NCBI RefSeq assembly: GCF_032399705.1
Contig: NZ_CP135922.1
Span: 4,216,001-4,280,000, forward strand
DNA length: 64,000 nt
Source of the DNA: Paenibacillus sp. BIC5C1
GTDB taxonomy: Bacteria; Bacillota; Bacilli; Paenibacillales; Paenibacillaceae
Direction of reading: 5' to 3'
Shown here piece by piece: positions 1 to 64,000 of this stretch. The notes below the pieces were generated by a model, which was given only the letters and a program-made list of their open reading frames with translations, made no database searches and had not been told where the DNA came from. Position numbers and translations under genes: made by a program. The number at the start of each line of letters is the position of its first letter. The first letter of the stretch is position 1.

Positions 1-537
1 CTTGATCTGTTTGATCAGATTTGCAAACTCTTGCATCCAGAAGGGATCCAGTCCATTCGTCGGCTCATCCATGATCAGCAGCGGAGGCTTGGCCAGCAGA
101 GCCTGGGCAAATAACACACGCTGCCGCATACCTTTGGAAAAGGTCGTGACCCGTTTCTTTTTTTGATCGGCCAAGCCTACCATCGTTAGCACTTCCGTTA
201 CTCGCTCTTTGGGCACTCTCCTAAGCGCCGCCCAGAACTGGAGCACTTCCTCTGCGGTCAAGCCCTGGTTGAAATGATAATCATCGGGCATATACCCGAT
301 CTGTTCCGAATATCGCTTTCGTTCTTTGGACCAGCGCATCTTGTTTATAATGATTTCACCCGAGGTAGGTTGAAGAATACCTGCAAGCATACGCAGAACG
401 GTGCTTTTTCCCGCCCCATTTCCGCCACATAAGGCAAGCACATGACCGGAAGAAACGCGAAAGGATATATCTTCAACGATCTGTTGTTTTTTTATGGATT
501 TACACAATCCAACAATCTCTGCTTCCACGTTATCCAT
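1..537 (-). CDS. nosF: NosF-like ABC transporter ATP-binding protein (3' end beyond window)
   Basis: This is the N-terminal 179 codons of an ABC ATPase; the stop lies beyond the left edge. Walker A (GGNGAGKST, about residues 38-46), an ABC signature (FSKGMRQR) and Walker B followed by the D-loop (LLIMDEPTNGLDP) are all readable. The start ATG lies inside the end of the permease gene, an 8-base overlap that points to translational coupling. In nos clusters NosF energises NosY and works with NosD in maturing the copper centre of N2O reductase at the outer face of the membrane. The family call rests mainly on the nosD-nosL-nosY context; the ATPase alone could belong to any ABC-2 exporter. Confidence 0.8.
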   Translation of the reverse strand, partial: MDNVEAEIVGLCKSIKKQQIVEDISFRVSSGHVLALCGGNGAGKSTVLRMLAGILQPTSGEIIINKMRWSKERKRYSEQIGYMPDDYHFNQGLTAEEVLQFWAALRRVPKERVTEVLTMVGLADQKKKRVTTFSKGMRQRVLFAQALLAKPPLLIMDEPTNGLDPFWMQEFANLIKQIK

Positions 538-1354
538 GAGAACGCCCCCTTTCCCAGATCCCGTAAACTGCCACGATCGAACATGCAATCCACAGCAGGC
601 ATATCCCCATAAAGATCCAGCTCCCGCTGGATGGCTGTACCCAATCTACCCACTGATAATATTCAGGTCCCAGTATCGAGCCCCCTCCAAGTTTGATCAC
701 CACAAACAAACGTACCAGCTCAGCCGGATTGATGAAGGTTAGAACGGTGAGTAAAGGTTTTATCCACTGATAAGGCATGAGACCCAATACGGAGATTAGA
801 AGCGTAGGCCATCCGATCACAGCAAAAAACCAAACGGAGACGGATATCGTTAACGCTTGCCAGCGATTTTTGGATAACGAACCGATAAACAGTGCAATAG
901 TCAGAAATAGCAGCACCAGTCCACAGGAGAAGACCAGAAACAAAAGGTACGTCATAACATCCAAAGGGCTGCCCACCCATCCACTAAGAAGTCCCATCAG
1001 GCCATAACCGAATGTAATGATCGTCATTAATACAACCGACAGACCCAGATATTTGCCAACAATAAAAGACATCGTACCGATAGGGTATGTGGACAACAGC
1101 TGCCAGCTGCCCTCTTCCTTTTCAGAAGTCAATGAGAATGAGCCCAGAAAAAGGGTCATCAGCGGCAACAGATAAAGAATCAGATTTAACATGGAACCTG
1201 TCGTGCCAGAGTATCCTGCTACAAAATTCTGAGAGTTAATGATCAACAAACTCAGGCTAAATACGCAGAAAAGAATCAAAAATGAATATGCCCAAGGGTT
1301 GCGAAATCCCATTTTCATCTCTCGTCGAACGACTTGCAACATATCTCCCATCAT
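530..1354 (-). CDS. nosY: NosY-like ABC-2 permease
   Basis: This 274-residue integral membrane protein has about six hydrophobic segments and a large loop after the first. The architecture fits ABC-2 permeases of the NosY type. It lies between nosL (24 bases upstream) and nosF (8-base overlap), so it is the likely membrane partner of that ATPase. In N2O-reducing organisms NosFY with NosD is needed to build the CuZ centre, probably by moving a sulfur species. That role is known for the family and is inferred here. No N2O reductase structural gene is in the window, so the substrate cannot be confirmed. Confidence 0.8.
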   Translation of the reverse strand: MMGDMLQVVRREMKMGFRNPWAYSFLILFCVFSLSLLIINSQNFVAGYSGTTGSMLNLILYLLPLMTLFLGSFSLTSEKEEGSWQLLSTYPIGTMSFIVGKYLGLSVVLMTIITFGYGLMGLLSGWVGSPLDVMTYLLFLVFSCGLVLLFLTIALFIGSLSKNRWQALTISVSVWFFAVIGWPTLLISVLGLMPYQWIKPLLTVLTFINPAELVRLFVVIKLGGGSILGPEYYQWVDWVQPSSGSWIFMGICLLWIACSIVAVYGIWERGRSHG

Positions 1355-1377
1355 GCATCACCATCTTCTTTGGTCAT

Positions 1378-1953
1378 TTACTTATGGCCTGAATCTTCCG
1401 TTGATTCACTTTCCTCATGTGTTTCTTCATGCATGCCCTCACCCATTCCCTCTTCGGAATGCCCATGTTCACCCATCATATCCATCGTTTCTGTGTTTTG
1501 TTTCCAGTCGTGGGAGGCGAGGTCTTCAGCAGTCATGATCGTTCCCACACCCTGCTCGGCAACAAATGCTTCGGCAGACTGTTTATCCTTGAAATTGAGA
1601 ATGCCGTAAGCCATCGGTGTACGCAGTGAAGTATCATATACATACGTCGCTTTGCTGTACTCAATCCATTCCTTGTCATTATAATCACGAACAAAATCCA
1701 TCCCGATATTATCTGTTCCGTTCTCTTCTTTCCACTGGTGCATACAACCAATGTCATCAAATTTATAATTTTTACCGTCTTTCGTGGTAAGCTGCGTGGC
1801 ATAGGCATCATCTTTCACCTGCATTTTGCAAATGGCACAGATATCCACGTCTTCATTGATGGGCAATGCCTCGTATTTTTTTCCGCAAGCTGTTAATAAC
1901 AGCACCCCAAAGAGAAGCACCATAACTGTTTTCCAATATGTTTTCATTTTCAT
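1378..1953 (-). CDS. nosL: NosL-like copper-chaperone lipoprotein
   Basis: A 191-residue lipoprotein: a basic N-terminus, a hydrophobic stretch and lipobox LLTAC (Cys23) place it on the outer face of the membrane. A C-x2-C-x-M motif (CAICKM, residues 39-44) matches the copper-binding region of NosL, which delivers Cu(I) to N2O reductase. The last 40 residues are rich in His, Met and Glu, which could bind more metal. The start at 1953 is chosen because ATG overlaps the nosD stop as ATGA and a GGGGGGAT ribosome site precedes it; a start at 2022 would hide the signal peptide. Confidence 0.85.
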   Translation of the reverse strand: MKMKTYWKTVMVLLFGVLLLTACGKKYEALPINEDVDICAICKMQVKDDAYATQLTTKDGKNYKFDDIGCMHQWKEENGTDNIGMDFVRDYNDKEWIEYSKATYVYDTSLRTPMAYGILNFKDKQSAEAFVAEQGVGTIMTAEDLASHDWKQNTETMDMMGEHGHSEEGMGEGMHEETHEESESTEDSGHK

Positions 1954-3314
1954 TTTCGTAATCCCCCCATTTTGATCATAATAAAAGTGGCCATGCCCAG
2001 CAAAATGCATCCGATGATCCAAACCCTGGTTGGCTCTTTAACCGCTTGTGTACCTTGTGTACACGACTTCGTCGTCTGTGATTCCGCTTTCATACTCATT
2101 AATGGCGATCTGTCGCTTGTCCACTCTGCCTTCCCTTCCGTAAACAAGTTGCTCATAAAGATCATGCCTGGAGATTGAAAAAAAAGCTGGTAGGCTGAAT
2201 TTCGGTTGACTACTTGCTCATAAAAAGGATTAATCCCATAGGACAGTTCACTGATCCCATCATTGTTCAAATCAAGACCCTGAAAGGAATCCCAGTAATT
2301 TTCCTTCATCTCATTGTTCCGGCTCTCCATCGCTGAAGCTTCAATCACATTCGAAACAAATTGGTTTCCACTAAACTGATTATCCTCTGCAAGCACGAGC
2401 TGAATTCCGATGAAATTCCGAAGCACCGCATTGCCGCGAATTTCATTTCCTGAGGATTCAGCAATGTTCATGCCAACACGATTACCTTCCACGACATTGT
2501 TATGAACCGAGGATTGCTGTACGTCATACAACAAAATCCCTTGTGAATGCACATTTTCGTTCTGTTTGCGAAAGGAATTACCCGATACAACCGTATTCTT
2601 GACGCCCATGACCATGGCTCCGGTACTGTTGTTCTCCCCCACATTGTCCATAACAGAAGAACCATCGATATACATACAATGAATGCCATACCTGGTATGT
2701 AACAGTGTGTTGGCCTTCACCGTAAGATTGCGACTGTTCTCCAGGTAGATACCATCCCGCATACCCGTAATTTTGTTGTCTTCAATGTGGGTACGATGGG
2801 AATTGTACAGATCAATGCCATTCCCCTTTTGACCACTGGAAGCAGACTTCGGTCCAGCCCATGAAATGGTATTGCTATGTATGCGCCCGTCGACGGAGCC
2901 CCGCAGCACAATTCCAAAACTTTGACTCTGAATAACCAGGCCCGTGATCTCTACACGGTCTCCTTCAACCTGAATCGCTGCAGTGGGTTCGTTTGTTAAG
3001 TGTCGTACCGTGAAACCCTGCAAAGTCACTCCTTTTGAACGAATGGTGATTGCGGATTCAGCTTCCGTATTCCATAGCGTTACGGATGAGTCTCCTCGAA
3101 TGGATATATTCTTGTCTATACTTACCGGACCAGAATAAATACCCGGCTCAAGAACTAGCACATCTCCAGATTTAGCATCATCAATGATTGACTGAAGTGG
3201 AATAACGTCTTTGGTTTCAGGAGCAGCGTTTGCAGTGACAAGCGGGTAAGATAGCGGGATCGCCAGTATCCCTATAAACAGCAACATACCCAGGACAATC
3301 CGTCCGTTTAACAT
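1950..3314 (-). CDS. nosD: NosD-like periplasmic copper-centre maturation protein
   Basis: 454 residues with an N-terminal signal segment ending near TANA, then a long run of right-handed beta-helix (CASH/NosD) repeats, visible as recurring N-x-I/V-x-G-N-x turns. One membrane segment lies close to the C-terminus (GCILLGMATFIMI), followed by a basic tail, so the helix should face outwards and be membrane-tethered. NosD partners NosF and NosY in N2O-reductase maturation. Of the tandem ATGs at 3317 and 3314, the second is preferred because it stands five bases from GGAGG. It is the first gene of the nosD-L-Y-F operon. Confidence 0.85.
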   Translation of the reverse strand: MLNGRIVLGMLLFIGILAIPLSYPLVTANAAPETKDVIPLQSIIDDAKSGDVLVLEPGIYSGPVSIDKNISIRGDSSVTLWNTEAESAITIRSKGVTLQGFTVRHLTNEPTAAIQVEGDRVEITGLVIQSQSFGIVLRGSVDGRIHSNTISWAGPKSASSGQKGNGIDLYNSHRTHIEDNKITGMRDGIYLENSRNLTVKANTLLHTRYGIHCMYIDGSSVMDNVGENNSTGAMVMGVKNTVVSGNSFRKQNENVHSQGILLYDVQQSSVHNNVVEGNRVGMNIAESSGNEIRGNAVLRNFIGIQLVLAEDNQFSGNQFVSNVIEASAMESRNNEMKENYWDSFQGLDLNNDGISELSYGINPFYEQVVNRNSAYQLFFQSPGMIFMSNLFTEGKAEWTSDRSPLMSMKAESQTTKSCTQGTQAVKEPTRVWIIGCILLGMATFIMIKMGGLRK

Positions 3315-3500
3315 CATAACCTCCTTTATGAAGCACACTGCTCATAGTGTACATAAAAACAAATTTTTACCATATAGCTCAATCTGGCTATAGGGCTGGA
3401 CGTTTTGTGTCCAAATTGTGAGATCATTGTGGTGAAAAGCAGAGAAAGTGACATCCTCATCCACTTAACAAAAAAAACAGAGAGAACGCTCCTTTATAGT

Positions 3501-3540
3501 AAAAAAAGCTTATTACAGACGATTGTGATCTGTAATAAGC
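3501..3540 (-). terminator. Rho-independent terminator of the regulatory trio
   Basis: An 11-bp perfect stem (3508-3518 pairing with 3530-3540) with an 11-base loop is followed on the minus strand by seven T (3507-3501). The distal arm lies inside the last codons of the NarL-type regulator. It separates the regulators from nosD. Confidence 0.8.
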
Positions 3541-4166
3541 CCTTGCTCCAGCGCATAACGTGTCAGTTGAACACGATTTTGAACCTGCAGTTTTTGCAAA
3601 ATGTTTTTCAAATGATTCTTGACCGTATACTCTGAGATTGTATAATTCACAGCGATTTCTTTGTTGGTCCATCCTGCAGCCACACCATATAGAATATCCT
3701 TTTCCCTTGTCGTTAGTGGAACGTCAGGTTCTTTTTTCTCCGTTAGGGAGACATCCTTCAGGATTTGGTAAGCCACCTCCCGGCTCAATGGAGCTTCTTC
3801 TGTCACGATGGAATGAAGATATGCCAACCACATGGACGGTTCCAGATTTTTGAGCAGATAACCCTGAGCTCCCCGCTTCAACGCTTCCAGAAGGTGGAGT
3901 ACATCATCCGAGACGGTAATCATAACAATTTTCACATAAGGAAAGGCCAGTTTGATCCGCTGTGTTGCTTCGAGACCGTTCATAATCGGCATCTGAATGT
4001 CCATGAGGATTAGATCGGGAAGCCACTGTTCTGTATAATCAATCGCCTGTTGACCGTCCGATACGACGCCAATCACCTCGAAGCCGGGATCCATGGATAA
4101 AATTTCACATATGGCTTCCCTTGCATGAGCGTGATCGTCTACAACAAGTACGCGAGTATGGCTCAT
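3513..4166 (-). CDS. NarL/FixJ-family response regulator
   Basis: 217 residues. The receiver domain has the acidic pair VVDDH near residue 10, the phospho-acceptor Asp56 (LILMDIQMP) and a conserved Lys near residue 107 (YLLKN). A LuxR-type helix-turn-helix follows (about residues 150-210; LTTREKDIL, TVKNHLKNIL). The start overlaps the kinase stop as ATGA, so the two form a coupled pair. It lies directly upstream of nosD but is separated from it by a terminator. Control of nosD is plausible from position only; the inducing signal is not readable from the sequence. Confidence 0.88.
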   Translation of the reverse strand: MSHTRVLVVDDHAHAREAICEILSMDPGFEVIGVVSDGQQAIDYTEQWLPDLILMDIQMPIMNGLEATQRIKLAFPYVKIVMITVSDDVLHLLEALKRGAQGYLLKNLEPSMWLAYLHSIVTEEAPLSREVAYQILKDVSLTEKKEPDVPLTTREKDILYGVAAGWTNKEIAVNYTISEYTVKNHLKNILQKLQVQNRVQLTRYALEQGLITDHNRL

Positions 4167-5008
4167 AACATCTCACCGTCCTTTGAAAATTCGACAACAG
4201 TATACTGCTGCTCCCTACGGATTTGCATGTTAAAGTTCAGCTCATTCATCCGCTCTCTCATGATTTTCAGTCCATATCGATCCTTTCGTTCAAAGGGATT
4301 CATCTCAAATCCTTTTCCATTATCTCGAATCGTGACATTCCAGCACTTCTTGTCTCCGTTTCCCTGAATCCATCCATTGGAAGCAGATGCGTGCTTTTGA
4401 ATATTAAAGAGAGCTTCCCGAATACAAGCGAGCAGTTCTACTTTCTCTTTGTTAGTAAATGCATCCTCCGGGATGCTCCAATCCAGTTCGATTCGCACGG
4501 GGATATCTCTGGCAATTCTTTTAATTTGACCAAGTAGTGTGACCGATTCGTTCATAGCCAAGGCATAGTTAGCATTAGGATCATAGCGCAAGTCGGCAAT
4601 GGCCTGGCGTACATAACGATTGACTTCATGAACCGTTTTTTTGATCGAATACACATCGTCCAGCTGTTGATCCTGCTTGGCCTGTTCCTCCAAACGTCCC
4701 ACTTTCACCGATAATAAAAAAAGGGATTGGGCGATTCCATCATGAAGTTCTTTTGCCAGCTTTTCACGGGATTCAAGCGCGACTTTGGCCGCACGCTCAT
4801 GTTCCAGTTCTTTTTGAATACGTTCCAGGATAAGAAACAGCCGAGTTAACAACGTTATACTCACAACATATACAATGACTGGCGTAAGCCAGTTGCCCAA
4901 ATTCATTGATATATAGGGGAGCAGAAACTGATGTCGTACATATTCCCAGAGACCAACGGTCAAAGTCGGAATGAGCAAGATCATCCACTTGATTTGTTTG
5001 TAAGACAT
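4163..5008 (-). CDS. HisKA_3-type sensor histidine kinase
   Basis: 281 residues. Two N-terminal membrane segments (about residues 8-24 and 40-61) are joined by a short loop and lead into a helical linker. The H-box REKLAKELHDGIAQSL carries the phospho-acceptor His89. The ATPase domain shows an N-box-like stretch (REALFNIQKHA) and a G-box (DNGKGFEM). There is no Cys cluster of the NreB type and no PAS or GAF domain, so sensing probably occurs through the membrane segments. It is coupled to the downstream NarL regulator and begins 30 bases after the OmpR regulator gene. Confidence 0.87.
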   Translation of the reverse strand: MSYKQIKWMILLIPTLTVGLWEYVRHQFLLPYISMNLGNWLTPVIVYVVSITLLTRLFLILERIQKELEHERAAKVALESREKLAKELHDGIAQSLFLLSVKVGRLEEQAKQDQQLDDVYSIKKTVHEVNRYVRQAIADLRYDPNANYALAMNESVTLLGQIKRIARDIPVRIELDWSIPEDAFTNKEKVELLACIREALFNIQKHASASNGWIQGNGDKKCWNVTIRDNGKGFEMNPFERKDRYGLKIMRERMNELNFNMQIRREQQYTVVEFSKDGEML

Positions 5009-5038
5009 ATTCTCCTCCTCTGAACTGCAATATAAGAA

Positions 5039-5767
5039 TCAGTGAGGCAAACGAAGAATATAGCCGAACCCCCACAGGGTGTGAATCAGATCTTCCCGAT
5101 TCGGCACATGCTCGGATAGTTTGTCACGCAAACGTTTCACATGGGTATCCACGGTTCGATAATCGAGATCTTCCTCATGCTCCACTTTCCAAACAATTCT
5201 CAGCAAATCCTGTCTGGAGAATGCGATTTCCGCGTGTGTCGCCAGATGAAAAAGCAAATCAAATTCTTTGGGAGTCATATGAATCTCCTCATCTTCTACT
5301 GTGACTTTTCGGGAAGTAGGCTTGATTAAAATAGAGGAGATCAACACTTCGCTTGCTGAATGGTCTTTTGGTACAGGTTTGATTAATCCGTTATAACGAG
5401 CCATCATGGTTTTGATGCGCAGCACAACTTCCCTCGGACTAAACGGTTTCATGACAAAGTCATCCGCTCCAGCTTTGAAAGCTTCAAGACGATTCCCCTC
5501 TTCTGACTTGGCAGTCAGAAACATGACGGGTATGCTTAAGTTGGTCCGTAGATATTGGCATATTTCAATCCCCTTAATATCGGGGAGAATCCAATCCAGA
5601 ATGATCATGGCATACGAGTCATGATGAAGCTTGCTTAAGGCTTGCCAGCCCAGCGAAGCCTCCTCAACGATAAATTGTTCTTTCTCCAAATACTTTCGAA
5701 GAAGTCCACGGACCCGTTTATCATCATCCACAATCAATATTCTATTTTGCTGCAAGGTCCCGTTCAT
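5039..5767 (-). CDS. OmpR/PhoB-family response regulator (ResD-like)
   Basis: 242 residues: a receiver domain with Asp58 (IILDWILPD) and Lys-containing KPFSPREVVLRI, then a winged-helix DNA-binding domain (about residues 140-240, ending WGFGYILRL). The KPFSPREVVLR block resembles ResD, the respiration regulator of Bacillus, but no ResE-type kinase adjoins it. The next gene is a HisKA_3 kinase, which would normally pair with the NarL regulator further on. A GGAGGTAA ribosome site precedes the ATG. A ResD-like role next to nos genes would make sense but is inference. Confidence 0.85.
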   Translation of the reverse strand: MNGTLQQNRILIVDDDKRVRGLLRKYLEKEQFIVEEASLGWQALSKLHHDSYAMIILDWILPDIKGIEICQYLRTNLSIPVMFLTAKSEEGNRLEAFKAGADDFVMKPFSPREVVLRIKTMMARYNGLIKPVPKDHSASEVLISSILIKPTSRKVTVEDEEIHMTPKEFDLLFHLATHAEIAFSRQDLLRIVWKVEHEEDLDYRTVDTHVKRLRDKLSEHVPNREDLIHTLWGFGYILRLPH

Positions 5768-5876
5768 GGCTTACCTCCAAATCTTTGCGATATTCGGGTC
5801 ATTTTCTTAGTTTCTCATTGTAAAGCCTCAAGCCAGTGAGTGAGCTTGATGTAATCAGCATACCTTCAACGAACTC

Positions 5877-5907
5877 AAAAGGCATGACTCCATGGAGCCA
5901 TGCCTTT
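5877..5907. terminator. Palindromic hairpin, probable bidirectional terminator
   Basis: A 30-base near-perfect palindrome (5878-5907; one G.U-type pair) forms a 13-bp stem with a four-base loop, flanked by AAAA on the left and TTT on the right. It lies 53 bases after the siderophore-binding gene (minus strand) and before the OmpR regulator gene, so it probably ends the former. Confidence 0.65.
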
Positions 5908-5959
5908 AATAATCTATCTCTGAATTGTAGACAATGTATGAACGAGATTATGTTCAGGC

Positions 5960-7042
5960 TTATTTCTTGCCGGTGACGGCTGTTACCACATCGTCGGCAA
6001 CCTTGCCGTCTGCAATTGGGCCCGACATCATCCAATGTCTCGCTGACACTTTGAACACATGGTTTGCCTTTACAGCAGGCATCGTTTTCCATACATGAAG
6101 TTTCTCGACCTCCGTTGCAACGGCACTGTTCTCATTGAACTCTTCTTCCGTGCTAATCGATCCTCCGTAGATGGCAAACACATAATCAGCTCCAATGGAG
6201 GGCAGCTTCTCCAGCGATGTCGTGACTCCCCAATCGTCCTTAGTATCCTTCTGGAATGCTGTAACGCTTTCGTCGGGAATTAACCCCAATTCAGTGTAGA
6301 TAAGTGGAGCGAAGCTCGGAAAGAACACCTGAAGATCCTTGTCCGACGGACGCATGAAGACAACGGTTTTGTCCAGGCCCACAGCCGAAGTGATATCTTC
6401 CTTGGACCGGTTCAGTTTATCAGTATTCGCCTGAAGCACCTCCTGCGCTTTATCTTCAAGGCCAGTTGCCTTGCCGATTTCCACAATGGTTGTCTTCCAA
6501 TCATCCGGTGAATAGGCAACGGTAGGTGCTATCTTGCTCAGTTCCTCGTACGCTTTGTCGTCGATGGCGTTTCGCTGTACGATGATAAGGTCAGGCTGGG
6601 TTGCCAGGATAGCCTCCAGATTCGGATTGAAATCCGCATTTCCAGCGAGGGGGATGTTCAATGCTTTGAGTTGGTCATCCAAGTAATAGCCATCAAAGTC
6701 GTATGCATAAACCATCGGTACGCCCAGGGACAACGTAAGATCCTCAAGACCAAATACGGCAACACGTTTTGGATGCAGCGGAACTTCCGTTTTGCCCATG
6801 GCATGTTCGATGACCTGAGTCTGAGGCTCTTCAGCAGTTTGAGTGACTGCGTCTGCGTTTGTCTTGGACGTTTCTGTTGCGGCTAGCTCCCCTGCTGTAT
6901 TTGTTTTATTTCCGCAGGCAACTAACATAAGTGAAAATACCAACAGCATGAGCATCAAACCTGCAAATCCGCGTTTCCTTCCGTTTGTAGTCTTTTCTAA
7001 ACGACCTCTTCTAAAGAGATCATAATTTTCTGTGTGAGACAT
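5960..7042 (-). CDS. Iron-siderophore ABC transporter substrate-binding lipoprotein
   Basis: 360 residues with an N-terminal membrane segment and lipobox LMLVAC (Cys43), so it is lipid-anchored outside the membrane. The rest fits a FepB/FhuD-type periplasmic-binding fold (HPKRVAVFGLEDLTLSLG near the start, then the NLEAILATQPDLIIVQ segment). The ribosome site GGAGGGG lies five bases before ATG. A Fur box overlaps the expected start of transcription. No permease or ATPase adjoins it, so it must use partners encoded elsewhere. The neighbouring AraC-type gene carries a related binding domain and is the probable activator. The bound siderophore is not known. Confidence 0.88.
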   Translation of the reverse strand: MSHTENYDLFRRGRLEKTTNGRKRGFAGLMLMLLVFSLMLVACGNKTNTAGELAATETSKTNADAVTQTAEEPQTQVIEHAMGKTEVPLHPKRVAVFGLEDLTLSLGVPMVYAYDFDGYYLDDQLKALNIPLAGNADFNPNLEAILATQPDLIIVQRNAIDDKAYEELSKIAPTVAYSPDDWKTTIVEIGKATGLEDKAQEVLQANTDKLNRSKEDITSAVGLDKTVVFMRPSDKDLQVFFPSFAPLIYTELGLIPDESVTAFQKDTKDDWGVTTSLEKLPSIGADYVFAIYGGSISTEEEFNENSAVATEVEKLHVWKTMPAVKANHVFKVSARHWMMSGPIADGKVADDVVTAVTGKK

Positions 7043-7063
7043 GAGTTCCCCTCCGCATTTCTG

Positions 7064-7094
7064 TATTGAGAATGATTATCACATGATGATTATA
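7064..7094 (-). promoter_or_regulatory. Fur box and -10 element of the siderophore-binding gene
   Basis: TGAGAATGATTATCA-type Fur sequence at 7066-7082 lies just downstream (minus strand) of a TATAAT -10 hexamer at 7094-7089, so bound Fur would cover the start of transcription. Confidence 0.8.
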
Positions 7095-7143
7095 CAGATG
7101 TTCTTTGGCGAAGAAAATAGAAGAAGATGTCTACTTTGACCCA

Positions 7144-8754
7144 TTACCGGGCACTAAATAGCAAGTTTACTTCCTGGAGCAGAAGTTCATGCCGATTGGC
7201 TGTATGTTCCAGGATCGGTTCGCTTAACCAATGGCCTCCCTGTGTCAGATAGACGTGGCGGTTTCGTACGGCATGCAGCTGCTTCCAGCTTTCCGCATGT
7301 TGGAGCCTCTCCCACACCATTTGGGAAAGGTGATCCTTCATAACACTAACGATGATGACGTCCGCATCAAATGCGGCAAGCTGTTCGGCTTCTACGTATC
7401 TGGTAAATTCAATCTGTTCCACACCTGAAGCCGGGGCAATCTTCAAATCGTCATAAAATACGGTTCCTGCCCTTCTGCCCCAGATCTGAATGCCCCGGGG
7501 AGACACACTTAATGAGATTAACTTTCCTTGTTGAAACGAATGAGGAAGATGATGAAGAACCGATTCCACTTTTTCCTCATATCGAAGAAGCCATCTTTCA
7601 CCCTCATTCTCACGATCCAAAAAACGAGCCGTTCGCCGCAAATGTTGCCGCCAGTCTTCTCCGTGCCAACTTAGAAACAGCACCGGTGCGATATGCCGCA
7701 GCTTCTCCTTCTCCTCTTCGGGGATCATTTCGTCCAAGGCAACAATCCGGTCTGGCCTGGCCCGCATCAATGCTTTGAGATTGAAATCATAGTCGTGGCT
7801 GAGTGCCACCTTGACGTCATAACGATATTTTCGATGGTAATCATCTGTCCAAAACTGATCAATGGGCGCTGCGAAGGGGATCATCTGCAGGGTCAGCAAA
7901 TGCCCGATATTGGGCCAGCTGTACGCAGCTGTTTTGCATTTCCTGTTCGCAATATATGTACGAGGCGGTAGCCCAACCTGCTTTTTGAATTGGCTGCTGA
8001 AGTAGTGTTGGTCCTTGAAACCTGCCAATAGTGCAACGTCTTTCAGTGGTTGTCCTGTTTCCATCAGACGTTTGGCCTCGTTGGTGCGAATTTCTGCCAG
8101 ATAGTCCATCGAACTCTGACCGAACTTCTCTTTGAATGATCTCATGAAATAATAGCGGCTCATGCCCGCTTCATCGGCCAGGTTCTCGATCGTGATTGTA
8201 TCCTGATAGTGATGCAGCATGTATTCCCGTGCTCTCTCGAGTGCATTCTCGTGCTGGTTCTGCTTCTTGAACAGCAGATGCAGAAGGTCCTGGAAACCCG
8301 CTTGGCTTGCGAAACGATCTGTTGAATCACCCGTATGCCAGTAACCGACAATTTTTTCGCAAAATTGCTGCACCTGTGCATCTGGAAACGTGATCGACCG
8401 ACCAAGCTCGGTCAACAAACTCACAGAGGACTCCTTCTGTCCATCAGATGGAATGATGCCGAAATGAATCCGGTATACGACCTGCTCTCCATCTGTTAAG
8501 TAAACGGTCTCGACTCGTTGTCCTGGTAATACACAATGGGCACTATTCGGAACGAACGGATGCGGTATGCCATCGATGACGATTTTGCCATGACGATTTG
8601 CAGCAACAAGAATGACATGATCTGGTGTTTCTTCGTATACCAAACGATAGGCTTTGTTGACCGAATCCTTGAATACGTTCTTTAACCCATACCATGCGAG
8701 ATCTGCTGCTGTCTGTCCTTCACCCTCCGGGTGATTTTGTTGTACATGTGTCAT
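7144..8754 (-). CDS. AraC-family regulator fused to a siderophore-binding domain (Btr-like)
   Basis: 536 residues with three parts: an N-terminal sensor-like region, an AraC double helix-turn-helix (about residues 170-265; ENLADEAGMSRYYFMRSF and DVALLAGFKDQHYFSSQF), and a C-terminal periplasmic-binding-type domain (about 290-535; PDRIVALDEM, GVEQIEFTRYV). This is the layout of Bacillus Btr, a cytoplasmic activator that senses ferric siderophore and switches on uptake genes. The upstream ATG at 8805 sits inside a Fur box and would make the operator coding, so 8754 is chosen. It probably activates the neighbouring binding-protein gene. Confidence 0.87.
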   Translation of the reverse strand: MTHVQQNHPEGEGQTAADLAWYGLKNVFKDSVNKAYRLVYEETPDHVILVAANRHGKIVIDGIPHPFVPNSAHCVLPGQRVETVYLTDGEQVVYRIHFGIIPSDGQKESSVSLLTELGRSITFPDAQVQQFCEKIVGYWHTGDSTDRFASQAGFQDLLHLLFKKQNQHENALERAREYMLHHYQDTITIENLADEAGMSRYYFMRSFKEKFGQSSMDYLAEIRTNEAKRLMETGQPLKDVALLAGFKDQHYFSSQFKKQVGLPPRTYIANRKCKTAAYSWPNIGHLLTLQMIPFAAPIDQFWTDDYHRKYRYDVKVALSHDYDFNLKALMRARPDRIVALDEMIPEEEKEKLRHIAPVLFLSWHGEDWRQHLRRTARFLDRENEGERWLLRYEEKVESVLHHLPHSFQQGKLISLSVSPRGIQIWGRRAGTVFYDDLKIAPASGVEQIEFTRYVEAEQLAAFDADVIIVSVMKDHLSQMVWERLQHAESWKQLHAVRNRHVYLTQGGHWLSEPILEHTANRHELLLQEVNLLFSAR

Positions 8755-8796
8755 CCTAGCGCATCCCTCTTTTCGAATCTTCTTCAAAATTCTAAA

Positions 8797-8811
8797 TGAT
8801 AACAATTCTCA
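8797..8811 (-). promoter_or_regulatory. Fur box upstream of the AraC-family regulator
   Basis: TGATAACAATTCTCA is a 7-1-7 inverted repeat matching the Fur consensus at most positions. It lies 43 bases before the chosen start codon and implies iron repression of the regulator itself. Confidence 0.78.
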
Positions 8812-8944
8812 TTGTCAATCACAATTCTCTCATGCACCAAATATCATGTCTTCGAATATGGATATCTACTAAGCCACAAATTTTTTAAACCTAGTAATAG
8901 AGCCCATTCATCAGGTTTTTCACAAAATTGATACCAATATGCAT

Positions 8945-8972
8945 TTGACAAAGCTATATATTGATATAAAAT
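8945..8972 (+). promoter_or_regulatory. SigA-type promoter of nrdIEF
   Basis: TTGACA (8945-8950) and TAAAAT (8967-8972) are separated by 16 bases. The first NrdR-like box overlaps the spacer. Confidence 0.75.
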
Positions 8973-8997
8973 TAAGAAAGCAATCTATATATAGTGT
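8951..8997 (+). promoter_or_regulatory. Pair of NrdR boxes
   Basis: Two copies of the ACACTATATATAGTGT-type box: 8951-8966 (about 11 of 16 positions) and 8982-8997 (14 of 16). Their starts are exactly 31 bases apart, three helical turns, a spacing known for NrdR operators. They cover the -10 and start region of the nrd promoter. Confidence 0.8.
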
Positions 8998-9038
8998 TTG
9001 TTTTTGATCACCTTTCATTTGTCAAGGAGGAAATGATA

Positions 9039-9398
9039 GTGCTAATTGTGTATGATTCGATAACCGGGAATGTTAAGAGGTTTATTTCCAAGCTTCAACT
9101 GCCGGCTGTTCAGATTCAGAATCAAATGACGATTGATGAACCGTACGTACTTGTGACATATACAACAGGTTTTGGACAGATACCTGATAAGGTGTCTTCT
9201 TTTTTGCAAAAAAACTCTACATACCTGATTGGCGTGGCCGCCAGCGGTAACCGTAACTGGGGTGAGCGTTTTGCCAAAAGTGCGGATTTGATATCTGCAT
9301 CGTATAACGTCCCGGTTATTAGTAAATTTGAATTATCTGGCTCCAAGAGAGATGTGGAGTATTTTGAACAGGAGGTGAGCCGCATTGCGTCATATTGA
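9039..9398 (+). CDS. nrdI: NrdI, flavodoxin-like activator of class Ib ribonucleotide reductase
   Basis: About 119 residues with the small flavodoxin-like fold of NrdI: the FMN phosphate loop YDSITGNVKRF at the start, YTTGFGQIPD in the middle and GVAASGNRNWGERFA towards the end. NrdI supplies the oxidant that builds the Mn(III)2-tyrosyl radical of NrdF. AAGGAGG stands eight bases before the GTG at 9039 but only two before the ATG at 9033, so GTG is preferred. It is first in nrdI-nrdE-nrdF and its stop overlaps the nrdE start by 14 bases. Confidence 0.92.
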   Translation: MLIVYDSITGNVKRFISKLQLPAVQIQNQMTIDEPYVLVTYTTGFGQIPDKVSSFLQKNSTYLIGVAASGNRNWGERFAKSADLISASYNVPVISKFELSGSKRDVEYFEQEVSRIASY

Positions 9399-11469
9399 AT
9401 TAAATAACATGCTGCTAAAGCGCGACTCTGATGGCTTCTTCCAGTTACATAAGGATAAAGAGGCTGTAGAGGAGTTTATGAAAGAAATCAAAGATAAAAG
9501 TATGGCTTTTGCCAACATTGATGATCAGGTCCAATTCATGATTGATCATGATTATTACGAGGATTTCTATGCTTCCTATACAGCTGACCAAGTTAGAACC
9601 GTATTTGAAATTACGCGTGGCTATCAATATCACTTTCCTTCCTATATGGCAGCGTCCAAGTTCTATACTGATTATGCATTGAGAACATATGACCGCAAAA
9701 CATACCTTGAGCAATATGCGGATCGAGTAGCAGCCGTAGCACTTCATCTGGGTCAAGGACACTTCGATACGGCTTGTTTGCTGTCTCGTTCTATGATGGA
9801 ACAGCGTCTTCAACCCGCAACCCCTACTTTTCTAAATGCGGGAAAAAGCCGGCGCGGTGAACTGGTTTCCTGCTTCCTGCTTGAAATGGATGATTCACTG
9901 AACTCCATAAACTATGTACTAAACACTTGTATGCAGTTATCCAAAATCGGTGGTGGCGTTGCTGTCAACCTGTCAAAGTTGCGTGCTCGTGGCGAAGCCA
10001 TTAAAGGTGTTGAAGGTGCTGCTAAAGGCATCACTCCGGTTCTCAAGCTGATGGAAGACGGCTTCTCCTACGCCGATCAGATGGGTCAACGTAAAGGTTC
10101 CGGCGCTGCATACTATAATATTTTCGGTTGGGACGTTATGGAACTGCTGGATAGCAAAAAAATTAATGCGGATGAGAAAATCCGGCTGAAAACTCTCTCT
10201 ATCGGACTTATTGTTCCTAATCGTTTCTATAAGCTGGCTCAAGATAATGAGCCTCTGTACCTCTTCGCACCTTATAGTGTCTATAAGGCATATGGAACAC
10301 ATTTGGATGATATGGATCTGGACGTAATGTATGATACCTTGCTGGCTGACGACCGGGTGAAGAAGAAAAAATCGCTCAGCGCTCGGGATATGTTGACCAA
10401 AATAGCCATGACACAACTTGAATCCGGCTATCCCTATATCATTAATAAAACCAATGCCAATCAAGCGCATGCGTTGAAAAACGTAGGACAAGTCAAAATG
10501 TCCAACCTCTGCACAGAGATTTTCCAGCTCCAGGAGACTTCTGAAATTACAGACTATGGTCAACCGGATATTATCCGCAAAGATATCAGCTGCAACCTGG
10601 CCTCCCTCAATATTGTTAATGTCATGGAGAGTGGCAAAATCAAGGAATCCGTTCATGAGGGCATGATCGCACTGACCTCCGTCAGCGACATGACGCATGT
10701 TGCCAATGCTCCCGGTGTTGCAAAAGCCAATTCCGAAATGCATTCCGTTGGATTGGGTGCCATGAATCTGCACGGTTACTTAGCCAAAAACAGGATTGCT
10801 TATGAAAGCTCTGAAGCCAAGGATTTTGTACGTACCTTCTTTATGACCATGAATTATCATTCTCTGGAGAAAAGTATGGAGTTTGCAGAGCAGACGGGTC
10901 AACGGTTCTATGGATTTGAACAATCGGATTATGCGACTGGGGTATATTTTGATCGTTATGTGACTACGGATTACCGTCCTAACACGTCCAAAGTACAGGA
11001 ATTGTTTAAAGGCATTGCTGTTCCGTCTCCCGAGGATTGGAAGCAGCTTAAGGCTAAAGTGATGAAAAAGGGTCTCTATCATGCCTATCGGATGGCTATT
11101 GCTCCAACGGCCAGCATCTCTTATATCCAAAACGCAACATCCAGTGTAATGCCCATCGTGGAACAGATTGAGACACGGACCTATGCCAATTCAACCACGT
11201 ATTATCCAATGCCCTATTTGCAAAAAGATAACGTCTTCTATTACAAATCGGCGTATCAAATGGATCAATTCAAAGTAATTGACTTGATTGCGGAGATTCA
11301 GCCGCATGTGGATCAGGGGATTTCAACCATTCTTCATGTAAACAGTGATGTATCCACGCGAGAATTGGCTCGCTGCTACCTGTATGCTGCTCATAAAGGG
11401 TTGAAATCTCTGTATTATACAAGAACCAACAAACTGACGATGGAAGAATGCATTGCTTGTTCAATATAA
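9385..11469 (+). CDS. nrdE: Class Ib ribonucleotide reductase, catalytic subunit NrdE
   Basis: 694 residues, normal for NrdE. It reduces ribonucleoside diphosphates to the deoxy form. Visible features are the first active-site Cys (GELVSCFLLEMDDS), the loop SKIGGGVAVNLS, the NLCTEI active-site segment with radical Cys and Glu, and the C-terminal Cys pair ECIACSI used for re-reduction by NrdH or thioredoxin. The start is a TTG at 9385 inside the end of nrdI, with GGAGGTGA six bases upstream. There is no N-terminal ATP cone, as expected for class Ib. nrdH is not adjacent. Confidence 0.95.
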   Translation: MRHIELNNMLLKRDSDGFFQLHKDKEAVEEFMKEIKDKSMAFANIDDQVQFMIDHDYYEDFYASYTADQVRTVFEITRGYQYHFPSYMAASKFYTDYALRTYDRKTYLEQYADRVAAVALHLGQGHFDTACLLSRSMMEQRLQPATPTFLNAGKSRRGELVSCFLLEMDDSLNSINYVLNTCMQLSKIGGGVAVNLSKLRARGEAIKGVEGAAKGITPVLKLMEDGFSYADQMGQRKGSGAAYYNIFGWDVMELLDSKKINADEKIRLKTLSIGLIVPNRFYKLAQDNEPLYLFAPYSVYKAYGTHLDDMDLDVMYDTLLADDRVKKKKSLSARDMLTKIAMTQLESGYPYIINKTNANQAHALKNVGQVKMSNLCTEIFQLQETSEITDYGQPDIIRKDISCNLASLNIVNVMESGKIKESVHEGMIALTSVSDMTHVANAPGVAKANSEMHSVGLGAMNLHGYLAKNRIAYESSEAKDFVRTFFMTMNYHSLEKSMEFAEQTGQRFYGFEQSDYATGVYFDRYVTTDYRPNTSKVQELFKGIAVPSPEDWKQLKAKVMKKGLYHAYRMAIAPTASISYIQNATSSVMPIVEQIETRTYANSTTYYPMPYLQKDNVFYYKSAYQMDQFKVIDLIAEIQPHVDQGISTILHVNSDVSTRELARCYLYAAHKGLKSLYYTRTNKLTMEECIACSI

Positions 11470-11512
11470 ACAAAATTCCCTTTTGGGTATGACGATTGGA
11501 GTTTGATATACC

Positions 11513-12475
11513 ATGCCGGCAATTCAAGCTGTGAACTGGAATCGGGCGGATGATGATTTCACACTGATGTTCTGGAATCAGAATATTATGCAATTTTGGA
11601 CCGATGACGAGATTCCTTTATCCGATGATAAAATGACCTGGGGCATGCTCAGTGACATAGAAAAAGACGCTTATATGAAAGTTTTGGGAGGCCTGACCCT
11701 TCTGGATACGATCCAGGGCGGTGTAGGTATGCCGCAGATTATGGAGCATGTCGATGGACTGCAACGCAAGGCCGTACTTAGTTTTATGGCAATGATGGAA
11801 CAAATTCATGCGAAATCATACAGCAGTATTTTTACCACATTGGCATCAACCGAAGAAATCGACAGTGTATTTAAATGGGTGGAAGAAAACCCATATCTGC
11901 AAACCAAAGCGACGGTTATACGTCAGTATTACATGAACATTGAAACTTCAAAAGATCTGTATATGGCAATGGCTGCTTCCGTTCTTTTGGAAAGTTATTT
12001 GTTTTACAGCGGATTTTTCTATCCGCTCTATTTAGCCGGACAAGGCAAACTCACATGCAGTGGTGAGATCATAGATCTGATTCTGCGGGATGAAAGTATT
12101 CATGGTGTATATGTGGGCGTGTTGGCCCAGGAAATATACGCAAGCTTTGATGAAACCCAGCGGAACGATGTGTACCAAAGTCTAGTTGATCTAGTACAGC
12201 TTCTTCATCAAAATGAGTTGCAATATACGGAGGAATTATATACACCTATTCATTTGACCGAAGAAGTGGAAACCTTCCTTCGTTATAACGCTAATAAAGC
12301 GATGATGAACCTCGGGTTTGAGCCATTATTTGATGACGAGGAAGTTAATCCGATTGTGTTAAATGGCATCAGTACACATACCAAGCAGCATGACTTTTTC
12401 TCTAAAAAAGGCAATGGGTATATTCGGACTCTGAATGTAGAACCTCTGACGGATGATGATTTCAAGTTTAAATAA
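11513..12475 (+). CDS. nrdF: Class Ib ribonucleotide reductase, radical subunit NrdF
   Basis: 320 residues with the ferritin-like fold of NrdF. Metal ligands can be placed in LTLLDTIQ (Asp), MMEQIHAKSYS (Glu and His) and RDESIHGVYVG (Glu and His); the radical Tyr is the one in HAKSYSS. It carries the dimanganese or di-iron tyrosyl radical that starts catalysis in NrdE. The gene follows nrdE after 43 bases and closes the operon, ended by the hairpin at 12520-12564. The ribosome site (GGAG) is rather far from the ATG, so translation may be modest or coupled. Confidence 0.95.
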   Translation: MPAIQAVNWNRADDDFTLMFWNQNIMQFWTDDEIPLSDDKMTWGMLSDIEKDAYMKVLGGLTLLDTIQGGVGMPQIMEHVDGLQRKAVLSFMAMMEQIHAKSYSSIFTTLASTEEIDSVFKWVEENPYLQTKATVIRQYYMNIETSKDLYMAMAASVLLESYLFYSGFFYPLYLAGQGKLTCSGEIIDLILRDESIHGVYVGVLAQEIYASFDETQRNDVYQSLVDLVQLLHQNELQYTEELYTPIHLTEEVETFLRYNANKAMMNLGFEPLFDDEEVNPIVLNGISTHTKQHDFFSKKGNGYIRTLNVEPLTDDDFKFK

Positions 12476-12519
12476 GTCATAAAGAATCATAATAAGGCTA
12501 ACGTGTAGCCTATGAATAT

Positions 12520-12564
12520 AAATAAAGAAGGCTGTTCCTCCCAAAGGAATAGCCTTCTTTATTT
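12520..12564. terminator. Bidirectional terminator between nrdF and the biosynthetic operon
   Basis: A 14-bp A/T-flanked stem (12520-12533 with 12551-12564) continues into a second 5-bp stem (TTCCT with AGGAA). AAATAAA on one side and TTTATTT on the other serve both convergent operons. It reaches the stop codon of the minus-strand gene. Confidence 0.85.
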
Positions 12565-13606
12565 ACTTTTCGAGCAATGAAATCAGTCTTTGCAGCAGAA
12601 CGGGCTCTTCCTTGCGGAATTGCTCGAACCGGAGTTTTACCTTCGCAAACACGGCTTTGTCTTCACGAATTTCATGACGGATGTATTGATCCCTTAGCTT
12701 CATTGCCCTGGTGGTTATATCCTGATAACCATTCACCAGTTCTTCGTCGTAGGGAATCACTCCCTCATCTATCAAGTAGGCAATCCGTTCACTCATCATT
12801 TTTTTGTGCTCCCAGAGCACATGAAGATGCCTCACATCATTACGGTCACCAAGACGAGGATCGTTGCTCTCTACCGCATCATAGTACATTTGCAAATAGT
12901 CGTAGACGTCAATTCCGAAAGCCTGTTCGTCATCAGGAATGTAATTAATGCGATTCAGATGAGTCTCTCCGTTCAGATAATCATGCAGTTGGTCGAGTGC
13001 TACAATTTTATCAAAAGGATAAGGAGAATGCGGCTCATATTTGTAAAAATAAGTGTGATGATCCGCGGTAAGCCCTTCTCTCAGCAGATGTCTCATGGAT
13101 TGGACAGCATCCAGGAACTCCGTGAACGGAATCTGTACATTGCGGTACACTCCCGTGTGGTCGAACATGGAAGCATCAAAAACACGTCTCTCCCAATGGA
13201 AACCGTATAGAAAAAGATGATGAGGAAACGGTTCCTGCTGATAGGCCGCCGCTGGCGGTAGCTTGGCTTCGTCCAAAAACACGACACAATAATAGCCGCT
13301 GCGAATCTGATCCGCGAAAAATTGGGGCCAGGCGTCCAGCGCCAAATGCTCCAATATCGTATAATTCACAGAGCATGTGAGCAGAAATGGATTGTTGAAA
13401 TTCAGTTCGTTGGGTTTGCCCCGAAAAAAATCGATATAAAACTGTCTGCCATCCTCCAGAAAGGTTTTCTTGCAGGACAACTGAATGAAATTACTGTAAT
13501 ACCAAGGAATCGTTTCCTCATGTGCACTGGTAATCGAAAGCGTGTAAGCCCAGCGCAGAAATCCTTTAAGCGGCGGATTTAACACCGGCAGCTGTACGGC
13601 ATTCAT
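12563..13606 (-). CDS. Unknown protein, weakly like BtrH/C39-fold acyltransferases; last gene of biosynthetic operon
   Basis: 347 residues, soluble, with no signal peptide. I do not firmly recognise the family. Residues 100-166 read like the second half of a papain/C39-like or BtrH N-terminal domain: hydrophobic strand YYCVVFLDEAKLP, then His-His plus strand HHLFLYGF, then FDASMFDHTGVY and a segment reminiscent of the 'leeL..A' helix. Cys45 or Cys78 could be the nucleophile, but this is not secure. BtrH transfers the finished acyl side chain from a carrier protein in butirosin synthesis; the same role here is speculation based on the carrier protein and ATP-grasp genes in the operon. The C-terminal third is helical and charged. 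GGGGGAG precedes ATG. Confidence 0.6.
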   Translation of the reverse strand: MNAVQLPVLNPPLKGFLRWAYTLSITSAHEETIPWYYSNFIQLSCKKTFLEDGRQFYIDFFRGKPNELNFNNPFLLTCSVNYTILEHLALDAWPQFFADQIRSGYYCVVFLDEAKLPPAAAYQQEPFPHHLFLYGFHWERRVFDASMFDHTGVYRNVQIPFTEFLDAVQSMRHLLREGLTADHHTYFYKYEPHSPYPFDKIVALDQLHDYLNGETHLNRINYIPDDEQAFGIDVYDYLQMYYDAVESNDPRLGDRNDVRHLHVLWEHKKMMSERIAYLIDEGVIPYDEELVNGYQDITTRAMKLRDQYIRHEIREDKAVFAKVKLRFEQFRKEEPVLLQRLISLLEK

Positions 13607-13618
13607 TCTTTCTCCCCC

Positions 13619-14422
13619 TTAACTGCTTGCACTACTATATCCCTTCACAGCCTGTTTCCAGAGCAATCGTATAATTGTGAAGAGTATGAGCGAAGCGACC
13701 AGCGCCAGTCCTGTATAGAGCCAGCTGAGCTGTCCTAGCAGGAACATCGGTCCGAAATTGGTAATCAGGAACAGTGGAATGACAAAGGTACCGATCCGCC
13801 GGACCCAAGTTGGGTATATTGCCATTGGAAAATTGTTGGCGTCCCAGGCGGAATGGGCAATCTCCGATGCAGAGCCGGTCTGAACGAATCGAAATGACAG
13901 CAATGCAGGGATAATCATTAGACAGTATGTGATGATAACAGAGACGAATAACAGCAACACAAATCCAGCAAGCTGGAGAAACGTCAGAGGTATGTCCATA
14001 GCATGCCAGCCAATGCCAATCATGACGAAACCAACTAAAATATCAGGGATTGGCAGCGCCAGATCGACATAACGCAAGGAAGCCATAAATTGAAGTGAAA
14101 CCGGCTTCGTTAGCATTAGATCAAGTGACCCGTCCTTAATATATTCCGGAATTTTCGTAAAATTGGTGAAAAATAGCCCGACATACATTCCTGTCACCAC
14201 GGTGTGCATGCCTATAAATAGAAGCAACCCTTCTGGCGGTATGCCGTCGACGTGAAGATCGGTGCGGAACACAACGAGTACATATAACAGTTTGGCGAGC
14301 AGGTAGACGGATTCCACCAGCAGGCTCATCATGAAATTGCCCCGAAACTCCATCTGGGCAATGAGACAATTTTTGATGAACATACCATACAAATGTGCGT
14401 ATTTTCTCATGGTTCTAAACAT
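13619..14422 (-). CDS. ABC-2 family exporter permease (COG3694/COG4587 type), second
   Basis: 267 residues with about six membrane segments. The motif around KIPEYIKDGSLDLMLTKP (near residue 95) is typical of the ABC2_membrane_6 family, in which two unequal permeases pair with one ATPase. It stands 12 bases from both the other permease gene and the downstream gene. It should form a heterodimeric export channel for the product of this operon. The family has few characterised members; export of an antibiotic-like molecule is inference from context. Confidence 0.85.
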   Translation of the reverse strand: MFRTMRKYAHLYGMFIKNCLIAQMEFRGNFMMSLLVESVYLLAKLLYVLVVFRTDLHVDGIPPEGLLLFIGMHTVVTGMYVGLFFTNFTKIPEYIKDGSLDLMLTKPVSLQFMASLRYVDLALPIPDILVGFVMIGIGWHAMDIPLTFLQLAGFVLLLFVSVIITYCLMIIPALLSFRFVQTGSASEIAHSAWDANNFPMAIYPTWVRRIGTFVIPLFLITNFGPMFLLGQLSWLYTGLALVASLILFTIIRLLWKQAVKGYSSASS

Positions 14423-14434
14423 ATGGGATCTCCG

Positions 14435-15244
14435 CTACCCCCCAACCGCTGAATATTTCTTCATGGATATGCGCCACGTGAGACGAGATAGCCATAAAAA
14501 CAGAAGTATCCACCCGCACTGGATGAGCAATCCTTGATACATCGCCGCCACTTCCGTTTTGCCGCTAAGTACATTGACTGGAAAATAAATGGTATACGGA
14601 AACGGCGTGTACTGAAGTGCCTCCACTATCGAATCCCCAAAAATCTCCAACGGGAACATACCTCCGCTCAGAATATTCACAAGCAGACTCGTAATGACGA
14701 AAAAATAAGAGATTTCGTTCAGATAAAAAGCACTTGCACAGATGCAGTAGGAAATCAGGAAATTGAGCAAAAGCGCCCCGGACAGCGTGACGACGAATAA
14801 GATCATCCGTATGACCTGGAAGTCAAGCACACCACTGGCAGATGAGATCCAGATAATCCCGACGAGCAGCACAGCTGTAACGCCGTAATAGATCGCCTTC
14901 TGTCCGAAAAAGGATACTAGCCGATATCCGAAGTAACTAACCGGTTTGATCAAATACTTGTTGAGGCCGCCGTTCTTGATATCATCGACGATCTGGTGCT
15001 CGAACTGGGTGGCGATCAGTTTGGATACCAGGCCAGCCAAGATTGTATACAATATGATCTGATTATATGAATACGAGAATAGCGCCGTTTCGCCGGAATG
15101 TTGGTACACCGCTGTCCATATAAAATATTGAACAAGAATCGGAAACGCAGCTCCGAGAAGACCGAGAAAGAAGTGAAATCGGTATTCCATCGATTGCTGT
15201 ACACCCATCGAAAAAACAGCCGTATACAATTTGCGTCCATTCAT
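14435..15244 (-). CDS. ABC-2 family exporter permease, first
   Basis: 269 residues with about six membrane segments and the family signature QIVDDIKNGGLNKYLIKP (near residue 85), the counterpart of the KDGSLDLMLTKP motif in its partner. The ATG overlaps the ATPase stop (ATGA), so the two are translated together. The gene set ATPase-permease-permease matches the COG4586/COG4587/COG3694 transporter type. The substrate is unknown. Confidence 0.85.
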   Translation of the reverse strand: MNGRKLYTAVFSMGVQQSMEYRFHFFLGLLGAAFPILVQYFIWTAVYQHSGETALFSYSYNQIILYTILAGLVSKLIATQFEHQIVDDIKNGGLNKYLIKPVSYFGYRLVSFFGQKAIYYGVTAVLLVGIIWISSASGVLDFQVIRMILFVVTLSGALLLNFLISYCICASAFYLNEISYFFVITSLLVNILSGGMFPLEIFGDSIVEALQYTPFPYTIYFPVNVLSGKTEVAAMYQGLLIQCGWILLFLWLSRLTWRISMKKYSAVGG

Positions 15245-16224
15245 CCGACCGATTCCTTTTGGTAGAGCATGGAGATACTCTCTTCGATCGGTACGTCCTC
15301 AATCGTCCAGTCAACGATTGGAAACGAATCAAGCACAGCACGCGACACTTCTTTTAGACGGTGTTTGGGCAGCTCCAGAACAACACTGTATTCGTCTGCG
15401 CTGATCATTTTCCCAAATTTGGCCAGACGCTGCTCGGCAACCGGCTCCGAGAACTGCAACTTTACAATTTTATGCTCGCCAAACAGATCATTTATCTTAT
15501 GAAGATCTCCGTCATACAGAAGACTTCCTTCGTTAATGATGATTGTCCGCTTGCACAGGTCCTCCACGTCCTTCATGTAGTGGCTCGTCAGCAGAACCGT
15601 GGCACCAAACTGCTCATTATAATATTTCAGAAATTCCCGCACCCTCTTCTGCGAAGGGAAATCCAGGCCGATCGTTGGCTCGTCAAGATACAGCAGCTTT
15701 GGTCGGTGGATTAGAGCTGCGATTAGCTCCATTTTCATACGTTCGCCCAAGGACAGCCTGCGAACCTGTACATCCAGCAAGTCTTGCACATCAAGCATCT
15801 CTGATAGTTCGGCAAGACTTCGACGATAGAGATCATCCTCGACGTCATATATACATTTGTTCAAATAAATCGAATCGCTGGCAGGAAGGTCCCACCAAAG
15901 TTGATTTTTCTGACCCATTACAATGGAGAACAGCCGTTTGAACTCGTTCTTTCGCTCCCAAGGTACATAACCAAGGACGTCGGCTTCTCCACTTGTGGGA
16001 TATAGAATACCCGACAACATTTTGAGCGTCGTGGTTTTACCTGCTCCGTTCGGACCCAGAAATCCAACGCACTCCCCGGGGCCGATATCAAAGGAAACGG
16101 ATTTAACCGCTTCCTTCACAAGTGATTTGCGAGCAAACAAGTTTTTCAGTGAATGTTTGAGTCCTGCTTCTTTCCGGTAATATACAAACGATTTGTGCAG
16201 TTCTCGTACACGGATAAAGTCCAT
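15241..16224 (-). CDS. ABC transporter ATP-binding protein (COG4586 type)
   Basis: 327 residues. Walker A (LGPNGAGKTTTLKML, about residue 55), signature (LSLGERMKME), Walker B and D-loop (LLYLDEPTIGLD) and a switch His (LTSHYMKDVEDL) are intact. The extra N-terminal stretch before the ATPase core and the roughly 90-residue C-terminal extension fit the COG4586 subgroup that pairs with two ABC-2 permeases. AGGAGG precedes ATG by about seven bases. It follows the radical SAM gene within one transcription unit. Confidence 0.9.
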   Translation of the reverse strand: MDFIRVRELHKSFVYYRKEAGLKHSLKNLFARKSLVKEAVKSVSFDIGPGECVGFLGPNGAGKTTTLKMLSGILYPTSGEADVLGYVPWERKNEFKRLFSIVMGQKNQLWWDLPASDSIYLNKCIYDVEDDLYRRSLAELSEMLDVQDLLDVQVRRLSLGERMKMELIAALIHRPKLLYLDEPTIGLDFPSQKRVREFLKYYNEQFGATVLLTSHYMKDVEDLCKRTIIINEGSLLYDGDLHKINDLFGEHKIVKLQFSEPVAEQRLAKFGKMISADEYSVVLELPKHRLKEVSRAVLDSFPIVDWTIEDVPIEESISMLYQKESVG

Positions 16225-16282
16225 CCCCGCTCCTCCTGAATGATTGCATGTTTTCCCTTATTGGCGCTTAAAGTTAAAGCGA

Positions 16283-17458
16283 TTAAACTCCGTTGTTATA
16301 CAGAAGCACGCATTTCGAGCAAATCGGTGTCAAACCGCAGGCCAGAATCTCGCGTTGTTTTCGCAGATCCTCACCATGGAAAATATCGGCCACACTTTCT
16401 TCATATAAATTACCGACACTGAATTCCGGAAAAAATTTGCATGGATTGACCTTACCGTCTGGCATCACGTCCATCCGGTTCGAGATCGAGAAACACTTGG
16501 TCCGATTCATGGCCGGCTTTTCACTACCTCGAATAAAACCTTCTACTTCTTCGGGCTCCAACGCAGGCTGATAGCGGATACGTACATTCCACACTCGTGA
16601 ATTAACTCGTTTAAATTCCTCAATTAATGTATCGTAACGATCTGGTGAAATGTGAAAAGTGAACGAGTGCCAGCTGTTCTTGTGGTCGCTTGCAAAGCGG
16701 GAGGCAAGGTGCGGAAAGTGCGCATCAAAGTAGGTATCCATTTTTTCCGCCGTATCGGAAGGGATGTACCATGGGAAGCAGAAGTACACGGAATCAACGC
16801 CCAACTCTTCAAAGAATTCCATCAAGCTATACAGCTGATCAACCATCTGGTCATTTACGGTCAGAGCAACGGACACTTTACCTTTGTACAAGCCCTGCTT
16901 TTGAAGATCTAGCAGCAGCTGTATGGCATGAATTACTTTTTTGAATGTGCCTTTGCCCCGAATCGCGTCATTCTCCTTCTCGAATCCTTCCAGGCTAACC
17001 AGCATGACTAAATTCTTAGACATTTTCAAAATGGAATCCAGCTTTTGTTCAATGAGAATCGCGTTTGTACAAATGGTCGTATGCCGGTCTTCCTTGGCCA
17101 GCAGTTCTGCCAGTTCATCGAACTTGGAGTAAAATAGCGGTTCTCCGCCCCACAGGAACACACGTGATTTGCGTTCTCTCGTTTCGGCGAGCAGTTTCTC
17201 CACGACGGGAATCTCGATTTCGTCTCTCTTCACTTCACTGGCAAAGCCGTGATGAAAACCATCTGGATTCCATTCAAAACAATGCTTGCAGCGCAGGTTA
17301 CAGCCGTTATTAAGCTTGATTCCGATCTCATAAGGCACGGGCGCGGCATACGTCGGGTCCTCCCGGCGTTTCCTTCCCGTTTCTGCGAGCGGAACGAGGG
17401 TTCTTTTCATATTTTGGAATGTCAGCTTATCAAACGTAACTGCTGTTTTCGGCTGCAT
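16283..17458 (-). CDS. Radical SAM protein with SPASM/Twitch-like C-terminus
   Basis: 391 residues. The radical SAM cluster motif C-x3-C-x2-C is at Cys53, Cys57 and Cys60 (NNGCNLRCKHCFEW), followed by the glycine-rich SAM segment (VFLWGGEPLF). The C-terminal 70 residues carry five Cys (322, 340, 374, 380, 383) in a pattern close to SPASM/Twitch domains, which hold auxiliary Fe-S clusters; the full seven-Cys set is absent. Such enzymes act on peptides or, like BtrN, oxidise small molecules. The start at 17458 has GGAGG seven bases upstream and overlaps the glycosyltransferase end by 29 bases. Substrate unknown; no precursor peptide was seen. Confidence 0.88.
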   Translation of the reverse strand: MQPKTAVTFDKLTFQNMKRTLVPLAETGRKRREDPTYAAPVPYEIGIKLNNGCNLRCKHCFEWNPDGFHHGFASEVKRDEIEIPVVEKLLAETRERKSRVFLWGGEPLFYSKFDELAELLAKEDRHTTICTNAILIEQKLDSILKMSKNLVMLVSLEGFEKENDAIRGKGTFKKVIHAIQLLLDLQKQGLYKGKVSVALTVNDQMVDQLYSLMEFFEELGVDSVYFCFPWYIPSDTAEKMDTYFDAHFPHLASRFASDHKNSWHSFTFHISPDRYDTLIEEFKRVNSRVWNVRIRYQPALEPEEVEGFIRGSEKPAMNRTKCFSISNRMDVMPDGKVNPCKFFPEFSVGNLYEESVADIFHGEDLRKQREILACGLTPICSKCVLLYNNGV

Positions 17459-18536
17459 ACGTTTTCCTCCCCAATTGATTGATTTTTGATCGCTGCTCCA
17501 GCAAACGTCTGTACAGCTCTTCGAGATGTTGTTCCGAGTAGTGTAGAGCTTTCCATTCTGCGAACCGGATACCAAAACCACAGGACTGCCAATAGTTTGA
17601 ATTCTGAAGCTCATGGTCGCCGAAAGGCTCCAACATAACAAAAGGTATTCCGTAGGACAACGAATCGTTCAATGTTGCTCCTCCCGGCTTGCTGATAATG
17701 GCAGCGCAATTGCGCATCATATCCGTGTAATCAGAGTAATTACGCAGCGGAATTGCCCGAAGAATGCCTTCTTCACGCACATATCGGTTCATTGGTGGAA
17801 ACGAATGCCGCCCTTGGGCATCCCGACTCCACGGATTCCATGAAGCATCTGTACCGAAGTAGCGTGTGCTTCCATCGTCCTCCTCCACCTCTGAAGCATC
17901 GTAGACAATCACATTCAGCAAATAACCAAGTTGGCGAAGCTCACTAATCGTTGACGCGTACGTTCCTATCCCCCAGCCGCCGCCATGGATCAAAATGCGT
18001 CCGTCACGCTGTGCATAAGGCAGGAGCTCCTTTTCATCTGAGGCAATATAGCAATCTGGAGACAACCTTGAAGGCTCGTAAAGCCAGACATTATCGTAAT
18101 CCGGATACAAGGACTTGTGTACTTTAAACGATGGCGTATCGCACGCATCCAAACGGATCAGTTGAATATCCAGAGACGTGTGCGCAATGGATTTGTACCT
18201 CTCCAGGATCGGGAGCCAAAAACCGGTAAACACAGCAAACTGGGACACGCCATCACGTAACCAGGATTCCAACAGGAACTGAACTTCTGCTTCATTTAGG
18301 GAAGAATCTACAGGCTTGGCCAGCTTATGTCCCATAAGGGCAACGGAGAAATCGGCATGAAATGCTTTTTTGGTAGAATTAATCTTGGACCTGATTTCTT
18401 CATGATACAGATTCTCCAGCACGTGAATGCCTGTTTTAACACCTCTATCTTGCAGGTACGTATGCAGATGCATAGCCGGAATGTATGCACCAAGCGAATT
18501 GCCCGAAGCAAGCAGGGTAACCGAAGATGAATTCAT
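17430..18536 (-). CDS. GT-B fold glycosyltransferase-like protein
   Basis: 368 residues. The N-terminal half begins with SVTLLASGNSLGAYIPAM, like the acceptor domain of GT-B enzymes; the C-terminal half has the UDP-sugar-binding signature of MurG/UGT relatives (ISKPGGATLNDSLSYGIPFV, near residues 290-310, then EPFGDHELQN). A GGWGIG segment starts the second domain. GGAGG lies six bases before the ATG at 18536; the ATG at 18551 would contain that site. The sugar donor and acceptor are unknown. It is third in the operon after the carrier protein and ligase. Confidence 0.75.
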   Translation of the reverse strand: MNSSSVTLLASGNSLGAYIPAMHLHTYLQDRGVKTGIHVLENLYHEEIRSKINSTKKAFHADFSVALMGHKLAKPVDSSLNEAEVQFLLESWLRDGVSQFAVFTGFWLPILERYKSIAHTSLDIQLIRLDACDTPSFKVHKSLYPDYDNVWLYEPSRLSPDCYIASDEKELLPYAQRDGRILIHGGGWGIGTYASTISELRQLGYLLNVIVYDASEVEEDDGSTRYFGTDASWNPWSRDAQGRHSFPPMNRYVREEGILRAIPLRNYSDYTDMMRNCAAIISKPGGATLNDSLSYGIPFVMLEPFGDHELQNSNYWQSCGFGIRFAEWKALHYSEQHLEELYRRLLEQRSKINQLGRKTYAAENSSYV

Positions 18537-18558
18537 GCGCAGCCTCCGCATTACAGAT

Positions 18559-19956
18559 TTAGTTGTACACTTTAATGGACAAGTCGGCGAGTACCTGCCT
18601 CAGGCTTACGATCAGTTCACTGCGATGTTCTTCGTCACGGCCCACCACCGAGATATACAGTCGTCCCTTCGGCATTCCGCGATGACTCTGAATTCCCTCG
18701 GATTTTCGCCGAGAGGTCATAATACCATTCACCATTAAGGTGTTAGAGGAAATAGGTACAATTCCATACTTACCTTGCCCGCTGAATAGAAGACCAGATA
18801 CATGCAGAGTGTCCATTAGACTTTCAAATGTGAAGCCTTCAGGTAGACCGAGAGACAGAAAGGTAAGCAGGCCACTGTAGCCGTACATTTCCCATCCTTT
18901 GTCAAGGTAAGTATTAATAAGACCCATGGATTGGCGGGCGTTAATCTCTACAATGGGCACGATACCCCCGTCCTCCAGAATCATGGAATCGAAGCAAACG
19001 AAACCATGGTATCCATCTTCAAATAATATCCGAAGTGCCTTTTCCATTGTATCGAAATAACCCGCGTTCTCCAGCAGAAGAAGCAAAACTTCATCTGCTC
19101 TAATAGAACCGCCGTAATTCTGCTGCTGATTCAACATGCGCTGAACCGAAAGAAACTCCCTCTCACCGTTCGTATGAATGAACCAGTGTGAGCTGAAATC
19201 AAGTTCTTTTCTCAGTAGTGGTTCCAGTAGAAATTGCGAGCGCATCCCCCTTCTCTCCTGCTTTTCCAGGTGCTCTCCTATCCTTCGCTGCATGGCTTCA
19301 TTTTCAATGAGCAGGTTGCCCTTGCCGGAAACGCCAAATGGATCTTTTAGCAAATACGCCCCTCGCTTCAGCAACGTGTTTCCGACAGCCTGTACTTCTG
19401 CTACACTATTCACTTCCGTACCATAACACTGCTCTCCGATTTTGGTCAGGAGTCGGTTGGAGTAGAATTTGGAATTCACATGTTTAACCGTCTCAAGGTC
19501 CGGCAAAGAACCCAATGATCCAGCAACATGCATGTACCGCGCTGTATCAGCCGTAATGGCATATGGAGATAGATGTTTTACGTTGTGGGTCAATATTTCT
19601 TCACACTGTCGACTGTCTGAAGCAAGACTGAACATGCACTGCTTGAATACGTCCGGTTCCGGTAGGTAGCTCTTCTCATCGTTCAAATCAAAGTGGTAAC
19701 GGTTATGAAAAGAAAAACCTAACCCGTTCAGATACTCGTACAGTTTTGGATCGATTTTGCAGCGGGTGTAGTGGATATCGTCAGGCTCGCAAAATGGAAA
19801 TAACAGCTCGTCCATACATAGGACAATGGTTTCCCGGTCCTGATCAGGCATGGCGGGTAACTTGGCTAAGTTCGGATCTCTCCATCTCGTTTCGGGGTCA
19901 AACGTCCCCATAACGATCGCTGGAACCCCCCTGGCCTCACTTCTGGACATCTTCAT
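18559..19956 (-). CDS. ATP-grasp ligase (BtrJ-like)
   Basis: 465 residues. The ATP-grasp core occupies about residues 165-345: glycine-rich loop LLKDPFGVSGKG (202-213), adenine-binding strand FLLEPLL (242-248), and metal ligands Asp323, Glu337 and Asn339 (CFDSMIL, IVEINARQSMG). About 150 residues precede it and a 110-residue C-terminal part follows. Placement beside a carrier protein gene, with a 20-base overlap, resembles BtrJ, which loads glutamate onto carrier protein BtrI. I infer amino-acid loading here too. The start has only a weak ribosome site, which fits translational coupling to the carrier gene. Confidence 0.83.
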   Translation of the reverse strand: MKMSRSEARGVPAIVMGTFDPETRWRDPNLAKLPAMPDQDRETIVLCMDELLFPFCEPDDIHYTRCKIDPKLYEYLNGLGFSFHNRYHFDLNDEKSYLPEPDVFKQCMFSLASDSRQCEEILTHNVKHLSPYAITADTARYMHVAGSLGSLPDLETVKHVNSKFYSNRLLTKIGEQCYGTEVNSVAEVQAVGNTLLKRGAYLLKDPFGVSGKGNLLIENEAMQRRIGEHLEKQERRGMRSQFLLEPLLRKELDFSSHWFIHTNGEREFLSVQRMLNQQQNYGGSIRADEVLLLLLENAGYFDTMEKALRILFEDGYHGFVCFDSMILEDGGIVPIVEINARQSMGLINTYLDKGWEMYGYSGLLTFLSLGLPEGFTFESLMDTLHVSGLLFSGQGKYGIVPISSNTLMVNGIMTSRRKSEGIQSHRGMPKGRLYISVVGRDEEHRSELIVSLRQVLADLSIKVYN

Positions 19957-20212
19957 ACAATGATTGCTCTTGCGACTGGCAGCTTTTCAGAAAGGTCATA
20001 AATGTGTCGATCGACTGGAGATGTTCATAATCAAATTCGTCATAGTCAATGATTACGTTTAACTGATCCTCGACTTTGAGCATAAACTGAATCATTTGCA
20101 GGGAATCGAGACCAATATCGTTATTGAGTTCCGTTGCTGGGGACAGGGATTCGCGTAGTTCCGGTTGGTCTTCTTTGATAGTGCACAAAATGTCTACGAT
20201 TTTATCGTACAT
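19937..20212 (-). CDS. Acyl/peptidyl carrier protein
   Basis: 91 residues, typical for a free-standing carrier protein. The phosphopantetheine attachment motif GLDSLQM places the modified Ser at residue 37; the four-helix pattern and acidic surface fit. It is the first gene of the eight-gene operon and overlaps the ATP-grasp gene. It is not the fatty acid AcpP, which would lie beside fabF and rnc. GGAG stands eight bases before ATG. It should hold the building block during modification; by analogy with BtrI this may be an amino acid. Confidence 0.88.
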   Translation of the reverse strand: MYDKIVDILCTIKEDQPELRESLSPATELNNDIGLDSLQMIQFMLKVEDQLNVIIDYDEFDYEHLQSIDTFMTFLKSCQSQEQSLYEDVQK

Positions 20213-20282
20213 GACTACACTCCTTTAAAGTGATAATTATGTGAGGTACAACCGAAATTATTACGCTTACATATGCATTCAT
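20202..20282 (-). other. Possible 26-codon leader ORF
   Basis: A short frame from an ATG at 20282 overlaps the first codons of the carrier protein gene. It has only AGG as a ribosome site and contains hydrophobic residues with one Cys. It may be chance, a leader peptide, or nothing. Confidence 0.2.
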
Positions 20283-20334
20283 ATCAAACCTGGGTTCGGT
20301 TTATATTTCTCCTCTCTCTTCCAAAGTTACAATT

Positions 20335-20363
20335 ATTATCTTTATAATGACATTTTATGTCAA
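20335..20363 (-). promoter_or_regulatory. SigA-type promoter of the biosynthetic operon with overlapping operator
   Basis: On the minus strand TTGACA (20363-20358) and GATAAT (20340-20335) are 17 bases apart. A perfect inverted repeat TGACAT-TTT-ATGTCA at 20348-20362 overlaps the -35 hexamer and the spacer, so a repressor binding there would block polymerase. The leader from start of transcription to the carrier gene is about 115 bases. Confidence 0.75.
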
Positions 20364-20480
20364 GGGATAAAAACCTGTGATCTCACACTCACCAACAAGG
20401 TTTCCAGCTACTAAAAACCGCTATTTTAGTGGCCTCCCAGGTTCGGCCCTCCTCATTTTGTTTTGGACGATTTTCTCCCT

Positions 20481-20509
20481 TTGATAAGATCAAGACAAAT
20501 TGTTAAAAT
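20481..20509 (+). promoter_or_regulatory. Promoter of the APH-family gene
   Basis: TTGATA (20481-20486) and TAAAAT (20504-20509) with a 17-base spacer, ending about 50 bases before the start codon. Confidence 0.7.
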
Positions 20510-20560
20510 TTATGTACTAACGTTAGAACCCACCCATTTAATAGAAAATGAGGCGAGTAC

Positions 20561-21439
20561 ATGATTGAAATTACGATTGAATTGGTACGTCAATTAATTG
20601 ATAGTCAATTTCCGAAGTGGAAAGGCTTAACGATAACACCTGTAGAAAAAAGCGGGCATGATAACCGTACCTATCGATTAGGTGACGAAATGACGATTCG
20701 TTTACCAAGTCACGAACGTTACGCCTCTGCTGTAGAAAAAGAACTGAAGTGGCTTCCAGTTTTCAAACCTCAGCTGTCCTTGCCCATTCCAGCTCCCATT
20801 GCAAAAGGTGAACCTTCGGATGACTATCCCCTTCCCTGGTCAATCAACCAATGGATTGCAGGCGAGACTGTCACGCATATCAACGTACTCGACCTAAGCG
20901 TTTTTGCCGAAGAACTCGCTACATTTCTGAGAGAACTCGAAGCCATTGATGGTAGTCATGGCATACCCGCAGGCATTCAAAATTTTCATCGCGGCGGGGA
21001 CTTAGCGGTTTATGATACAGATACAAGGACCGTAATTGAAAAGGTATCTGGCCATTACGATACAAAACTCATGACTGAAATATGGGAGCTTGCTCTGGCA
21101 ACGAAATATCAAGCTGCACCGTTATGGCTGCATGGTGATGTTGCAGTAGGTAATCTGCTCGTGCAAGATGGACGATTATGCGGAGTTATTGATTTTGGAA
21201 CTATGGGCGTGGGCGATCCTTCCAGTGATCTTGTGATGGCCTGGAACTTTTTTGATGATGTAAGTCGTGAGATATTCCTAAGCTGCATGAATGTTGACCA
21301 AGACACGGTTGATCGTGCCCGTGGTTGGGCTTTGTGGAAAGCACTTATCTCCTACGATTGGAATGAACAAGGCTCGGAAGCCTCGAATTGGGGAAAGCAT
21401 GTCATAGATGTCATTATTCGTGACTATAAATCGCTCTAA
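20561..21439 (+). CDS. Aminoglycoside phosphotransferase (APH)-family kinase
   Basis: 292 residues with the APH/choline-kinase fold. The catalytic loop LHGDVAVGNLLV (Brenner motif, near residue 190) and the metal-binding GVIDFGTMGVGDPSSDL are intact, and the N-terminal lobe has the strand pair around KSGHDNRTYRLG. It is similar in layout to Bacillus YcbJ-type proteins, whose substrates are mostly unknown. It is divergent from the biosynthetic operon, so self-protection of the producer by phosphorylation is possible, but such genes are common in Paenibacillus and the link may be accidental. A plain hairpin ends it. Confidence 0.85.
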   Translation: MIEITIELVRQLIDSQFPKWKGLTITPVEKSGHDNRTYRLGDEMTIRLPSHERYASAVEKELKWLPVFKPQLSLPIPAPIAKGEPSDDYPLPWSINQWIAGETVTHINVLDLSVFAEELATFLRELEAIDGSHGIPAGIQNFHRGGDLAVYDTDTRTVIEKVSGHYDTKLMTEIWELALATKYQAAPLWLHGDVAVGNLLVQDGRLCGVIDFGTMGVGDPSSDLVMAWNFFDDVSREIFLSCMNVDQDTVDRARGWALWKALISYDWNEQGSEASNWGKHVIDVIIRDYKSL

Positions 21440-21454
21440 GTATATGAGCCTAAC

Positions 21455-21492
21455 AAATCCCTACGCGGGCGCACAGCCTCGCATAGGGATTT
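21455..21492 (+). terminator. Terminator of the APH-family gene
   Basis: A 13-bp stem with one mismatch (arms beginning AAATCCCTA and ending TAGGGATTT), 12-base loop, then ATTTTTGCTTTT. Confidence 0.85.
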
Positions 21493-21891
21493 ATTTTTGC
21501 TTTTCCGTAGATTTGTTTTGCATTTATTTCACCCATCCCATTTAACCTCTAAATCTCGCAATATTAATTACAAATCAGTGTTGACATTGAGCTTAGGATA
21601 AAGCAGTTCGTTATAACGAGCTGGTGTGATGATGTGGTGGAGATGCAGATATGAACTGGGGAGCGTAAATTGATCTTACTATTGTGAATTTTTCATATAC
21701 TGAAATAATAATATAATGCTCGAAGACAGGGTGCATTGAGTTGATGTTTGAAGTTTCACGATTAAATTCCCCCTTAATTCTTGGATGGAAATCTGGAGGA
21801 ACCACCCCCTCTCCATAGATATAACTAATACGCTTTTATCTTTTATTTTTGTGAATTTTTCATATAGTGAAAATATTAGGTTGTTGCGAAT
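21493..21891. repeat. Gene-free region with a 24-base direct repeat
   Basis: About 400 bases without a credible gene. Two copies of a 24-base sequence (21682-21705 and 21849-21872; one difference) start 167 bases apart. Each contains a palindrome TTTCA-TATA(C/G)-TGAAA. A separate 20-base palindrome with one mismatch is at 21604-21623. These could be operators or remains of a small repeat element. Confidence 0.6.
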
Positions 21892-21915
21892 AAAAAAAGC
21901 CGCCTTTGAGGCGAC
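21892..21915 (-). terminator. Terminator of the aldo/keto reductase gene
   Basis: On the minus strand a 7-bp GC-rich stem (21915-21909 with 21905-21899; one mismatch) and a three-base loop are followed by seven T. Confidence 0.82.
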
Positions 21916-21951
21916 TTGGGGATAATCACGCTAATTTTATAGATGAAAGAA

Positions 21952-22845
21952 TCAAGTTCGTCCAGTCCAATCAGTTCCCGCTACTTCTTTCCACCGTTCT
22001 CTAATCTCGTCGTATAACTCCTTACTCAGAGCTCCTTTGGCGACAAGATCGGCATTTTGCTGCCAACGGTTAGGTTTGGCTGTACCCACAATTGCCGTGT
22101 CTACCCCTTCTGTACTGAGCGTAAAACGTAATGCCGTTTCAACGGCTGATTGTGCATCTTCGCTCAGAAATCCATAACCAAGTTCATTCAAGCGCTTCCA
22201 GTATACAAAGGGATATGCTTCTTCCGGAAGCGAGTCATACGTCCATGCCGCATTGGCAATGGGGCGTTTGGCAATAACACCCATATTTCTCTTTCTCGCT
22301 TCTGGCAGCGTCAGATCGATGGCTTCCTGATCGGCAATGTTCAGCGAGGTTTCCAAGCTGTCGAACACACCTGTCTGAATCGCATAAAGTGCATCTGTCG
22401 TATCGCCACTATATCCAATAAATCTTGTTTTCCCGGCTTCCTTGACTCGTTGCAGCACTTCTATGACTGCTCCTTGCCGAAGTACTTCTTCAGAGCAGCT
22501 ATGAAGATGGATTACATCAACGTATTCCGTTCTTAGTCTACGAAGACTACGGTCAATCGTCTGCTCTAATACTTTGGCGTCCCAATCTGGGCCATCTATC
22601 CCAGCGGCATGTCCACATTTGGTAAATAAATAATAATCGTCTCTGCGATGTGATAGCACGTCTCCAATTAACTCTTCACTATCCCCATAACATTCAGCCG
22701 TATCAATGACGTTTAACCCTGCATCCAACGCACTGTTAAGCAATGTTTCTACATCTGCTTTGGATACGTTCTTGCCGATCTCCGCTCCACCAAACCCAAG
22801 TGTACTTACTTTCATGCCAGTGTTTCCGTAATTACGCAGTTCCAT
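21952..22845 (-). CDS. Aldo/keto reductase
   Basis: 297 residues of the (beta/alpha)8 aldo/keto reductase family. The catalytic Asp-Tyr pair appears in VIDTAECYGDSEELIG (near residue 50), with Lys in FTKCGH and His in VIHLHS. The NADPH-binding end is seen in TAIVGTAKPNRWQQN. It reduces carbonyls in the cytoplasm; the natural substrate cannot be read from sequence. GGAGGAAATGATCC precedes the ATG. It is a single-gene unit with its own terminator. Confidence 0.9.
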   Translation of the reverse strand: MELRNYGNTGMKVSTLGFGGAEIGKNVSKADVETLLNSALDAGLNVIDTAECYGDSEELIGDVLSHRRDDYYLFTKCGHAAGIDGPDWDAKVLEQTIDRSLRRLRTEYVDVIHLHSCSEEVLRQGAVIEVLQRVKEAGKTRFIGYSGDTTDALYAIQTGVFDSLETSLNIADQEAIDLTLPEARKRNMGVIAKRPIANAAWTYDSLPEEAYPFVYWKRLNELGYGFLSEDAQSAVETALRFTLSTEGVDTAIVGTAKPNRWQQNADLVAKGALSKELYDEIRERWKEVAGTDWTGRT

Positions 22846-22998
22846 GGATCATTTCCTCCAAGCTTCGTGAATTTGGTTACAGATAATGAAAGTTCTTATA
22901 GTACAAAGTAGTCCTCGGTATGTATTACCCTTATGTTGGGTATTACTCCCACTTGTTCATCTTACTTTATTTACTCCAACACGGATACACCCGTTGAA

Positions 22999-23487
22999 TC
23001 AGGTTACGAAAAACTGACTCGGGTTCCCCAGTTCAGGATGAAATTTCTCACGGAAGCGTCCTCCCGTATATTCCCCTATGATTTTTCGCCAGAATGCCTG
23101 AGCAATGACATTGTTGCGAACCTGGGTTACTTTCCACCTTCCTGGAAAACGTCCAAACAGCTCATAAGCTGCCCGGGTGCCCACTCCACTACGCCGATAT
23201 TTTTGCATTACAAAAAACTCAGTCAAATAGTAGTCATTATCTTTGCCGCCTGGTTCACAACGCTCTACTAATGCAAACCCTGCTGGTGCCTCATCACTCG
23301 TAATCAAAAAAGGAAACTTACGGTCTTCTTCTGACCAAAAAGCGTCCAATCCGGGATACTCCGGGAAAATACCGTTACTATCCACATCAATATTCAAATA
23401 TCTAGTAAAATCATACAGATAAAATTGCATTAAGTGCCGAATCACCTGACTGCGTTCCCGGGGAACCAGCTCTATTTTTATATTCAT
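22999..23487 (-). CDS. GNAT-family acetyltransferase
   Basis: 162 residues. The acetyl-CoA-binding core is visible as YLTEFFVMQKYRRSGVGTRA (near residue 100), including the R/Q-x-x-G-x-G/A pyrophosphate loop, followed by VIAQAFWRKIIGEY. It presumably acetylates an amine; the substrate is unknown. The start at 23487 is chosen because GGAGG stands eight bases upstream; the GTG nine bases earlier abuts the ribosome site. Confidence 0.85.
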   Translation of the reverse strand: MNIKIELVPRERSQVIRHLMQFYLYDFTRYLNIDVDSNGIFPEYPGLDAFWSEEDRKFPFLITSDEAPAGFALVERCEPGGKDNDYYLTEFFVMQKYRRSGVGTRAAYELFGRFPGRWKVTQVRNNVIAQAFWRKIIGEYTGGRFREKFHPELGNPSQFFVT

Positions 23488-23661
23488 CCGGTTCACCTCC
23501 TCTGCTCTACTTATAACTCATACTTTAAAGCTTTACATCGCCAAGGGCAAGGAAGATAGATGTGTGTTATTCCGGTTCCGTGAACAGGCTGTGACGATCT
23601 AAATATGGTAAACTAGGATATAGCATATTTTAGAAATTATTTTAACATGGGGGTGCCGAAC

Positions 23662-24753
23662 TTGACCAATGTGCAAAAAGAGATTGACCGACGCAAGCTG
23701 GATGACAAACTGCCTTCCATGCCTTGGTTCGTTCAGCAATTCATTGACTATAAATTACCCGATTTATCTCCTTCAACTTTGCTTGAATATTTAAGGGATT
23801 ATGAAGCCTTCTTTGGCTGGTTACGCGCGGAAGGATTATCCGAAGCAAGCTCCAATAAGGAAGTTACATTGCTTGAACTGGAAGTCCTTCGAATGGAATC
23901 AGTGACATCATATCGATTATTTTTGGCCACCAAGCGTGAAGGAGCCAACTCCAGAATCACGGTTTCCCGCAAGCTTTCTTCTCTGCGTTCACTCTTTCAT
24001 TATTTAAGTCAGATTGCGGAAGACGAAGATTTCTACCCCCTGCTGAAACGAAATATTATGGCGAAGATTGAGATCAAACGTACCCATAAACCCAAAGATA
24101 CAGCAGCCAAACTAAAGGGTAAACTTCTGGAGGAAGAAGAGTTACTGGAGTTTATCGGATACATCCTTGAAGGATATGCCGTGGATATGGAAAAGAACAA
24201 ACAGGCGATTTACTCGCATGACCTAAACAAAGAACGAGATGCCTGCATCGCCAGCCTCATTCTGAATTCGGGTCTGCGTGTATCTGAAGTGGTGAACCTG
24301 AACGTGGATGATCTGGACCTCAACAATAAGCTGCTGTATGTATATCGCAAAGGTAATAATGATGAGACGTTTAAGACGCCAGTGTATTTTAGAGAACAAG
24401 CCAAGGATGAACTCGCAACCTATATCAATCTGCGCCAGTCACGTTACCGCACACCCAAACGGGAAAAAGGCTTGTTTATCGCTCTTCGCAATGGAGAGTC
24501 GGAAGGAAGTCGGATGACCAAACGAGCCATACAGGCCATGATCATGAAGTACGCCAAACAATTTGGCAAGCCGTACCTGACTGTGCATAAATTGCGCCAT
24601 TCTTTTGCGACCGACTATTATTTGCAAAATGATATCTATAAAACGAAGGAACAGCTTGGACACGCTTCTACGGAAACAACCGAAATTTACGCGCACCTCA
24701 CGGATAAAACGATGTCTGAAGCGATTGAACGTCGTACAGATGATGGGATGTAG
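23662..24753 (+). CDS. xerS: Tyrosine recombinase XerS
   Basis: 363 residues. An N-terminal SAM-like core-binding domain (about 15-130) is followed by the catalytic domain. The Arg of LNSGLRVSEVVNL, His-x-x-Arg of HKLRHSFATDYY, His of LGHASTETTEIYAHLT and the nucleophilic Tyr in the last motif are all present. The length and sequence suit XerS, a single recombinase that resolves chromosome dimers at dif in some Firmicutes. The TTG at 23662 follows GGGGGTG by six bases; the ATG at 23647 has no ribosome site. No dif site was recognised nearby. Confidence 0.85.
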   Translation: MTNVQKEIDRRKLDDKLPSMPWFVQQFIDYKLPDLSPSTLLEYLRDYEAFFGWLRAEGLSEASSNKEVTLLELEVLRMESVTSYRLFLATKREGANSRITVSRKLSSLRSLFHYLSQIAEDEDFYPLLKRNIMAKIEIKRTHKPKDTAAKLKGKLLEEEELLEFIGYILEGYAVDMEKNKQAIYSHDLNKERDACIASLILNSGLRVSEVVNLNVDDLDLNNKLLYVYRKGNNDETFKTPVYFREQAKDELATYINLRQSRYRTPKREKGLFIALRNGESEGSRMTKRAIQAMIMKYAKQFGKPYLTVHKLRHSFATDYYLQNDIYKTKEQLGHASTETTEIYAHLTDKTMSEAIERRTDDGM

Positions 24754-24810
24754 CCTATTGATGCAACTCAGCATGCAGATTCATTAGATTCATTACAAGG
24801 TAACTTAAAA

Positions 24811-24848
24811 AAGCGATTCTTCCAAGAGAATGTCTTGAAAGGATCGCT
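24811..24848 (+). terminator. Hairpin after xerS
   Basis: A 17-base stem with a few mismatches (24811-24827 with 24832-24848) and a four-base loop, preceded by A-rich sequence. The T tract is poor, so termination strength is uncertain. Confidence 0.5.
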
Positions 24849-24934
24849 TCTTCATATTTATTGCTTCGCAAAATTAATAAAACATACTCTTTTCCTTACA
24901 TTTCATTTCATTAGTTTACATAATAATTATTTCG

Positions 24935-25480
24935 TCATAATTTTCTTTTTTCTTCGTGACGCTCAAGCGAAACCAGCCATCTTGCTATGTCCCCTGTCTC
25001 AAGAACAGAATGCCAAACGAGGTTTTCTCTTACCTCCATATATTCTTTCTTATCATGCACCAGCCATGAAACAATCCCAATTACATCCTGTAACGTCTCG
25101 ATCAGAGAAAAGTCTTTTTCTTCACGGAGCATGACTAATTTGGGATATGGCGCTTGTTTGTATCCCTCAATGAGAATCCAGTCGTACGCTGATAGATATT
25201 TTATCATGTCTTCCAACGAAGTCGCTTGTCTTTCAATGAGTGCGGTACGTTTCTCCGACATAACAACGACTGCATCGGCCCCTGCTTGAGCAAAGCCGTA
25301 GGAATCGGTTCCTTCGTGATCCATCTCAAAATGATCATGTCCATCATGTTTAATTACAGCCACTCTTCGTCCAGCAGAAGTAAGGTAGCGAGTAAGTGCA
25401 GCAATTAAGGTGCTTTTGCCTGTGTTTTTATATCCAACAATCTGCATGATATATGGTGAACTGCTGCTTATTTCAGACAT
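24935..25480 (-). CDS. mobB: Molybdopterin-guanine dinucleotide biosynthesis protein MobB
   Basis: 181 residues. The P-loop GYKNTGKSTLI near residue 15 and the segments VIKHDGHDHFEMDHEGTDS and ILIEGYKQAPYPKL are typical of MobB, a GTP-binding helper in making the guanylyl form of the molybdenum cofactor. The start at 25480 is eight bases after the moeA stop, with AGGTAGG six bases before ATG, and gives the usual length. It forms a two-gene operon with moeA; other moa/moe genes are not in the window. Confidence 0.9.
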   Translation of the reverse strand: MSEISSSSPYIMQIVGYKNTGKSTLIAALTRYLTSAGRRVAVIKHDGHDHFEMDHEGTDSYGFAQAGADAVVVMSEKRTALIERQATSLEDMIKYLSAYDWILIEGYKQAPYPKLVMLREEKDFSLIETLQDVIGIVSWLVHDKKEYMEVRENLVWHSVLETGDIARWLVSLERHEEKRKL

Positions 25481-25487
25481 GTATGAC

Positions 25488-26783
25488 CTACCTGACATGA
25501 CCCGTGGGAAGTCTGAGAATTTGAACCTGTTCACCAGCAGGAATGCCTTTTTTCTCAGGCGGAACAATGATCAGGCAGTCGCTATCTTTAATAGTAATCA
25601 TGACACTGGATTCGTCCACACGCGATGCTGAAGGTTTAGCATACACCCTTCCGTTTCGTATCTCTGTCCGTCCGCGTACAAAGCGCGTGAAATTGTTGAC
25701 CTTCGTATAGTCATCATCCAATATCGCTGTCCATTCTTCCAAATATGGATGAGCATCAGCCTGCATCGTACGAATCGTTGGCCGAACAAATAACTCAAAG
25801 CCGACAAAACAAGCCCCCGGATTGCCCGAAAGTGCAAATAGCAGCTTGTCATTAACCACAGCAGCCGTCGTAACACTGCCGGGACGCATGGTCACTTTGT
25901 TAAACAGCATCTCCATATTCCCTTCCCGAACCAGGTCACCCATAATATCATAATCCCCAACCGATACCCCACCTGTTGTGACCACCATATCATTATGTTC
26001 AAGCGCTTCTGTAAGCTTCATACGTGCCGTATCTACATCATCAGCAATCGAACCATACATAACCGGCTCACCCCCCGCTTCAACGACCAGAGAACGAAGC
26101 ATATAGCTGTTACTGTTCCGAATACGGCCAGGTTGCAATGGCTCGTCCACCTCCAACAACTCTGTACCTGTTGCAAAAATGGCTACCTTGGGGCGTTTGT
26201 ATACAGGCACTTGACCTACGCCGAATGTCGCCAGCACGGATTGTTCACCTGCCTGAATAATCGTTCCTGCTTCCAGCAGCAATTGGCCCTCATGAACTTC
26301 CAATCCAATTGGCGTAATGTTAGCATCAGGCTGAATATGGCGCTTAAGAGCAATCCATTGTTCCCCATGCTCTTCTTTACTTTCAGTCATCTCCATCATA
26401 ACAACAGCATCTGCACCTTCCGGCACCTGAGCTCCTGTCATGATCCGAGCAGCTGTACCTGATGTAATCGTAAGATCCGATGTATACCCGCATGGAATTT
26501 CATCAATGATACGAAGCCAAATCTGCTGCTCGCTGGATGCTTCAATCGTATCCGAACTCAGAATCGCGAATCCATCCATTCCGGAACGACGAAAGAATGG
26601 GTAAGGATGGGGAGCATGAATCGTCTCAGCAAGCGTTCGACCATGTGCTTGCTCAAGTGTTACTTTTTCTGTTGAACCCAAACCGACATGAGCAGCAACT
26701 TTCGCCTGCGCATCCGTTACTTGTATAGCTTTACGGATAAATTTCGAAGTCGTCATATCCGTTGAATGTGAATTTATTTTCAA
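25488..26783 (-). CDS. moeA: Molybdopterin molybdenumtransferase MoeA
   Basis: 431 residues. It inserts molybdate into adenylylated molybdopterin. Recognisable segments are PFFRRSGMDGFAI (near residue 65), MTGAQVPEGADAVVMME, GTELLEV, VVTTGGVSVGDYDIM and LSGNPGACFVGFELFVRP; the domain order fits MoeA. The start appears to be TTG at 26783 with GGGAGG eleven bases upstream; ATG at 26756 lacks a ribosome site. mobB follows at once. The pair implies at least one molybdoenzyme in the cell. Confidence 0.92.
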   Translation of the reverse strand: MKINSHSTDMTTSKFIRKAIQVTDAQAKVAAHVGLGSTEKVTLEQAHGRTLAETIHAPHPYPFFRRSGMDGFAILSSDTIEASSEQQIWLRIIDEIPCGYTSDLTITSGTAARIMTGAQVPEGADAVVMMEMTESKEEHGEQWIALKRHIQPDANITPIGLEVHEGQLLLEAGTIIQAGEQSVLATFGVGQVPVYKRPKVAIFATGTELLEVDEPLQPGRIRNSNSYMLRSLVVEAGGEPVMYGSIADDVDTARMKLTEALEHNDMVVTTGGVSVGDYDIMGDLVREGNMEMLFNKVTMRPGSVTTAAVVNDKLLFALSGNPGACFVGFELFVRPTIRTMQADAHPYLEEWTAILDDDYTKVNNFTRFVRGRTEIRNGRVYAKPSASRVDESSVMITIKDSDCLIIVPPEKKGIPAGEQVQILRLPTGHVR

Positions 26784-26929
26784 TGGTGATAGAACCTCCC
26801 TGAGTCATTTGTTCATATTTAAAAAGTGTAGCCCGAAAGCTAGGTCATGACAAGTACTCTCCAACATCCCATTCACATGAAAGACGAATCGTCAGTCCAT
26901 AATATGTAAGAGAAAAGGAGCTGATCTTA

Positions 26930-27220
26930 TTGAACCAACGATGCGAATTATGTGGAAGGGAGCCTGTCGAGACAACAGTTCATCACCTGACACCTAAAGA
27001 AATGGGCGGAACACACATGCCTACTGCCGATCTCTGTATCCCTTGCCACAAACAAATTCATTCTCTATATACGAATCGCGATATTATTACCTTAGGTTTA
27101 ACCGAGATACAGGCGCTAAGGAAAGATGAGCGCATCGCTCCTTATATCCGCTGGATTCGCAAACAACCTGCCGCAACCATTCCTCGTGTTCGAAAGTCTC
27201 ATCATGTCCGCAAATCGTAA
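26930..27220 (+). CDS. Small HNH-type protein (YisB-like)
   Basis: 96 residues with two Cys pairs (CELCGRE and CIPCHKQIH) around a double His (HHLTPKEMGG), the zinc-and-metal arrangement of small HNH nucleases such as Bacillus YisB. The C-terminal tail is basic. TTG at 26930 is the start, with AAGGAG about nine bases upstream. Nuclease activity is inferred from the motif. It stands alone between moeA and the DUF4247 gene. Confidence 0.8.
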   Translation: MNQRCELCGREPVETTVHHLTPKEMGGTHMPTADLCIPCHKQIHSLYTNRDIITLGLTEIQALRKDERIAPYIRWIRKQPAATIPRVRKSHHVRKS

Positions 27221-27226
27221 AACAAA

Positions 27227-27291
27227 AAGAACAGCATCCAAGGTCATGTTCAGTGGCATAGCTCGCTCCACCTTACCTTTTCACTGTTCTT
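27227..27291. terminator. Possible hairpin between convergent genes
   Basis: AAGAACAG (27227-27234) pairs with CTGTTCTT (27284-27291), with AAGGT/ACCTT nested inside. The loop is long and no strong T tract follows. Confidence 0.35.
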
Positions 27292-27333
27292 CTGCTAATG
27301 CTTTAATATTGCGGGTCCCATTCATGAGAAGTG

Positions 27334-28080
27334 CTACCTACGCCTCATAATTCGGCCGCCGCCAACCCTCGTTTTGGGCTTTTTATAGGAACTCTTCGGT
27401 GAGTCAAATAATCCTCCAAGGCCGCCACTACTTTTATTACGATCAATTGTGCCTTTGCTTTGTTCCTTATTCCGGCTGAATAATCCTCCACCGGAGCCTA
27501 CGCTTGAATCCTTATCGCTGCCACGACGGGTAATCGATCCTTTTCGGTCAACGGTAATCGGGGGAGCAACCTTTTTATCGCTGCTCGTCGGTGTCCGATA
27601 GGATCCTTCCCTTGGCTTATACGTGTCCTTGTTCGTATACCCCCGATACGTACCTGCCCCTCTACCCCCGAACGAATCAAACAAATTACCGATTAATGTT
27701 GCGGTTAAGTACCCTTGCAAAAAGGACGAATCATAATTCTGCCGAACATATTCCTTTGAATCCACCTCAACCAAGGTGTCTTCCGCGTTATTCGGGTCTT
27801 GCTGCAAATGATAATACTGGTCCTGATACACCAGGAACATCCGCTCTGTATTTTCCGCCGAGATCTGATCCGGCTTCCGCTGTTCAGATAATTCCTGAGC
27901 AACCTCTGGAACGGTGCGATCGGCAGCTCGGTACACATAGGATGTCGTATTACCACTGCCGCTGACCGATTCAAGCGGATATGTGTCCTGAACGGAAGGT
28001 GCTCCGCACGCGGACAGCAGGGACATCACAAGGCTGAGGACCAGCATTAATTTTAATCCATGTGCCAAGCGCTTTTTCAT
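27334..28080 (-). CDS. DUF4247 family lipoprotein
   Basis: 248 residues with a signal segment and lipobox LLSAC (Cys25). The middle part (VPEVAQELSEQRKPDQIS, MFLVYQDQYYHLQQDP, SFLQGYLTATLIGNL) fits DUF4247. The last 100 residues are low-complexity, rich in Gly, Ser, Lys and Arg, and end in a basic RIMRRR. The function is unknown. It is last in a set DUF350-DUF4178-DUF4247 placed behind pspA, a combination linked to envelope stress. Confidence 0.82.
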   Translation of the reverse strand: MKKRLAHGLKLMLVLSLVMSLLSACGAPSVQDTYPLESVSGSGNTTSYVYRAADRTVPEVAQELSEQRKPDQISAENTERMFLVYQDQYYHLQQDPNNAEDTLVEVDSKEYVRQNYDSSFLQGYLTATLIGNLFDSFGGRGAGTYRGYTNKDTYKPREGSYRTPTSSDKKVAPPITVDRKGSITRRGSDKDSSVGSGGGLFSRNKEQSKGTIDRNKSSGGLGGLFDSPKSSYKKPKTRVGGGRIMRRR

Positions 28081-28091
28081 TGGAACCTCTC

Positions 28092-28598
28092 CTAGCTCGA
28101 ACGAATCACTTTGATATCCGCAGGAAGAATGGACTCACCCTCATACAGCGTAAATCTTCTGTCTTGCCACTCCACACGCAATAGCATGTTATCATCAGAC
28201 TGATATTGCCATACTAATTGTTCCCCAGCCTGACCATAGGGTGTCCTGCCTGCAGTGGTTACCATTCCTCCGTATTCTTCCTCCAGATGATACGCACGTC
28301 CATCCAAATCCAGCAACGTAGGCACCTCATCTGGTGCATCGAGACGGCCATCAATTGGTGTATAGAGGGCATACCGGGTCATTTCCCGTTCTTCAATATG
28401 CAAATGTCGGATTGCCGTACCATCCTGCAACGTGAGGACAGCTGCATTTCGCGCTCGATGATGTACCCGCCCAACAACTTCATAGGTGACCAGCGAAACC
28501 TCACAGATATCACCAGGCGCCAGCTGAAGCATTGTTTTCTCTACCTTAGGCGGTTCAGGTTTGGCTATTATCCCTTTAATCCGTTTCCACACACTCAT
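28092..28598 (-). CDS. DUF4178 domain protein
   Basis: 168 residues, soluble and beta-rich. The segment LAPGDICEVSLVTYEVVGRV and the later TLYEGESILP are consistent with DUF4178. No catalytic residues stand out. The ATG at 28598 has AGGAG eight bases upstream; the one at 28604 is too close. It is flanked by the DUF350 membrane protein and the DUF4247 lipoprotein. DUF4178 proteins are repeatedly found with PspA homologues, so a role in membrane maintenance is inferred. Confidence 0.78.
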   Translation of the reverse strand: MSVWKRIKGIIAKPEPPKVEKTMLQLAPGDICEVSLVTYEVVGRVHHRARNAAVLTLQDGTAIRHLHIEEREMTRYALYTPIDGRLDAPDEVPTLLDLDGRAYHLEEEYGGMVTTAGRTPYGQAGEQLVWQYQSDDNMLLRVEWQDRRFTLYEGESILPADIKVIRSS

Positions 28599-28621
28599 AC
28601 CCATTACTCCTGTTCTTTATC

Positions 28622-29023
28622 TTATAAACAAGCTGCAATAATTAATGCGCCCACGATATGTAGTGCACCTGAGAACAAACCATAACCTGTCTTGCCCTGC
28701 TGTATTCCCGTATCCAGATCCAGGTTGGCCCATCTCCGAATCATAAAGTGAACCACGCTCTCCAGGATCAGCAAAATGATAAATGAAACAACGGATACGA
28801 GCAGCGCTTCTCCAAGATGACCCGCTGTCGAAATGGAGGTGGCGAGTACATATCCCTGAGCAAACAGCTTCATAACCATACGTGTCGTAACGGCCATATT
28901 GCCCGCCTTCACTTCGGCAAAATCCTTATATTTTGTAAACAAAGAATCCACATACATCAAGACAAACAGCAAAACCGAACCCGATAACGTCCAGACCAGC
29001 ATTGCCAAAATGTTCAAATCCAT
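28622..29023 (-). CDS. DUF350 family membrane protein
   Basis: 133 residues with four predicted membrane helices (about 5-27, 43-66, 69-92 and 112-132). The size and the acid/basic loop between helices fit DUF350 (YjfL-like). The function is not known. GGGGG precedes the ATG. It is first of the three small genes after pspA, from which it is separated by a terminator-like hairpin. Confidence 0.82.
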   Translation of the reverse strand: MDLNILAMLVWTLSGSVLLFVLMYVDSLFTKYKDFAEVKAGNMAVTTRMVMKLFAQGYVLATSISTAGHLGEALLVSVVSFIILLILESVVHFMIRRWANLDLDTGIQQGKTGYGLFSGALHIVGALIIAACL

Positions 29024-29058
29024 TTACATAGCCCCCACATCTCAACATGAACCGCAAT

Positions 29059-29094
29059 TAAAAGCGAAGGAGAAACGCTGGTCTCTCCTCCGCT
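29059..29094 (-). terminator. Terminator after pspA
   Basis: On the minus strand an 11-bp stem with one mismatch (29094-29084 with 29073-29063) is followed by TTTTAATT. It stands between pspA and the DUF350 gene, so only part of the transcripts would read on. Confidence 0.75.
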
Positions 29095-29119
29095 GGTGCC
29101 CCTGCTTGCTTACAAGGTT

Positions 29120-29791
29120 TTAGTTCTTATTTTCGTATTGCTTCATCAACGCTGCCAGTTCATCCTCAACAGCCTGATCTTTGCCCAACTTCTCGAACTC
29201 ATCATCCAGCGATTTTCCTTTGGACGACATCTCATTGCTGGCTTCGGCCTGAGCTTCCATCTGCATCATTTTCTCTTCCATACGCTTCATACCGGCACTT
29301 GCAGTGTCGGAGCCAAATCCGTTCAGCGCCTTGTTGATTTCGGTTTGAGCTTTTGCCGCGTTGTAGCGTGCAACCAATGTTTCACGTTTGTTTTTCATTT
29401 GCGTTAATTGTTTTCGCATTTCGTCCAGCTTGCCACGAAGGTTATCGGCAGAAGCCTTGTTTTGGTCATAGCTTGTTTTGTATTCGGCCATCTTCTCTTC
29501 AGCGACCTTCTTCTCTTCCAATGCCCGACGTGCCAAATCCATATTCTGTGCACGCGCTGCTGTATGTGCTTGCTCCTCACGTTTCTTCACGAGAGCTTCC
29601 TGTTCTTCAAACAGCTGCTTGAATTTTTTCTCGATGGCGATCTGTGCAGCAACAGCTTTTTCTGCATCTTCCAGATCTTCCTGCATATCCCGAATATATT
29701 GATCCGTCATTTTGATCGGATCTTCTGCCTTGTCAATAATAGAGTTAATGTTAGACATCGTTAAATCGCGCAATCTTTTGAAAATGGACAT
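29120..29791 (-). CDS. pspA: PspA/IM30 (Vipp1-like) membrane-stress protein
   Basis: 223 residues, almost wholly helical with long coiled coils, as in the PspA/ESCRT-III superfamily. The N-terminus (MSIFKRLRDLTMSNINSIID) is the amphipathic membrane-binding helix, followed by DPIKMTDQYIRDMQEDL, a family signature. It polymerises on damaged membranes and helps seal them. The start at 29791 has AGGAGG about nine bases upstream; longer frames are not needed. It leads the pspA-DUF350-DUF4178-DUF4247 group. Confidence 0.92.
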   Translation of the reverse strand: MSIFKRLRDLTMSNINSIIDKAEDPIKMTDQYIRDMQEDLEDAEKAVAAQIAIEKKFKQLFEEQEALVKKREEQAHTAARAQNMDLARRALEEKKVAEEKMAEYKTSYDQNKASADNLRGKLDEMRKQLTQMKNKRETLVARYNAAKAQTEINKALNGFGSDTASAGMKRMEEKMMQMEAQAEASNEMSSKGKSLDDEFEKLGKDQAVEDELAALMKQYENKN

Positions 29792-29920
29792 TATGGTATT
29801 CCTCCTAGTCGATAGTTCATCCTTGTATATAATCATACATACGTGGCAATGTTCTACTCGTTTCAATTTTAACAAAAAAAATCATAAAAAACGATTTTAG
29901 CCTGCCTAGCCTATATGGAA

Positions 29921-30265
29921 CTATTGAATCAATCGACCCGTTTGGCACAGCTCTTCATCAAGCAGTTTCTCTGCAGTCTGCACAATCTCATCAATCTGCA
30001 TCCGCGTAATTGCATCAAAGTGAATCCCCATCACTACGGTAACGGTTACCTTTAAATGAAGGGCAGCCTTACGTGCTAATCTCTCACACAGTTCTTGTTC
30101 TTTATGCCCTGGAATATGGACTGTAGCCCCACTCACTCGTTCACGGTCTGGATAAAATGTGGCTACTGCTCCAATATGTGATCTACCTCCAGTTACCATA
30201 AACACTTTGTCTTCCCCTGCCTCAATCACCTGTAAACGAACGGAGTTTAAATCGTATGTACTCAT
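29921..30265 (-). CDS. Conserved protein of unknown function, possibly LpdD-like
   Basis: 114 residues, one small alpha/beta domain without signal or membrane segments. The segment VTGGRSHIGAVATFYPD and the later VTVTVVMGIHFDAIT recall a family described as prenylated-flavin chaperones (LpdD-like), but I am not certain. There is no UbiD decarboxylase near it. It precedes pspA on the same strand with 129 bases between and seems to be its own unit. Confidence 0.6.
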   Translation of the reverse strand: MSTYDLNSVRLQVIEAGEDKVFMVTGGRSHIGAVATFYPDRERVSGATVHIPGHKEQELCERLARKAALHLKVTVTVVMGIHFDAITRMQIDEIVQTAEKLLDEELCQTGRLIQ

Positions 30266-30420
30266 CCTGCTCCACCTGTCCTTTTAAATATGTAATATGT
30301 AATGGTGGAATTATGGCTCCAATTTAATGAATCAGCAGTGAAACATCTCACATCATGCATAAATACGGATGGCCCCGGGCATACCATAGAGAACGCAATT
30401 TGGGAAAAGGAGGCACGAAC

Positions 30421-31209
30421 ATGCGTATACGCCTCATCATGTTATCCATCATGGTCATTCTTCTGGGAGGAAGTTATGCTCCTGCTCAGTTATGGGCTTC
30501 TTCAAGCCCGCAAACCGAACCTGCTTCGAAATCTGATTCTCCTGAAGAAGAACAGTTGACGCTGGGACAACTCAGACAGAAATATGCAGATACGTTCAAA
30601 ACCAATGGCCCCTCAACAAAAAAGGTTGCTCTGACTTTTGATGACGTACCTGATCCCCGTTTCACCCCGCAGGTGCTGGATATTTTAAAAAAATACAAGG
30701 TGCGGGCTACGTTTTTCATCGTGGGACATCGCGCTGAGAAACATCCGGATTTAGTGAAACGCATGGTGAAGGAAGGGCATATTGTTGGCAATCACAGCTA
30801 CAATCACCCGGAGTTCAGTAAGTTATCCATGAATGCATTTCGCAAACAAATCTTACATACCGGGGACATTATTCGGAATCTGGTGGGTTACACTCCCAAA
30901 ATGATTCGTCCACCTTATGGTGACATTAACGAGCAACAGCTGCAATGGGCTGCTAAACAACATTACAGCATTGTGAACTGGAACGTCGATTCTCTGGACT
31001 GGAAGGGCCTCACCAAAGAGGAAGTCAAACAAAACATCCTGTCCGCCGTCAAACCGGGTTCCATTGTGCTTCAGCATGCAGGTGGAGGTGTAGGATCGAA
31101 GCTAAATGGGTCCATCGAGGCGTTGCCTGAAGTTATCGAGGAATTGCGAAACCGCGGGTATGAGCTGGTGACTTTGGACGAAATGTTGGAACTGCCAAAG
31201 GGTAAATAG
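30421..31209 (+). CDS. Polysaccharide deacetylase (NodB domain), exported
   Basis: 262 residues with an N-terminal signal segment (about 1-24). The NodB domain spans about 65-255: TFDDVPD (Asp-Asp), HSYNHPEF (metal His pair), RPPYGD and LQHAGGG. It probably removes acetyl groups from peptidoglycan or chitin-like sugars outside the cell. AAGGAGG stands seven bases before the ATG at 30421; earlier ATGs lack a ribosome site. A 46-base palindrome ends the unit. Confidence 0.9.
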   Translation: MRIRLIMLSIMVILLGGSYAPAQLWASSSPQTEPASKSDSPEEEQLTLGQLRQKYADTFKTNGPSTKKVALTFDDVPDPRFTPQVLDILKKYKVRATFFIVGHRAEKHPDLVKRMVKEGHIVGNHSYNHPEFSKLSMNAFRKQILHTGDIIRNLVGYTPKMIRPPYGDINEQQLQWAAKQHYSIVNWNVDSLDWKGLTKEEVKQNILSAVKPGSIVLQHAGGGVGSKLNGSIEALPEVIEELRNRGYELVTLDEMLELPKGK

Positions 31210-31238
31210 GTCAAGGAATTCAGAAGTCGGATTTTACA

Positions 31239-31284
31239 AAAGGGTGTTCTTCAATCACGATATCGTGATTGAAGAACACCCTTT
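31239..31284. terminator. 46-base perfect palindrome, bidirectional terminator
   Basis: Positions 31239-31284 form a perfect inverted repeat with no central spacer (23 bp per arm), AAA at the left end and TTT at the right. It serves the deacetylase gene and the convergent LysM-3D gene. Confidence 0.85.
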
Positions 31285-31343
31285 ATTGTTTAATTTAGAT
31301 GTAGTTGGAGTCACATATGATGATGTGCAGCTAATCTTTGATT

Positions 31344-32000
31344 TTATTTCAAAATGTAAAGTTCAACATCCTGAATACCAAAGGTATTTACGGATTGCTT
31401 GCTGCCAGGAATAAAGATATCAATCTTGTGCCCTTTAATGGCACCACCCACATCACGAGCCGTAGCGACGAATGCCTGTTTGGGCAGTCCTGGATGTGTA
31501 TGACCTGTCACCAGTACCTTTGTACCCAATGGAATGATACTCGGGTCTACTGCGATCGTGCCCAGTTCAAGCGGATTGCCGAAGTAATCTACAGCACCCC
31601 ATCCTCCATTTTCAGAAGCATCAGAAGAGTATGCCGTTGCTTTGACGTCAACAGTTTTGCTGTAATCAAACGTTTTTCCCCAGGCTTGTACAACTTTACT
31701 ATCTGCATTAACGTCAAGGCTTGCGGCAGTTACCGTTTTAGCTGCTGCAGCAGAAGCTGTGTTCGTTGTTTTACCAGGGATCGTGATTTTCAAACCACCA
31801 TAAATGTTGTAAGCTGAAATGTCATTATTAGCTTTAATAAGAGCGTTAAGTCCAACTCCATATTGTTTGGATAAGGTGTAGAAGGTATCCCCCTCTTTGG
31901 CCACATGAACTGAATCAGCATGAGCCGGAACGGCCTGAATGAGCATTGCTGCTGTCAGCAAAGCTGTTGCTGTTTTGGCTATACGTTTCTTGTTAATCAT
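31344..32000 (-). CDS. LysM and 3D-domain cell wall protein (YocH-like)
   Basis: 218 residues. A signal peptide ends near AHA (residue 28); one LysM domain (about 30-75; HVAKEGDTFYTLSKQYG) binds peptidoglycan; the C-terminal 3D domain (about 118-216) shows its three Asp in VDPSIIPLG, ARDVGGAIKG and KIDIF, as in lytic transglycosylases of the MltA fold. A c-di-AMP riboswitch covers the leader, which matches known control of such hydrolases by this nucleotide. GGAGG is six bases before ATG. Confidence 0.9.
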   Translation of the reverse strand: MINKKRIAKTATALLTAAMLIQAVPAHADSVHVAKEGDTFYTLSKQYGVGLNALIKANNDISAYNIYGGLKITIPGKTTNTASAAAAKTVTAASLDVNADSKVVQAWGKTFDYSKTVDVKATAYSSDASENGGWGAVDYFGNPLELGTIAVDPSIIPLGTKVLVTGHTHPGLPKQAFVATARDVGGAIKGHKIDIFIPGSKQSVNTFGIQDVELYILK

Positions 32001-32020
32001 GGTCTTCCTCCCTCATTATG

Positions 32021-32192
32021 CCTGCGAAGTTAGTTGTCGGATTCGGATGGAGGAAACCACCCTATAGGTTCAATTACATTAATAATTTTATGTAGCCCTA
32101 ATTCACCCCAAGCCGTGTGCAAATGAATCTTCCCCAAGCACACTCTGCATCGTTACATCCCCCACACTCCCAACTCCGGAAGTTTCGGCAGG
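32021..32192 (-). ncRNA. ydaO/yuaA-type c-di-AMP riboswitch aptamer
   Basis: On the minus strand the leader has the conserved blocks of the ydaO motif: TTGGGGTGAAT followed by AGGGC in the middle and CCGAATCCGACAACTAACTT near the 3' end. CCTGC (32192-32188) at the start pairs with GCAGG (32025-32021) at the end as the closing helix. The aptamer ends only 20 bases before the ATG, so there is no room for a separate terminator, and control is probably at the ribosome site. Confidence 0.85.
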
Positions 32193-32369
32193 AACAAATA
32201 TATCACAATTTTGTAACCAAGAGTCGTAGTAAATGTTACCATCTCGCTAATTCACTTCAATACTTTTGCTGAATTCAAGCGGTTTTTTCAAAAAAATGTC
32301 TATTTGAGCTTATATCGTTGATGACAGAAACGTTACTTTTTATGTATATCTGTAAGTATCCTCGCATAA
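32193..32369. other. Upstream region of the riboswitch
   Basis: No gene is seen here. The promoter of the LysM-3D gene must lie in this stretch, but no convincing -35/-10 pair was found. GTAAC (32217-32213) and its inverted copy near 32235-32239 flank a possible hairpin. Confidence 0.4.
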
Positions 32370-32404
32370 CAAACAATCCCTGCCGACGGGTCGTCGGCAG
32401 GGAT
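32370..32404 (-). terminator. Terminator of the glutamine-type ABC operon
   Basis: A perfect 13-bp GC-rich stem (32376-32388 with 32392-32404) with a three-base loop; TTGTTTGTT follows on the minus strand. Confidence 0.78.
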
Positions 32405-32484
32405 CTATGAGGTGATGAAATTCTCATACGCAGTATAGATTTTGCATTTTTATCCTAATCTTCATCCTTAATAACTTGGATGGA

Positions 32485-33213
32485 TTAGAGCACTTTAGCA
32501 AGGAAGTCACGTGTACGTGCATGCTTGGGCTCGCCAAACACTTCAGCAGGCGTTCCTTCTTCTACAATTACCCCGCCATCCATGAACAGGATACGATCAC
32601 CTACTTCACGTGCGAAGCCCATCTCATGCGTTACTATTACCATAGTCATTCCGCCCTCTGCAAGCCGCTTCATGACATCCAGTACTTCACCGACCATTTC
32701 AGGGTCCAGTGCTGAAGTAGGCTCGTCAAACAGCATGACATGCGGCTGCATCGCAAGCGCTCTTGCAATGGCGATCCGTTGTTTTTGTCCACCGGACAGC
32801 TGATTTGGATAGGCGTCTTTTTTGTCAAAGAGGCCAACCGTCTTGAGCAAATCTGCGCAAATTTGTTCCGCTTCGTGTGCAGATTGTTTTTTCACTTTAA
32901 TGGGAGCAATCGTAATGTTCTGCTGCACCGTTTTGTGCGGGAACAGATTGAAATGCTGGAATACCATCCCCATTTTTTCACGAGTTGCATTAATGTTATG
33001 TTTGGGGTCAGTAATCGACACACCTTCGAAATTAATTTCGCCGGAAGTTGGCTGTTCCAGCAGATTCAGGCAGCGCAAGAAGGTACTTTTCCCCGATCCC
33101 GACGGACCGATGACCACGACAACCTCGCCTTTGCCAATTGTTACGTTAATGCCCTTGAGCACATCGTTATTTCCATATGATTTGTGTAATTGTCTAACGT
33201 CTATCACTTGCAC
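32485..33213 (-). CDS. glnQ: Amino acid (glutamine-type) ABC transporter ATP-binding protein
   Basis: 242 residues, standard for GlnQ/HisP ATPases. Walker A ([14 protein letters not shown]), Q-loop ([11 protein letters not shown]), signature (LSGGQKQR), Walker B ([13 protein letters not shown]) and switch His ([10 protein letters not shown]) are intact. The start is GTG at 33213 with AAAGGAAG upstream, overlapping the fused binding-protein/permease gene by 20 bases. Together the two genes make a complete importer of a polar amino acid; glutamine is the usual guess but is not proved. Confidence 0.9.
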
Positions 33214-34657
33214 TCAACTTCCTTTCCAGTCGACCCAGCAGCTTGGACAAAATGAACGTCAGCACAAAGTAAATGGCCGCTGCAATCAGGAATGGATTCA
33301 TTCCTTGGTACGTAATGTTTTTGACTACACTTGCTTGGTACATAATGTCCACCATACCAATAACTGAGATGATGGAGGATTCCTTGATAATGGTCACGAA
33401 CTCATTACCGATCGCCGGCAACACCGCTTTGAACGCTTGTGGAAGCACAATGAAGCGCATTGCCGCACCTCTGCCCATTCCCAGGGAACGAGCTGCTTCC
33501 AACTGGCCTCGATCCACACCCTGAATACCAGCCCGGAAAATCTCGGCCAGATAGGCACCACTATTGATGGATAATGTGATAATCCCCGCCTGAAGTGGCG
33601 TGAAATTAATTCCCAACGTCAGAGCAAGACCGTAATAGATAATCATCAGTTGAACCAGCATTGGCGTACCGCGAATGACCTCAACGTAAGCTGTTCCGAT
33701 CCAACGCAGAATTGAGACGTCATGCAGACGGAACAGACAGATGATCAACCCGATAATTACCCCGAAGATTACACCGAGTGCAGACAATAAGAGGGTGTAA
33801 CCTACACCTGTTGCATAAAAGCTTTTGTACTCCCAGAACACTTGAAAAATGTTTTGGTCTTTTTTCACCTTGTCTGCCATCAACTGGCTTGCTTCGATAA
33901 CCAACTGATCGATTTTATTTTCGCTTTTCAGACGCTCGAGCGTCCCGTTCACTGCATTCAGCAATTCCGAATTGCCCTTGCGAATCCCGATTGCCGCTTC
34001 GGCCTGCTCTTCATCCGGAATAGCCGGAGCTAATCCAATCACATCATCCAGGTAACCGGCAGCTACCGTATCCTCAACGATTGCAGCATTTACACGATTG
34101 GTCTGCAATTGCAGTACGATATCAGATATTTTATCAAGTGCTGTCAGTTTTGCGCCTGGGATTCCCTGGCCAATCGTTTCCTGAATGGAGCCTTTTTGGA
34201 CACCAATTTTTTCATTTTCCAGATCTGCCATGGTTGGATATTTATCTTTATCCGCATTGCGAATCATGATGACTTGCTTGGATTTATAATAGGTATCTGA
34301 GAAGTCAATGCTTTGTCTACGCTCATCCGTTGGCGTCATTCCCGAGATGACCATATCCACACGACCACTCTGCAACGCAGGAAGAAGTCCGTCAAAACCC
34401 ATATCCTCTATTACAAGTTCTGCGCCAAGATCCGCAGCAATTTCTTTAGCAATCGAAATATCAAATCCGACAATTTGGTCTTTACCATCAATCACTTTAT
34501 GGAATTCATATGGTGCAAAATCGGCACTTGTACCGAGCACCAGCTTTTTACCGCCTGAATTGCTTGTAGTTCCCGTTGCGAACGCAACAGGTGCAACCGT
34601 AGTTAGCAAGACCACAAAAGCTAGCAGCATCATGGTGTAACGACTAATCAATTTCAA
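33194..34657 (-). CDS. Fused amino acid ABC transporter substrate-binding protein and permease
   Basis: 487 residues in one chain. A signal segment (about 1-27) is followed by an SBP_bac_3 binding domain (about 37-255; [34 protein letters not shown]), then a HisM/GlnP-type permease (about 275-480; [20 protein letters not shown] and the EAA-like loop [20 protein letters not shown]). The binding domain thus stays tethered to the channel, as in GlnPQ of lactic bacteria. The start is TTG at 34657 with GGGGAG seven bases upstream. Confidence 0.92.
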
Positions 34658-34773
34658 CCCTGTTCTCCCCTTATAATACTTTGTATGCTTTCTGTTGTTG
34701 ATGCCTGAGTCATTATAAAGTAGAATGCATGATTATGCAATGCATTTCGACAGGATTCGATTCCATCTCATTT

Positions 34774-34802
34774 CTGAAAAATAACCGCAACTATGATATA
34801 AT
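34774..34802 (+). promoter_or_regulatory. Promoter of the M20 peptidase gene
   Basis: TATAAT (34797-34802) with an extended TGA before it and CTGAAA (34774-34779) 17 bases upstream; the start codon is 37 bases further on. Confidence 0.65.
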
Positions 34803-34839
34803 TATTGAATTATTTTCATTTTTGCTTAAGGAGTCCACC

Positions 34840-36015
34840 ATGACACATACCAAAACACAAATTTTAACTGTTATTGACCAATATGCTTCCCGTTTTAAGG
34901 AGATTTCATCATACATTGGTGCCAATCCCGAACTTGGTAACGAAGAATACCTTGCCTCTGCTCGGTTAAAAGAAGAACTTGCCTACCATGGTTTTTCCGT
35001 AGAAGCTCCTGTCCTTGGTTTGGACACTGCATTTATCGGTACGTATGTTGCTTCCAAACCAGGCCCGACTATTGCCCTGTTATGTGAATACGACGCACTT
35101 CCCGAAATCGGTCATGCTTGTGGGCACCATCTAATCTGTATGATGAGCCTCGGAGCTGCGGTAGGTCTGAAGTCCATACTGGATGAAGTCGGCGGAACAT
35201 TAAAAGTGTTCGGTACACCAGCGGAAGAAACGCGTGGAGCCAAAGTGCCTATGGCTGAAGCAGGATTGTTTGATGACTGTGATGTCGCACTAATGGCGCA
35301 CCCTTATTACGCCTATGAGAAATCTGGCAGTTCCCTGGCTATTGATGCTGTACAATTTGAATTCCATGGGAAATCTTCACATGCTGCTGCAAGTCCACAT
35401 GAAGGCATTAATGCCTTGGATGCGGTGATCCAGACGTTTAATGGCATTAATGCATTCCGACAACAAGTGAAAAGCACGGTTCGTATTCACGGGGTTATCA
35501 ATAGCGGAGGACAGGCAGCCAATATTATTCCTGACTACGCTTCTGCTCAATTCTATGTACGTGCCTCAACGAGAAAAGAGTTGAATATTCTCACTCAACG
35601 TGTAATTCAGATCGCGGAAGGTTCTGCTCTGCAAACGGGATGCCGGCTTGTTACATCCAATTATGAGACTTCCTATGATGAGATGGTCACGAATGAATCG
35701 TTATCTGCTGCTTTTAGTGCTAATCTGCTTGAACTCGGCATTTCTCAAGAGGAGATCGTGAGTGGTAACGACCATGGTTCCATGGATATTGGTAACGTAT
35801 CCTTGCGTTGTCCTGCGATCCATCCTTATATCCGTGTTGTGGACGAAGTTCATACGCTTCATTCCATTGAATTCCGTGATCTGGCGCTTCAGGAACGGGC
35901 CCTGGATGGTATGATCCTTGGAGCCAAGGCAATTGCTGCAACTGCTTATGATGTTCTTACACAGCCTGAATTGCTGCATACCATTCAAACAGAATTTAAG
36001 CAAGCAAGTCGCTAA
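34840..36015 (+). CDS. M20-family metallopeptidase/amidohydrolase
   Basis: 391 residues. Metal-binding segments are CEYDALPEIGHACGHH (near residue 85) and GTPAEETRGAK (Glu-Glu); the dimerisation domain inserts around HGKSSHAAASPHEG; the last ligand lies in VVDEVHTLHS. The sequence resembles the PM20D2/AbgB-like branch, which cleaves dipeptides or N-acyl amino acids. AAGGAG stands six bases before the ATG at 34840. It is divergent from the amino acid importer, so peptide or amino acid salvage is plausible. Confidence 0.88.
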   Translation: MTHTKTQILTVIDQYASRFKEISSYIGANPELGNEEYLASARLKEELAYHGFSVEAPVLGLDTAFIGTYVASKPGPTIALLCEYDALPEIGHACGHHLICMMSLGAAVGLKSILDEVGGTLKVFGTPAEETRGAKVPMAEAGLFDDCDVALMAHPYYAYEKSGSSLAIDAVQFEFHGKSSHAAASPHEGINALDAVIQTFNGINAFRQQVKSTVRIHGVINSGGQAANIIPDYASAQFYVRASTRKELNILTQRVIQIAEGSALQTGCRLVTSNYETSYDEMVTNESLSAAFSANLLELGISQEEIVSGNDHGSMDIGNVSLRCPAIHPYIRVVDEVHTLHSIEFRDLALQERALDGMILGAKAIAATAYDVLTQPELLHTIQTEFKQASR

Positions 36016-36045
36016 GTTTTTCGCAAACTGCTGCGTATTAACAGT

Positions 36046-36093
36046 AGGGTGTTCTGTAGGACCTGAATTTGGGGTCTTAAGGAGCACCCTTTT
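36046..36093 (+). terminator. Terminator of the M20 gene
   Basis: AGGGTG (36046-36051) pairs with CACCCT (36085-36090), with GGACC/GGGTC-type inner pairing, followed by TTTTAGTTTTA. Confidence 0.72.
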
Positions 36094-36261
36094 AGTTTTA
36101 TCATAAATACGTATATACGGACACAAGCTGGAGATGCTGTGAAAAGAAAACGTTGAAAAATGTTGAAACCCTTACATTTAGCAACCATACTTATGGTTCA
36201 TCTGCTCTCTAACTTGGTTATTTATAGCTATAACTTTATCTTGAGTTCAGGAGGTGTTGTC

Positions 36262-38013
36262 ATGCTGCTCGAAGCGATGTATCACGTTCCCCGCGATAAA
36301 TGGGCTTACGCTTATAATCCCTCGACGATTCATCTGCGTGTACGAACGAAGAGAGACGATGTACAATATGTGACTGCACTGACTGGTGATAAATACGATT
36401 GGAATGGAACATATAAGGAAATTCAATTAGAAAAAGCCGCTTCTGACAGTATGTTTGACTACTGGGAAACTGCAGTTAAGCCCAAATTCAAACGTCTGAC
36501 TTACATCTTCCGTATTACCGCCGGCACCGAAAATATTTATCTGGCTGATAACGGAATTCATTATGCTCACCCGTACCCTACAGGAGGATATTATGAATTT
36601 TCCTACATTCATGAAATCGATGTATTCAAGGTTCCCGAATGGGCCAAAGAAGCCGTGTTCTACCAAATCATGACGGAAAGGTTTGCTAATGGAAATCCCG
36701 ATCTTAACCCCGAAGGAACTCAGGAATGGGGCGGCCGACCTGAACTGGATAACTACTTTGGCGGAGACCTGCAAGGTGTTCTCAATCACCTGGATGATCT
36801 GACTAAACTCGGTGTTAATGCCATTTATTTTACCCCGCTGTTCCAAGCAAACTCCTACCATAAATACGATACCGTTGATTATAAAAAAGTAGACCCTCAA
36901 TTCGGGAACAATGAAATGCTCAAAAAAGTAGCAGAACAATGTCATCGCCGCGGAATCCGTGTCATGCTAGACGCAGTTTTTAACCATTGCAGCGAAGACT
37001 TCCCTCCTTTTCAGGATGTCCTGAAGAATGGTAAAAACTCCAAATATGCAGATTGGTTTCATATCAATGAATATCCGGTGCAGATCAAGGATGGTATTCC
37101 AACCTACGATACATTTGGGTTTTATGGCAATATGCCCAAGTTCAACACGGCCAATCCCGAAGTAAAAGACTATTTGCTTGATGTGGCTGAATACTGGATC
37201 AAGGAGATTAAACTCGACGGTTGGCGGCTCGATGTTGCGAATGAAGTGGATAACCATTTCTGGCGCGATTTCCGCAAAGTGGTCAAAACCGCTAATCCGG
37301 AAGCCTATATTGTAGGCGAAGTTTGGAGTGATTCTCTGACCTGGCTCATGGGAGATCAATTTGATTCCGTGATGAACTACCCTTTTGCTGACAAGGTGCT
37401 TGAGTTCTTCTGTGGTTCAATGGATGGTTATAACTTCGCTAACGAGATGGGATCTCTGATTATGCGCTACCCGCAGCAGACGAATGAAGTCATTTTCAAC
37501 ATGCTGTGCAGTCATGACACACCTCGTCTGCTTACCCGGGCTGGAGAAGATAAACGCAGATTAAAACTGTCGGTTGTGTTTCTTTTCACTTATATCGGTA
37601 CACCCTGTATATTTTATGGAGATGAGGTTGGTTTACGCGGAGAAGGTGATCCGGATTGCCGTAAATGCATGCAATGGGATCCTGCCAAGCAAGATAAGGA
37701 GCTTTATGACTTCTACCGTCTGATGATTGATTTGCGGAAAAGTAATGAAGCTCTGCGCAAAGGCCGCTTCCGTTTTTTGAAGGCCGATCACAACGATCCA
37801 TGCATCATTTATGAACGTATGGATGATAACCTTCATTTTACGGTGTGGATGAACAATACTCCGCAAGAACGTACCCTGTCACATCCGATGGAAACCAAGG
37901 ACTGGAAGGATGCTCTAACCGAAGATGCTGTTGTTCCCACCAATGGAATGATGAATATTAAACTTGATCCTTACGGATACCGTATTTTGTATAGACAATT
38001 GGAACCGAGCTAA
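36262..38013 (+). CDS. GH13 neopullulanase/cyclomaltodextrinase
   Basis: 583 residues, cytoplasmic (no signal peptide). A starch-binding-like N-terminal domain of about 120 residues precedes the GH13 barrel. The catalytic triad is Asp324 (GWRLDVANE), Glu353 (IVGEVWSD) and Asp419 (LCSHDTPR); VMLDAVFNH is the first conserved region. The layout fits neopullulanase or maltogenic amylase (GH13_20), which degrades cyclodextrins and imported maltodextrins. AGGAGG stands seven bases before the ATG at 36262. It neighbours the glycogen genes but is separated by an unrelated gene. Confidence 0.92.
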   Translation: MLLEAMYHVPRDKWAYAYNPSTIHLRVRTKRDDVQYVTALTGDKYDWNGTYKEIQLEKAASDSMFDYWETAVKPKFKRLTYIFRITAGTENIYLADNGIHYAHPYPTGGYYEFSYIHEIDVFKVPEWAKEAVFYQIMTERFANGNPDLNPEGTQEWGGRPELDNYFGGDLQGVLNHLDDLTKLGVNAIYFTPLFQANSYHKYDTVDYKKVDPQFGNNEMLKKVAEQCHRRGIRVMLDAVFNHCSEDFPPFQDVLKNGKNSKYADWFHINEYPVQIKDGIPTYDTFGFYGNMPKFNTANPEVKDYLLDVAEYWIKEIKLDGWRLDVANEVDNHFWRDFRKVVKTANPEAYIVGEVWSDSLTWLMGDQFDSVMNYPFADKVLEFFCGSMDGYNFANEMGSLIMRYPQQTNEVIFNMLCSHDTPRLLTRAGEDKRRLKLSVVFLFTYIGTPCIFYGDEVGLRGEGDPDCRKCMQWDPAKQDKELYDFYRLMIDLRKSNEALRKGRFRFLKADHNDPCIIYERMDDNLHFTVWMNNTPQERTLSHPMETKDWKDALTEDAVVPTNGMMNIKLDPYGYRILYRQLEPS

Positions 38014-38029
38014 CCGAGCTAATACCTGC

Positions 38030-38088
38030 CAGAAACTCCTGAAATATTGAACGACCTTTTTTATCATCGGATGCTTCAGGAGTTTCTG
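38030..38088. terminator. Long-loop hairpin between convergent genes
   Basis: A perfect 14-bp stem (38030-38043 with 38075-38088) encloses a 31-base loop that itself contains TTTTTT. It may end the neopullulanase unit. Confidence 0.5.
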
Positions 38089-38108
38089 ACAAAGAGCAGA
38101 GTTTAAGG

Positions 38109-39815
38109 CTATAATTTCGTCGTTTTCAAATCTCCTTTTGCATCTATGGTTATTTTCCACCGCGTAGAATTTGGACCAAGCATGACAATTTCATTTACTA
38201 ATTGAAATAACGTTCCATTATTATCTTTAACCAGATCAACGACTACGTTTTTCCCATTCGTAAAAGGACTTGCGCCAAAGAGATAACGTCCCGTCGCACT
38301 TGCCGCAACCATCAGCATGTTATCTCTTATGATGTTGCCCTCCACCGTATTATTAACAATATCCAGATGCACAGCCCACCATGTTCCCTCATATTTTAAG
38401 CGATTTCCAGTTACGATATTGTTCGAGCCACGCAATTGAATACATGTCCCTTTTCCTGCAACTGAATTATGAGAAAAGGTACAATCATTATGCAAACTGA
38501 CCATCCGGTCAGGATTGGTCGTCTTAAAGCCGGGCTCAATGATGTTGCTTGATGCAATCACTCCATTGGCAAGATCCATGGCTATGCCTGCTTGAGCAAT
38601 GTAATTGCCTTTCACGATTATATGACCATCCGCGACAATTCCCCAGTGTTTTCCTCTTGGAATAATGATGTTGTCTGAAATAATTCCAATGTCCATATCT
38701 TCTGCACCTGTACTGGTTTTCGCTTCAATGGCAGCAGTAGCGCTTGGTCTTGAAATGGTGTCGATCAGGTTGCCCTGGATAACAAACAGATGATTGCTCA
38801 GTCCGTTGGGATTGTATCGGGAGGGAGAGAAAGAAACTGAAATGACTGAAGTGATTTTAATATCCTTAAAGACATTGGAGGTTACAAAGGCTCCTTCAAA
38901 ACCGATAAGCCCCACACCAAAAGCTGTTCCAATCAGGCTATTGCCATGTATATGCAGATTTTTGGCTCCAGTCTCGCCTCCCTCATTGTTACAGGTAATC
39001 CCGCCGCCGACCGCAGGCATATTATTCACTTGTTGTCCGCCTGAAAAAACAACATAATCTGAATCACTGGATAATACAGGAGTATGAAGAAAGTTATCGG
39101 TGATCGAAACATGCCATGTGCCCTTGACCAGAATGCCATCCCCAAGATACCGGTAACAGTCATTCTCGCGAATCACTACAAAAACCAAATGACTCCGAAC
39201 TGCAATCGGTTCTTCTCCCAAGTGATGAAGCTTATTGTTTCTTATCACAACATTTCGGGCGGGATTGTCTTGACTGCTGGAACCATTCACTCCGATCCCA
39301 TCGGTAAATTTACTAATATCGTTATGCTGCAATAGTACATTGCTCGAATTCCCGATGCTAAGCCCTGTCTTGTTTTTACTCCAAGCTGCTTGAGTGGTAC
39401 GAACCAAAGTCAAGCCACTAATCTCGACATGATTGCTTCCTTCAATTCGGATTCCCTGATCCGAGACCTCCAATATTGCACCTGGTAATGCCTTGATGAT
39501 GACAGATCTGCCACTAAACGTATAGAACCAGCCCGTCTTAACAACTTTATAGTGCCCTGGCGTAAATAATAAAACATCACCTTCCTGTGCTGAGTCAAAA
39601 AAAGCTTTGATCTGGGCTGTCTGATCGCTTCCATCTCCGGGCGCAAAACTCCTCACATTAATAAAGCTGCCTGTTAGCGTGGATTGCACGGCAGCAATAT
39701 TTCCCATGATCTGTCCAAATATTTCATTCATTTTGACGGCATTATATCCGTCGGCACTGCTTAGAGCTTGTAAATTCGGATTGTAAGTAGAGGTAAAATT
39801 AATGTAGTTGTTCAT
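38109..39815 (-). CDS. Right-handed beta-helix repeat protein without signal peptide
   Basis: 568 residues. From about residue 50 (FINVRSFAPGDGSDQTAQIK, the usual opening of pectate-lyase-3 domains in tailspikes and secreted lyases) the chain is a long series of beta-helix turns (NVLLQHNDISKFTDGIGVNG and similar). The first 45 residues and the C-terminal 60 are different. There is no signal peptide, which is unusual for a secreted lyase; phage-type tailspikes and some phase-exported proteins look like this. No catalytic triad could be assigned. AGGAGG precedes ATG by about ten bases. Confidence 0.75.
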   Translation of the reverse strand: MNNYINFTSTYNPNLQALSSADGYNAVKMNEIFGQIMGNIAAVQSTLTGSFINVRSFAPGDGSDQTAQIKAFFDSAQEGDVLLFTPGHYKVVKTGWFYTFSGRSVIIKALPGAILEVSDQGIRIEGSNHVEISGLTLVRTTQAAWSKNKTGLSIGNSSNVLLQHNDISKFTDGIGVNGSSSQDNPARNVVIRNNKLHHLGEEPIAVRSHLVFVVIRENDCYRYLGDGILVKGTWHVSITDNFLHTPVLSSDSDYVVFSGGQQVNNMPAVGGGITCNNEGGETGAKNLHIHGNSLIGTAFGVGLIGFEGAFVTSNVFKDIKITSVISVSFSPSRYNPNGLSNHLFVIQGNLIDTISRPSATAAIEAKTSTGAEDMDIGIISDNIIIPRGKHWGIVADGHIIVKGNYIAQAGIAMDLANGVIASSNIIEPGFKTTNPDRMVSLHNDCTFSHNSVAGKGTCIQLRGSNNIVTGNRLKYEGTWWAVHLDIVNNTVEGNIIRDNMLMVAASATGRYLFGASPFTNGKNVVVDLVKDNNGTLFQLVNEIVMLGPNSTRWKITIDAKGDLKTTKL

Positions 39816-39844
39816 TTTAAATTCGCCTCCTCTTATGATCGTAC

Positions 39845-39876
39845 AAAAAAAGCCACAGTACGAATATACTGCGGCT
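39845..39876 (-). terminator. Terminator of the glgBA operon
   Basis: On the minus strand a 10-bp stem with one weak pair (39876-39867 with 39860-39851), six-base loop, then TTTTTT. Confidence 0.85.
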
Positions 39877-39892
39877 CATTAGTGCAAATCTA

Positions 39893-41332
39893 TTATACAG
39901 ATTCAAGTGTTATGCGGCGATAAATATCCATATACTCTTCAGCTGAGACGTTCCAGCTGTAGTCTCCGCTCATTGCATTTTTTACAATCTTTTTCCAGTG
40001 ATCTGGCTGACGGTAAAATTCTTCTGCACGACGAATGGTGTTCATCATATCATGGGCGTTAAAGCTGGTAAAAGAGAATCCATTCCCCTCACCGCTGAAT
40101 TCATTGTATGCCTGCACCGTATCGTTCAGACCCCCTGTTTCCCGGACAAGTGGCACACTGCCATAACGGAGTGCAAGCAATTGGCTAATGCCACATGGCT
40201 CGAACCTCGATGGCATCAAGAATAGATCACTGCCGGCATAGAAACGGCGGGATAACCCATCATTGAAGGTAATCTGAGCAGACATTTTCAGCGGATAACG
40301 ATTAGCTGCCTCGCGGAACCAGTGCTCATAAGCCGGATCCCCGGTACCCAATACAGCGAATTGAATATCGTCATAGTACAATAATTCATCCAATACACGA
40401 CATACCAAATCCAAACCTTTGGAATCCACTAGCCTTGTAACCATCACCATAAGTGGAGCATCCGGACGTACTGGCAATCCTAATTCCTTTTGCAGCTCGA
40501 TCTTGTTCTCGATTTTCTTGGACAGGCTGGTTCTGTATTTAACCGCAATTTTATTGTCCGCTGCGGGGTTGTAACTCTTGGTATCAATACCGTTAACAAT
40601 CCCACTGAAACGATCCCCCAATGAACTGAGCAATCCATCCAGACCATAGCCATAGTAGGAGGTTTGTACTTCCTTGGCGTAGGTAGGGCTGACGGTTGTT
40701 ACATGATCCGCAAAAACGACTCCTGCTTTCAGGAAATTGACATTGCCATAATATTCTGCCCCATCCACCGTGAAATACCGATCATCCAGCTCAAGCAGAT
40801 CACTGAATAAATCATGTGGAAACACACCTTGATATAACAGGTTATGTATCGTAAAAACCGTCCTCATTTCACTGTAAAAAGGATCATGAGCATAGTGAGC
40901 TTCCAGTAGTAAAGGAATCATACCCGCGTGCCAATCGTGACTGTGCAGCACATCCGGCTTGAATTCAAGTTGCGGCAACACCTCGAGAACAGCACGGTTG
41001 AAGAAGGCAAAACGCTCTCCGTCATCCATATAACCATACACGCCATCCCGTCCAAAATAGTATTCATTGTCCACAAAGTAGACAGGAATCCCGTCATGGA
41101 CCAGCATCTCTACTCCACAATACGGTCTGCGCCAACCAAGAGGAACATCTGTCGTGATGACAGGCTCCATTGCCTCTTTATACTCATCCGGAATGCCCTT
41201 ATATTTGGGTAGAATGACACGAACATCTGCCCCACTCTTCTTTAATGCCTGTGGTAATGCGCCGATGACGTCAGCAAGGCCTCCTGTTTTGATAAATGGA
41301 TGTACTTCAGCAGCAGCAAATAGAATATTCAT
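39893..41332 (-). CDS. glgA: Glycogen synthase GlgA
   Basis: 479 residues, normal for bacterial ADP-glucose glycogen synthase (GT5). The ADP-glucose-binding KTGGLADVIGALP is near the start, HSHDWHAGMIPLLL and VSPTYAKEV follow, and the C-terminal domain has LMPSRFEPCGISQLLALRYG with the catalytic Glu. It extends alpha-1,4-glucan from ADP-glucose made by GlgC. The ATG overlaps the glgB stop as ATGA, and a terminator follows. Confidence 0.96.
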   Translation of the reverse strand: MNILFAAAEVHPFIKTGGLADVIGALPQALKKSGADVRVILPKYKGIPDEYKEAMEPVITTDVPLGWRRPYCGVEMLVHDGIPVYFVDNEYYFGRDGVYGYMDDGERFAFFNRAVLEVLPQLEFKPDVLHSHDWHAGMIPLLLEAHYAHDPFYSEMRTVFTIHNLLYQGVFPHDLFSDLLELDDRYFTVDGAEYYGNVNFLKAGVVFADHVTTVSPTYAKEVQTSYYGYGLDGLLSSLGDRFSGIVNGIDTKSYNPAADNKIAVKYRTSLSKKIENKIELQKELGLPVRPDAPLMVMVTRLVDSKGLDLVCRVLDELLYYDDIQFAVLGTGDPAYEHWFREAANRYPLKMSAQITFNDGLSRRFYAGSDLFLMPSRFEPCGISQLLALRYGSVPLVRETGGLNDTVQAYNEFSGEGNGFSFTSFNAHDMMNTIRRAEEFYRQPDHWKKIVKNAMSGDYSWNVSAEEYMDIYRRITLESV

Positions 41333-43350
41333 GCCTTCGTCCTCCTTTTGGGTTTAACTGTAGTGCCGTTTGTTGTTTTACTGGTTTTCGTGGTACTGGC
41401 TTTTGCTCTGACGGATTGAACTTTAAGGGGCAATGCATCCGTTTTCCGACGTGTGTTCTTTTTTAGAATAACTACGCTTAGCGGTGGCAGAACAACTTCC
41501 AAACTATGTGGTTGCCCATGAAAAGGAATCTTTTCAGTAGTAAGCTGCATATCATTGATAATGCCTGATCCGCCGTAATCGGAATGATCACTGTTCAGAA
41601 CTTCGGTATACATACCGGGACGCATGACACCAATCCGGTAACGCTCCCGCTTGACCGGCTGAAAGTTAATGAGCACAAGGAGTGTATCCGTAGGTTTTTT
41701 TCCTTTGCGCACATATGAAATGACACTTTGGTCATGATCATCCGGAGTGATCCATTCATAACCGTCAAAGGAATGATCAAGCTCCCACAAAGCTTTTTCG
41801 CCAAAGTATAACTCGGACAGTTCCCGTTCAAACTTGTGGAGTTTACGGTGACTGTCGTAGTTCAGCAAAAACCAGTCCAGTTGATCTTCATCTTTCCATT
41901 CGATAAACTGGCCAAATTCTCCACCCATAAACAGCAGTTTTTTGCCTGGGAATGTCATAAAGTACCCCATGAAGGCACGCATGCCGGCAAACTTCTGCTC
42001 GTATGTTCCTGGCATCTTGTCTAGGAGCGACTTTTTGCCATGAACGACCTCGTCATGAGACAGAGGAAGCACGTAATTTTCAGCAAAGGAGTATACGACC
42101 GGGAATGTCAGCAAATGATGTTTGGAAGGACGTTCGTGAAAATCCGATTCCATGTAATCAAGTGTATCGTTCATCCAACCCATGTTCCATTTGTAGTTGA
42201 AACCTAACCCACCCTGATCTACTGGAGAAGTAACCATTGGCCATGCACTGGATTCTTCTGCCATCATCAACGCATAGGGAAAGTACTTGAAGACTGTTTC
42301 ATTCAACTGCTGCAAAAAAGCAACAGCTTCCTTGTTTTCCAGGCCACCTTCGTTATTCGTTCGGTATTGTCCTGGCTGCTTTTCAAAATCCAACTTAAGC
42401 ATACTGGTTACGGCATCGACTCGAAGTCCGTCGAAATGGTACATCTCCATCCAGTACAACGCATTAGAGATCAAAAACGAACGAATTTCAGGTTTAGAGT
42501 AGTCAAAGCTAAGTGTGCCCCAACCTGGTCTCTCTGCTAACAATGGATCTGCATATTCATACAAAGGCGTTCCATCAAACAAACGCAAGCCATGAGCATC
42601 CTTGGCAAAATGTGCGGGGACCCAATCGAGCAACACACCTATGCCTGCCTGATGTAGCGTATCAACCAGATACATCAGATCTTTAGGTTGCCCATAACGG
42701 CTAGTTGGAGCAAAAAATCCTGTATTCTGATAGCCCCACGAAAGGTCGTAAGGATGCTCACTCAGGGGCATCATCTCAACATGGGTATATTTCATCTCCA
42801 ATAAATAAGGAACAAGCAAGTCCGCAAGTTCACGATAACTGTAGAGAGTTCCGTCTTCTTTCCGTTTCCAGGTTCCAGCGTGCATTTCATAAATATGTAA
42901 AGGTTTGTTATACACACCTCGTTGTTTGCGTCTCCATGCGCCATCATTCCATTTGTAACCTTCAATGGAGCTGGTGACAGAGGCCGTACGCGGACGAACT
43001 TCGGCCTGAAAAGCATAAGGGTCCGCTTTGAGCAATTCAGTACCATCTTCCGTTAATATACGGAATTTGTATAAAGTTCCTTCACTGATTTCCGGAATAA
43101 AACGACTCCAAAATCCAGAATCGGGTATCTTATATAAAGGTTCCTGTTCACCTTTCCAACCATTACGGTCTAAAGCCAGTCCGACTTCTGTGGCATTCGG
43201 AGCCCACACGGTAAAACGATACCCCTGACGATGATCCTCGATCGCAGGCTGTGCGCCCATTATTCGATAACTGTGATGAAGGTTTCCTTCATGAAACAAA
43301 TAAATGTGCTCCGGCGAAATTTCCGGGTTTGTTAACGGTTGAATGGCCAA
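41329..43350 (-). CDS. glgB: 1,4-alpha-glucan branching enzyme GlgB
   Basis: About 673 residues of GH13_9. The CBM48 domain (FHEGNLHHSYRIMGAQP, YRFTVWAPNATEVGLA) is followed by the barrel with nucleophile in FDGLRVDAVTSML, acid/base Glu in MMAEESSAWPM and Asp in LPLSHDEVVHG. It adds alpha-1,6 branches to glycogen. The C-terminal 40 residues form a Lys/Thr-rich basic tail not typical of the family. The TTG at 43350 follows AAGGTG by five bases and is preferred; an ATG at 43386 is possible. It is coupled to glgA and divergent from glgC. Confidence 0.95.
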   Translation of the reverse strand: MAIQPLTNPEISPEHIYLFHEGNLHHSYRIMGAQPAIEDHRQGYRFTVWAPNATEVGLALDRNGWKGEQEPLYKIPDSGFWSRFIPEISEGTLYKFRILTEDGTELLKADPYAFQAEVRPRTASVTSSIEGYKWNDGAWRRKQRGVYNKPLHIYEMHAGTWKRKEDGTLYSYRELADLLVPYLLEMKYTHVEMMPLSEHPYDLSWGYQNTGFFAPTSRYGQPKDLMYLVDTLHQAGIGVLLDWVPAHFAKDAHGLRLFDGTPLYEYADPLLAERPGWGTLSFDYSKPEIRSFLISNALYWMEMYHFDGLRVDAVTSMLKLDFEKQPGQYRTNNEGGLENKEAVAFLQQLNETVFKYFPYALMMAEESSAWPMVTSPVDQGGLGFNYKWNMGWMNDTLDYMESDFHERPSKHHLLTFPVVYSFAENYVLPLSHDEVVHGKKSLLDKMPGTYEQKFAGMRAFMGYFMTFPGKKLLFMGGEFGQFIEWKDEDQLDWFLLNYDSHRKLHKFERELSELYFGEKALWELDHSFDGYEWITPDDHDQSVISYVRKGKKPTDTLLVLINFQPVKRERYRIGVMRPGMYTEVLNSDHSDYGGSGIINDMQLTTEKIPFHGQPHSLEVVLPPLSVVILKKNTRRKTDALPLKVQSVRAKASTTKTSKTTNGTTVKPKRRTKA

Positions 43351-43545
43351 GAGATCACCTTCTTCTCCAGAAAATAGATATAACATTAACCATTACCCCA
43401 TTCTAGCCAAGTTGAAAAGAAAAATGCGGTGTGTAAAAAAATGTTGTAATTTTTCAGAATTTTTACAGTATACATCGTTTCAATAGCTCCGCATTACGTT
43501 TATGTATGTACTACACTGGACAAATATTTTGGGAGGGAAACGATT

Positions 43546-44772
43546 ATGTTTAATAAAGATTGCATCGCTATGCTGTTGGCGGGAGGAGAAGGGAAGCGAT
43601 TAGCCCCTTTAACCTCAAGTATCGCAAAACCCGCTGTACCGTTTGGCGGGCACTACCGGATTATCGATTTTCCTCTCAGCAACTGCGTAAACTCAGGCAT
43701 CGACACCGTAGGTGTTCTGACGCAGTATCAAGCTGATTCATTACATGATCACATTGGTGGAGGAGAACCTTGGGGACATGGTACTTCAAGTGAGGCAGGA
43801 ATTTCCTTACTTCCATCTTATCATACAGGAAATGACGAATACTTGGGAACCGCGGATGCTATTTATAAAAATATTGACTATATTGACCAACAAAACCCCG
43901 AAAATGTTCTAATTTTGTCGGGTGACCATATCTATCATATGAATTATCGTGAAATGCTGGAAGCTCATACCGCTAATGAAGCGGTAGCGACGATTTCCGT
44001 TATGGAGGTTCCATGGGAGGAAGCGCATCGCTTCGGCATTATGGCAGCGGATGAGCATCTGAGAGTTACAGAGTTTGCCGAGAAACCGGCCGAACCGAAA
44101 AGTAATCTGGCTTCCATGGGCATTTATATGTTCAAATGGGAATACCTGAAGCGCCACTTGCTCGAAGATGCCGCTAATCCGGAATCCAGCCATGACTTCG
44201 GTAAAGATGTGATTCCTCAAATGTTAAATGAGAATACCCCTCTCTTCGTATATAACTTCAATGGTTATTGGAAAGACGTGGGTACCGTGAAGAGTTTATG
44301 GGATGCGCACATGGATCTGCTTCATAATGATGAAGACTGGAGCCTGCAAAAAGAAGACTGGCCGATGTTTACTCGTGACTGGAGAACTAAACCAAGTGCA
44401 TACAAAGCACGTCAGACGCGTGCTGAACTCCTGCACTCCATGATCCATGAATCCTGCAATATGGATGGCCGTGCTGAACGCTCTGTTATTTTCTGCGGAG
44501 CCGAGGTCGGTAAAGGTTCTGAGGTTAAAGACAGTGTGATCATGCCGAATGCACGGGTTGGTCGCGGTGTTCACATCGAACGTGCCATCATTGGTGAAGG
44601 TGCCATTATCAAAGACGGTGCCATTGTTAAAGGCACGACGGATGAAATCGTGGTTGTCGGACCGAATGAGATTGTCTCCGCCAAACCGGCTGTGCGCACA
44701 CAACCTGTACGTATGCTGAAAGATGTTTATGAAAAAAGCGGGCGTCTGCGCGCTGGTGAACTTTCTTCATAA
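43546..44772 (+). CDS. glgC: Glucose-1-phosphate adenylyltransferase GlgC
   Basis: 408 residues. It makes ADP-glucose from ATP and glucose-1-phosphate. The pyrophosphorylase motif [15 protein letters not shown] is at the N-terminus, with [16 protein letters not shown] and [13 protein letters not shown] further on; a left-handed beta-helix of hexapeptide repeats ([20 protein letters not shown]) forms the C-terminal part. GGGAGG precedes ATG. A GlgD partner is not adjacent, so the enzyme may be a homotetramer or its partner lies elsewhere. Confidence 0.95.
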
Positions 44773-44780
44773 GCTTAAAG

Positions 44781-44810
44781 AAAAGGCGAGCCTATATGGC
44801 TCGCCTTTTT
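44781..44810. terminator. Bidirectional terminator between glgC and the kinase gene
   Basis: AAAAGGCGAGCC pairs with GGCTCGCCTTTTT around a five-base loop. Confidence 0.9.
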
Positions 44811-44837
44811 GATGCGAAACAATCTTTAATGCAGAAA

Positions 44838-46334
44838 TCAATCTTTTTTTGGATCAGACTCTGCTTGAGTTAACTTTGCATCGACTGTCACTTCGGCTTC
44901 TTCATTCATTATGGGTTCCTCCACCGTCTCTTCTTCCGGTAAAGCCGGTAACGTCACCGTTACAGTTGTTCCCGTTCCCAGTTCACTTTGCATGATAATT
45001 GTTCCCTCATGCAGTTCTACCAGTTCCTGCGTAATAGCAAGTCCGAGCCCTGTTCCACCATTCTGGTGATCAACCTGGAAGAAGCGATCACGCACCTTGA
45101 TTAAATGCTCTTCACTGATACCAATACCCGTATCCTGCACAGCAGCTATAATCTGTCCGTCTTCTTCTTTGACTGATAAAAAGATCCAGGAATTCTCATG
45201 CGAGAATTTGATCGCATTGTCTACAATGTTCAGGAAGACTTGTTTCAATCTGTTACCATCCCCAAAAACATTGAAAGCACGATTTTCATCGCTTTCTAAC
45301 TTGAGATGTATCTGTTTTTGCTCAGCTTTTGCCCAAACATTCAACATGGTTTCCTGAACAATCTCACGAATGCTGACGGTTCCTTTCACCAATTTCATCT
45401 GATTTTGCTGCAATTTGGAGAAATCGAGCATCTCTTCTACCAGTCCGATCAGACGCTCCGTTTCTTTAGAAATAATACTCATTCCAATTCTTGTTTCATC
45501 GGGATCGTATCCACCGGAGTCCAGCGTCTCACTCCACCCTTTGATACTGGTCAGTGGCGTTCGCAATTCATGAGAAATGGAAGAAATAAAATCGTCTTTG
45601 ATCTGATTGCTTCGCACAATTTCATGTGCCATAAAATTCAGAGTAGACGCCAGTTCACCTAATTCATGTTTGTAGTTGCCCTTAACTCTGACATCCAGAC
45701 GTCCTCGTGCCATCTGAGCGGACACTGCCGTAATATTGTTAATAGGACGTACAATGGAATTGGCCATACCAATACTAATGATCAAGACAATTGCCAGTAC
45801 ACCAACACCTACAGCAACCGCAAGCATCCCCATGAACAATAACTTGGAATTCACATTTTCGAGCGATGTTAGGTATCGAATAACATACGTATTTTCGCCA
45901 CCTAAATCAAACTTGTGGGAAACAGCCATGACCTGCTCTCCTGTGCCTGGTTGTCTTCCTACCCAACGTCCCATACTGCCATTTAACGCCTGTTGGATAT
46001 CACTCGTTTGCAGCACGGCACGGTCTGATTCAAAAGCAGTTGAACTCGCTAACACATGACCGTTCAGATCCAGAATTTCAAGTTCTGTATTAGATAATTC
46101 CAAATTAACAAGTAGTCTGGACAGATTATTCCCATCTTCCGAATTACTCTCACGAGCTAGAGGCTCAAAAAAATCCTTCGAATTGGAGATATGGGTACTG
46201 ATTGTATTGTAGATGCTCTCATAATAATATCGTTGCACCGCCAGCATAAATACGAATTCCACCAACAGCAGAGCCAGAAAAACTACAATGAAGTAATGTA
46301 ATACAATCTGCCGTGTGATGCCTTTTTTGATCAT
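44838..46334 (-). CDS. Membrane sensor histidine kinase with HAMP domain
   Basis: 498 residues. Two membrane segments (about 12-36 and 163-190) enclose an extracellular region of roughly 125 residues. A HAMP domain (about 190-245) leads to the HisKA H-box (DDFISSISHELRTPLTSIKG) and HATPase boxes (FLNIVDNAIKFS, DTGIGI, GGTGLGLAI). The C-terminus has a 40-residue acidic tail. ATG at 46334 overlaps the regulator stop as ATGA. The layout resembles PhoR/ResE-type kinases; the signal is unknown. A lipoprotein and ABC ATPase upstream in the operon may take part in sensing. Confidence 0.9.
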   Translation of the reverse strand: MIKKGITRQIVLHYFIVVFLALLLVEFVFMLAVQRYYYESIYNTISTHISNSKDFFEPLARESNSEDGNNLSRLLVNLELSNTELEILDLNGHVLASSTAFESDRAVLQTSDIQQALNGSMGRWVGRQPGTGEQVMAVSHKFDLGGENTYVIRYLTSLENVNSKLLFMGMLAVAVGVGVLAIVLIISIGMANSIVRPINNITAVSAQMARGRLDVRVKGNYKHELGELASTLNFMAHEIVRSNQIKDDFISSISHELRTPLTSIKGWSETLDSGGYDPDETRIGMSIISKETERLIGLVEEMLDFSKLQQNQMKLVKGTVSIREIVQETMLNVWAKAEQKQIHLKLESDENRAFNVFGDGNRLKQVFLNIVDNAIKFSHENSWIFLSVKEEDGQIIAAVQDTGIGISEEHLIKVRDRFFQVDHQNGGTGLGLAITQELVELHEGTIIMQSELGTGTTVTVTLPALPEEETVEEPIMNEEAEVTVDAKLTQAESDPKKD

Positions 46335-47029
46335 TGATCCCGGCCCTTCCATTTGTAACCGTGACCCCATACAGTCTGCAGGTATTCAGGTTCGGAAGGA
46401 TTGTTCTCAATTTTCTGGCGTAAGCGGCGAATGTTTACGTCCACGATTTTGGGATCACCCATATACTCTTTGCCCCATACGTGATCCAGCAGCACATCTC
46501 GACTAAGCGGTGTATTCTCTTTTTCCAGGAAAAATTGAATCAAGGAAAATTCGGTTGGTGTTAACTCAATTAATTCATTTTGTTTCTTGAATTGCTTGGA
46601 GATTAGATCCAGCGAGAACGGCCCTGATTGGAACGTTACCTTTGCAGCTGTCTCCCGGTGAACATTGACCCGGCGAAGCAAAGACTGAATACGTGCAATC
46701 AGCTCGGTTGGACTGAACGGCTTACTTACATGATCGTCTGCTCCAACAGATAGCGCATATACTTTGTCCTGCTCCTGCACTTTGGCGGTCAGAAAAATAA
46801 TACCTAGACGTTCATTCGTTTCACGAATACGACGACACACTTCAAATCCATCAATACCAGGAACCATAACATCCAGCAAAGCCAAGTCAATATCTGGTAC
46901 GGATTGCAGAATGCGAAGCGCTTCATGTCCATCCCCCGCTTCAAGCACTTCGAACCCGTTTCTCTTCAAATTGATAACAATAAAACTGCGGATGGATTCT
47001 TCATCCTCAAGAATAAGTACTTTACTCAT
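46331..47029 (-). CDS. OmpR/PhoB-family response regulator
   Basis: 232 residues: receiver domain with Asp near residue 54 (DLALLDVMVPGIDGFEV) and Lys in VSKPFSPTELIAR, and a winged-helix DNA-binding domain (about 130-230, ending TVWGHGYKW). It is the partner of the kinase whose gene overlaps it by four bases, and it overlaps the lipoprotein gene upstream by eight bases. Targets are not known. Confidence 0.9.
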   Translation of the reverse strand: MSKVLILEDEESIRSFIVINLKRNGFEVLEAGDGHEALRILQSVPDIDLALLDVMVPGIDGFEVCRRIRETNERLGIIFLTAKVQEQDKVYALSVGADDHVSKPFSPTELIARIQSLLRRVNVHRETAAKVTFQSGPFSLDLISKQFKKQNELIELTPTEFSLIQFFLEKENTPLSRDVLLDHVWGKEYMGDPKIVDVNIRRLRQKIENNPSEPEYLQTVWGHGYKWKGRDQ

Positions 47030-48347
47030 TAAGTTCTTCCTTTCTATTCAGTTGCGGTATATTGTCAAGCAATCCATCATCGGCATCCAATTGTGCACCG
47101 CGGGAAGCAATGACCCGATCATTCGTCCGGGTAATCTCTTTCCAACTTTTGCCTTTTTCCTGTTCCCACTGGGAAAGCGTGAAATATTTAATTTCACCTA
47201 CGGTTTCATCGGTATCAATCATTTTAAAACGGATGTATTTTTCCTTTTCCGATTTGGTATCGATGGTAATCTTTCCATACCACTCCGGCTTCAGATTTAA
47301 ATGGAATAAGTCAGCATCATCCCGATATTGGAATGAGACAAATTTCTTATTATCCTTGCCATCCCATTGATAGAAGGTATAGAACCACATCCGGGAATCA
47401 AATACGTAATGCTCCCATCCTTTAGGCGTTTCCTTCAATCCAAACTCAATAATACCATCATTGTCGACATCACCGCTTAAAATTTTGTCATCTCTGTAGG
47501 TTTGATCAGGCGATTTAAAAGCATTCACTAACTTGTTATCTTTTACGTATATAATCTGTGAGAAAGTACTTCGGTCATCCAGCTCCGAATCCAGTACGAT
47601 ACCCACTTTATCTTTGGCAATCTGCCCACCAAGAGCGTTATATATCTCTTTGACAGTGTAGTCCGTCTGCATTCTGTCAACTTCCTTGAAGCTGCCATCG
47701 TCATATTGATACAACGCAATAGATGCAAATCCGCTATTGTTCAGAGATACGATTGCGAAATCATTTTTCTTGTCCCCGTTTAAGTCGAGGGTATTCCCTT
47801 GAACATCATCTATAATATATTGATTATATGGAACACCACCCAACACTTGTTCAAGTGCTCCAGCTTTATAAGAATAAGCAGTTAATGCTTTCTGTTCTTG
47901 CAAACTTACGCCGAGGATAATATCGGGATTACCATCATTCGTGATGTCCAGTACCTTGAACGATTGCAGTTCATTCCCCGGAACATCAAATGTCAGCTTC
48001 TTAACCCATGAATCTCCTTGTTCCTCCAATAACATGCCGTGAATCCGCACGTTCTCATTCGGGGTCTCATAGAAAACGATGGCTTCCCGAGTACCATCAC
48101 CGTTTAGGTCTTCAACACGAATCATACTGGTATTATTCATGTCTTTGGGGCGAATCAATTTGCTTTCGGGTGGCTGTTCCCGCTGAACCACATTTAATAA
48201 TTTTTCCTTGTCTGTTGACATCATTGGTTTTCTCATCAAACCCTTAGGATCGCTTATGACAGTACATCCGCTAAGGACTGAACCGAGCAAGATACTCACT
48301 GCTCCCCCCGCTAACAGGCGTCCCCACCGTGAATTAAGCAAATTCAT
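47022..48347 (-). CDS. Lipoprotein with FG-GAP/VCBS-like calcium-binding repeats
   Basis: 441 residues with a signal segment and lipobox VLSGC (Cys28). Four Asp-rich loops recur: DLNGDGTREAIVFY, DITNDGNPDIILG, DLNGDKKNDFAIVS and DVDNDGIIEFGL. They match FG-GAP/VCBS repeats, which bind calcium and build a beta-propeller. The protein should sit on the outer surface. The GTG-ATG pair at its start favours ATG at 48347. Position between an ABC ATPase and a two-component system suggests a sensing or envelope role, but the function is unknown. Confidence 0.8.
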   Translation of the reverse strand: MNLLNSRWGRLLAGGAVSILLGSVLSGCTVISDPKGLMRKPMMSTDKEKLLNVVQREQPPESKLIRPKDMNNTSMIRVEDLNGDGTREAIVFYETPNENVRIHGMLLEEQGDSWVKKLTFDVPGNELQSFKVLDITNDGNPDIILGVSLQEQKALTAYSYKAGALEQVLGGVPYNQYIIDDVQGNTLDLNGDKKNDFAIVSLNNSGFASIALYQYDDGSFKEVDRMQTDYTVKEIYNALGGQIAKDKVGIVLDSELDDRSTFSQIIYVKDNKLVNAFKSPDQTYRDDKILSGDVDNDGIIEFGLKETPKGWEHYVFDSRMWFYTFYQWDGKDNKKFVSFQYRDDADLFHLNLKPEWYGKITIDTKSEKEKYIRFKMIDTDETVGEIKYFTLSQWEQEKGKSWKEITRTNDRVIASRGAQLDADDGLLDNIPQLNRKEELNE

Positions 48348-48363
48348 CACTCTTTTCAGTAGT

Positions 48364-49089
48364 TTAAATCATATTTTTTTCTTGTTGTGTCAAGCGACGT
48401 CCACGTATATCAAAAGCAATCTTGCCTTCCGCAAGACCCCAGATGCGGGTCGCATGTTTCTCTGCCATTTCAATCGGCAATACTGCAATCACGGTAGCCC
48501 GTTCCTCTTCGCATAATTTACGCAGTGTCTCCAGCACCGTATCTGCTGTATGAGGATCAAGGCCAATGACAGGCTCATCCGCCAAAACAACTTTGGCGCC
48601 ATGTGCAAGCGCTCTGGCAATCGCAACACGCTGCTTCTCGCCACCACTGAGCTTCTCTGCCGTCTGGTGAGCTTTATCCAGCAATCCTAGCCCTTCCAGA
48701 TAATCCATCGCACCCATATAATCATCCGAACGAACCATACCTGTTACCATTCTCCACAAAGGAGTTTGACCGGACCGACCGATCAATACATTTTTCAAAG
48801 CTGTACGTCTCGGATACAATTGCGGATTCTGTTCCAAGTATGCCCATTCCCGTTTAATTTTCCGTTTTCCGGACCAACCTTCTTTTATAATCTCGGCGCC
48901 GTCCACCGTAAATTGACCACTATCCCATTTCTCCATCATAGCAAGGCATTTAAGAAGCATGCTTTTCCCGCTGCCACTCGAACCCACTACACCGATCATT
49001 TCTCCCTGTTGCATATCGAATCGTATATCCCGCAGAACCGGAACCCGGTCCGCTCCAACGGATTTGCTTAAACCCTCAACTCTGATCAT
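48364..49089 (-). CDS. Orphan ABC transporter ATP-binding protein (PhnC-like)
   Basis: 241 residues. Walker A (GVVGSSGSGKSMLLKCL), signature (LSGGEKQRVAIARAL) and Walker B (VVLADEPVIGLDP) are present. The usual switch His region reads IAVLPIEMAEKHATRI, which lacks the canonical T-H pair, so hydrolysis may differ. There is no permease gene nearby. It heads the operon ATPase-lipoprotein-regulator-kinase, each gene close to or overlapping the next. It may serve a transporter elsewhere or regulate the two-component system. Confidence 0.82.
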   Translation of the reverse strand: MIRVEGLSKSVGADRVPVLRDIRFDMQQGEMIGVVGSSGSGKSMLLKCLAMMEKWDSGQFTVDGAEIIKEGWSGKRKIKREWAYLEQNPQLYPRRTALKNVLIGRSGQTPLWRMVTGMVRSDDYMGAMDYLEGLGLLDKAHQTAEKLSGGEKQRVAIARALAHGAKVVLADEPVIGLDPHTADTVLETLRKLCEEERATVIAVLPIEMAEKHATRIWGLAEGKIAFDIRGRRLTQQEKNMI

Positions 49090-49172
49090 CGCGATGTCTC
49101 CTCTTGTCCATGTTTTTCCCTACTACTAGTGTACTCGGAAATGGACATCAATTTCCATGCGAACACCAGCTT

Positions 49173-50363
49173 CTATTTTACCACAGATTCGGGCATAGGT
49201 TTACGACGAAATAATATACCTGCTGCACCAAAAAGAAGATACATGAATCCAAGCAAAATAAACATGCTTCCTGGTGAAATCCAGTTAATCACTTGCCCAC
49301 CCAGATTAGGTCCAATGATACTCCCGATTGTAAAATGAAATGAGGCCACCACGTTCGCTGCAGGCAGCAGAACTTTGGGCAAAATATCTGCGGCGTAGGC
49401 TAAGCCGAGCGAGAAAAATGAACCTACCAGACCTCCTGCTATGGTCAGCAGCACAAGTGTCCACCAGAAATGTGTGCCCGCAACAGTAACCAACATGAAG
49501 ATGATACCTCCAGTAATCCCGGCAAACATTAATGTTTGCTTACGTCCATAACGGTCACTCAACATGCCTAAAGGTAATTGCAGGAATAAACCACCGATTC
49601 CGACAAAAGGCAGCAAGGACGATATCTGATTAGCATCCAAGCCAATCCGCAGTCCGTATACCGGAAAATTGCTGTTCATCCCGGCTTCCATGTACCCGTA
49701 CAATAACGCAGGCAACAGCGCATACCATGCCCAGGCCAAGCTCCGACGGAAACGGTGTTCAGGCAGTTGTCCATGTTCAGCCTTTTCCGGCTTCGTATCG
49801 GGAAGCTTCATTAATACAAGGATAAGTACAGCAGCCATACATACGAATAATACCCAGAATGGAACGGCATCCCCAAACCCAAGCAGTTTGATTCCCAATG
49901 GGCCAATACTGAATCCTAAACCATAGGACATGCCATATAAAGAGATGTAACGTCCGCGTTTTTCGGGTGCGGTCACCAGCAGCACCCATAATTGGGCAGA
50001 ATAATGGAGTGCACTATCCCCGATTCCTACGACGAGACGCAATATGAACCAAATTTTGATATCAGGAAAATAAGGAAACAGTATTAGGGGAATCATGACA
50101 AATAACAGTCCGCCGATAATCAGCTTTTTAAAACCAATAGCTCCCAGCAGTCGTTCCGCCACAAGTGTCATGGCAAAAGAACCAACGTACAATGCGGCTG
50201 CATTCAATCCGTTCAAACCCGGTGAGACCCCTTTTTGCTCCAAGAAAATCGAGAGCACTGGTAATAAAAGTCCCTGGCTGATCCCCGCCACAACAATAAC
50301 GGTAATCAGAATGAGATAGTTTGATGTAGAATGTGATAATTTTGGGGTGGTTATAGATGACAC
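49173..50363 (-). CDS. Major facilitator superfamily transporter
   Basis: About 396 residues with twelve predicted membrane helices. The MFS loop motif appears twice, as VAERLLGAIGFKKLIIGG and LGMLSDRYGRKQTLMFAG. Export of a small molecule is usual for this size and type; the substrate is unknown. The GTG at 50363 has AGGAGG ten bases upstream, and the ATG at 50372 is too close to it. It is divergent from an ArsR-like regulator gene that may control it. Confidence 0.85.
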   Translation of the reverse strand: MSSITTPKLSHSTSNYLILITVIVVAGISQGLLLPVLSIFLEQKGVSPGLNGLNAAALYVGSFAMTLVAERLLGAIGFKKLIIGGLLFVMIPLILFPYFPDIKIWFILRLVVGIGDSALHYSAQLWVLLVTAPEKRGRYISLYGMSYGLGFSIGPLGIKLLGFGDAVPFWVLFVCMAAVLILVLMKLPDTKPEKAEHGQLPEHRFRRSLAWAWYALLPALLYGYMEAGMNSNFPVYGLRIGLDANQISSLLPFVGIGGLFLQLPLGMLSDRYGRKQTLMFAGITGGIIFMLVTVAGTHFWWTLVLLTIAGGLVGSFFSLGLAYAADILPKVLLPAANVVASFHFTIGSIIGPNLGGQVINWISPGSMFILLGFMYLLFGAAGILFRRKPMPESVVK

Positions 50364-50571
50364 AAAAATCATTCCTCCTGCAAGCATACAAAGAAAAATC
50401 GCCATCACTGACGACCTTTCAGATGTTATATCTATTCTATTAATCATGTTTGGTTACGCCAGAGTTTGCCCTGGACTTGAACATTATAGTGGACAACGCC
50501 CTGCAAAACAAGCCATAATAGTACTTAAGTCGCTGCGTACATTTAGATGTGACGGGAGGATTCTGCATCAT

Positions 50572-51492
50572 ATGGCTTATCATGTTAAAATCGATGTTTC
50601 ACCGATATATGAAATGCTCAACAGCTTTTTGGTATATGTAACGAAGAAGTGGATTCAACATCTGGATGTTGGCCCCGAATGGATCATTGAGGTGGAAGGC
50701 AAACTAAGTTCCAATGTTCGAGCAGCTCTCGCACCTGCTGCAACTTGGCCTTTTGATGACTTTGACGTATTATTTGCCTGGGCGGCCTACCGTAACACTT
50801 CTAATGAGAATATTGATTTTCTGGATATGCTTGCTGGACTGACAGCCGAAGAGCTGTTCGCACGCGTATCTGTTTTGCTACCCCATCTTACAATAGAAGA
50901 ATCTACACGTATTCGGGATAGCTATGTGCCACTTTTGCGGCTCTGGGATCAGCATTACTGTCAGAACATGAGTGAGGATTATCGTACCTGGCTTGAGGAA
51001 GACGCTGAAGAGAAACGTATATTGCTTGATAAAATGGGACCTGAACTCCTGATTGAATATGCTACTGCGGGTGTTCTCGTTGAACCGATGCCTGGACTGG
51101 ATGAAGTCATCCTGTTTCCAACCGTCCACAATCGCCCCATTAATATGTACTGTTTCTATGAGGGCATGATGATTATGCAGTATCCTGTAGACGCACCTGA
51201 AGAGGATGAAGACCAACCACCAACCTGTCTTCTTCGTTTCACACATGCCCTGGCTGACCCGGAAAGACTCCGTCTGCTCCGCTACGTGTCAGGTGAACCG
51301 AAGTCGCTCGCTGAGATGTGTGAGGAGCTGGGCAAAGACGAGGATATGGTTAAAGATCAGGTTATGGCACTGCGCATCGCCGGACTGCTACGAACCCATC
51401 TGCTCGGCAGTAATCGTAAAGAGAAATACAGTATTCGACCAGATGGCGTATCTGAATTGAATATGTTCCTGGAATCTTATATTCGCATATAA
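50572..51492 (+). CDS. ArsR-like winged-helix regulator with DUF5937-type N-terminal domain
   Basis: 306 residues. The C-terminal 90 residues form a winged helix (THALADPERLRLLRYVSG, KSLAEMCEELGKDEDMVKDQ) like ArsR/SmtB proteins. The N-terminal 200 residues (YHVKIDVSPIYEMLNSF) fit a helical sensor domain of DUF5937 type. No metal-binding Cys pair is seen. The start at 50572 is the first ATG after a GGGAGG site, although spacing is long; upstream in-frame codons overlap the divergent MFS gene. A HAD phosphatase gene follows after 42 bases. Confidence 0.78.
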   Translation: MAYHVKIDVSPIYEMLNSFLVYVTKKWIQHLDVGPEWIIEVEGKLSSNVRAALAPAATWPFDDFDVLFAWAAYRNTSNENIDFLDMLAGLTAEELFARVSVLLPHLTIEESTRIRDSYVPLLRLWDQHYCQNMSEDYRTWLEEDAEEKRILLDKMGPELLIEYATAGVLVEPMPGLDEVILFPTVHNRPINMYCFYEGMMIMQYPVDAPEEDEDQPPTCLLRFTHALADPERLRLLRYVSGEPKSLAEMCEELGKDEDMVKDQVMALRIAGLLRTHLLGSNRKEKYSIRPDGVSELNMFLESYIRI

Positions 51493-51534
51493 AATATGAA
51501 CAACTGTGCTGCTGCTGCAAGGAGTGAATTGGAT

Positions 51535-52302
51535 ATGAAAATAATAAAACAACATATTTTGTTTGATCTCGATGATACACTCGTGTACTGCAATAAATAT
51601 TTCAACCTGGTACTTGGTGAATTCTTCGAGAACATGCAGGAGTGGTTTGACGGACATGCACTAACAGTTCAACAAATTAGGGAGAAACAGCTGGAGATTG
51701 ATGTAACCGGGGTCAACAAACTGGGATTTGCAAGTCACCATTTCCCGCAGTCCCTAATTGATACCTACCGTTACTTCTCCCAGAAGTTCTCAAAACCCAC
51801 CTCTCAACAAGAAGAATCTTACCTCACCAAATTGGGAATGAGTGTATACGACCAAGAGGTTGAGCCTTATCCTCATATGGTCGAAACGCTGGAGAATCTC
51901 AAATCAGCTGGACATGCCCTCTACCTGTACACAGGTGGAGAAACCGTAATTCAGCAGCGGAAGATTGACCAGATGAAGCTCTCGGCTTATTTCGATGACC
52001 GGATCTACATTCGGCAACATAAGAACATCGAAGCCCTTGAAGGTATTCTCTCTACTGGACCGTTTGAGCGTCGTGCGACTTGGATGATTGGAAACTCACT
52101 GCGTACAGACATTATGCCAGCAGTGACGGCCGGCATCCATAGCATATATATCAAACAGCCGAACGAATGGCAATACAATATGGTAGAGCTTCAACCTAAT
52201 CCCGAGACATCGATGTATACCATTACTGCCCTGGAAGAGGTACCGAAGGTCATCCATGAAAATATACAACAACAGCAGCAACAAAAAAGGACCCTTGGAT
52301 AG
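51535..52302 (+). CDS. HAD-superfamily hydrolase
   Basis: 255 residues. HAD motif I (LFDLDDTLVYCN), motif II (LYLYTGGE), and motif III/IV (MIGNSLRTDIMPA) with a helical cap between about 20 and 110. It is probably a small-molecule phosphatase; substrate unknown. The ATG at 51535 follows AAGGAG by about ten bases. The C-terminus ends in a run of Gln. The terminator hairpin overlaps the last codons and its loop holds the stop. Confidence 0.85.
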   Translation: MKIIKQHILFDLDDTLVYCNKYFNLVLGEFFENMQEWFDGHALTVQQIREKQLEIDVTGVNKLGFASHHFPQSLIDTYRYFSQKFSKPTSQQEESYLTKLGMSVYDQEVEPYPHMVETLENLKSAGHALYLYTGGETVIQQRKIDQMKLSAYFDDRIYIRQHKNIEALEGILSTGPFERRATWMIGNSLRTDIMPAVTAGIHSIYIKQPNEWQYNMVELQPNPETSMYTITALEEVPKVIHENIQQQQQQKRTLG

Positions 52303-52311
52303 GGTCCTTTT
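52285..52311 (+). terminator. Terminator overlapping the HAD gene stop codon
   Basis: AAAAGGACCC (52285-52294) pairs with GGGTCCTTTT (52302-52311); the TAG stop starts in the loop and ends at the first base of the 3' arm. Confidence 0.82.
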
Positions 52312-52393
52312 CTTATTGGTGTAATTATCCTTTAAATGGAGGCTCGTATATCAGGCTTCACGTTCTTCTTACCACGGTTTGGAACAAATAAGC

Positions 52394-54745
52394 TTATGCT
52401 TCCTGCCTTTCCGCAGAAAGTTTGCCTGTTGCCTTATCTTGCAAAATAATACGCGCCTTCACCGTACTTCCGTCTTTTCGTTTAAAAGCGAGTACCTGGG
52501 TACTGCCCTTTTCAATCAACGCTTTTAACATCGTACTTGTAATTTTTTTGCCGACGTACTCTTTCCAAATGACAAACCCGCAGCCTTCCTTGAAACGTGT
52601 GCAGCCATAACCCTTCTTGCCTTCAATAATCTGACCGCTACAACCCGGTGACGGACAGGATGCCAACGTTTCACGAATAGCAGGCTGGCCCGAATTCGAA
52701 GATTGCTTTTGCGCCGCTGTCGCATTCGCAGCACTGGCCGTTCTGGATGAAGCTCCCGACGTTTGATGCGAAGTCTTCGAACCTGCACTGGTACCCGAGC
52801 CAGTACCTGATGTCTTGGCAGAAGTTGTTCTGGTGCTGGTTTTCTGGGTTTTGGCTCCCTTGTTTTTACCCCGCCCCCCACGTGTATCTTCCCCAAAAGC
52901 ATCCGCTGGTGCCGGTGCCTGCACACGTACTTTATCAATAATGGACATCGTAAATTTTTTGACGTTCTCCATGAATTTGTCCTGACCCGCTTCACCTTTG
53001 GAAATTTGGTACAATCTTCTTTCCCACTGGCCTGTCATTTCAGGCGAGGTCAACAGGTCAACGCCTGCCTTACGGATCAACTCGATGGCTGTCCGACCCT
53101 TCAACGTCAGTTGCATCTTTTTGCCCTGCATCGTAATGTAACCCACGTTTTTGAGTCGTTCAATCGTTGCCGCACGAGTCGCCGGTGTACCCAGTCCACT
53201 GTCTTTCATTGCATCACGCAGCTCTTCATTTTCGATCTGTTTCCCTGCACTCTCCATTGCTTTTAGCAACGTTCCCTCAGTAAAACTCTTGGGAGGCTGT
53301 GTCGCCTTCTCCTTGAATTCACTCTTGGTACATTGAACAGGCAATTCAGGTTGAACAGCAAATGCCTTGTCTGTCCATTCCTCTGCTTCCTCTTCTTCGT
53401 TGCTATTTTTCTTTGTCTTTTTCTTGCCTGTCTGCTCCTGATCTGAAGATCCCAGCACCACCTTCCACCCCAGTGACAGCAGTTCTTTCACAGATGTCTT
53501 GAACTGGTGCTTCTCAACGTCAGTGAGCACGGTATGCTGTTTATACTCTGCTGGCGGATAGAAATGCGATAAGAAACGTCTTACGATCAGATCATAGATA
53601 TTCTGTTCATCCTTAGATAACGTACCCGGTCGTTTCAATGTAGGTAAAATCGCATGGTGATCCTCAACTCTGGACGGGTTACATACACCCTTATTACCTT
53701 TATGAACAAGTTCGGGTTTCGCTCCTTGCGCCAGTTCACTATAGGGTCCATTTTTAAGCAGATTCAGCGTTTTGTGCATACCTTCAATATTCTGTTCCGT
53801 AACATAGTTTGAATTGGTCCGTGGATAAGAGATCACCTTATGTTTCTCGTAAAGCGCCTGTGCAATATCCAACGTTTTCTTCGCCCCATATCCATACTTG
53901 GCATTTGCTTCACGTTGCAATAGGGTCAAATCATACAACCGATATGGATACTCCTTGGTCTGTTTTGCTTCATACTTGGTAATCTGTCCTGTCTTCCCCT
54001 TCACGCTGGTAGCAATCGATTCAGCAACGACCGGGTCTGTCAGCTTGTCCCCTTGACGTAAACCTCTGTACTCCACTCCTTCTTGACGAAACCATGCGGC
54101 TACTTCATAAAAGGTTTGGGACTGGAACGCTTCAATCTCGATTTCCCGATCATAGATCAAGGCCAATACAGGAGTCTGCACCCTGCCTACAGATAGCAAG
54201 GCATTGTGCCGGGTAGTGAAAGCCCGGGACGCATTCATGCCAATTAGCCAATCCGCTTCGCTACGAGCTCTGGCAGCATGGGTCAAATTTTCGAATTCCG
54301 AGGCATCTTTCAAACCGTCAAAACCACGTTTAATACTCTCAGCGGTCAGATCCGATATCCACAGACGTTTGACAGGCTGACGCAGCTTCAACTGTTGTTG
54401 AATTAAGGCAAAAATATACTGCCCTTCACGCCCTGCATCACAAGCATTAACGATGGCCGATGCCCTTTTCGCAAGTTCTCCGATCATTTTCAGTTGATCT
54501 TTTGTTCTGGGATTGGGTACAATCTTGAACTGATCCGGAATGATCGGCAGGTCGCCGATATTCCAGCGCTTGTACTTTGAATCATAGGCATCCGGTTCAG
54601 CAAGTCCCAATAGATGACCAATCGCCCAGGTGATAATGTAATGCTCACCTTCCAAATAATTGCGATTGTTCTTGGCTCTTGGTTCTATGACGGCGGCAAT
54701 GGTTCGGCCCATGTCGGGCTTTTCCGCAATAACCAGTGTCTTCAT
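52394..54745 (-). CDS. topB: DNA topoisomerase III (TopB)
   Basis: 783 residues, somewhat longer than usual for TopB. It is a type IA topoisomerase. The TOPRIM domain opens the protein (VIAEKPDMGRTIA; AIVNACDAGREGQYIF holds the metal-binding acids), and the catalytic Tyr lies in VISYPRTNSNYVTE. After the core comes a linker of about 75 residues rich in Thr, Ser, Gly and Ala (near 620-690), then a zinc-ribbon-like module (CPSPGCSGQIIEGKKGYGC) and a short C-terminal domain. A Lys/Glu-rich insert near residue 450 is also present. Confidence 0.93.
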   Translation of the reverse strand: MKTLVIAEKPDMGRTIAAVIEPRAKNNRNYLEGEHYIITWAIGHLLGLAEPDAYDSKYKRWNIGDLPIIPDQFKIVPNPRTKDQLKMIGELAKRASAIVNACDAGREGQYIFALIQQQLKLRQPVKRLWISDLTAESIKRGFDGLKDASEFENLTHAARARSEADWLIGMNASRAFTTRHNALLSVGRVQTPVLALIYDREIEIEAFQSQTFYEVAAWFRQEGVEYRGLRQGDKLTDPVVAESIATSVKGKTGQITKYEAKQTKEYPYRLYDLTLLQREANAKYGYGAKKTLDIAQALYEKHKVISYPRTNSNYVTEQNIEGMHKTLNLLKNGPYSELAQGAKPELVHKGNKGVCNPSRVEDHHAILPTLKRPGTLSKDEQNIYDLIVRRFLSHFYPPAEYKQHTVLTDVEKHQFKTSVKELLSLGWKVVLGSSDQEQTGKKKTKKNSNEEEEAEEWTDKAFAVQPELPVQCTKSEFKEKATQPPKSFTEGTLLKAMESAGKQIENEELRDAMKDSGLGTPATRAATIERLKNVGYITMQGKKMQLTLKGRTAIELIRKAGVDLLTSPEMTGQWERRLYQISKGEAGQDKFMENVKKFTMSIIDKVRVQAPAPADAFGEDTRGGRGKNKGAKTQKTSTRTTSAKTSGTGSGTSAGSKTSHQTSGASSRTASAANATAAQKQSSNSGQPAIRETLASCPSPGCSGQIIEGKKGYGCTRFKEGCGFVIWKEYVGKKITSTMLKALIEKGSTQVLAFKRKDGSTVKARIILQDKATGKLSAERQEA

Positions 54746-54782
54746 CCGTCCATCTCTCCTCCTTCACCGTCCAGATGACGGC

Positions 54783-54814
54783 AAAAAGGGGCCTTCCGCC
54801 CACGGAAGCCCCTT
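54783..54814 (-). terminator. Terminator of fur
   Basis: On the minus strand a 12-13-bp GC-rich stem (54814-54803 with 54798-54786) with a four-base loop is followed by TTTTT. Confidence 0.85.
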
Positions 54815-54870
54815 GCTTCTGAAACTTATTATATCAGATTTTGGTTGCGGGAGCATCCTCCCCATTGGAT

Positions 54871-55362
54871 TTACCCTGCTGCCTGTTCATTCAAAGCCTG
54901 CTTCGCTCTGCACTCTTTGCATACGCCCTGAAAATCAAGCCGATGGTCTGTAACGGCAAAGCCATACTGACGCTCAATTTGTTGTTCCAAACGAAGCAAA
55001 CCATCCTCCATAATCTCTTCTACAGTGCCACACTCTGTGCAGATCAAATGATGATGGTGATGTGAGCCATCCGTACTTCGCAGGTCGAAACGCGCGGCAC
55101 CGTCCCCAAAGTTAATCTTTTCTACGACCTGAAGATCACTAAGCAGTTCAAGCGTACGATATACGGTAGCCAAGCCGATCTCAGGGAATTGCTCCTTCAC
55201 CAGCAGAAATACTTCCTCTGCGCTAAAATGATCTTTCTCATGCTCAAGTAAAACACGTACTGTAACTTCTCGTTGCTGTGTCAGCTTATAACCTTTTGCA
55301 ACCAACTGTTTTTTAATGTCATCGATCTGTTCTGAAATGGACTTGTCCCGGTAACTTGCCAT
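54871..55362 (-). CDS. fur: Ferric uptake regulator Fur
   Basis: 163 residues. The winged-helix part contains YKLTQQREVTVRVLLEHEKD and PEIGLATVYRTLELLSDLQV, which match Bacillus Fur closely rather than PerR or Zur. The metal-binding His cluster HHHHHLICTECG starts the dimerisation domain, and a second Cys pair is in GVCKECRA. It represses iron-uptake genes; candidate targets with Fur boxes are at 7064 and 8797 in this window. A perfect PerR box lies 76 bases upstream. Confidence 0.92.
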   Translation of the reverse strand: MASYRDKSISEQIDDIKKQLVAKGYKLTQQREVTVRVLLEHEKDHFSAEEVFLLVKEQFPEIGLATVYRTLELLSDLQVVEKINFGDGAARFDLRSTDGSHHHHHLICTECGTVEEIMEDGLLRLEQQIERQYGFAVTDHRLDFQGVCKECRAKQALNEQAAG

Positions 55363-55437
55363 AAAGATTGCACCTCCGGATATTATAATTTCACAATTTG
55401 TGTAGTTTTCAATTAAGTGTCATTACATTTCTCTTAT

Positions 55438-55452
55438 TTATAATTATTATAA
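55438..55452 (-). promoter_or_regulatory. PerR box upstream of fur
   Basis: TTATAATTATTATAA equals the PerR consensus TTATAATnATTATAA at every position and overlaps a TATAAT-like -10 on the minus strand. Confidence 0.85.
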
Positions 55453-55550
55453 TGTAATAATAAATCTTTATGAGATAAAAAGCAATGCTATACCTCACAG
55501 TTGTCTAAAATAATTGTAGCTGAACGTCTCATGTTATCATAAAAAACAAC

Positions 55551-55577
55551 AAAAACCCCCGCTAATTGCGAGAGTTT
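55551..55577 (-). terminator. Terminator of gltD
   Basis: On the minus strand a nine-pair stem, partly G.U, with a five-base loop and GTTTTTGTTGTTTTTT after it. Confidence 0.75.
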
Positions 55578-55643
55578 TGCTGTATCAGTTATATATTTTA
55601 TTCAAAATTGCAAATTCACATGCATATGCGGCTTATTAACTCG

Positions 55644-57131
55644 TTATACGAGAACTGTAGAACCCATCAAGTATTTGTCCACTTCACGGGCAGCTTCACG
55701 GCCTTCATTAATTGCCCATACAACCAAACTTTGACCACGACGCATGTCACCTGCTGCAAATACTTTATCCACATTGGTATTGTATTTGCCGTAACGTGCC
55801 TTTACGTTGGTACGACGGTCTGTTGCAAGTCCAAGTTGTTCCACCAAAGTCTGTTCCGGTCCGTCAAAACCGATAGCAATCATGGCCATTTGAGCTGGGA
55901 AGACACGCTCTGTACCCGGAATCGGCTGATAGATCTTACGTCCCGTCTCATCTACAATACGCTCGATTTGAACGGTGTGAAGTTCTTCGAGGTTCCCCTC
56001 GTCATCACCCACAAATTTGGTCGTCATGATGGAGAACTCACGCGGGTCGTCACCGAACAATGCTTTCGCTTCTTCCTGTGCATAATCAAGAGTATATACG
56101 TTCGGGAATTGCGGCCAAGGGTTGTTAATACGATCCCGTTCCATAGGAGCCTGAGTATGTGTACCAAATTGTGTAATGCTCCGACAACCATGACGAAGCG
56201 ATGTAGCTACACAGTCGGAACCTGTATCCCCGCCACCGATGACAATAACATCCTTGTCCTGTGCTGACAGGTAATTACCATCCTCCAGATTGGAGTCCAG
56301 GTAACTTTTGATGCTACCATTCAGGAAATCCATAGCGTAATGTACGCCTTTCAAGTCACTGCCTTCAATATTGAACTCACGTGGTTTGGTTGCACCGCCG
56401 CACAGGACAACAGCATCATAATCATCCACCAGTTGCTGTGCAGCAATATCTTTACCGATCTCGGTGTTTGTTACAAATTGAATGCCTTCTGCTTCCAACA
56501 AATCAACACGACGCTGAACGACGTTTTTGTCCAATTTCATCGTAGGGATACCATACATCAGCAAACCGCCGACACGGTCGGAGCGCTCATATACCGTTAC
56601 CGAGTGACCTGCTTTGTTCAACTGAGCTGCCGTAGCCAGTCCCGCAGGACCTGAACCAACAACTGCTACACGTTTACCCGTACGTTTCTCCGGAGGCTGG
56701 GGAACCACCCATCCTTCTTCAAAACCCTTTTCAATAATCGCTTCTTCAATCGTTTTGATGGTTACTGGTTCACCGATAAGTCCCACTGTACATGACCCTT
56801 CACAAGGAGCTGGACAGACACGACCTGTAAACTCAGGGAAATTATTCGTTTTGTGCAGACGATCAAGCGCTTCTCTCCACAAACCACGATACACCAGATT
56901 ATTCCATTCTGGAATCAGGTTATGCACAGGGCAGCCCGACGTTCCGCCAGTCATATCTATACCTGTATGGCAATACGGGGTACCACAATCCATGCATCGT
57001 GCACCTTGTGTTCTGAGCTCTTCTTCAGCCATATGTTTATGAAACTCTTCCCAATCCTTAACCCGCTCCGCTGGTTGGCGGTCCGCAGGCAGCTGCCGTT
57101 TGTATTCCATAAATCCAGTAGGTGTAGACAT
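55644..57131 (-). CDS. gltD: Glutamate synthase small subunit (NADPH)
   Basis: 495 residues, normal length. The N-terminal domain has the Fe-S cluster Cys set (CMDCGTPYCHTG and CPAPCEGSCTVGLIG); FAD binding is at VVGSGPAGLATAAQLNKAG and NADPH binding at VIVIGGGDTGSDCVAT. It transfers electrons from NADPH to the large subunit GltB, which makes glutamate from 2-oxoglutarate and glutamine. gltB is not beside it, unlike in many Bacillales. A LysR-type palindrome precedes the promoter. Confidence 0.93.
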   Translation of the reverse strand: MSTPTGFMEYKRQLPADRQPAERVKDWEEFHKHMAEEELRTQGARCMDCGTPYCHTGIDMTGGTSGCPVHNLIPEWNNLVYRGLWREALDRLHKTNNFPEFTGRVCPAPCEGSCTVGLIGEPVTIKTIEEAIIEKGFEEGWVVPQPPEKRTGKRVAVVGSGPAGLATAAQLNKAGHSVTVYERSDRVGGLLMYGIPTMKLDKNVVQRRVDLLEAEGIQFVTNTEIGKDIAAQQLVDDYDAVVLCGGATKPREFNIEGSDLKGVHYAMDFLNGSIKSYLDSNLEDGNYLSAQDKDVIVIGGGDTGSDCVATSLRHGCRSITQFGTHTQAPMERDRINNPWPQFPNVYTLDYAQEEAKALFGDDPREFSIMTTKFVGDDEGNLEELHTVQIERIVDETGRKIYQPIPGTERVFPAQMAMIAIGFDGPEQTLVEQLGLATDRRTNVKARYGKYNTNVDKVFAAGDMRRGQSLVVWAINEGREAAREVDKYLMGSTVLV

Positions 57132-57220
57132 CTTACGTTTTCCCCCATCCGTTCTTGTCTTAATCCCTTCATCTGCATGGTTCTATATGAAATGGATTAC
57201 TCATGTTTGAGTTTTTGTAT

Positions 57221-57247
57221 ATTGTATCACAAAATCTTCTCGAAGAT
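57221..57247 (-). promoter_or_regulatory. gltD promoter region with GltC-like palindrome
   Basis: TACAAT (57226-57221, minus strand) has no good -35. A palindrome with arms ATCTTC/GAAGAT (57234-57247) sits where -35 should be, like sites of LysR-type activators such as GltC. Confidence 0.5.
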
Positions 57248-57249
57248 AT

Positions 57250-57654
57250 TTCAATTATAGTAGCACTTTGCATGCTGAATATTAAATGGATTATCCGAAT
57301 AATTATTTGTATTTTATACATCATATCGTCCAAGTCTCCCCATGGTCAATACCCTTAAAATGGTTATTTCTAAGGTGTGGCTACATGAAACCAGGCGTTT
57401 AATTAAAGAAAAAACGGACGAAACGTCATTTAAATGTGAGGTAATTTGTCATTAAAAACAACAATTTTTGTTGTTTTAGGCTTCCAAATCCGAACAATGA
57501 CTGATTTTAGGGCTTTACAACGGTGAAACCCCACAATTTTTATACTTTTTTACCACAGAGTGTTTTAGAGGCTATGTATTTCATTCATTTTTCTGTTAAT
57601 ATAGCGTCACATTCATGTTATTTGTATGTCATTTCATAATTATTTCTTTTAAAT
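57250..57654. other. AT-rich gene-free region between gltD and dfrA
   Basis: About 400 bases without a credible gene. It contains an AT-rich hairpin with arms AAAACAACAA (57455-57464) and TTGTTGTTTT (57468-57477) and otherwise no clear site. Confidence 0.6.
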
Positions 57655-57700
57655 TTTAAAAGGAAAGACGCTGTTCACGAATATTTCGTAAATCAGCGCC
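57655..57700 (-). terminator. Terminator of thyA-dfrA
   Basis: On the minus strand GGCGCTG (57700-57694) pairs with CAGCGTC (57673-57667); an inner stem ACGAA/TTCGT is nested inside. TTTCCTTTT follows. Confidence 0.65.
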
Positions 57701-57756
57701 CTTATATTTCGTTTATAGCGTAAGTTTGGGCTCTCCTACTTCATCTTATGTCCCAC

Positions 57757-58245
57757 TTACCGTTTTCGTTCGTAGAACTCAAACGTATATGCATAAACAT
57801 TTTTTTCATCTTGCTCGCCTTCGATCTGTTCTGTTAGCTCCCACTCCGACCAATCCACTTCCGGGAAAAAGGTGTCCCCCTCAAAATTCTCATGGATTTT
57901 GGTCACCACCAGACGATCTGCGAGCGGCAAAAACTCACGATAGACCTGAGAACCGCCAATAACGCAAAGCTCTTCGCCTTTTGTCACTTCCAGACCCTCT
58001 TCAATCGTATGCACCACTTCAGCCTGATTTGCTTTGTAGTTTAGATCTCTTGTTACAACAATATTTCGACGTTGCGGAAGCGGCTTGCCCCCAAAGGACT
58101 CCCATGTATTGCGTCCCATAATAATCGTTTTGTTTAGCGTACGTTGCTTGAAAAAGGCCATATCTTTAGGCAAACGCCACGGAATGGAATTATTCAATCC
58201 AATGACACCATTCTCGCCCATCGCCCATACAAGTTCAATACTCAA
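57757..58245 (-). CDS. dfrA: Dihydrofolate reductase
   Basis: 162 residues, normal for chromosomal DHFR. ELVWAMGENGVIGLNNSIPWRLPKDMAFFK gives the folate- and NADPH-binding segments at the N-terminus; IIMGRNTWESFGGKPLPQR and CVIGGSQVYREFLPLAD follow. It regenerates tetrahydrofolate from the dihydrofolate made by ThyA, whose gene lies 25 bases upstream. The start is TTG at 58245 with AGGAG ten bases before it. Confidence 0.95.
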   Translation of the reverse strand: MSIELVWAMGENGVIGLNNSIPWRLPKDMAFFKQRTLNKTIIMGRNTWESFGGKPLPQRRNIVVTRDLNYKANQAEVVHTIEEGLEVTKGEELCVIGGSQVYREFLPLADRLVVTKIHENFEGDTFFPEVDWSEWELTEQIEGEQDEKNVYAYTFEFYERKR

Positions 58246-58270
58246 AGATTACACACTCCTTCAATCCGTG

Positions 58271-59065
58271 TTATACCGCAATTGGGGCTTTAATACCCGG
58301 ATGATGCTGATAGTTCTCAAACTCAAAATCATCAAACGTATAATCGAAAATGGAATCCGGCTTGCGCTTGATAACTAACTTAGGCAATGCGAATGGCTCA
58401 CGCTCCAATTGGGTTTTCACTTGTTCCACATGGTTTGAGTAGATGTGTACATCCCCACCGGACCAAATAAACTCCCCAACTTCTAGATCACACTGTTGGG
58501 CAATCATATGTGTCAGCAGCGCATAGCTGGCAATGTTAAATGGCAGCCCGAGGAACGTATCTACAGAACGCATGGTGAGCATACACGATAGTTTACCCTC
58601 AGCCACGTAGAACTGAAACGCGAAATGACAAGGAGGTAATTTCATGTTGTTAATCTCTGCCACATTCCAAGCGCTAACGAGGTGGCGCCGCGAATCCGGA
58701 TTATTTTTAATCGAATCAATAACAGCAGCAATCTGATCGATCTTGTCCCCGTTAGGTGCTTCCCAGGTACGCCATTGCGATCCATATACCGGGCCTAGGT
58801 CGCCATTCTCGTCTGCCCAATCGTCCCAGATCTTCACGCCGTTTTCCTTCAGATAGGATATATTTGTATCCCCGCTCAAAAACCACAACAACTCATGAAT
58901 GACTGATTTCAGATGGATTCTTTTGGTTGTTACCAGTGGAAACCCTTCGGATAGGTCGTATCTGAGCTGTCTTCCAAATACCGATTGTGTTCCAGTTCCG
59001 GTGCGATCTCCCTTATGCACGCCTGTATCCAGAATATCCTGTAATAAATCGAGATAGTTTTTCAA
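58271..59065 (-). CDS. thyA: Thymidylate synthase ThyA
   Basis: 264 residues, the short form as in E. coli. It methylates dUMP to dTMP. The catalytic Cys is in [13 protein letters not shown]; the phosphate-binding Arg residues appear in [17 protein letters not shown] and [13 protein letters not shown]. The start is TTG at 59065 with GAGGGG seven bases upstream. It is in operon with dfrA. Confidence 0.95.
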
Positions 59066-59101
59066 ATTATATTCCCCTCACTAAAGAATATTTACACTTA
59101 C

Positions 59102-59270
59102 CACTCCGATGACAGAACAACCTTCCGATCGCTGTTATCCCCATATTTTTTAGATTTCCTTTTTCAAAAGTATAAAATCCGGGGATAAAGGCGAAGCGTA
59201 TGCTTCCGATGCAGCTTTCCTTCAGAAAGCTTTTAGCTCCGCTTCTTCAGGTTTTTTCTGTCCTCTACGT
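59102..59270. repeat. Structured 170-base element with imperfect terminal inverted repeats
   Basis: The ends (59106-59122 and 59250-59266) are inverted copies of each other at about 13 of 17 positions. Inside, TTATCCCC pairs with GGGGATAA, GAAGC with GCTTC, and AGCTTTC with GAAAGCT. The pattern suits a small repeat element or a structured RNA. It lies in the thyA leader. Confidence 0.55.
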
Positions 59271-59472
59271 TCTCGTGTAAAGGTTTAGTTTAACTAAATT
59301 AAACACTAAATAAATAGACCGTGATTGGCTTGGAGCCACATCATAACTGATCATTACTACAGTGTACCACAATTGAGTTGTTGGATAAAATCAATTCACT
59401 AAAACTTTTGAGTGTGTAACTTTTCATCACATCATATACACTCGTATCTTGAATTTCTCGGCTTTTGCTCAG
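59271..59472. other. Gene-free stretch with a perfect 7-1-7 palindrome
   Basis: No gene is seen. TTTAGTT-T-AACTAAA at 59284-59298 is a perfect inverted repeat that looks like an operator, but its target is unclear. Confidence 0.5.
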
Positions 59473-59512
59473 AAAAAAGAGACGAACAACGCGTTAACGT
59501 CATTCGTCTCTT
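59473..59512 (-). terminator. Terminator of the pyruvate dehydrogenase operon
   Basis: On the minus strand AGAGACGAA pairs with TTCGTCTCT, with a further inner pairing, followed by TTTTTT. Confidence 0.85.
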
Positions 59513-59556
59513 CTGATTTACGTATAATGCCGGACGAATCCGAAGCTTAGACGATA

Positions 59557-60972
59557 TTAGCGGGAAATGATGTGGATCGGGTGACCCATAACCAGTTCCG
59601 CAGCTTCCATCACGATTTCGCCCAAAGTAGGGTGAGCGTGAATAGTCAGCGCCAAATCTTCCAGAGTAGCACCCATTTCAATTGCGAGACCAAGCTCAGC
59701 AATCAGGTTGGAAGCTTCCAGACCTACGATTTGGCAACCCAATACGAGGCCGCTTTCTTCGTCAGCTACGATTTTCACGAAGCCTTCAGCGTGGTTCAAA
59801 GATACAGCACGGCCATTACCCGCATAAGGGAATTTGCCAGCTTTTACTTTGTAACCTTTTTCTTTAGCTTCTTTCTCCGTGTAACCTACGCTGGAGCACT
59901 CAGGATCTGTGAACACAACTGCAGGCATACATTTGTAGTCAACTACAGATGGTTGTCCTGCGATCGCTTCAGCAGCCACTTTACCTTCATAAGAAGCTTT
60001 GTGGGCAAGTGCCAGACCGGATACGATATCACCGATTGCAAAGATGTGAGGAATGCTAGTACGGCCTTGGTGATCAACTTTAACGAATCCACGCTCGTCA
60101 ACGTCTACGCCAATCAGGTCCAAACCAAGCTCTCCGTCTGTATTTGGACGACGTCCAACAGTAACCAGCAGGTAATCTGCAGTTACTTCTTTGGATTCAC
60201 CATTTACGGAATATTTAACAGTTACATCTTTATCCGTTTGCTCAGCACTTTCAGCTTTTGCACCCGTTACGATTTCGATGCCTGTTTTCTTCATGTTTTT
60301 AGCTACGAGGCTAGTCATGTCTTTATCGAAACCTGGCAGTACAGTATCCAAACCTTCGATGATTGTTACTTTAGCACCGAATTTAGAGTACATTTGGCCA
60401 AGCTCAGCACCGATATAACCGCCACCGATAACGATCATGCTTTTTGGAACTTCAGGCAAGTTCAGAGCTTCTGTAGAAGACAGAATGCGTCCGCCAAACG
60501 GGAAAGGTTTCAACTCGATTGGACGGGAACCTGTTGCAATGATTGCATTTTTAAATTTGTAACGTGGAGACTCGTGATCGTTGAATACACGAGCTTCGTT
60601 TTCGTTGATGAACATGCACTCACCGTTGAAAACTTCAACTTTGTTGCCTTTGAGCAAACCAGCTACGCCGCCAGTCATTTTCTTAACAACGCCGTTTTTG
60701 AATTCTTGAGTTTTGCTGAAATCCACTTTTACGTTCTCAGCAGAGATACCAAAAGCTTCGCCGTGCAATGCAGACTCATATTGGTGTGCAGCCGAGATCA
60801 GGGCTTTGGATGGAATACATCCGCGGTTCAAACAAACGCCACCCAGTTCGGATTTGTCTACGATCAATACGCTTTGGCCCAGTTGAGCAGCACGGATGGC
60901 AGCTACATAGCCACCAGGACCCGCACCAATTACTAATGTGTCGATATTGAGAGAAGCGTCGCCTACTACCAT
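59557..60972 (-). CDS. lpdA: Dihydrolipoamide dehydrogenase (E3)
   Basis: 471 residues. FAD binding is at [19 protein letters not shown], the redox disulfide at [18 protein letters not shown] binding at [19 protein letters not shown], and the catalytic His-Glu pair near the end ([15 protein letters not shown]). It reoxidises the lipoyl group of E2 and passes electrons to NAD. The ATG follows the pdhC stop by three bases with GGAGG inside pdhC. It is last in pdhA-B-C-lpdA and followed by a strong terminator. Confidence 0.96.
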
Positions 60973-60975
60973 ATC

Positions 60976-62289
60976 TTACACCTCCATAACAAGCAGCTCA
61001 GGGTTAGCGAGCAGCTGTTTAATGTAGTTCATAAAGTTTTGTGCTGTTGCGCCATCGATGATACGGTGGTCGAAGCTCAAGGAAAGAGCCATTACAGGTG
61101 CTGCAACAACTTCGCCATTTTTGATAACGGCTTTTTCGCTGATGCGTCCAGTTCCAAGAATTGCAACTTCAGGGAAGTTGATGATCGGAGTGAAGAACAT
61201 ACCGCCAGCAGAACCGATGTTACTGATGGAGATTGTGCTTCCTCTCATTTCGTTCGCGCTCAATTTGCCATCGCGGCCACGAGCTGCCAGATCACGAATG
61301 GAATCAGCGATCATCCAGATGGATTTACGATCAGCATCTTTGATAACAGGAACGATCAAGCCGTTGTCTGTATCTGTAGCGATACCGATGTTGTAGTATT
61401 TTTTGTATACAATTTCATTAGCTTCTTCATCGATCATAGCGTTCAATGCTGGGAACTCACGGGAAGCTGCAACCAGAGCTTTAACGATGAATGGCAGATA
61501 AGTTACTTTTGTACCTTTTTTCTCAGCGATAGGTTTCATGCGAGTACGGAAAGCAACCAGTTCAGTTACGTCCACTTCGTCCATGATTGTAACGTGAGGT
61601 GCTGTGTAAGCCGATTTAACCATCGCATTGGAGATCGCTTTACGGATACCTTTGAATGGTACGCGCTCTTCTTCCACACGTTGATCAGCTGCAGCTGCTG
61701 CTGGTGCTGCGGATTTTTTCTCTTCTTGAGCCGGAGCTTCGGAAGATGCCGCTGCGGAAGAACCGCCACCGTTTTTGAAGGATTCAACATCTTCTTTAGT
61801 AACTTTACCGTTGTTGCCAGTACCGTTAACTTGAGCGATGTCTACGCCTTGTTCACGAGCAAATTTACGCACGCTTGGTGTTGCCAGAACGTCTTTGGCA
61901 GGTACTGCCGGAACGCTGTTGTTTCCGCCTTCTTTAGCTGCATCCGAGCTGGAAGCTGCTGCGGAAGAACCGCTTGTGTCAGCTCCGCCTTGAGCTGCAT
62001 CTTTTTCTTGATCGTCTGCAGGAGCGTCGTCTTGCTCAGGAAGCTCGCCTTCAGCATCGATGATTGCAACAACTTCGCCAACGTGGCAAACTTGGCCATC
62101 TTTTGCGAATACTTCTGTTACTGTGCCGTTAACCGGGCAAGGTACTTCAACGACCGCTTTGTCATTCTGTACTTCCATGATGATGTCGTCGTCAGTTACT
62201 TTGTCACCGACTTTGATGTGCATCTTGATGATTTCGCCTTCGTGAAGGCCTTCGCCCAGTTCAGGGAATTTGTATTCAAATTTAGCCAA
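60976..62289 (-). CDS. pdhC: Dihydrolipoamide acetyltransferase, E2 of pyruvate dehydrogenase
   Basis: 437 residues. One lipoyl domain (1-80; the lipoylated Lys is in [12 protein letters not shown]), an Ala/Ser/Gln-rich linker, the E3/E1-binding domain (about 128-165; [25 protein letters not shown]), a second linker, and the catalytic domain ending with [12 protein letters not shown]. It forms the core of the complex. The start is TTG at 62289 with GGAGG eight bases upstream. 175 bases separate it from pdhB. Confidence 0.96.
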
Positions 62290-62464
62290 CTGAAAAACCT
62301 CCTTGATTATGTCTCAATCCTGAAAACAACCCTTAACTCCAAGAAACAACCGTTACTGCTAGTGCAATAAACTGTTACTCAAGGGGCTAATGGCTGTTTA
62401 CAGTGCAGCTTGCGCTGCGGTGTGGATCACCATACTGCGCCTTGCGGCATGTCAGATGATTAAA

Positions 62465-63442
62465 TTAGAAATTTACGACTTTGTTAACCGCAGCAACGAT
62501 ACGTGCTGGGTTAGGAAGCCATGTATCTTCGATTTGTGCAAATGGATATACAGTATCCGGACCAGCTACACGCAGAACCGGTGCTTCCAAGTGCAGGATT
62601 GCTTTTTCATTGATTTGGGCAATGACTTCAGCTGCAACACCTGCGCTCTTTTGAGCTTCCTGTACAACAATTGCACGGTTTGTTTTCTTAATGGAAGCAA
62701 CGATAGTATCGATGTCGATCGGGCTAACCGTACGAAGGTCGATAACTTCAACTTTGATTCCTTGTTTCTCGAGTTCTTCTGCTGCTTTCACAGATGTGTG
62801 AACCATCATACCGTAAGTAATGATAGTTACATCAGAACCTTCACGAACAACGTTCGCTTTGCCCAGCTCAACTGTGTAATCTTCTTCAGGTACTTCTGCA
62901 CGGAATGCATGGTACAAGTTCAAGTGCTCCATGAAGAATACAGGGTCGTTGTCGCGAATAGAAGCGATCATCAGACCTTTTGCATCATAAGGGTTAGAAG
63001 GTACTACCACTTTGATACCCGGAGTTTGCGTAAGCAAACCTTCAAGGGAATCTGTGTGCAATTCTGCCGCTTTTACACCGCCACCGAATGGTGTACGGAA
63101 TACGATTGGAGAATTATATTTACCGCCGGAGCGGAAACGCATACGAGCTGCTTGAACTACCATTTGGTCAAGGGCTTCGAAGATAAAACCAACGAATTGG
63201 ATCTCGGCAACCGGACGGAAACCTTGAACACCCAAACCTACAGCCAGACCGCCAATAGCGGACTCAGCGAGTGGAGTATCAAATACACGCTCTTCGCCAA
63301 ACTCTTTTTGCAGACCTTCCGTTACACGGAAAACGCCGCCTACATTACCTACGTCTTCACCGAAAAGCAGAACGTTAGGATCACGTTTCAACTCCACGCG
63401 AAGCGCATCACGGATTGCTTCTTTCATGTTCATTTGTGCCAT
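62465..63442 (-). CDS. pdhB: Pyruvate dehydrogenase E1 component, beta subunit
   Basis: 325 residues, the same length as the Bacillus protein. [19 protein letters not shown] and [18 protein letters not shown] at the N-terminal half contact thiamine diphosphate, and the C-terminal transketolase domain follows ([17 protein letters not shown]). It forms E1 with PdhA. ATG at 63442 is chosen to give MAQMNMKEA, as in relatives, and GGAGG is upstream. Confidence 0.95.
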
Positions 63443-63498
63443 TTGCTTCATTTCCTCCTTAAACATTGACAGTTCACATTTGAATTCATACATGTATA

Positions 63499-63522
63499 CC
63501 GGGACACCGGAACCCGTCCCGG
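63499..63522 (-). other. Hairpin between pdhA and pdhB
   Basis: CCGGGAC (63499-63505) pairs with GTCCCGG (63516-63522) around a ten-base loop. No T tract follows, so RNA processing or partial attenuation is more likely than termination. Confidence 0.5.
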
Positions 63523-63547
63523 ATGTTTATGCTTTATCGGAAAAAAC

Positions 63548-64000
63548 TTATTGGAAATCAGCTTTTTGCTCTTCCAAGTGCTTAGGCGTTTGTTCGAACA
63601 TGCTGTCGATCAAGCCTGAAATCGTCATTTTCTCGGTTTTTTCCGCTTTTTTGATCTCTTCGTTCACTTTTGCTTTTGCTTCTTCTTTCACACGTGCTGT
63701 ATCTTCTTCAGTCCAAAGACCTTTTTTCTCCAGATATTTAGCAAAACGCGCGATTGGATCTTTAGCATTCCACTCAGCCTCTTCTTCTTTTGTACGATAC
63801 TTGGAAGCATCGTCAGAAAGGGAGTGAGGACGGAAACGGTAAGTTACTGCTTCGATCAGAGTTGCGCCTTCGCCGTTACGACCACGTTCAGCAGCTTCCT
63901 GAACCGCTTTGATAACTGCAAAGATGTCCATACCGTCAACTTTAACACCTTTGATACCTGCCGCTACCGCTTTGTGAGCGATAGACAGAGCTGCCGTTTG
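63548..64000 (-). CDS. pdhA: Pyruvate dehydrogenase E1 component, alpha subunit (5' part beyond window)
   Basis: The last 150 codons are visible; the reading frame is open to the right edge. Visible parts are IAHKAVAAGIKGVKVDGMD, the regulatory-loop-like stretch EAVTYRFRPHSLSDDASKYR, and a charged C-terminal tail. E1 alpha with beta decarboxylates pyruvate using thiamine diphosphate. It is the first gene of the visible operon, 105 bases before pdhB. Confidence 0.93.
   Translation of the reverse strand, partial: QTAALSIAHKAVAAGIKGVKVDGMDIFAVIKAVQEAAERGRNGEGATLIEAVTYRFRPHSLSDDASKYRTKEEEAEWNAKDPIARFAKYLEKKGLWTEEDTARVKEEAKAKVNEEIKKAEKTEKMTISGLIDSMFEQTPKHLEEQKADFQ

Follow-up and report, generated by a model that had tools for sequence, protein, structure and literature searches.

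A Paenibacillus operon built on a conserved carrier protein, ATP-grasp ligase and glycosyltransferase core, with a proposed role in making an exported glycosylated amino-acid conjugate

In butirosin biosynthesis, the ATP-grasp ligase BtrJ loads the acyl carrier protein (ACP) BtrI, and BtrJ reportedly catalyses both ACP loading and amide ligation (the Btr gene names used here for loci L094 and L096 are those that we take them to carry). In lincosamide biosynthesis, as set out in PMC12945683, CcbD couples a carrier-bound amino acid with an amino sugar, and the condensing enzyme has a Cys-His-Glu triad. The operon described here combines an ATP-grasp ligase, an ACP and a BtrH-type enzyme, and this combination is butirosin side-chain logic. 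We propose, with a probability of roughly one half, that the operon directs the biosynthesis and export of a small glycosylated amino-acid conjugate assembled on a free-standing carrier protein.

The window, the whole stretch of 64,000 nucleotides from the soil bacterium Paenibacillus sp. BIC5C1 that was analysed, contains a compact operon of eight minus-strand genes at 12563..20212 (Table 1), confirming the first-pass annotation, whose gene identities fit the comparative data below. Its statement that NRPS and PKS genes are absent also holds: the genome has 2, 8 and 2 matches to PF00668, PF00501 and PF00109, respectively, none within 4216001-4280000, and an NRPS/PKS remnant is rejected, as condensation, adenylation and ketosynthase domains are all missing from the window. 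Gene-cluster detection rules mostly look for hallmarks of NRPS, PKS, terpene or RiPP pathways, and the core of this operon is easily overlooked because it carries none of the NRPS/PKS domains searched for and because Pfam and NCBIfam, at the cut-offs applied, gave no match to the ligase or to the putative release protein. The candidate promoter agrees with the consensus at 11/12 positions and is the best of 16 sites that the scan gave, a weak prediction because that number is at chance level, with 14.0 sites (sd 3.7) expected in shuffles of the region. Terminator-like sites number 14 against 7.9 (sd 2.7) expected, and Rfam at gathering scores gave no match in 12000-21500. The divergent APH-family gene at 20561-21439 was considered for self-resistance and set aside, since its cluster comprises, among the loci compared, only L004, L006, L007 and the window.

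Table 1. Genes of the operon and candidate promoter, in window coordinates
Feature	Position	Strand	Description
ACP	19937..20212	-	free-standing acyl/peptidyl carrier protein, 91 aa
ATP-grasp ligase	18559..19956	-	465 aa; start position uncertain
GT-B glycosyltransferase, MurG/UGT kind	17430..18551	-	373 aa; start position uncertain
Radical SAM enzyme, twitch-type auxiliary-cluster domain	16283..17458	-	391 aa; ORF open to 17641
ABC exporter ATPase	15241..16224	-	327 aa; PF00005 1.6e-23
ABC-2 permease 1	14435..15244	-	269 aa; PF06182 1.1e-20
ABC-2 permease 2	13619..14422	-	267 aa; PF06182 1.5e-37
BtrH/CcbD-fold protein without catalytic Cys	12563..13606	-	347 aa; proposed release/condensation enzyme
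Candidate sigma-A promoter TTGACA-17-GATAAT	20335..20363	-	~120 bases upstream of ACP start

A search for the gene set in other genomes, as the first-pass annotation had suggested, shows that the core recurs in related bacteria and a few distant ones (80 loci compared). ACP, ATP-grasp ligase and glycosyltransferase (GT) form a near-invariant core, with the ACP present in 79/80 loci, the GT also in 79/80 and adjoining in 79, and in 71/80 the end of the ACP lying at most 100 bases from where the ligase ORF starts. Furthermore, when the GT was searched for without reference to the ligase, across 75 Paenibacillus genomes, adjacency was seen in 48/50 and 48/48 cases and the GT in 44/75 genomes; a further genome scan, with at most five candidates scored per genome, yields a lower bound of 4/398. 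Around the core, gene content varies. Ten loci of the P. tyrfis/elgii/ehimensis group keep ligase and GT with no radical SAM gene nearby (ACP present in nine of the ten), and a BtrH-like protein above the chosen cut-off is absent from 26/80 loci. All gene-presence counts use bit cut-offs that we set, over stretches of at most ~10 kb per side (nine of them <15 kb in total).

Several sister operons carry added genes. A GH3 gene lies directly ahead of the BtrH-like gene in 12/80 loci, 11 of which also have a Zn-dehydrogenase, and the GH3 of L017 is beta-N-acetylglucosaminidase-like; some sister operons, at least 6/80, have a UDP-glucose dehydrogenase instead. A BtrD-like PIG-L protein occurs in five sister loci, and other extras include GFO/IDH/MocA, FkbM and NDP-sugar enzymes and a stand-alone A domain with a second ACP. 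These accessory counts are lower bounds, some true genes being masked by overlapping spurious ORFs, and each accessory gene was named via one Pfam-tested representative. The GH3, PIG-L and other added genes fit amino-sugar/amino-acid chemistry. Both GH3 and PIG-L are missing from the window operon, and the suggestion of GlcNAc comes from its sister operons. Of the 50 GT matches, 18 have another ligase, of the BtrJ type, no more than 10 kb away, in one case beside a broken GT fragment (G009), a count that leaves out the broken piece of core ligase in G027; in L077, a BtrK/J/I/H-like set stands alongside the core.

The window ACP matches PF00550 (3.5e-07) and has the phosphopantetheine site GLDSL; the serine motif [DGE]S[LMIV] is found in 78/78 ACPs of high-scoring relatives, and the genome has three PPTase-family matches. 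The ligase belongs to a superfamily common to 3wvq, 8ynd, BesA and BtrJ, with the fold and the D..E.N residues of the ATP/Mg site as in PGM1/BtrJ-type ligases. Window-family profiles match BtrJ (3.4e-23) and BtrI (4.5e-08), and BtrI as a single sequence matches 17/80 loci, the window ACP not among them. In a quick tree search of 40 chosen ligases, the window clade is set apart from BtrJ-type ligases, the exact position of BtrJ (L094) being unsure because of its long branch. Iterated-search scores for BtrN- and BtrJ-like proteins are not used as evidence, as these proteins were possibly included in the profiles.

The GT matches PF06722/PF04101 weakly, and its block HGGGWG.GTY is invariant across 19 alignment rows. 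The radical SAM enzyme matches PF04055 and PF13186 (the latter at 44 bits), and C53/C57/C60 as well as C322/C340/C380/C383 are invariant in 18 rows. The C-terminal domain thus has four invariant cysteines, twitch-like, as opposed to the seven of SPASM, following definitions in PMC6231123, which also cautions that predicting function in this subfamily is difficult. Profile residues 315-385 match BtrN (4m7t/4m7s), a match confined to this C-terminal domain, and a single-sequence BtrN search did not match the window protein. For the last gene, CcbD and CtaG are close fold matches. Its relation to the BtrH superfamily is seen by profile-profile alignment (hhalign) and by fold only: PF14399 (BtrH_N) gives no match to the window protein, and a plain search with its family profile did not find butirosin BtrH. 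Because the cysteine of the aligned catalytic site is lacking, its role in release is putative.

Two rival explanations concern individual enzymes. The ATP-grasp protein could be a PGM1/BesA-like amide ligase joining two free amino acids or an amino acid and an amino sugar, with a different acyl group placed on the ACP by another enzyme. Its structural neighbours would agree with this, as we take 3wvq to be PGM1 and PGM1 and BesA to be amino-acid/peptide ligases, and the entry title of 8ynd names a peptide ligase; the dual activity attributed to BtrJ points the same way. Because the nearest solved ATP-grasps, where named, are such ligases, it is the likeness to BtrJ and the linkage to an ACP that argue for thioester formation. 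That linkage, together with the lack of an A domain in the window, makes amide ligation rather unlikely. A comparable degree of doubt attaches to the idea that the BtrH-like protein has no catalytic role, acting as a binding partner or degenerate scaffold, with release left to another enzyme or to water: the aligned site lacks Cys in 54/54 family members, most of them (37/54) have Met in the aligned Asp column, and the azinomycin fold neighbour AziU2-U3 is, from entry titles, a two-protein complex, yet His129, Tyr235, Lys268 and Arg274 are invariant in 54/54, above expectation for a decayed protein.

Two others would change the purpose of the operon. In a modification of the cell envelope, an aminoacylated glycolipid or surface glycan would be made by Dlt-like chemistry (carrier-bound D-Ala) and a UgtP-like GT, then exported by the ABC-2 system. 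Indeed, the best GT profile matches are diglucosyl-diacylglycerol synthases (NCBIfam PRK13608 at 2.6e-07, far under the model cut-off; profile A4 against the PDB, 9wde at 1.3e-07), and the ACP scores weakly against DltC models (0.00055 and 0.0012). We nevertheless consider it improbable: a DltB/MBOAT-like acyltransferase is absent from the eight genes, the distribution within the genus is patchy, the variable tailoring cassettes are typical of secondary metabolism, and small-molecule enzymes are the close fold matches of the BtrH-like protein. Far less probable is a RiPP pathway, in which a ribosomal peptide is the substrate of the radical SAM enzyme and the BtrH/C39-like protein serves as protease. 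One operon does hold a radical SAM enzyme, an ABC exporter and a papain-like-fold protein, and when the radical SAM profile is compared with the PDB, its best matches overall, in the core domain, are the RiPP enzymes CteB (5wgg, 7.5e-17) and SkfB (6efn, 1.1e-14). SkfB bears a twitch domain, and because such twitch RiPP enzymes exist, the missing seven-Cys SPASM does not by itself decide against a RiPP. Against it, the two flanking gaps hold 11 small ORFs (>=15 aa), none of them a convincing precursor, and their conservation mostly tracks DNA similarity in the closest relatives, although a 26-codon ORF running into the ACP start has short matches (17-18 aa) in L007, L008, L012 and L017, some more distant relatives. 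Furthermore, the protease site lacks its Cys, and it is the ACP, ligase and GT that make up the near-invariant core.

Gene content, folds, linkage, conservation and the missing cysteine are direct observations, from which we infer a pathway, including all its substrates, step order, product and the role of that product. One of the PPTases of the genome would attach phosphopantetheine to the ACP, and the ligase may then activate an amino (or hydroxy) acid and transfer it to the ACP, by analogy with BtrJ/BtrI. The GT-B enzyme would glycosylate either the bound unit or the acceptor, possibly with GlcNAc, and the twitch radical SAM enzyme could carry out an oxidation, epimerisation or related step (compare the dehydrogenation by BtrN). 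The Cys-free CcbD/BtrH-fold protein may help to couple the ACP-bound acyl group with an amine, conceivably by direct aminolysis with His129 as the base and no acyl-enzyme, and the ABC exporter would secrete the product. The metabolite proposed in the first-pass annotation, exported, amino-acid-derived, possibly glycosylated and made on a free-standing carrier, fits the comparative data, and its interpretation is, overall, partly supported. More tentatively, the aminoacyl unit loaded by this dedicated ATP-grasp clade might be glycosylated while on the carrier and altered by the BtrN-like radical SAM enzyme, after which the Cys-free CcbD/BtrH relative would free it as an amide, giving aminoglycoside- or lincosamide-like secreted molecules in Paenibacillus and several phyla. 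If true, this doubtful extension would define a new natural-product assembly class; the core is a test case for sugar addition to carrier-bound amino acids, and it poses the enzymological question of what mechanism serves a CcbD-fold protein that has lost its cysteine.

The earlier description of the set as undescribed stands within the literature searched, where we found no known product or described pathway with this combination (Iyer et al., 2009 may predict it), but the set is less isolated than that word implies, given the butirosin logic, the BtrN-like twitch domain and the CcbD fold. As in butirosin (BtrI, BtrJ, BtrK, BtrH), a free-standing ACP adjoins a homologous ATP-grasp ligase, a BtrH-superfamily protein occurs with a radical SAM enzyme whose twitch domain matches BtrN, and BtrD-like and BtrE-like enzymes occur in some sister operons. 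The operon differs in that its relative of the acyltransferase BtrH lacks the conserved Cys, its ligase belongs to a separate clade, the BtrN match is limited to the twitch domain, and its GT is MurG/UGT-like whereas BtrM appears, in our reading of a partial ORF, GT4-like. Proteins like the decarboxylase BtrK occur in 4/80 loci and BtrS matches in 3/80 (L054 at 131 bits; L035 and L032 at ~37), neither in the window. A butirosin cluster proper is rejected, as the aminocyclitol genes for 2-deoxy-scyllo-inosose synthase BtrC and for BtrB are absent; these, the cyclotransferase BtrG, BtrP and BtrQ are found in 0/80 loci and not in the window. The ligase differs from PGM1, BesA and 8ynd in its ACP linkage (79/80 loci). 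In closthioamide CtaG, C11, H128 and D144 were probed according to entry titles, and the window protein lacks the Cys. With lincosamide synthetase (CcbD/LmbD and a carrier protein; GT-B enzyme LmbT) the operon shares a CcbD-fold protein, in which the Cys-His-Glu triad is incomplete, with His129 retained and Cys missing; loading presumably occurs via ATP-grasp rather than a stand-alone A domain (CcbC/LmbC), there being no PF00501 match in the window, and the radical SAM enzyme is additional. Together, these comparisons place the core as a link between the butirosin and lincosamide antibiotic logics.

The eight open reading frames that the first-pass annotation had placed at 12563-20212 are borne out at those positions, every one on the minus strand, with gaps of −20, +7, −29, +58, −4, +12 and +12 bases from the carrier protein (ACP) gene to the BtrH-like gene. 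Clear ribosome sites accompany the starts of the ACP, radical SAM, ABC ATPase and BtrH-like genes; the ligase and glycosyltransferase (GT) starts have none, so their exact positions are uncertain. The radical SAM protein most likely starts at the ATG at 17458, and the 452-codon reading frame is therefore too long. The window occupies 4216001-4280000 of one 7.08-Mb contig, and its ligase matches the one from P. taichungensis NC1 (locus L004) at 100% identity. The upstream phosphotransferase gene clusters only with genes of L004 and two other loci (L006, L007), and probably lies outside the operon.

Genes flanking the operon in the window
Feature	Position	Placement	Basis
Putative NrdI/NrdE/NrdF genes	8994-12475	downstream of operon, convergent	our reading of the sequence
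APH-family phosphotransferase gene	20561-21439	upstream of operon, divergent	PF01636

In a profile scan of genome contigs, 148 of 195 pattern matches encode relatives; the best 80 of these 148 were kept, and all counts out of 80 refer to them, with gene presence scored at cut-offs of our choosing. The ACP is present in 79/80 loci (in L030 it was searched for and not found), as is the GT, missing only from L054, a contig of 3.2 kb; radical SAM (68/80), ABC ATPase (65/80), the permeases (55/80 each) and the BtrH-like protein (54/80) follow. The full set of eight occurs together in 40/80 loci. Two of the 12/80 loci without radical SAM are short contigs (L054, L076); the other ten form the P. tyrfis/elgii/ehimensis group (L029, L030, L032-L037, L039, L058), which also lacks both permeases and retains ligase, GT, ABC ATPase, BtrH-like protein and, except in L030, the ACP. 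In L032 the retained genes are followed by one for a major-facilitator transporter and one that resembles arylamine N-acetyltransferase. Outside Paenibacillus, the ACP-ligase-GT-radical SAM core occurs in Clostridium (L073, L074), Thermoflavimicrobium (L053) and metagenome-assembled contigs named Margulisbacteria (L060), Chlorobiaceae (L062), Methylococcaceae (L082) and Bacillota (L075). Because the 80 loci had been found through the ligase, the GT was searched independently, giving 50 matches in 44/75 genomes of the genus: 48/50 adjoin a core-type ligase, and 48/48 core-type ligases adjoin a GT, the two exceptions being a genome without a ligase match (G046) and a broken GT fragment (G009). 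In a sample of the phylum, at least 4/398 genomes carry the GT, the window's own included. Since its distribution is patchy yet its linkage tight, the operon looks like a specialised pathway.

In the lincosamide enzymes CcbD and LmbD, a ping-pong reaction runs on a Cys-His-Glu triad, with His131 as the catalytic His (PMC12945683), and structure entry titles name mutants of the closthioamide enzyme CtaG at C11, H128 and D144. Among 54 family members, the window's included, none has a Cys at the aligned site and 54/54 keep His129; the aligned Cys column holds Gly (36), Thr (12), Ser (4) or Val (2). Two of the 54 (L069, L070) have a Cys two residues further on, and the first Cys of the window protein is residue 45. 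At the aligned Asp column (147), 37 of the 54 carry Met and 13 have Asp; Tyr235, Lys268 and Arg274 are invariant. Together, the conserved residues and the Cys-less column argue that the protein is under constraint, yet cannot follow at that site the known acyl-cysteine route. Cys is present in that column in three more distant relatives (L040:19374, L092:2963, L095:8789). The P. chitinolyticus cluster L092 (G001:C29:178000-197999) encodes two proteins of the BtrH/CcbD-like kind and two ACPs; it also has an aminotransferase and an A domain to which a nitroreductase domain is fused. In L047, a protein encoded next to the core operon (L047:19327-20838) joins an F5/8 type C domain to a region that matches BtrH_N weakly, at 21.4 bits and under the cut-off.

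The genome of locus L017 (P. chitinolyticus NBRC 15660) holds a cluster (stretches L094, L096, L097) that we take to be butirosin and whose genes are given Btr names here. Window-family profiles, built without this cluster and run on a target set without BtrN and whole BtrM, match its ligase (3.4e-23) and ACP (4.5e-08); BtrH gave no match in this plain profile search. Queried singly against the best 80 of 148 loci, BtrC, BtrB, BtrG, BtrH, BtrP, BtrQ and an SDR matched none, BtrK 4, BtrO 4, BtrD 5, BtrS 3, BtrE 13, BtrI 17, BtrN 27 and BtrJ 79 or 80, a tally that may count the window's own copy; in the window BtrJ is the sole butirosin protein with a match (42.5 bits). In a tree of 40 chosen ligases, one branch (support 99) splits 34 GT-linked from 6 BtrJ-type ligases, the groups having been fixed beforehand by profile score and BtrJ sitting on a long branch. 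A BtrJ-type paralogue (29% identity) lies in a separate cluster of the window's own genome (G000:C1, about 559,000-568,000; L003:9446-18218), where we read genes for KAS III-like proteins, for a BtrJ-type ATP-grasp and a BtrK-like PLP decarboxylase, and for an ACP and an acyl-CoA dehydrogenase-like protein; a PPTase match lies nearby at 574825. This cluster has the look of a pathway for a carrier-bound amino-acid starter.

Accessory families, each named from one tested representative and counted as lower bounds among the best 80 of 148 loci, comprise at least 17 GFO/IDH/MocA oxidoreductases, 17 methyltransferases, 14 epimerases, 12 each of Zn-dehydrogenase, GH3 and FkbM methyltransferase, 11 AMP-binding enzymes, 9 second ACPs, 7 nucleotidyltransferases, 6 each of UDP-glucose dehydrogenase and BtrH_N, 5 PIG-L, 4 BtrK-like and 3 KAS III; at least 21/80 loci have two radical SAM genes. 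The L017 GH3 protein matches beta-N-acetylglucosaminidases (6k5j, 7.2e-134). GH3 immediately precedes the BtrH-like gene in 12/12 GH3 loci, with permease 2 upstream in 11/12 (permeases were looked for and not found in L027) and Zn-dehydrogenase in 11/12. PIG-L proteins share 27-31% identity with the BtrD-like protein in L094. Such genes suggest that an amino sugar is used, which in some members is probably GlcNAc, whereas in others UDP-glucose dehydrogenase speaks for a different sugar. Four loci (L077, L078, L079, L083) all combine the core operon with a BtrK-like decarboxylase, a BtrJ-type ligase and a second ACP, and three (L077, L079, L083) encode a BtrH_N-cluster protein, assigned by a Pfam match in L077 only; this set, like that for the butirosin side chain, suggests a glycoside that receives a GABA-like unit in an additional acylation.

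The analysis establishes the parts, their linkage, their folds and the missing Cys; by analogy with BtrJ, CcbD and BtrN, these can be arranged into a putative pathway, in which the ligase would charge the ACP, the GT, direct neighbour of the ligase in 79/80 loci, would add a sugar, tailoring would fall to the radical SAM enzyme, which one clade lacks, and the transporter would export the product. The candidate release enzymes differ among loci (Cys-less CcbD-like, BtrH_N or KAS III), as would be expected if a glycosylated acyl-ACP were the shared intermediate and the acceptor varied.

A full-text literature search, mostly confined to papers outside subscription, found no description of this gene set. 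A computational study had already predicted further non-ribosomal systems that contain ATP-grasp and BtrH-like proteins; its examined text has neither "glycosyltransferase" nor "radical SAM" (PMC2922099). The logic of the operon, as we read it by analogy, is already supplied by butirosin and lincosamide, so that the operon would represent a variation on known logic and not a new kind.
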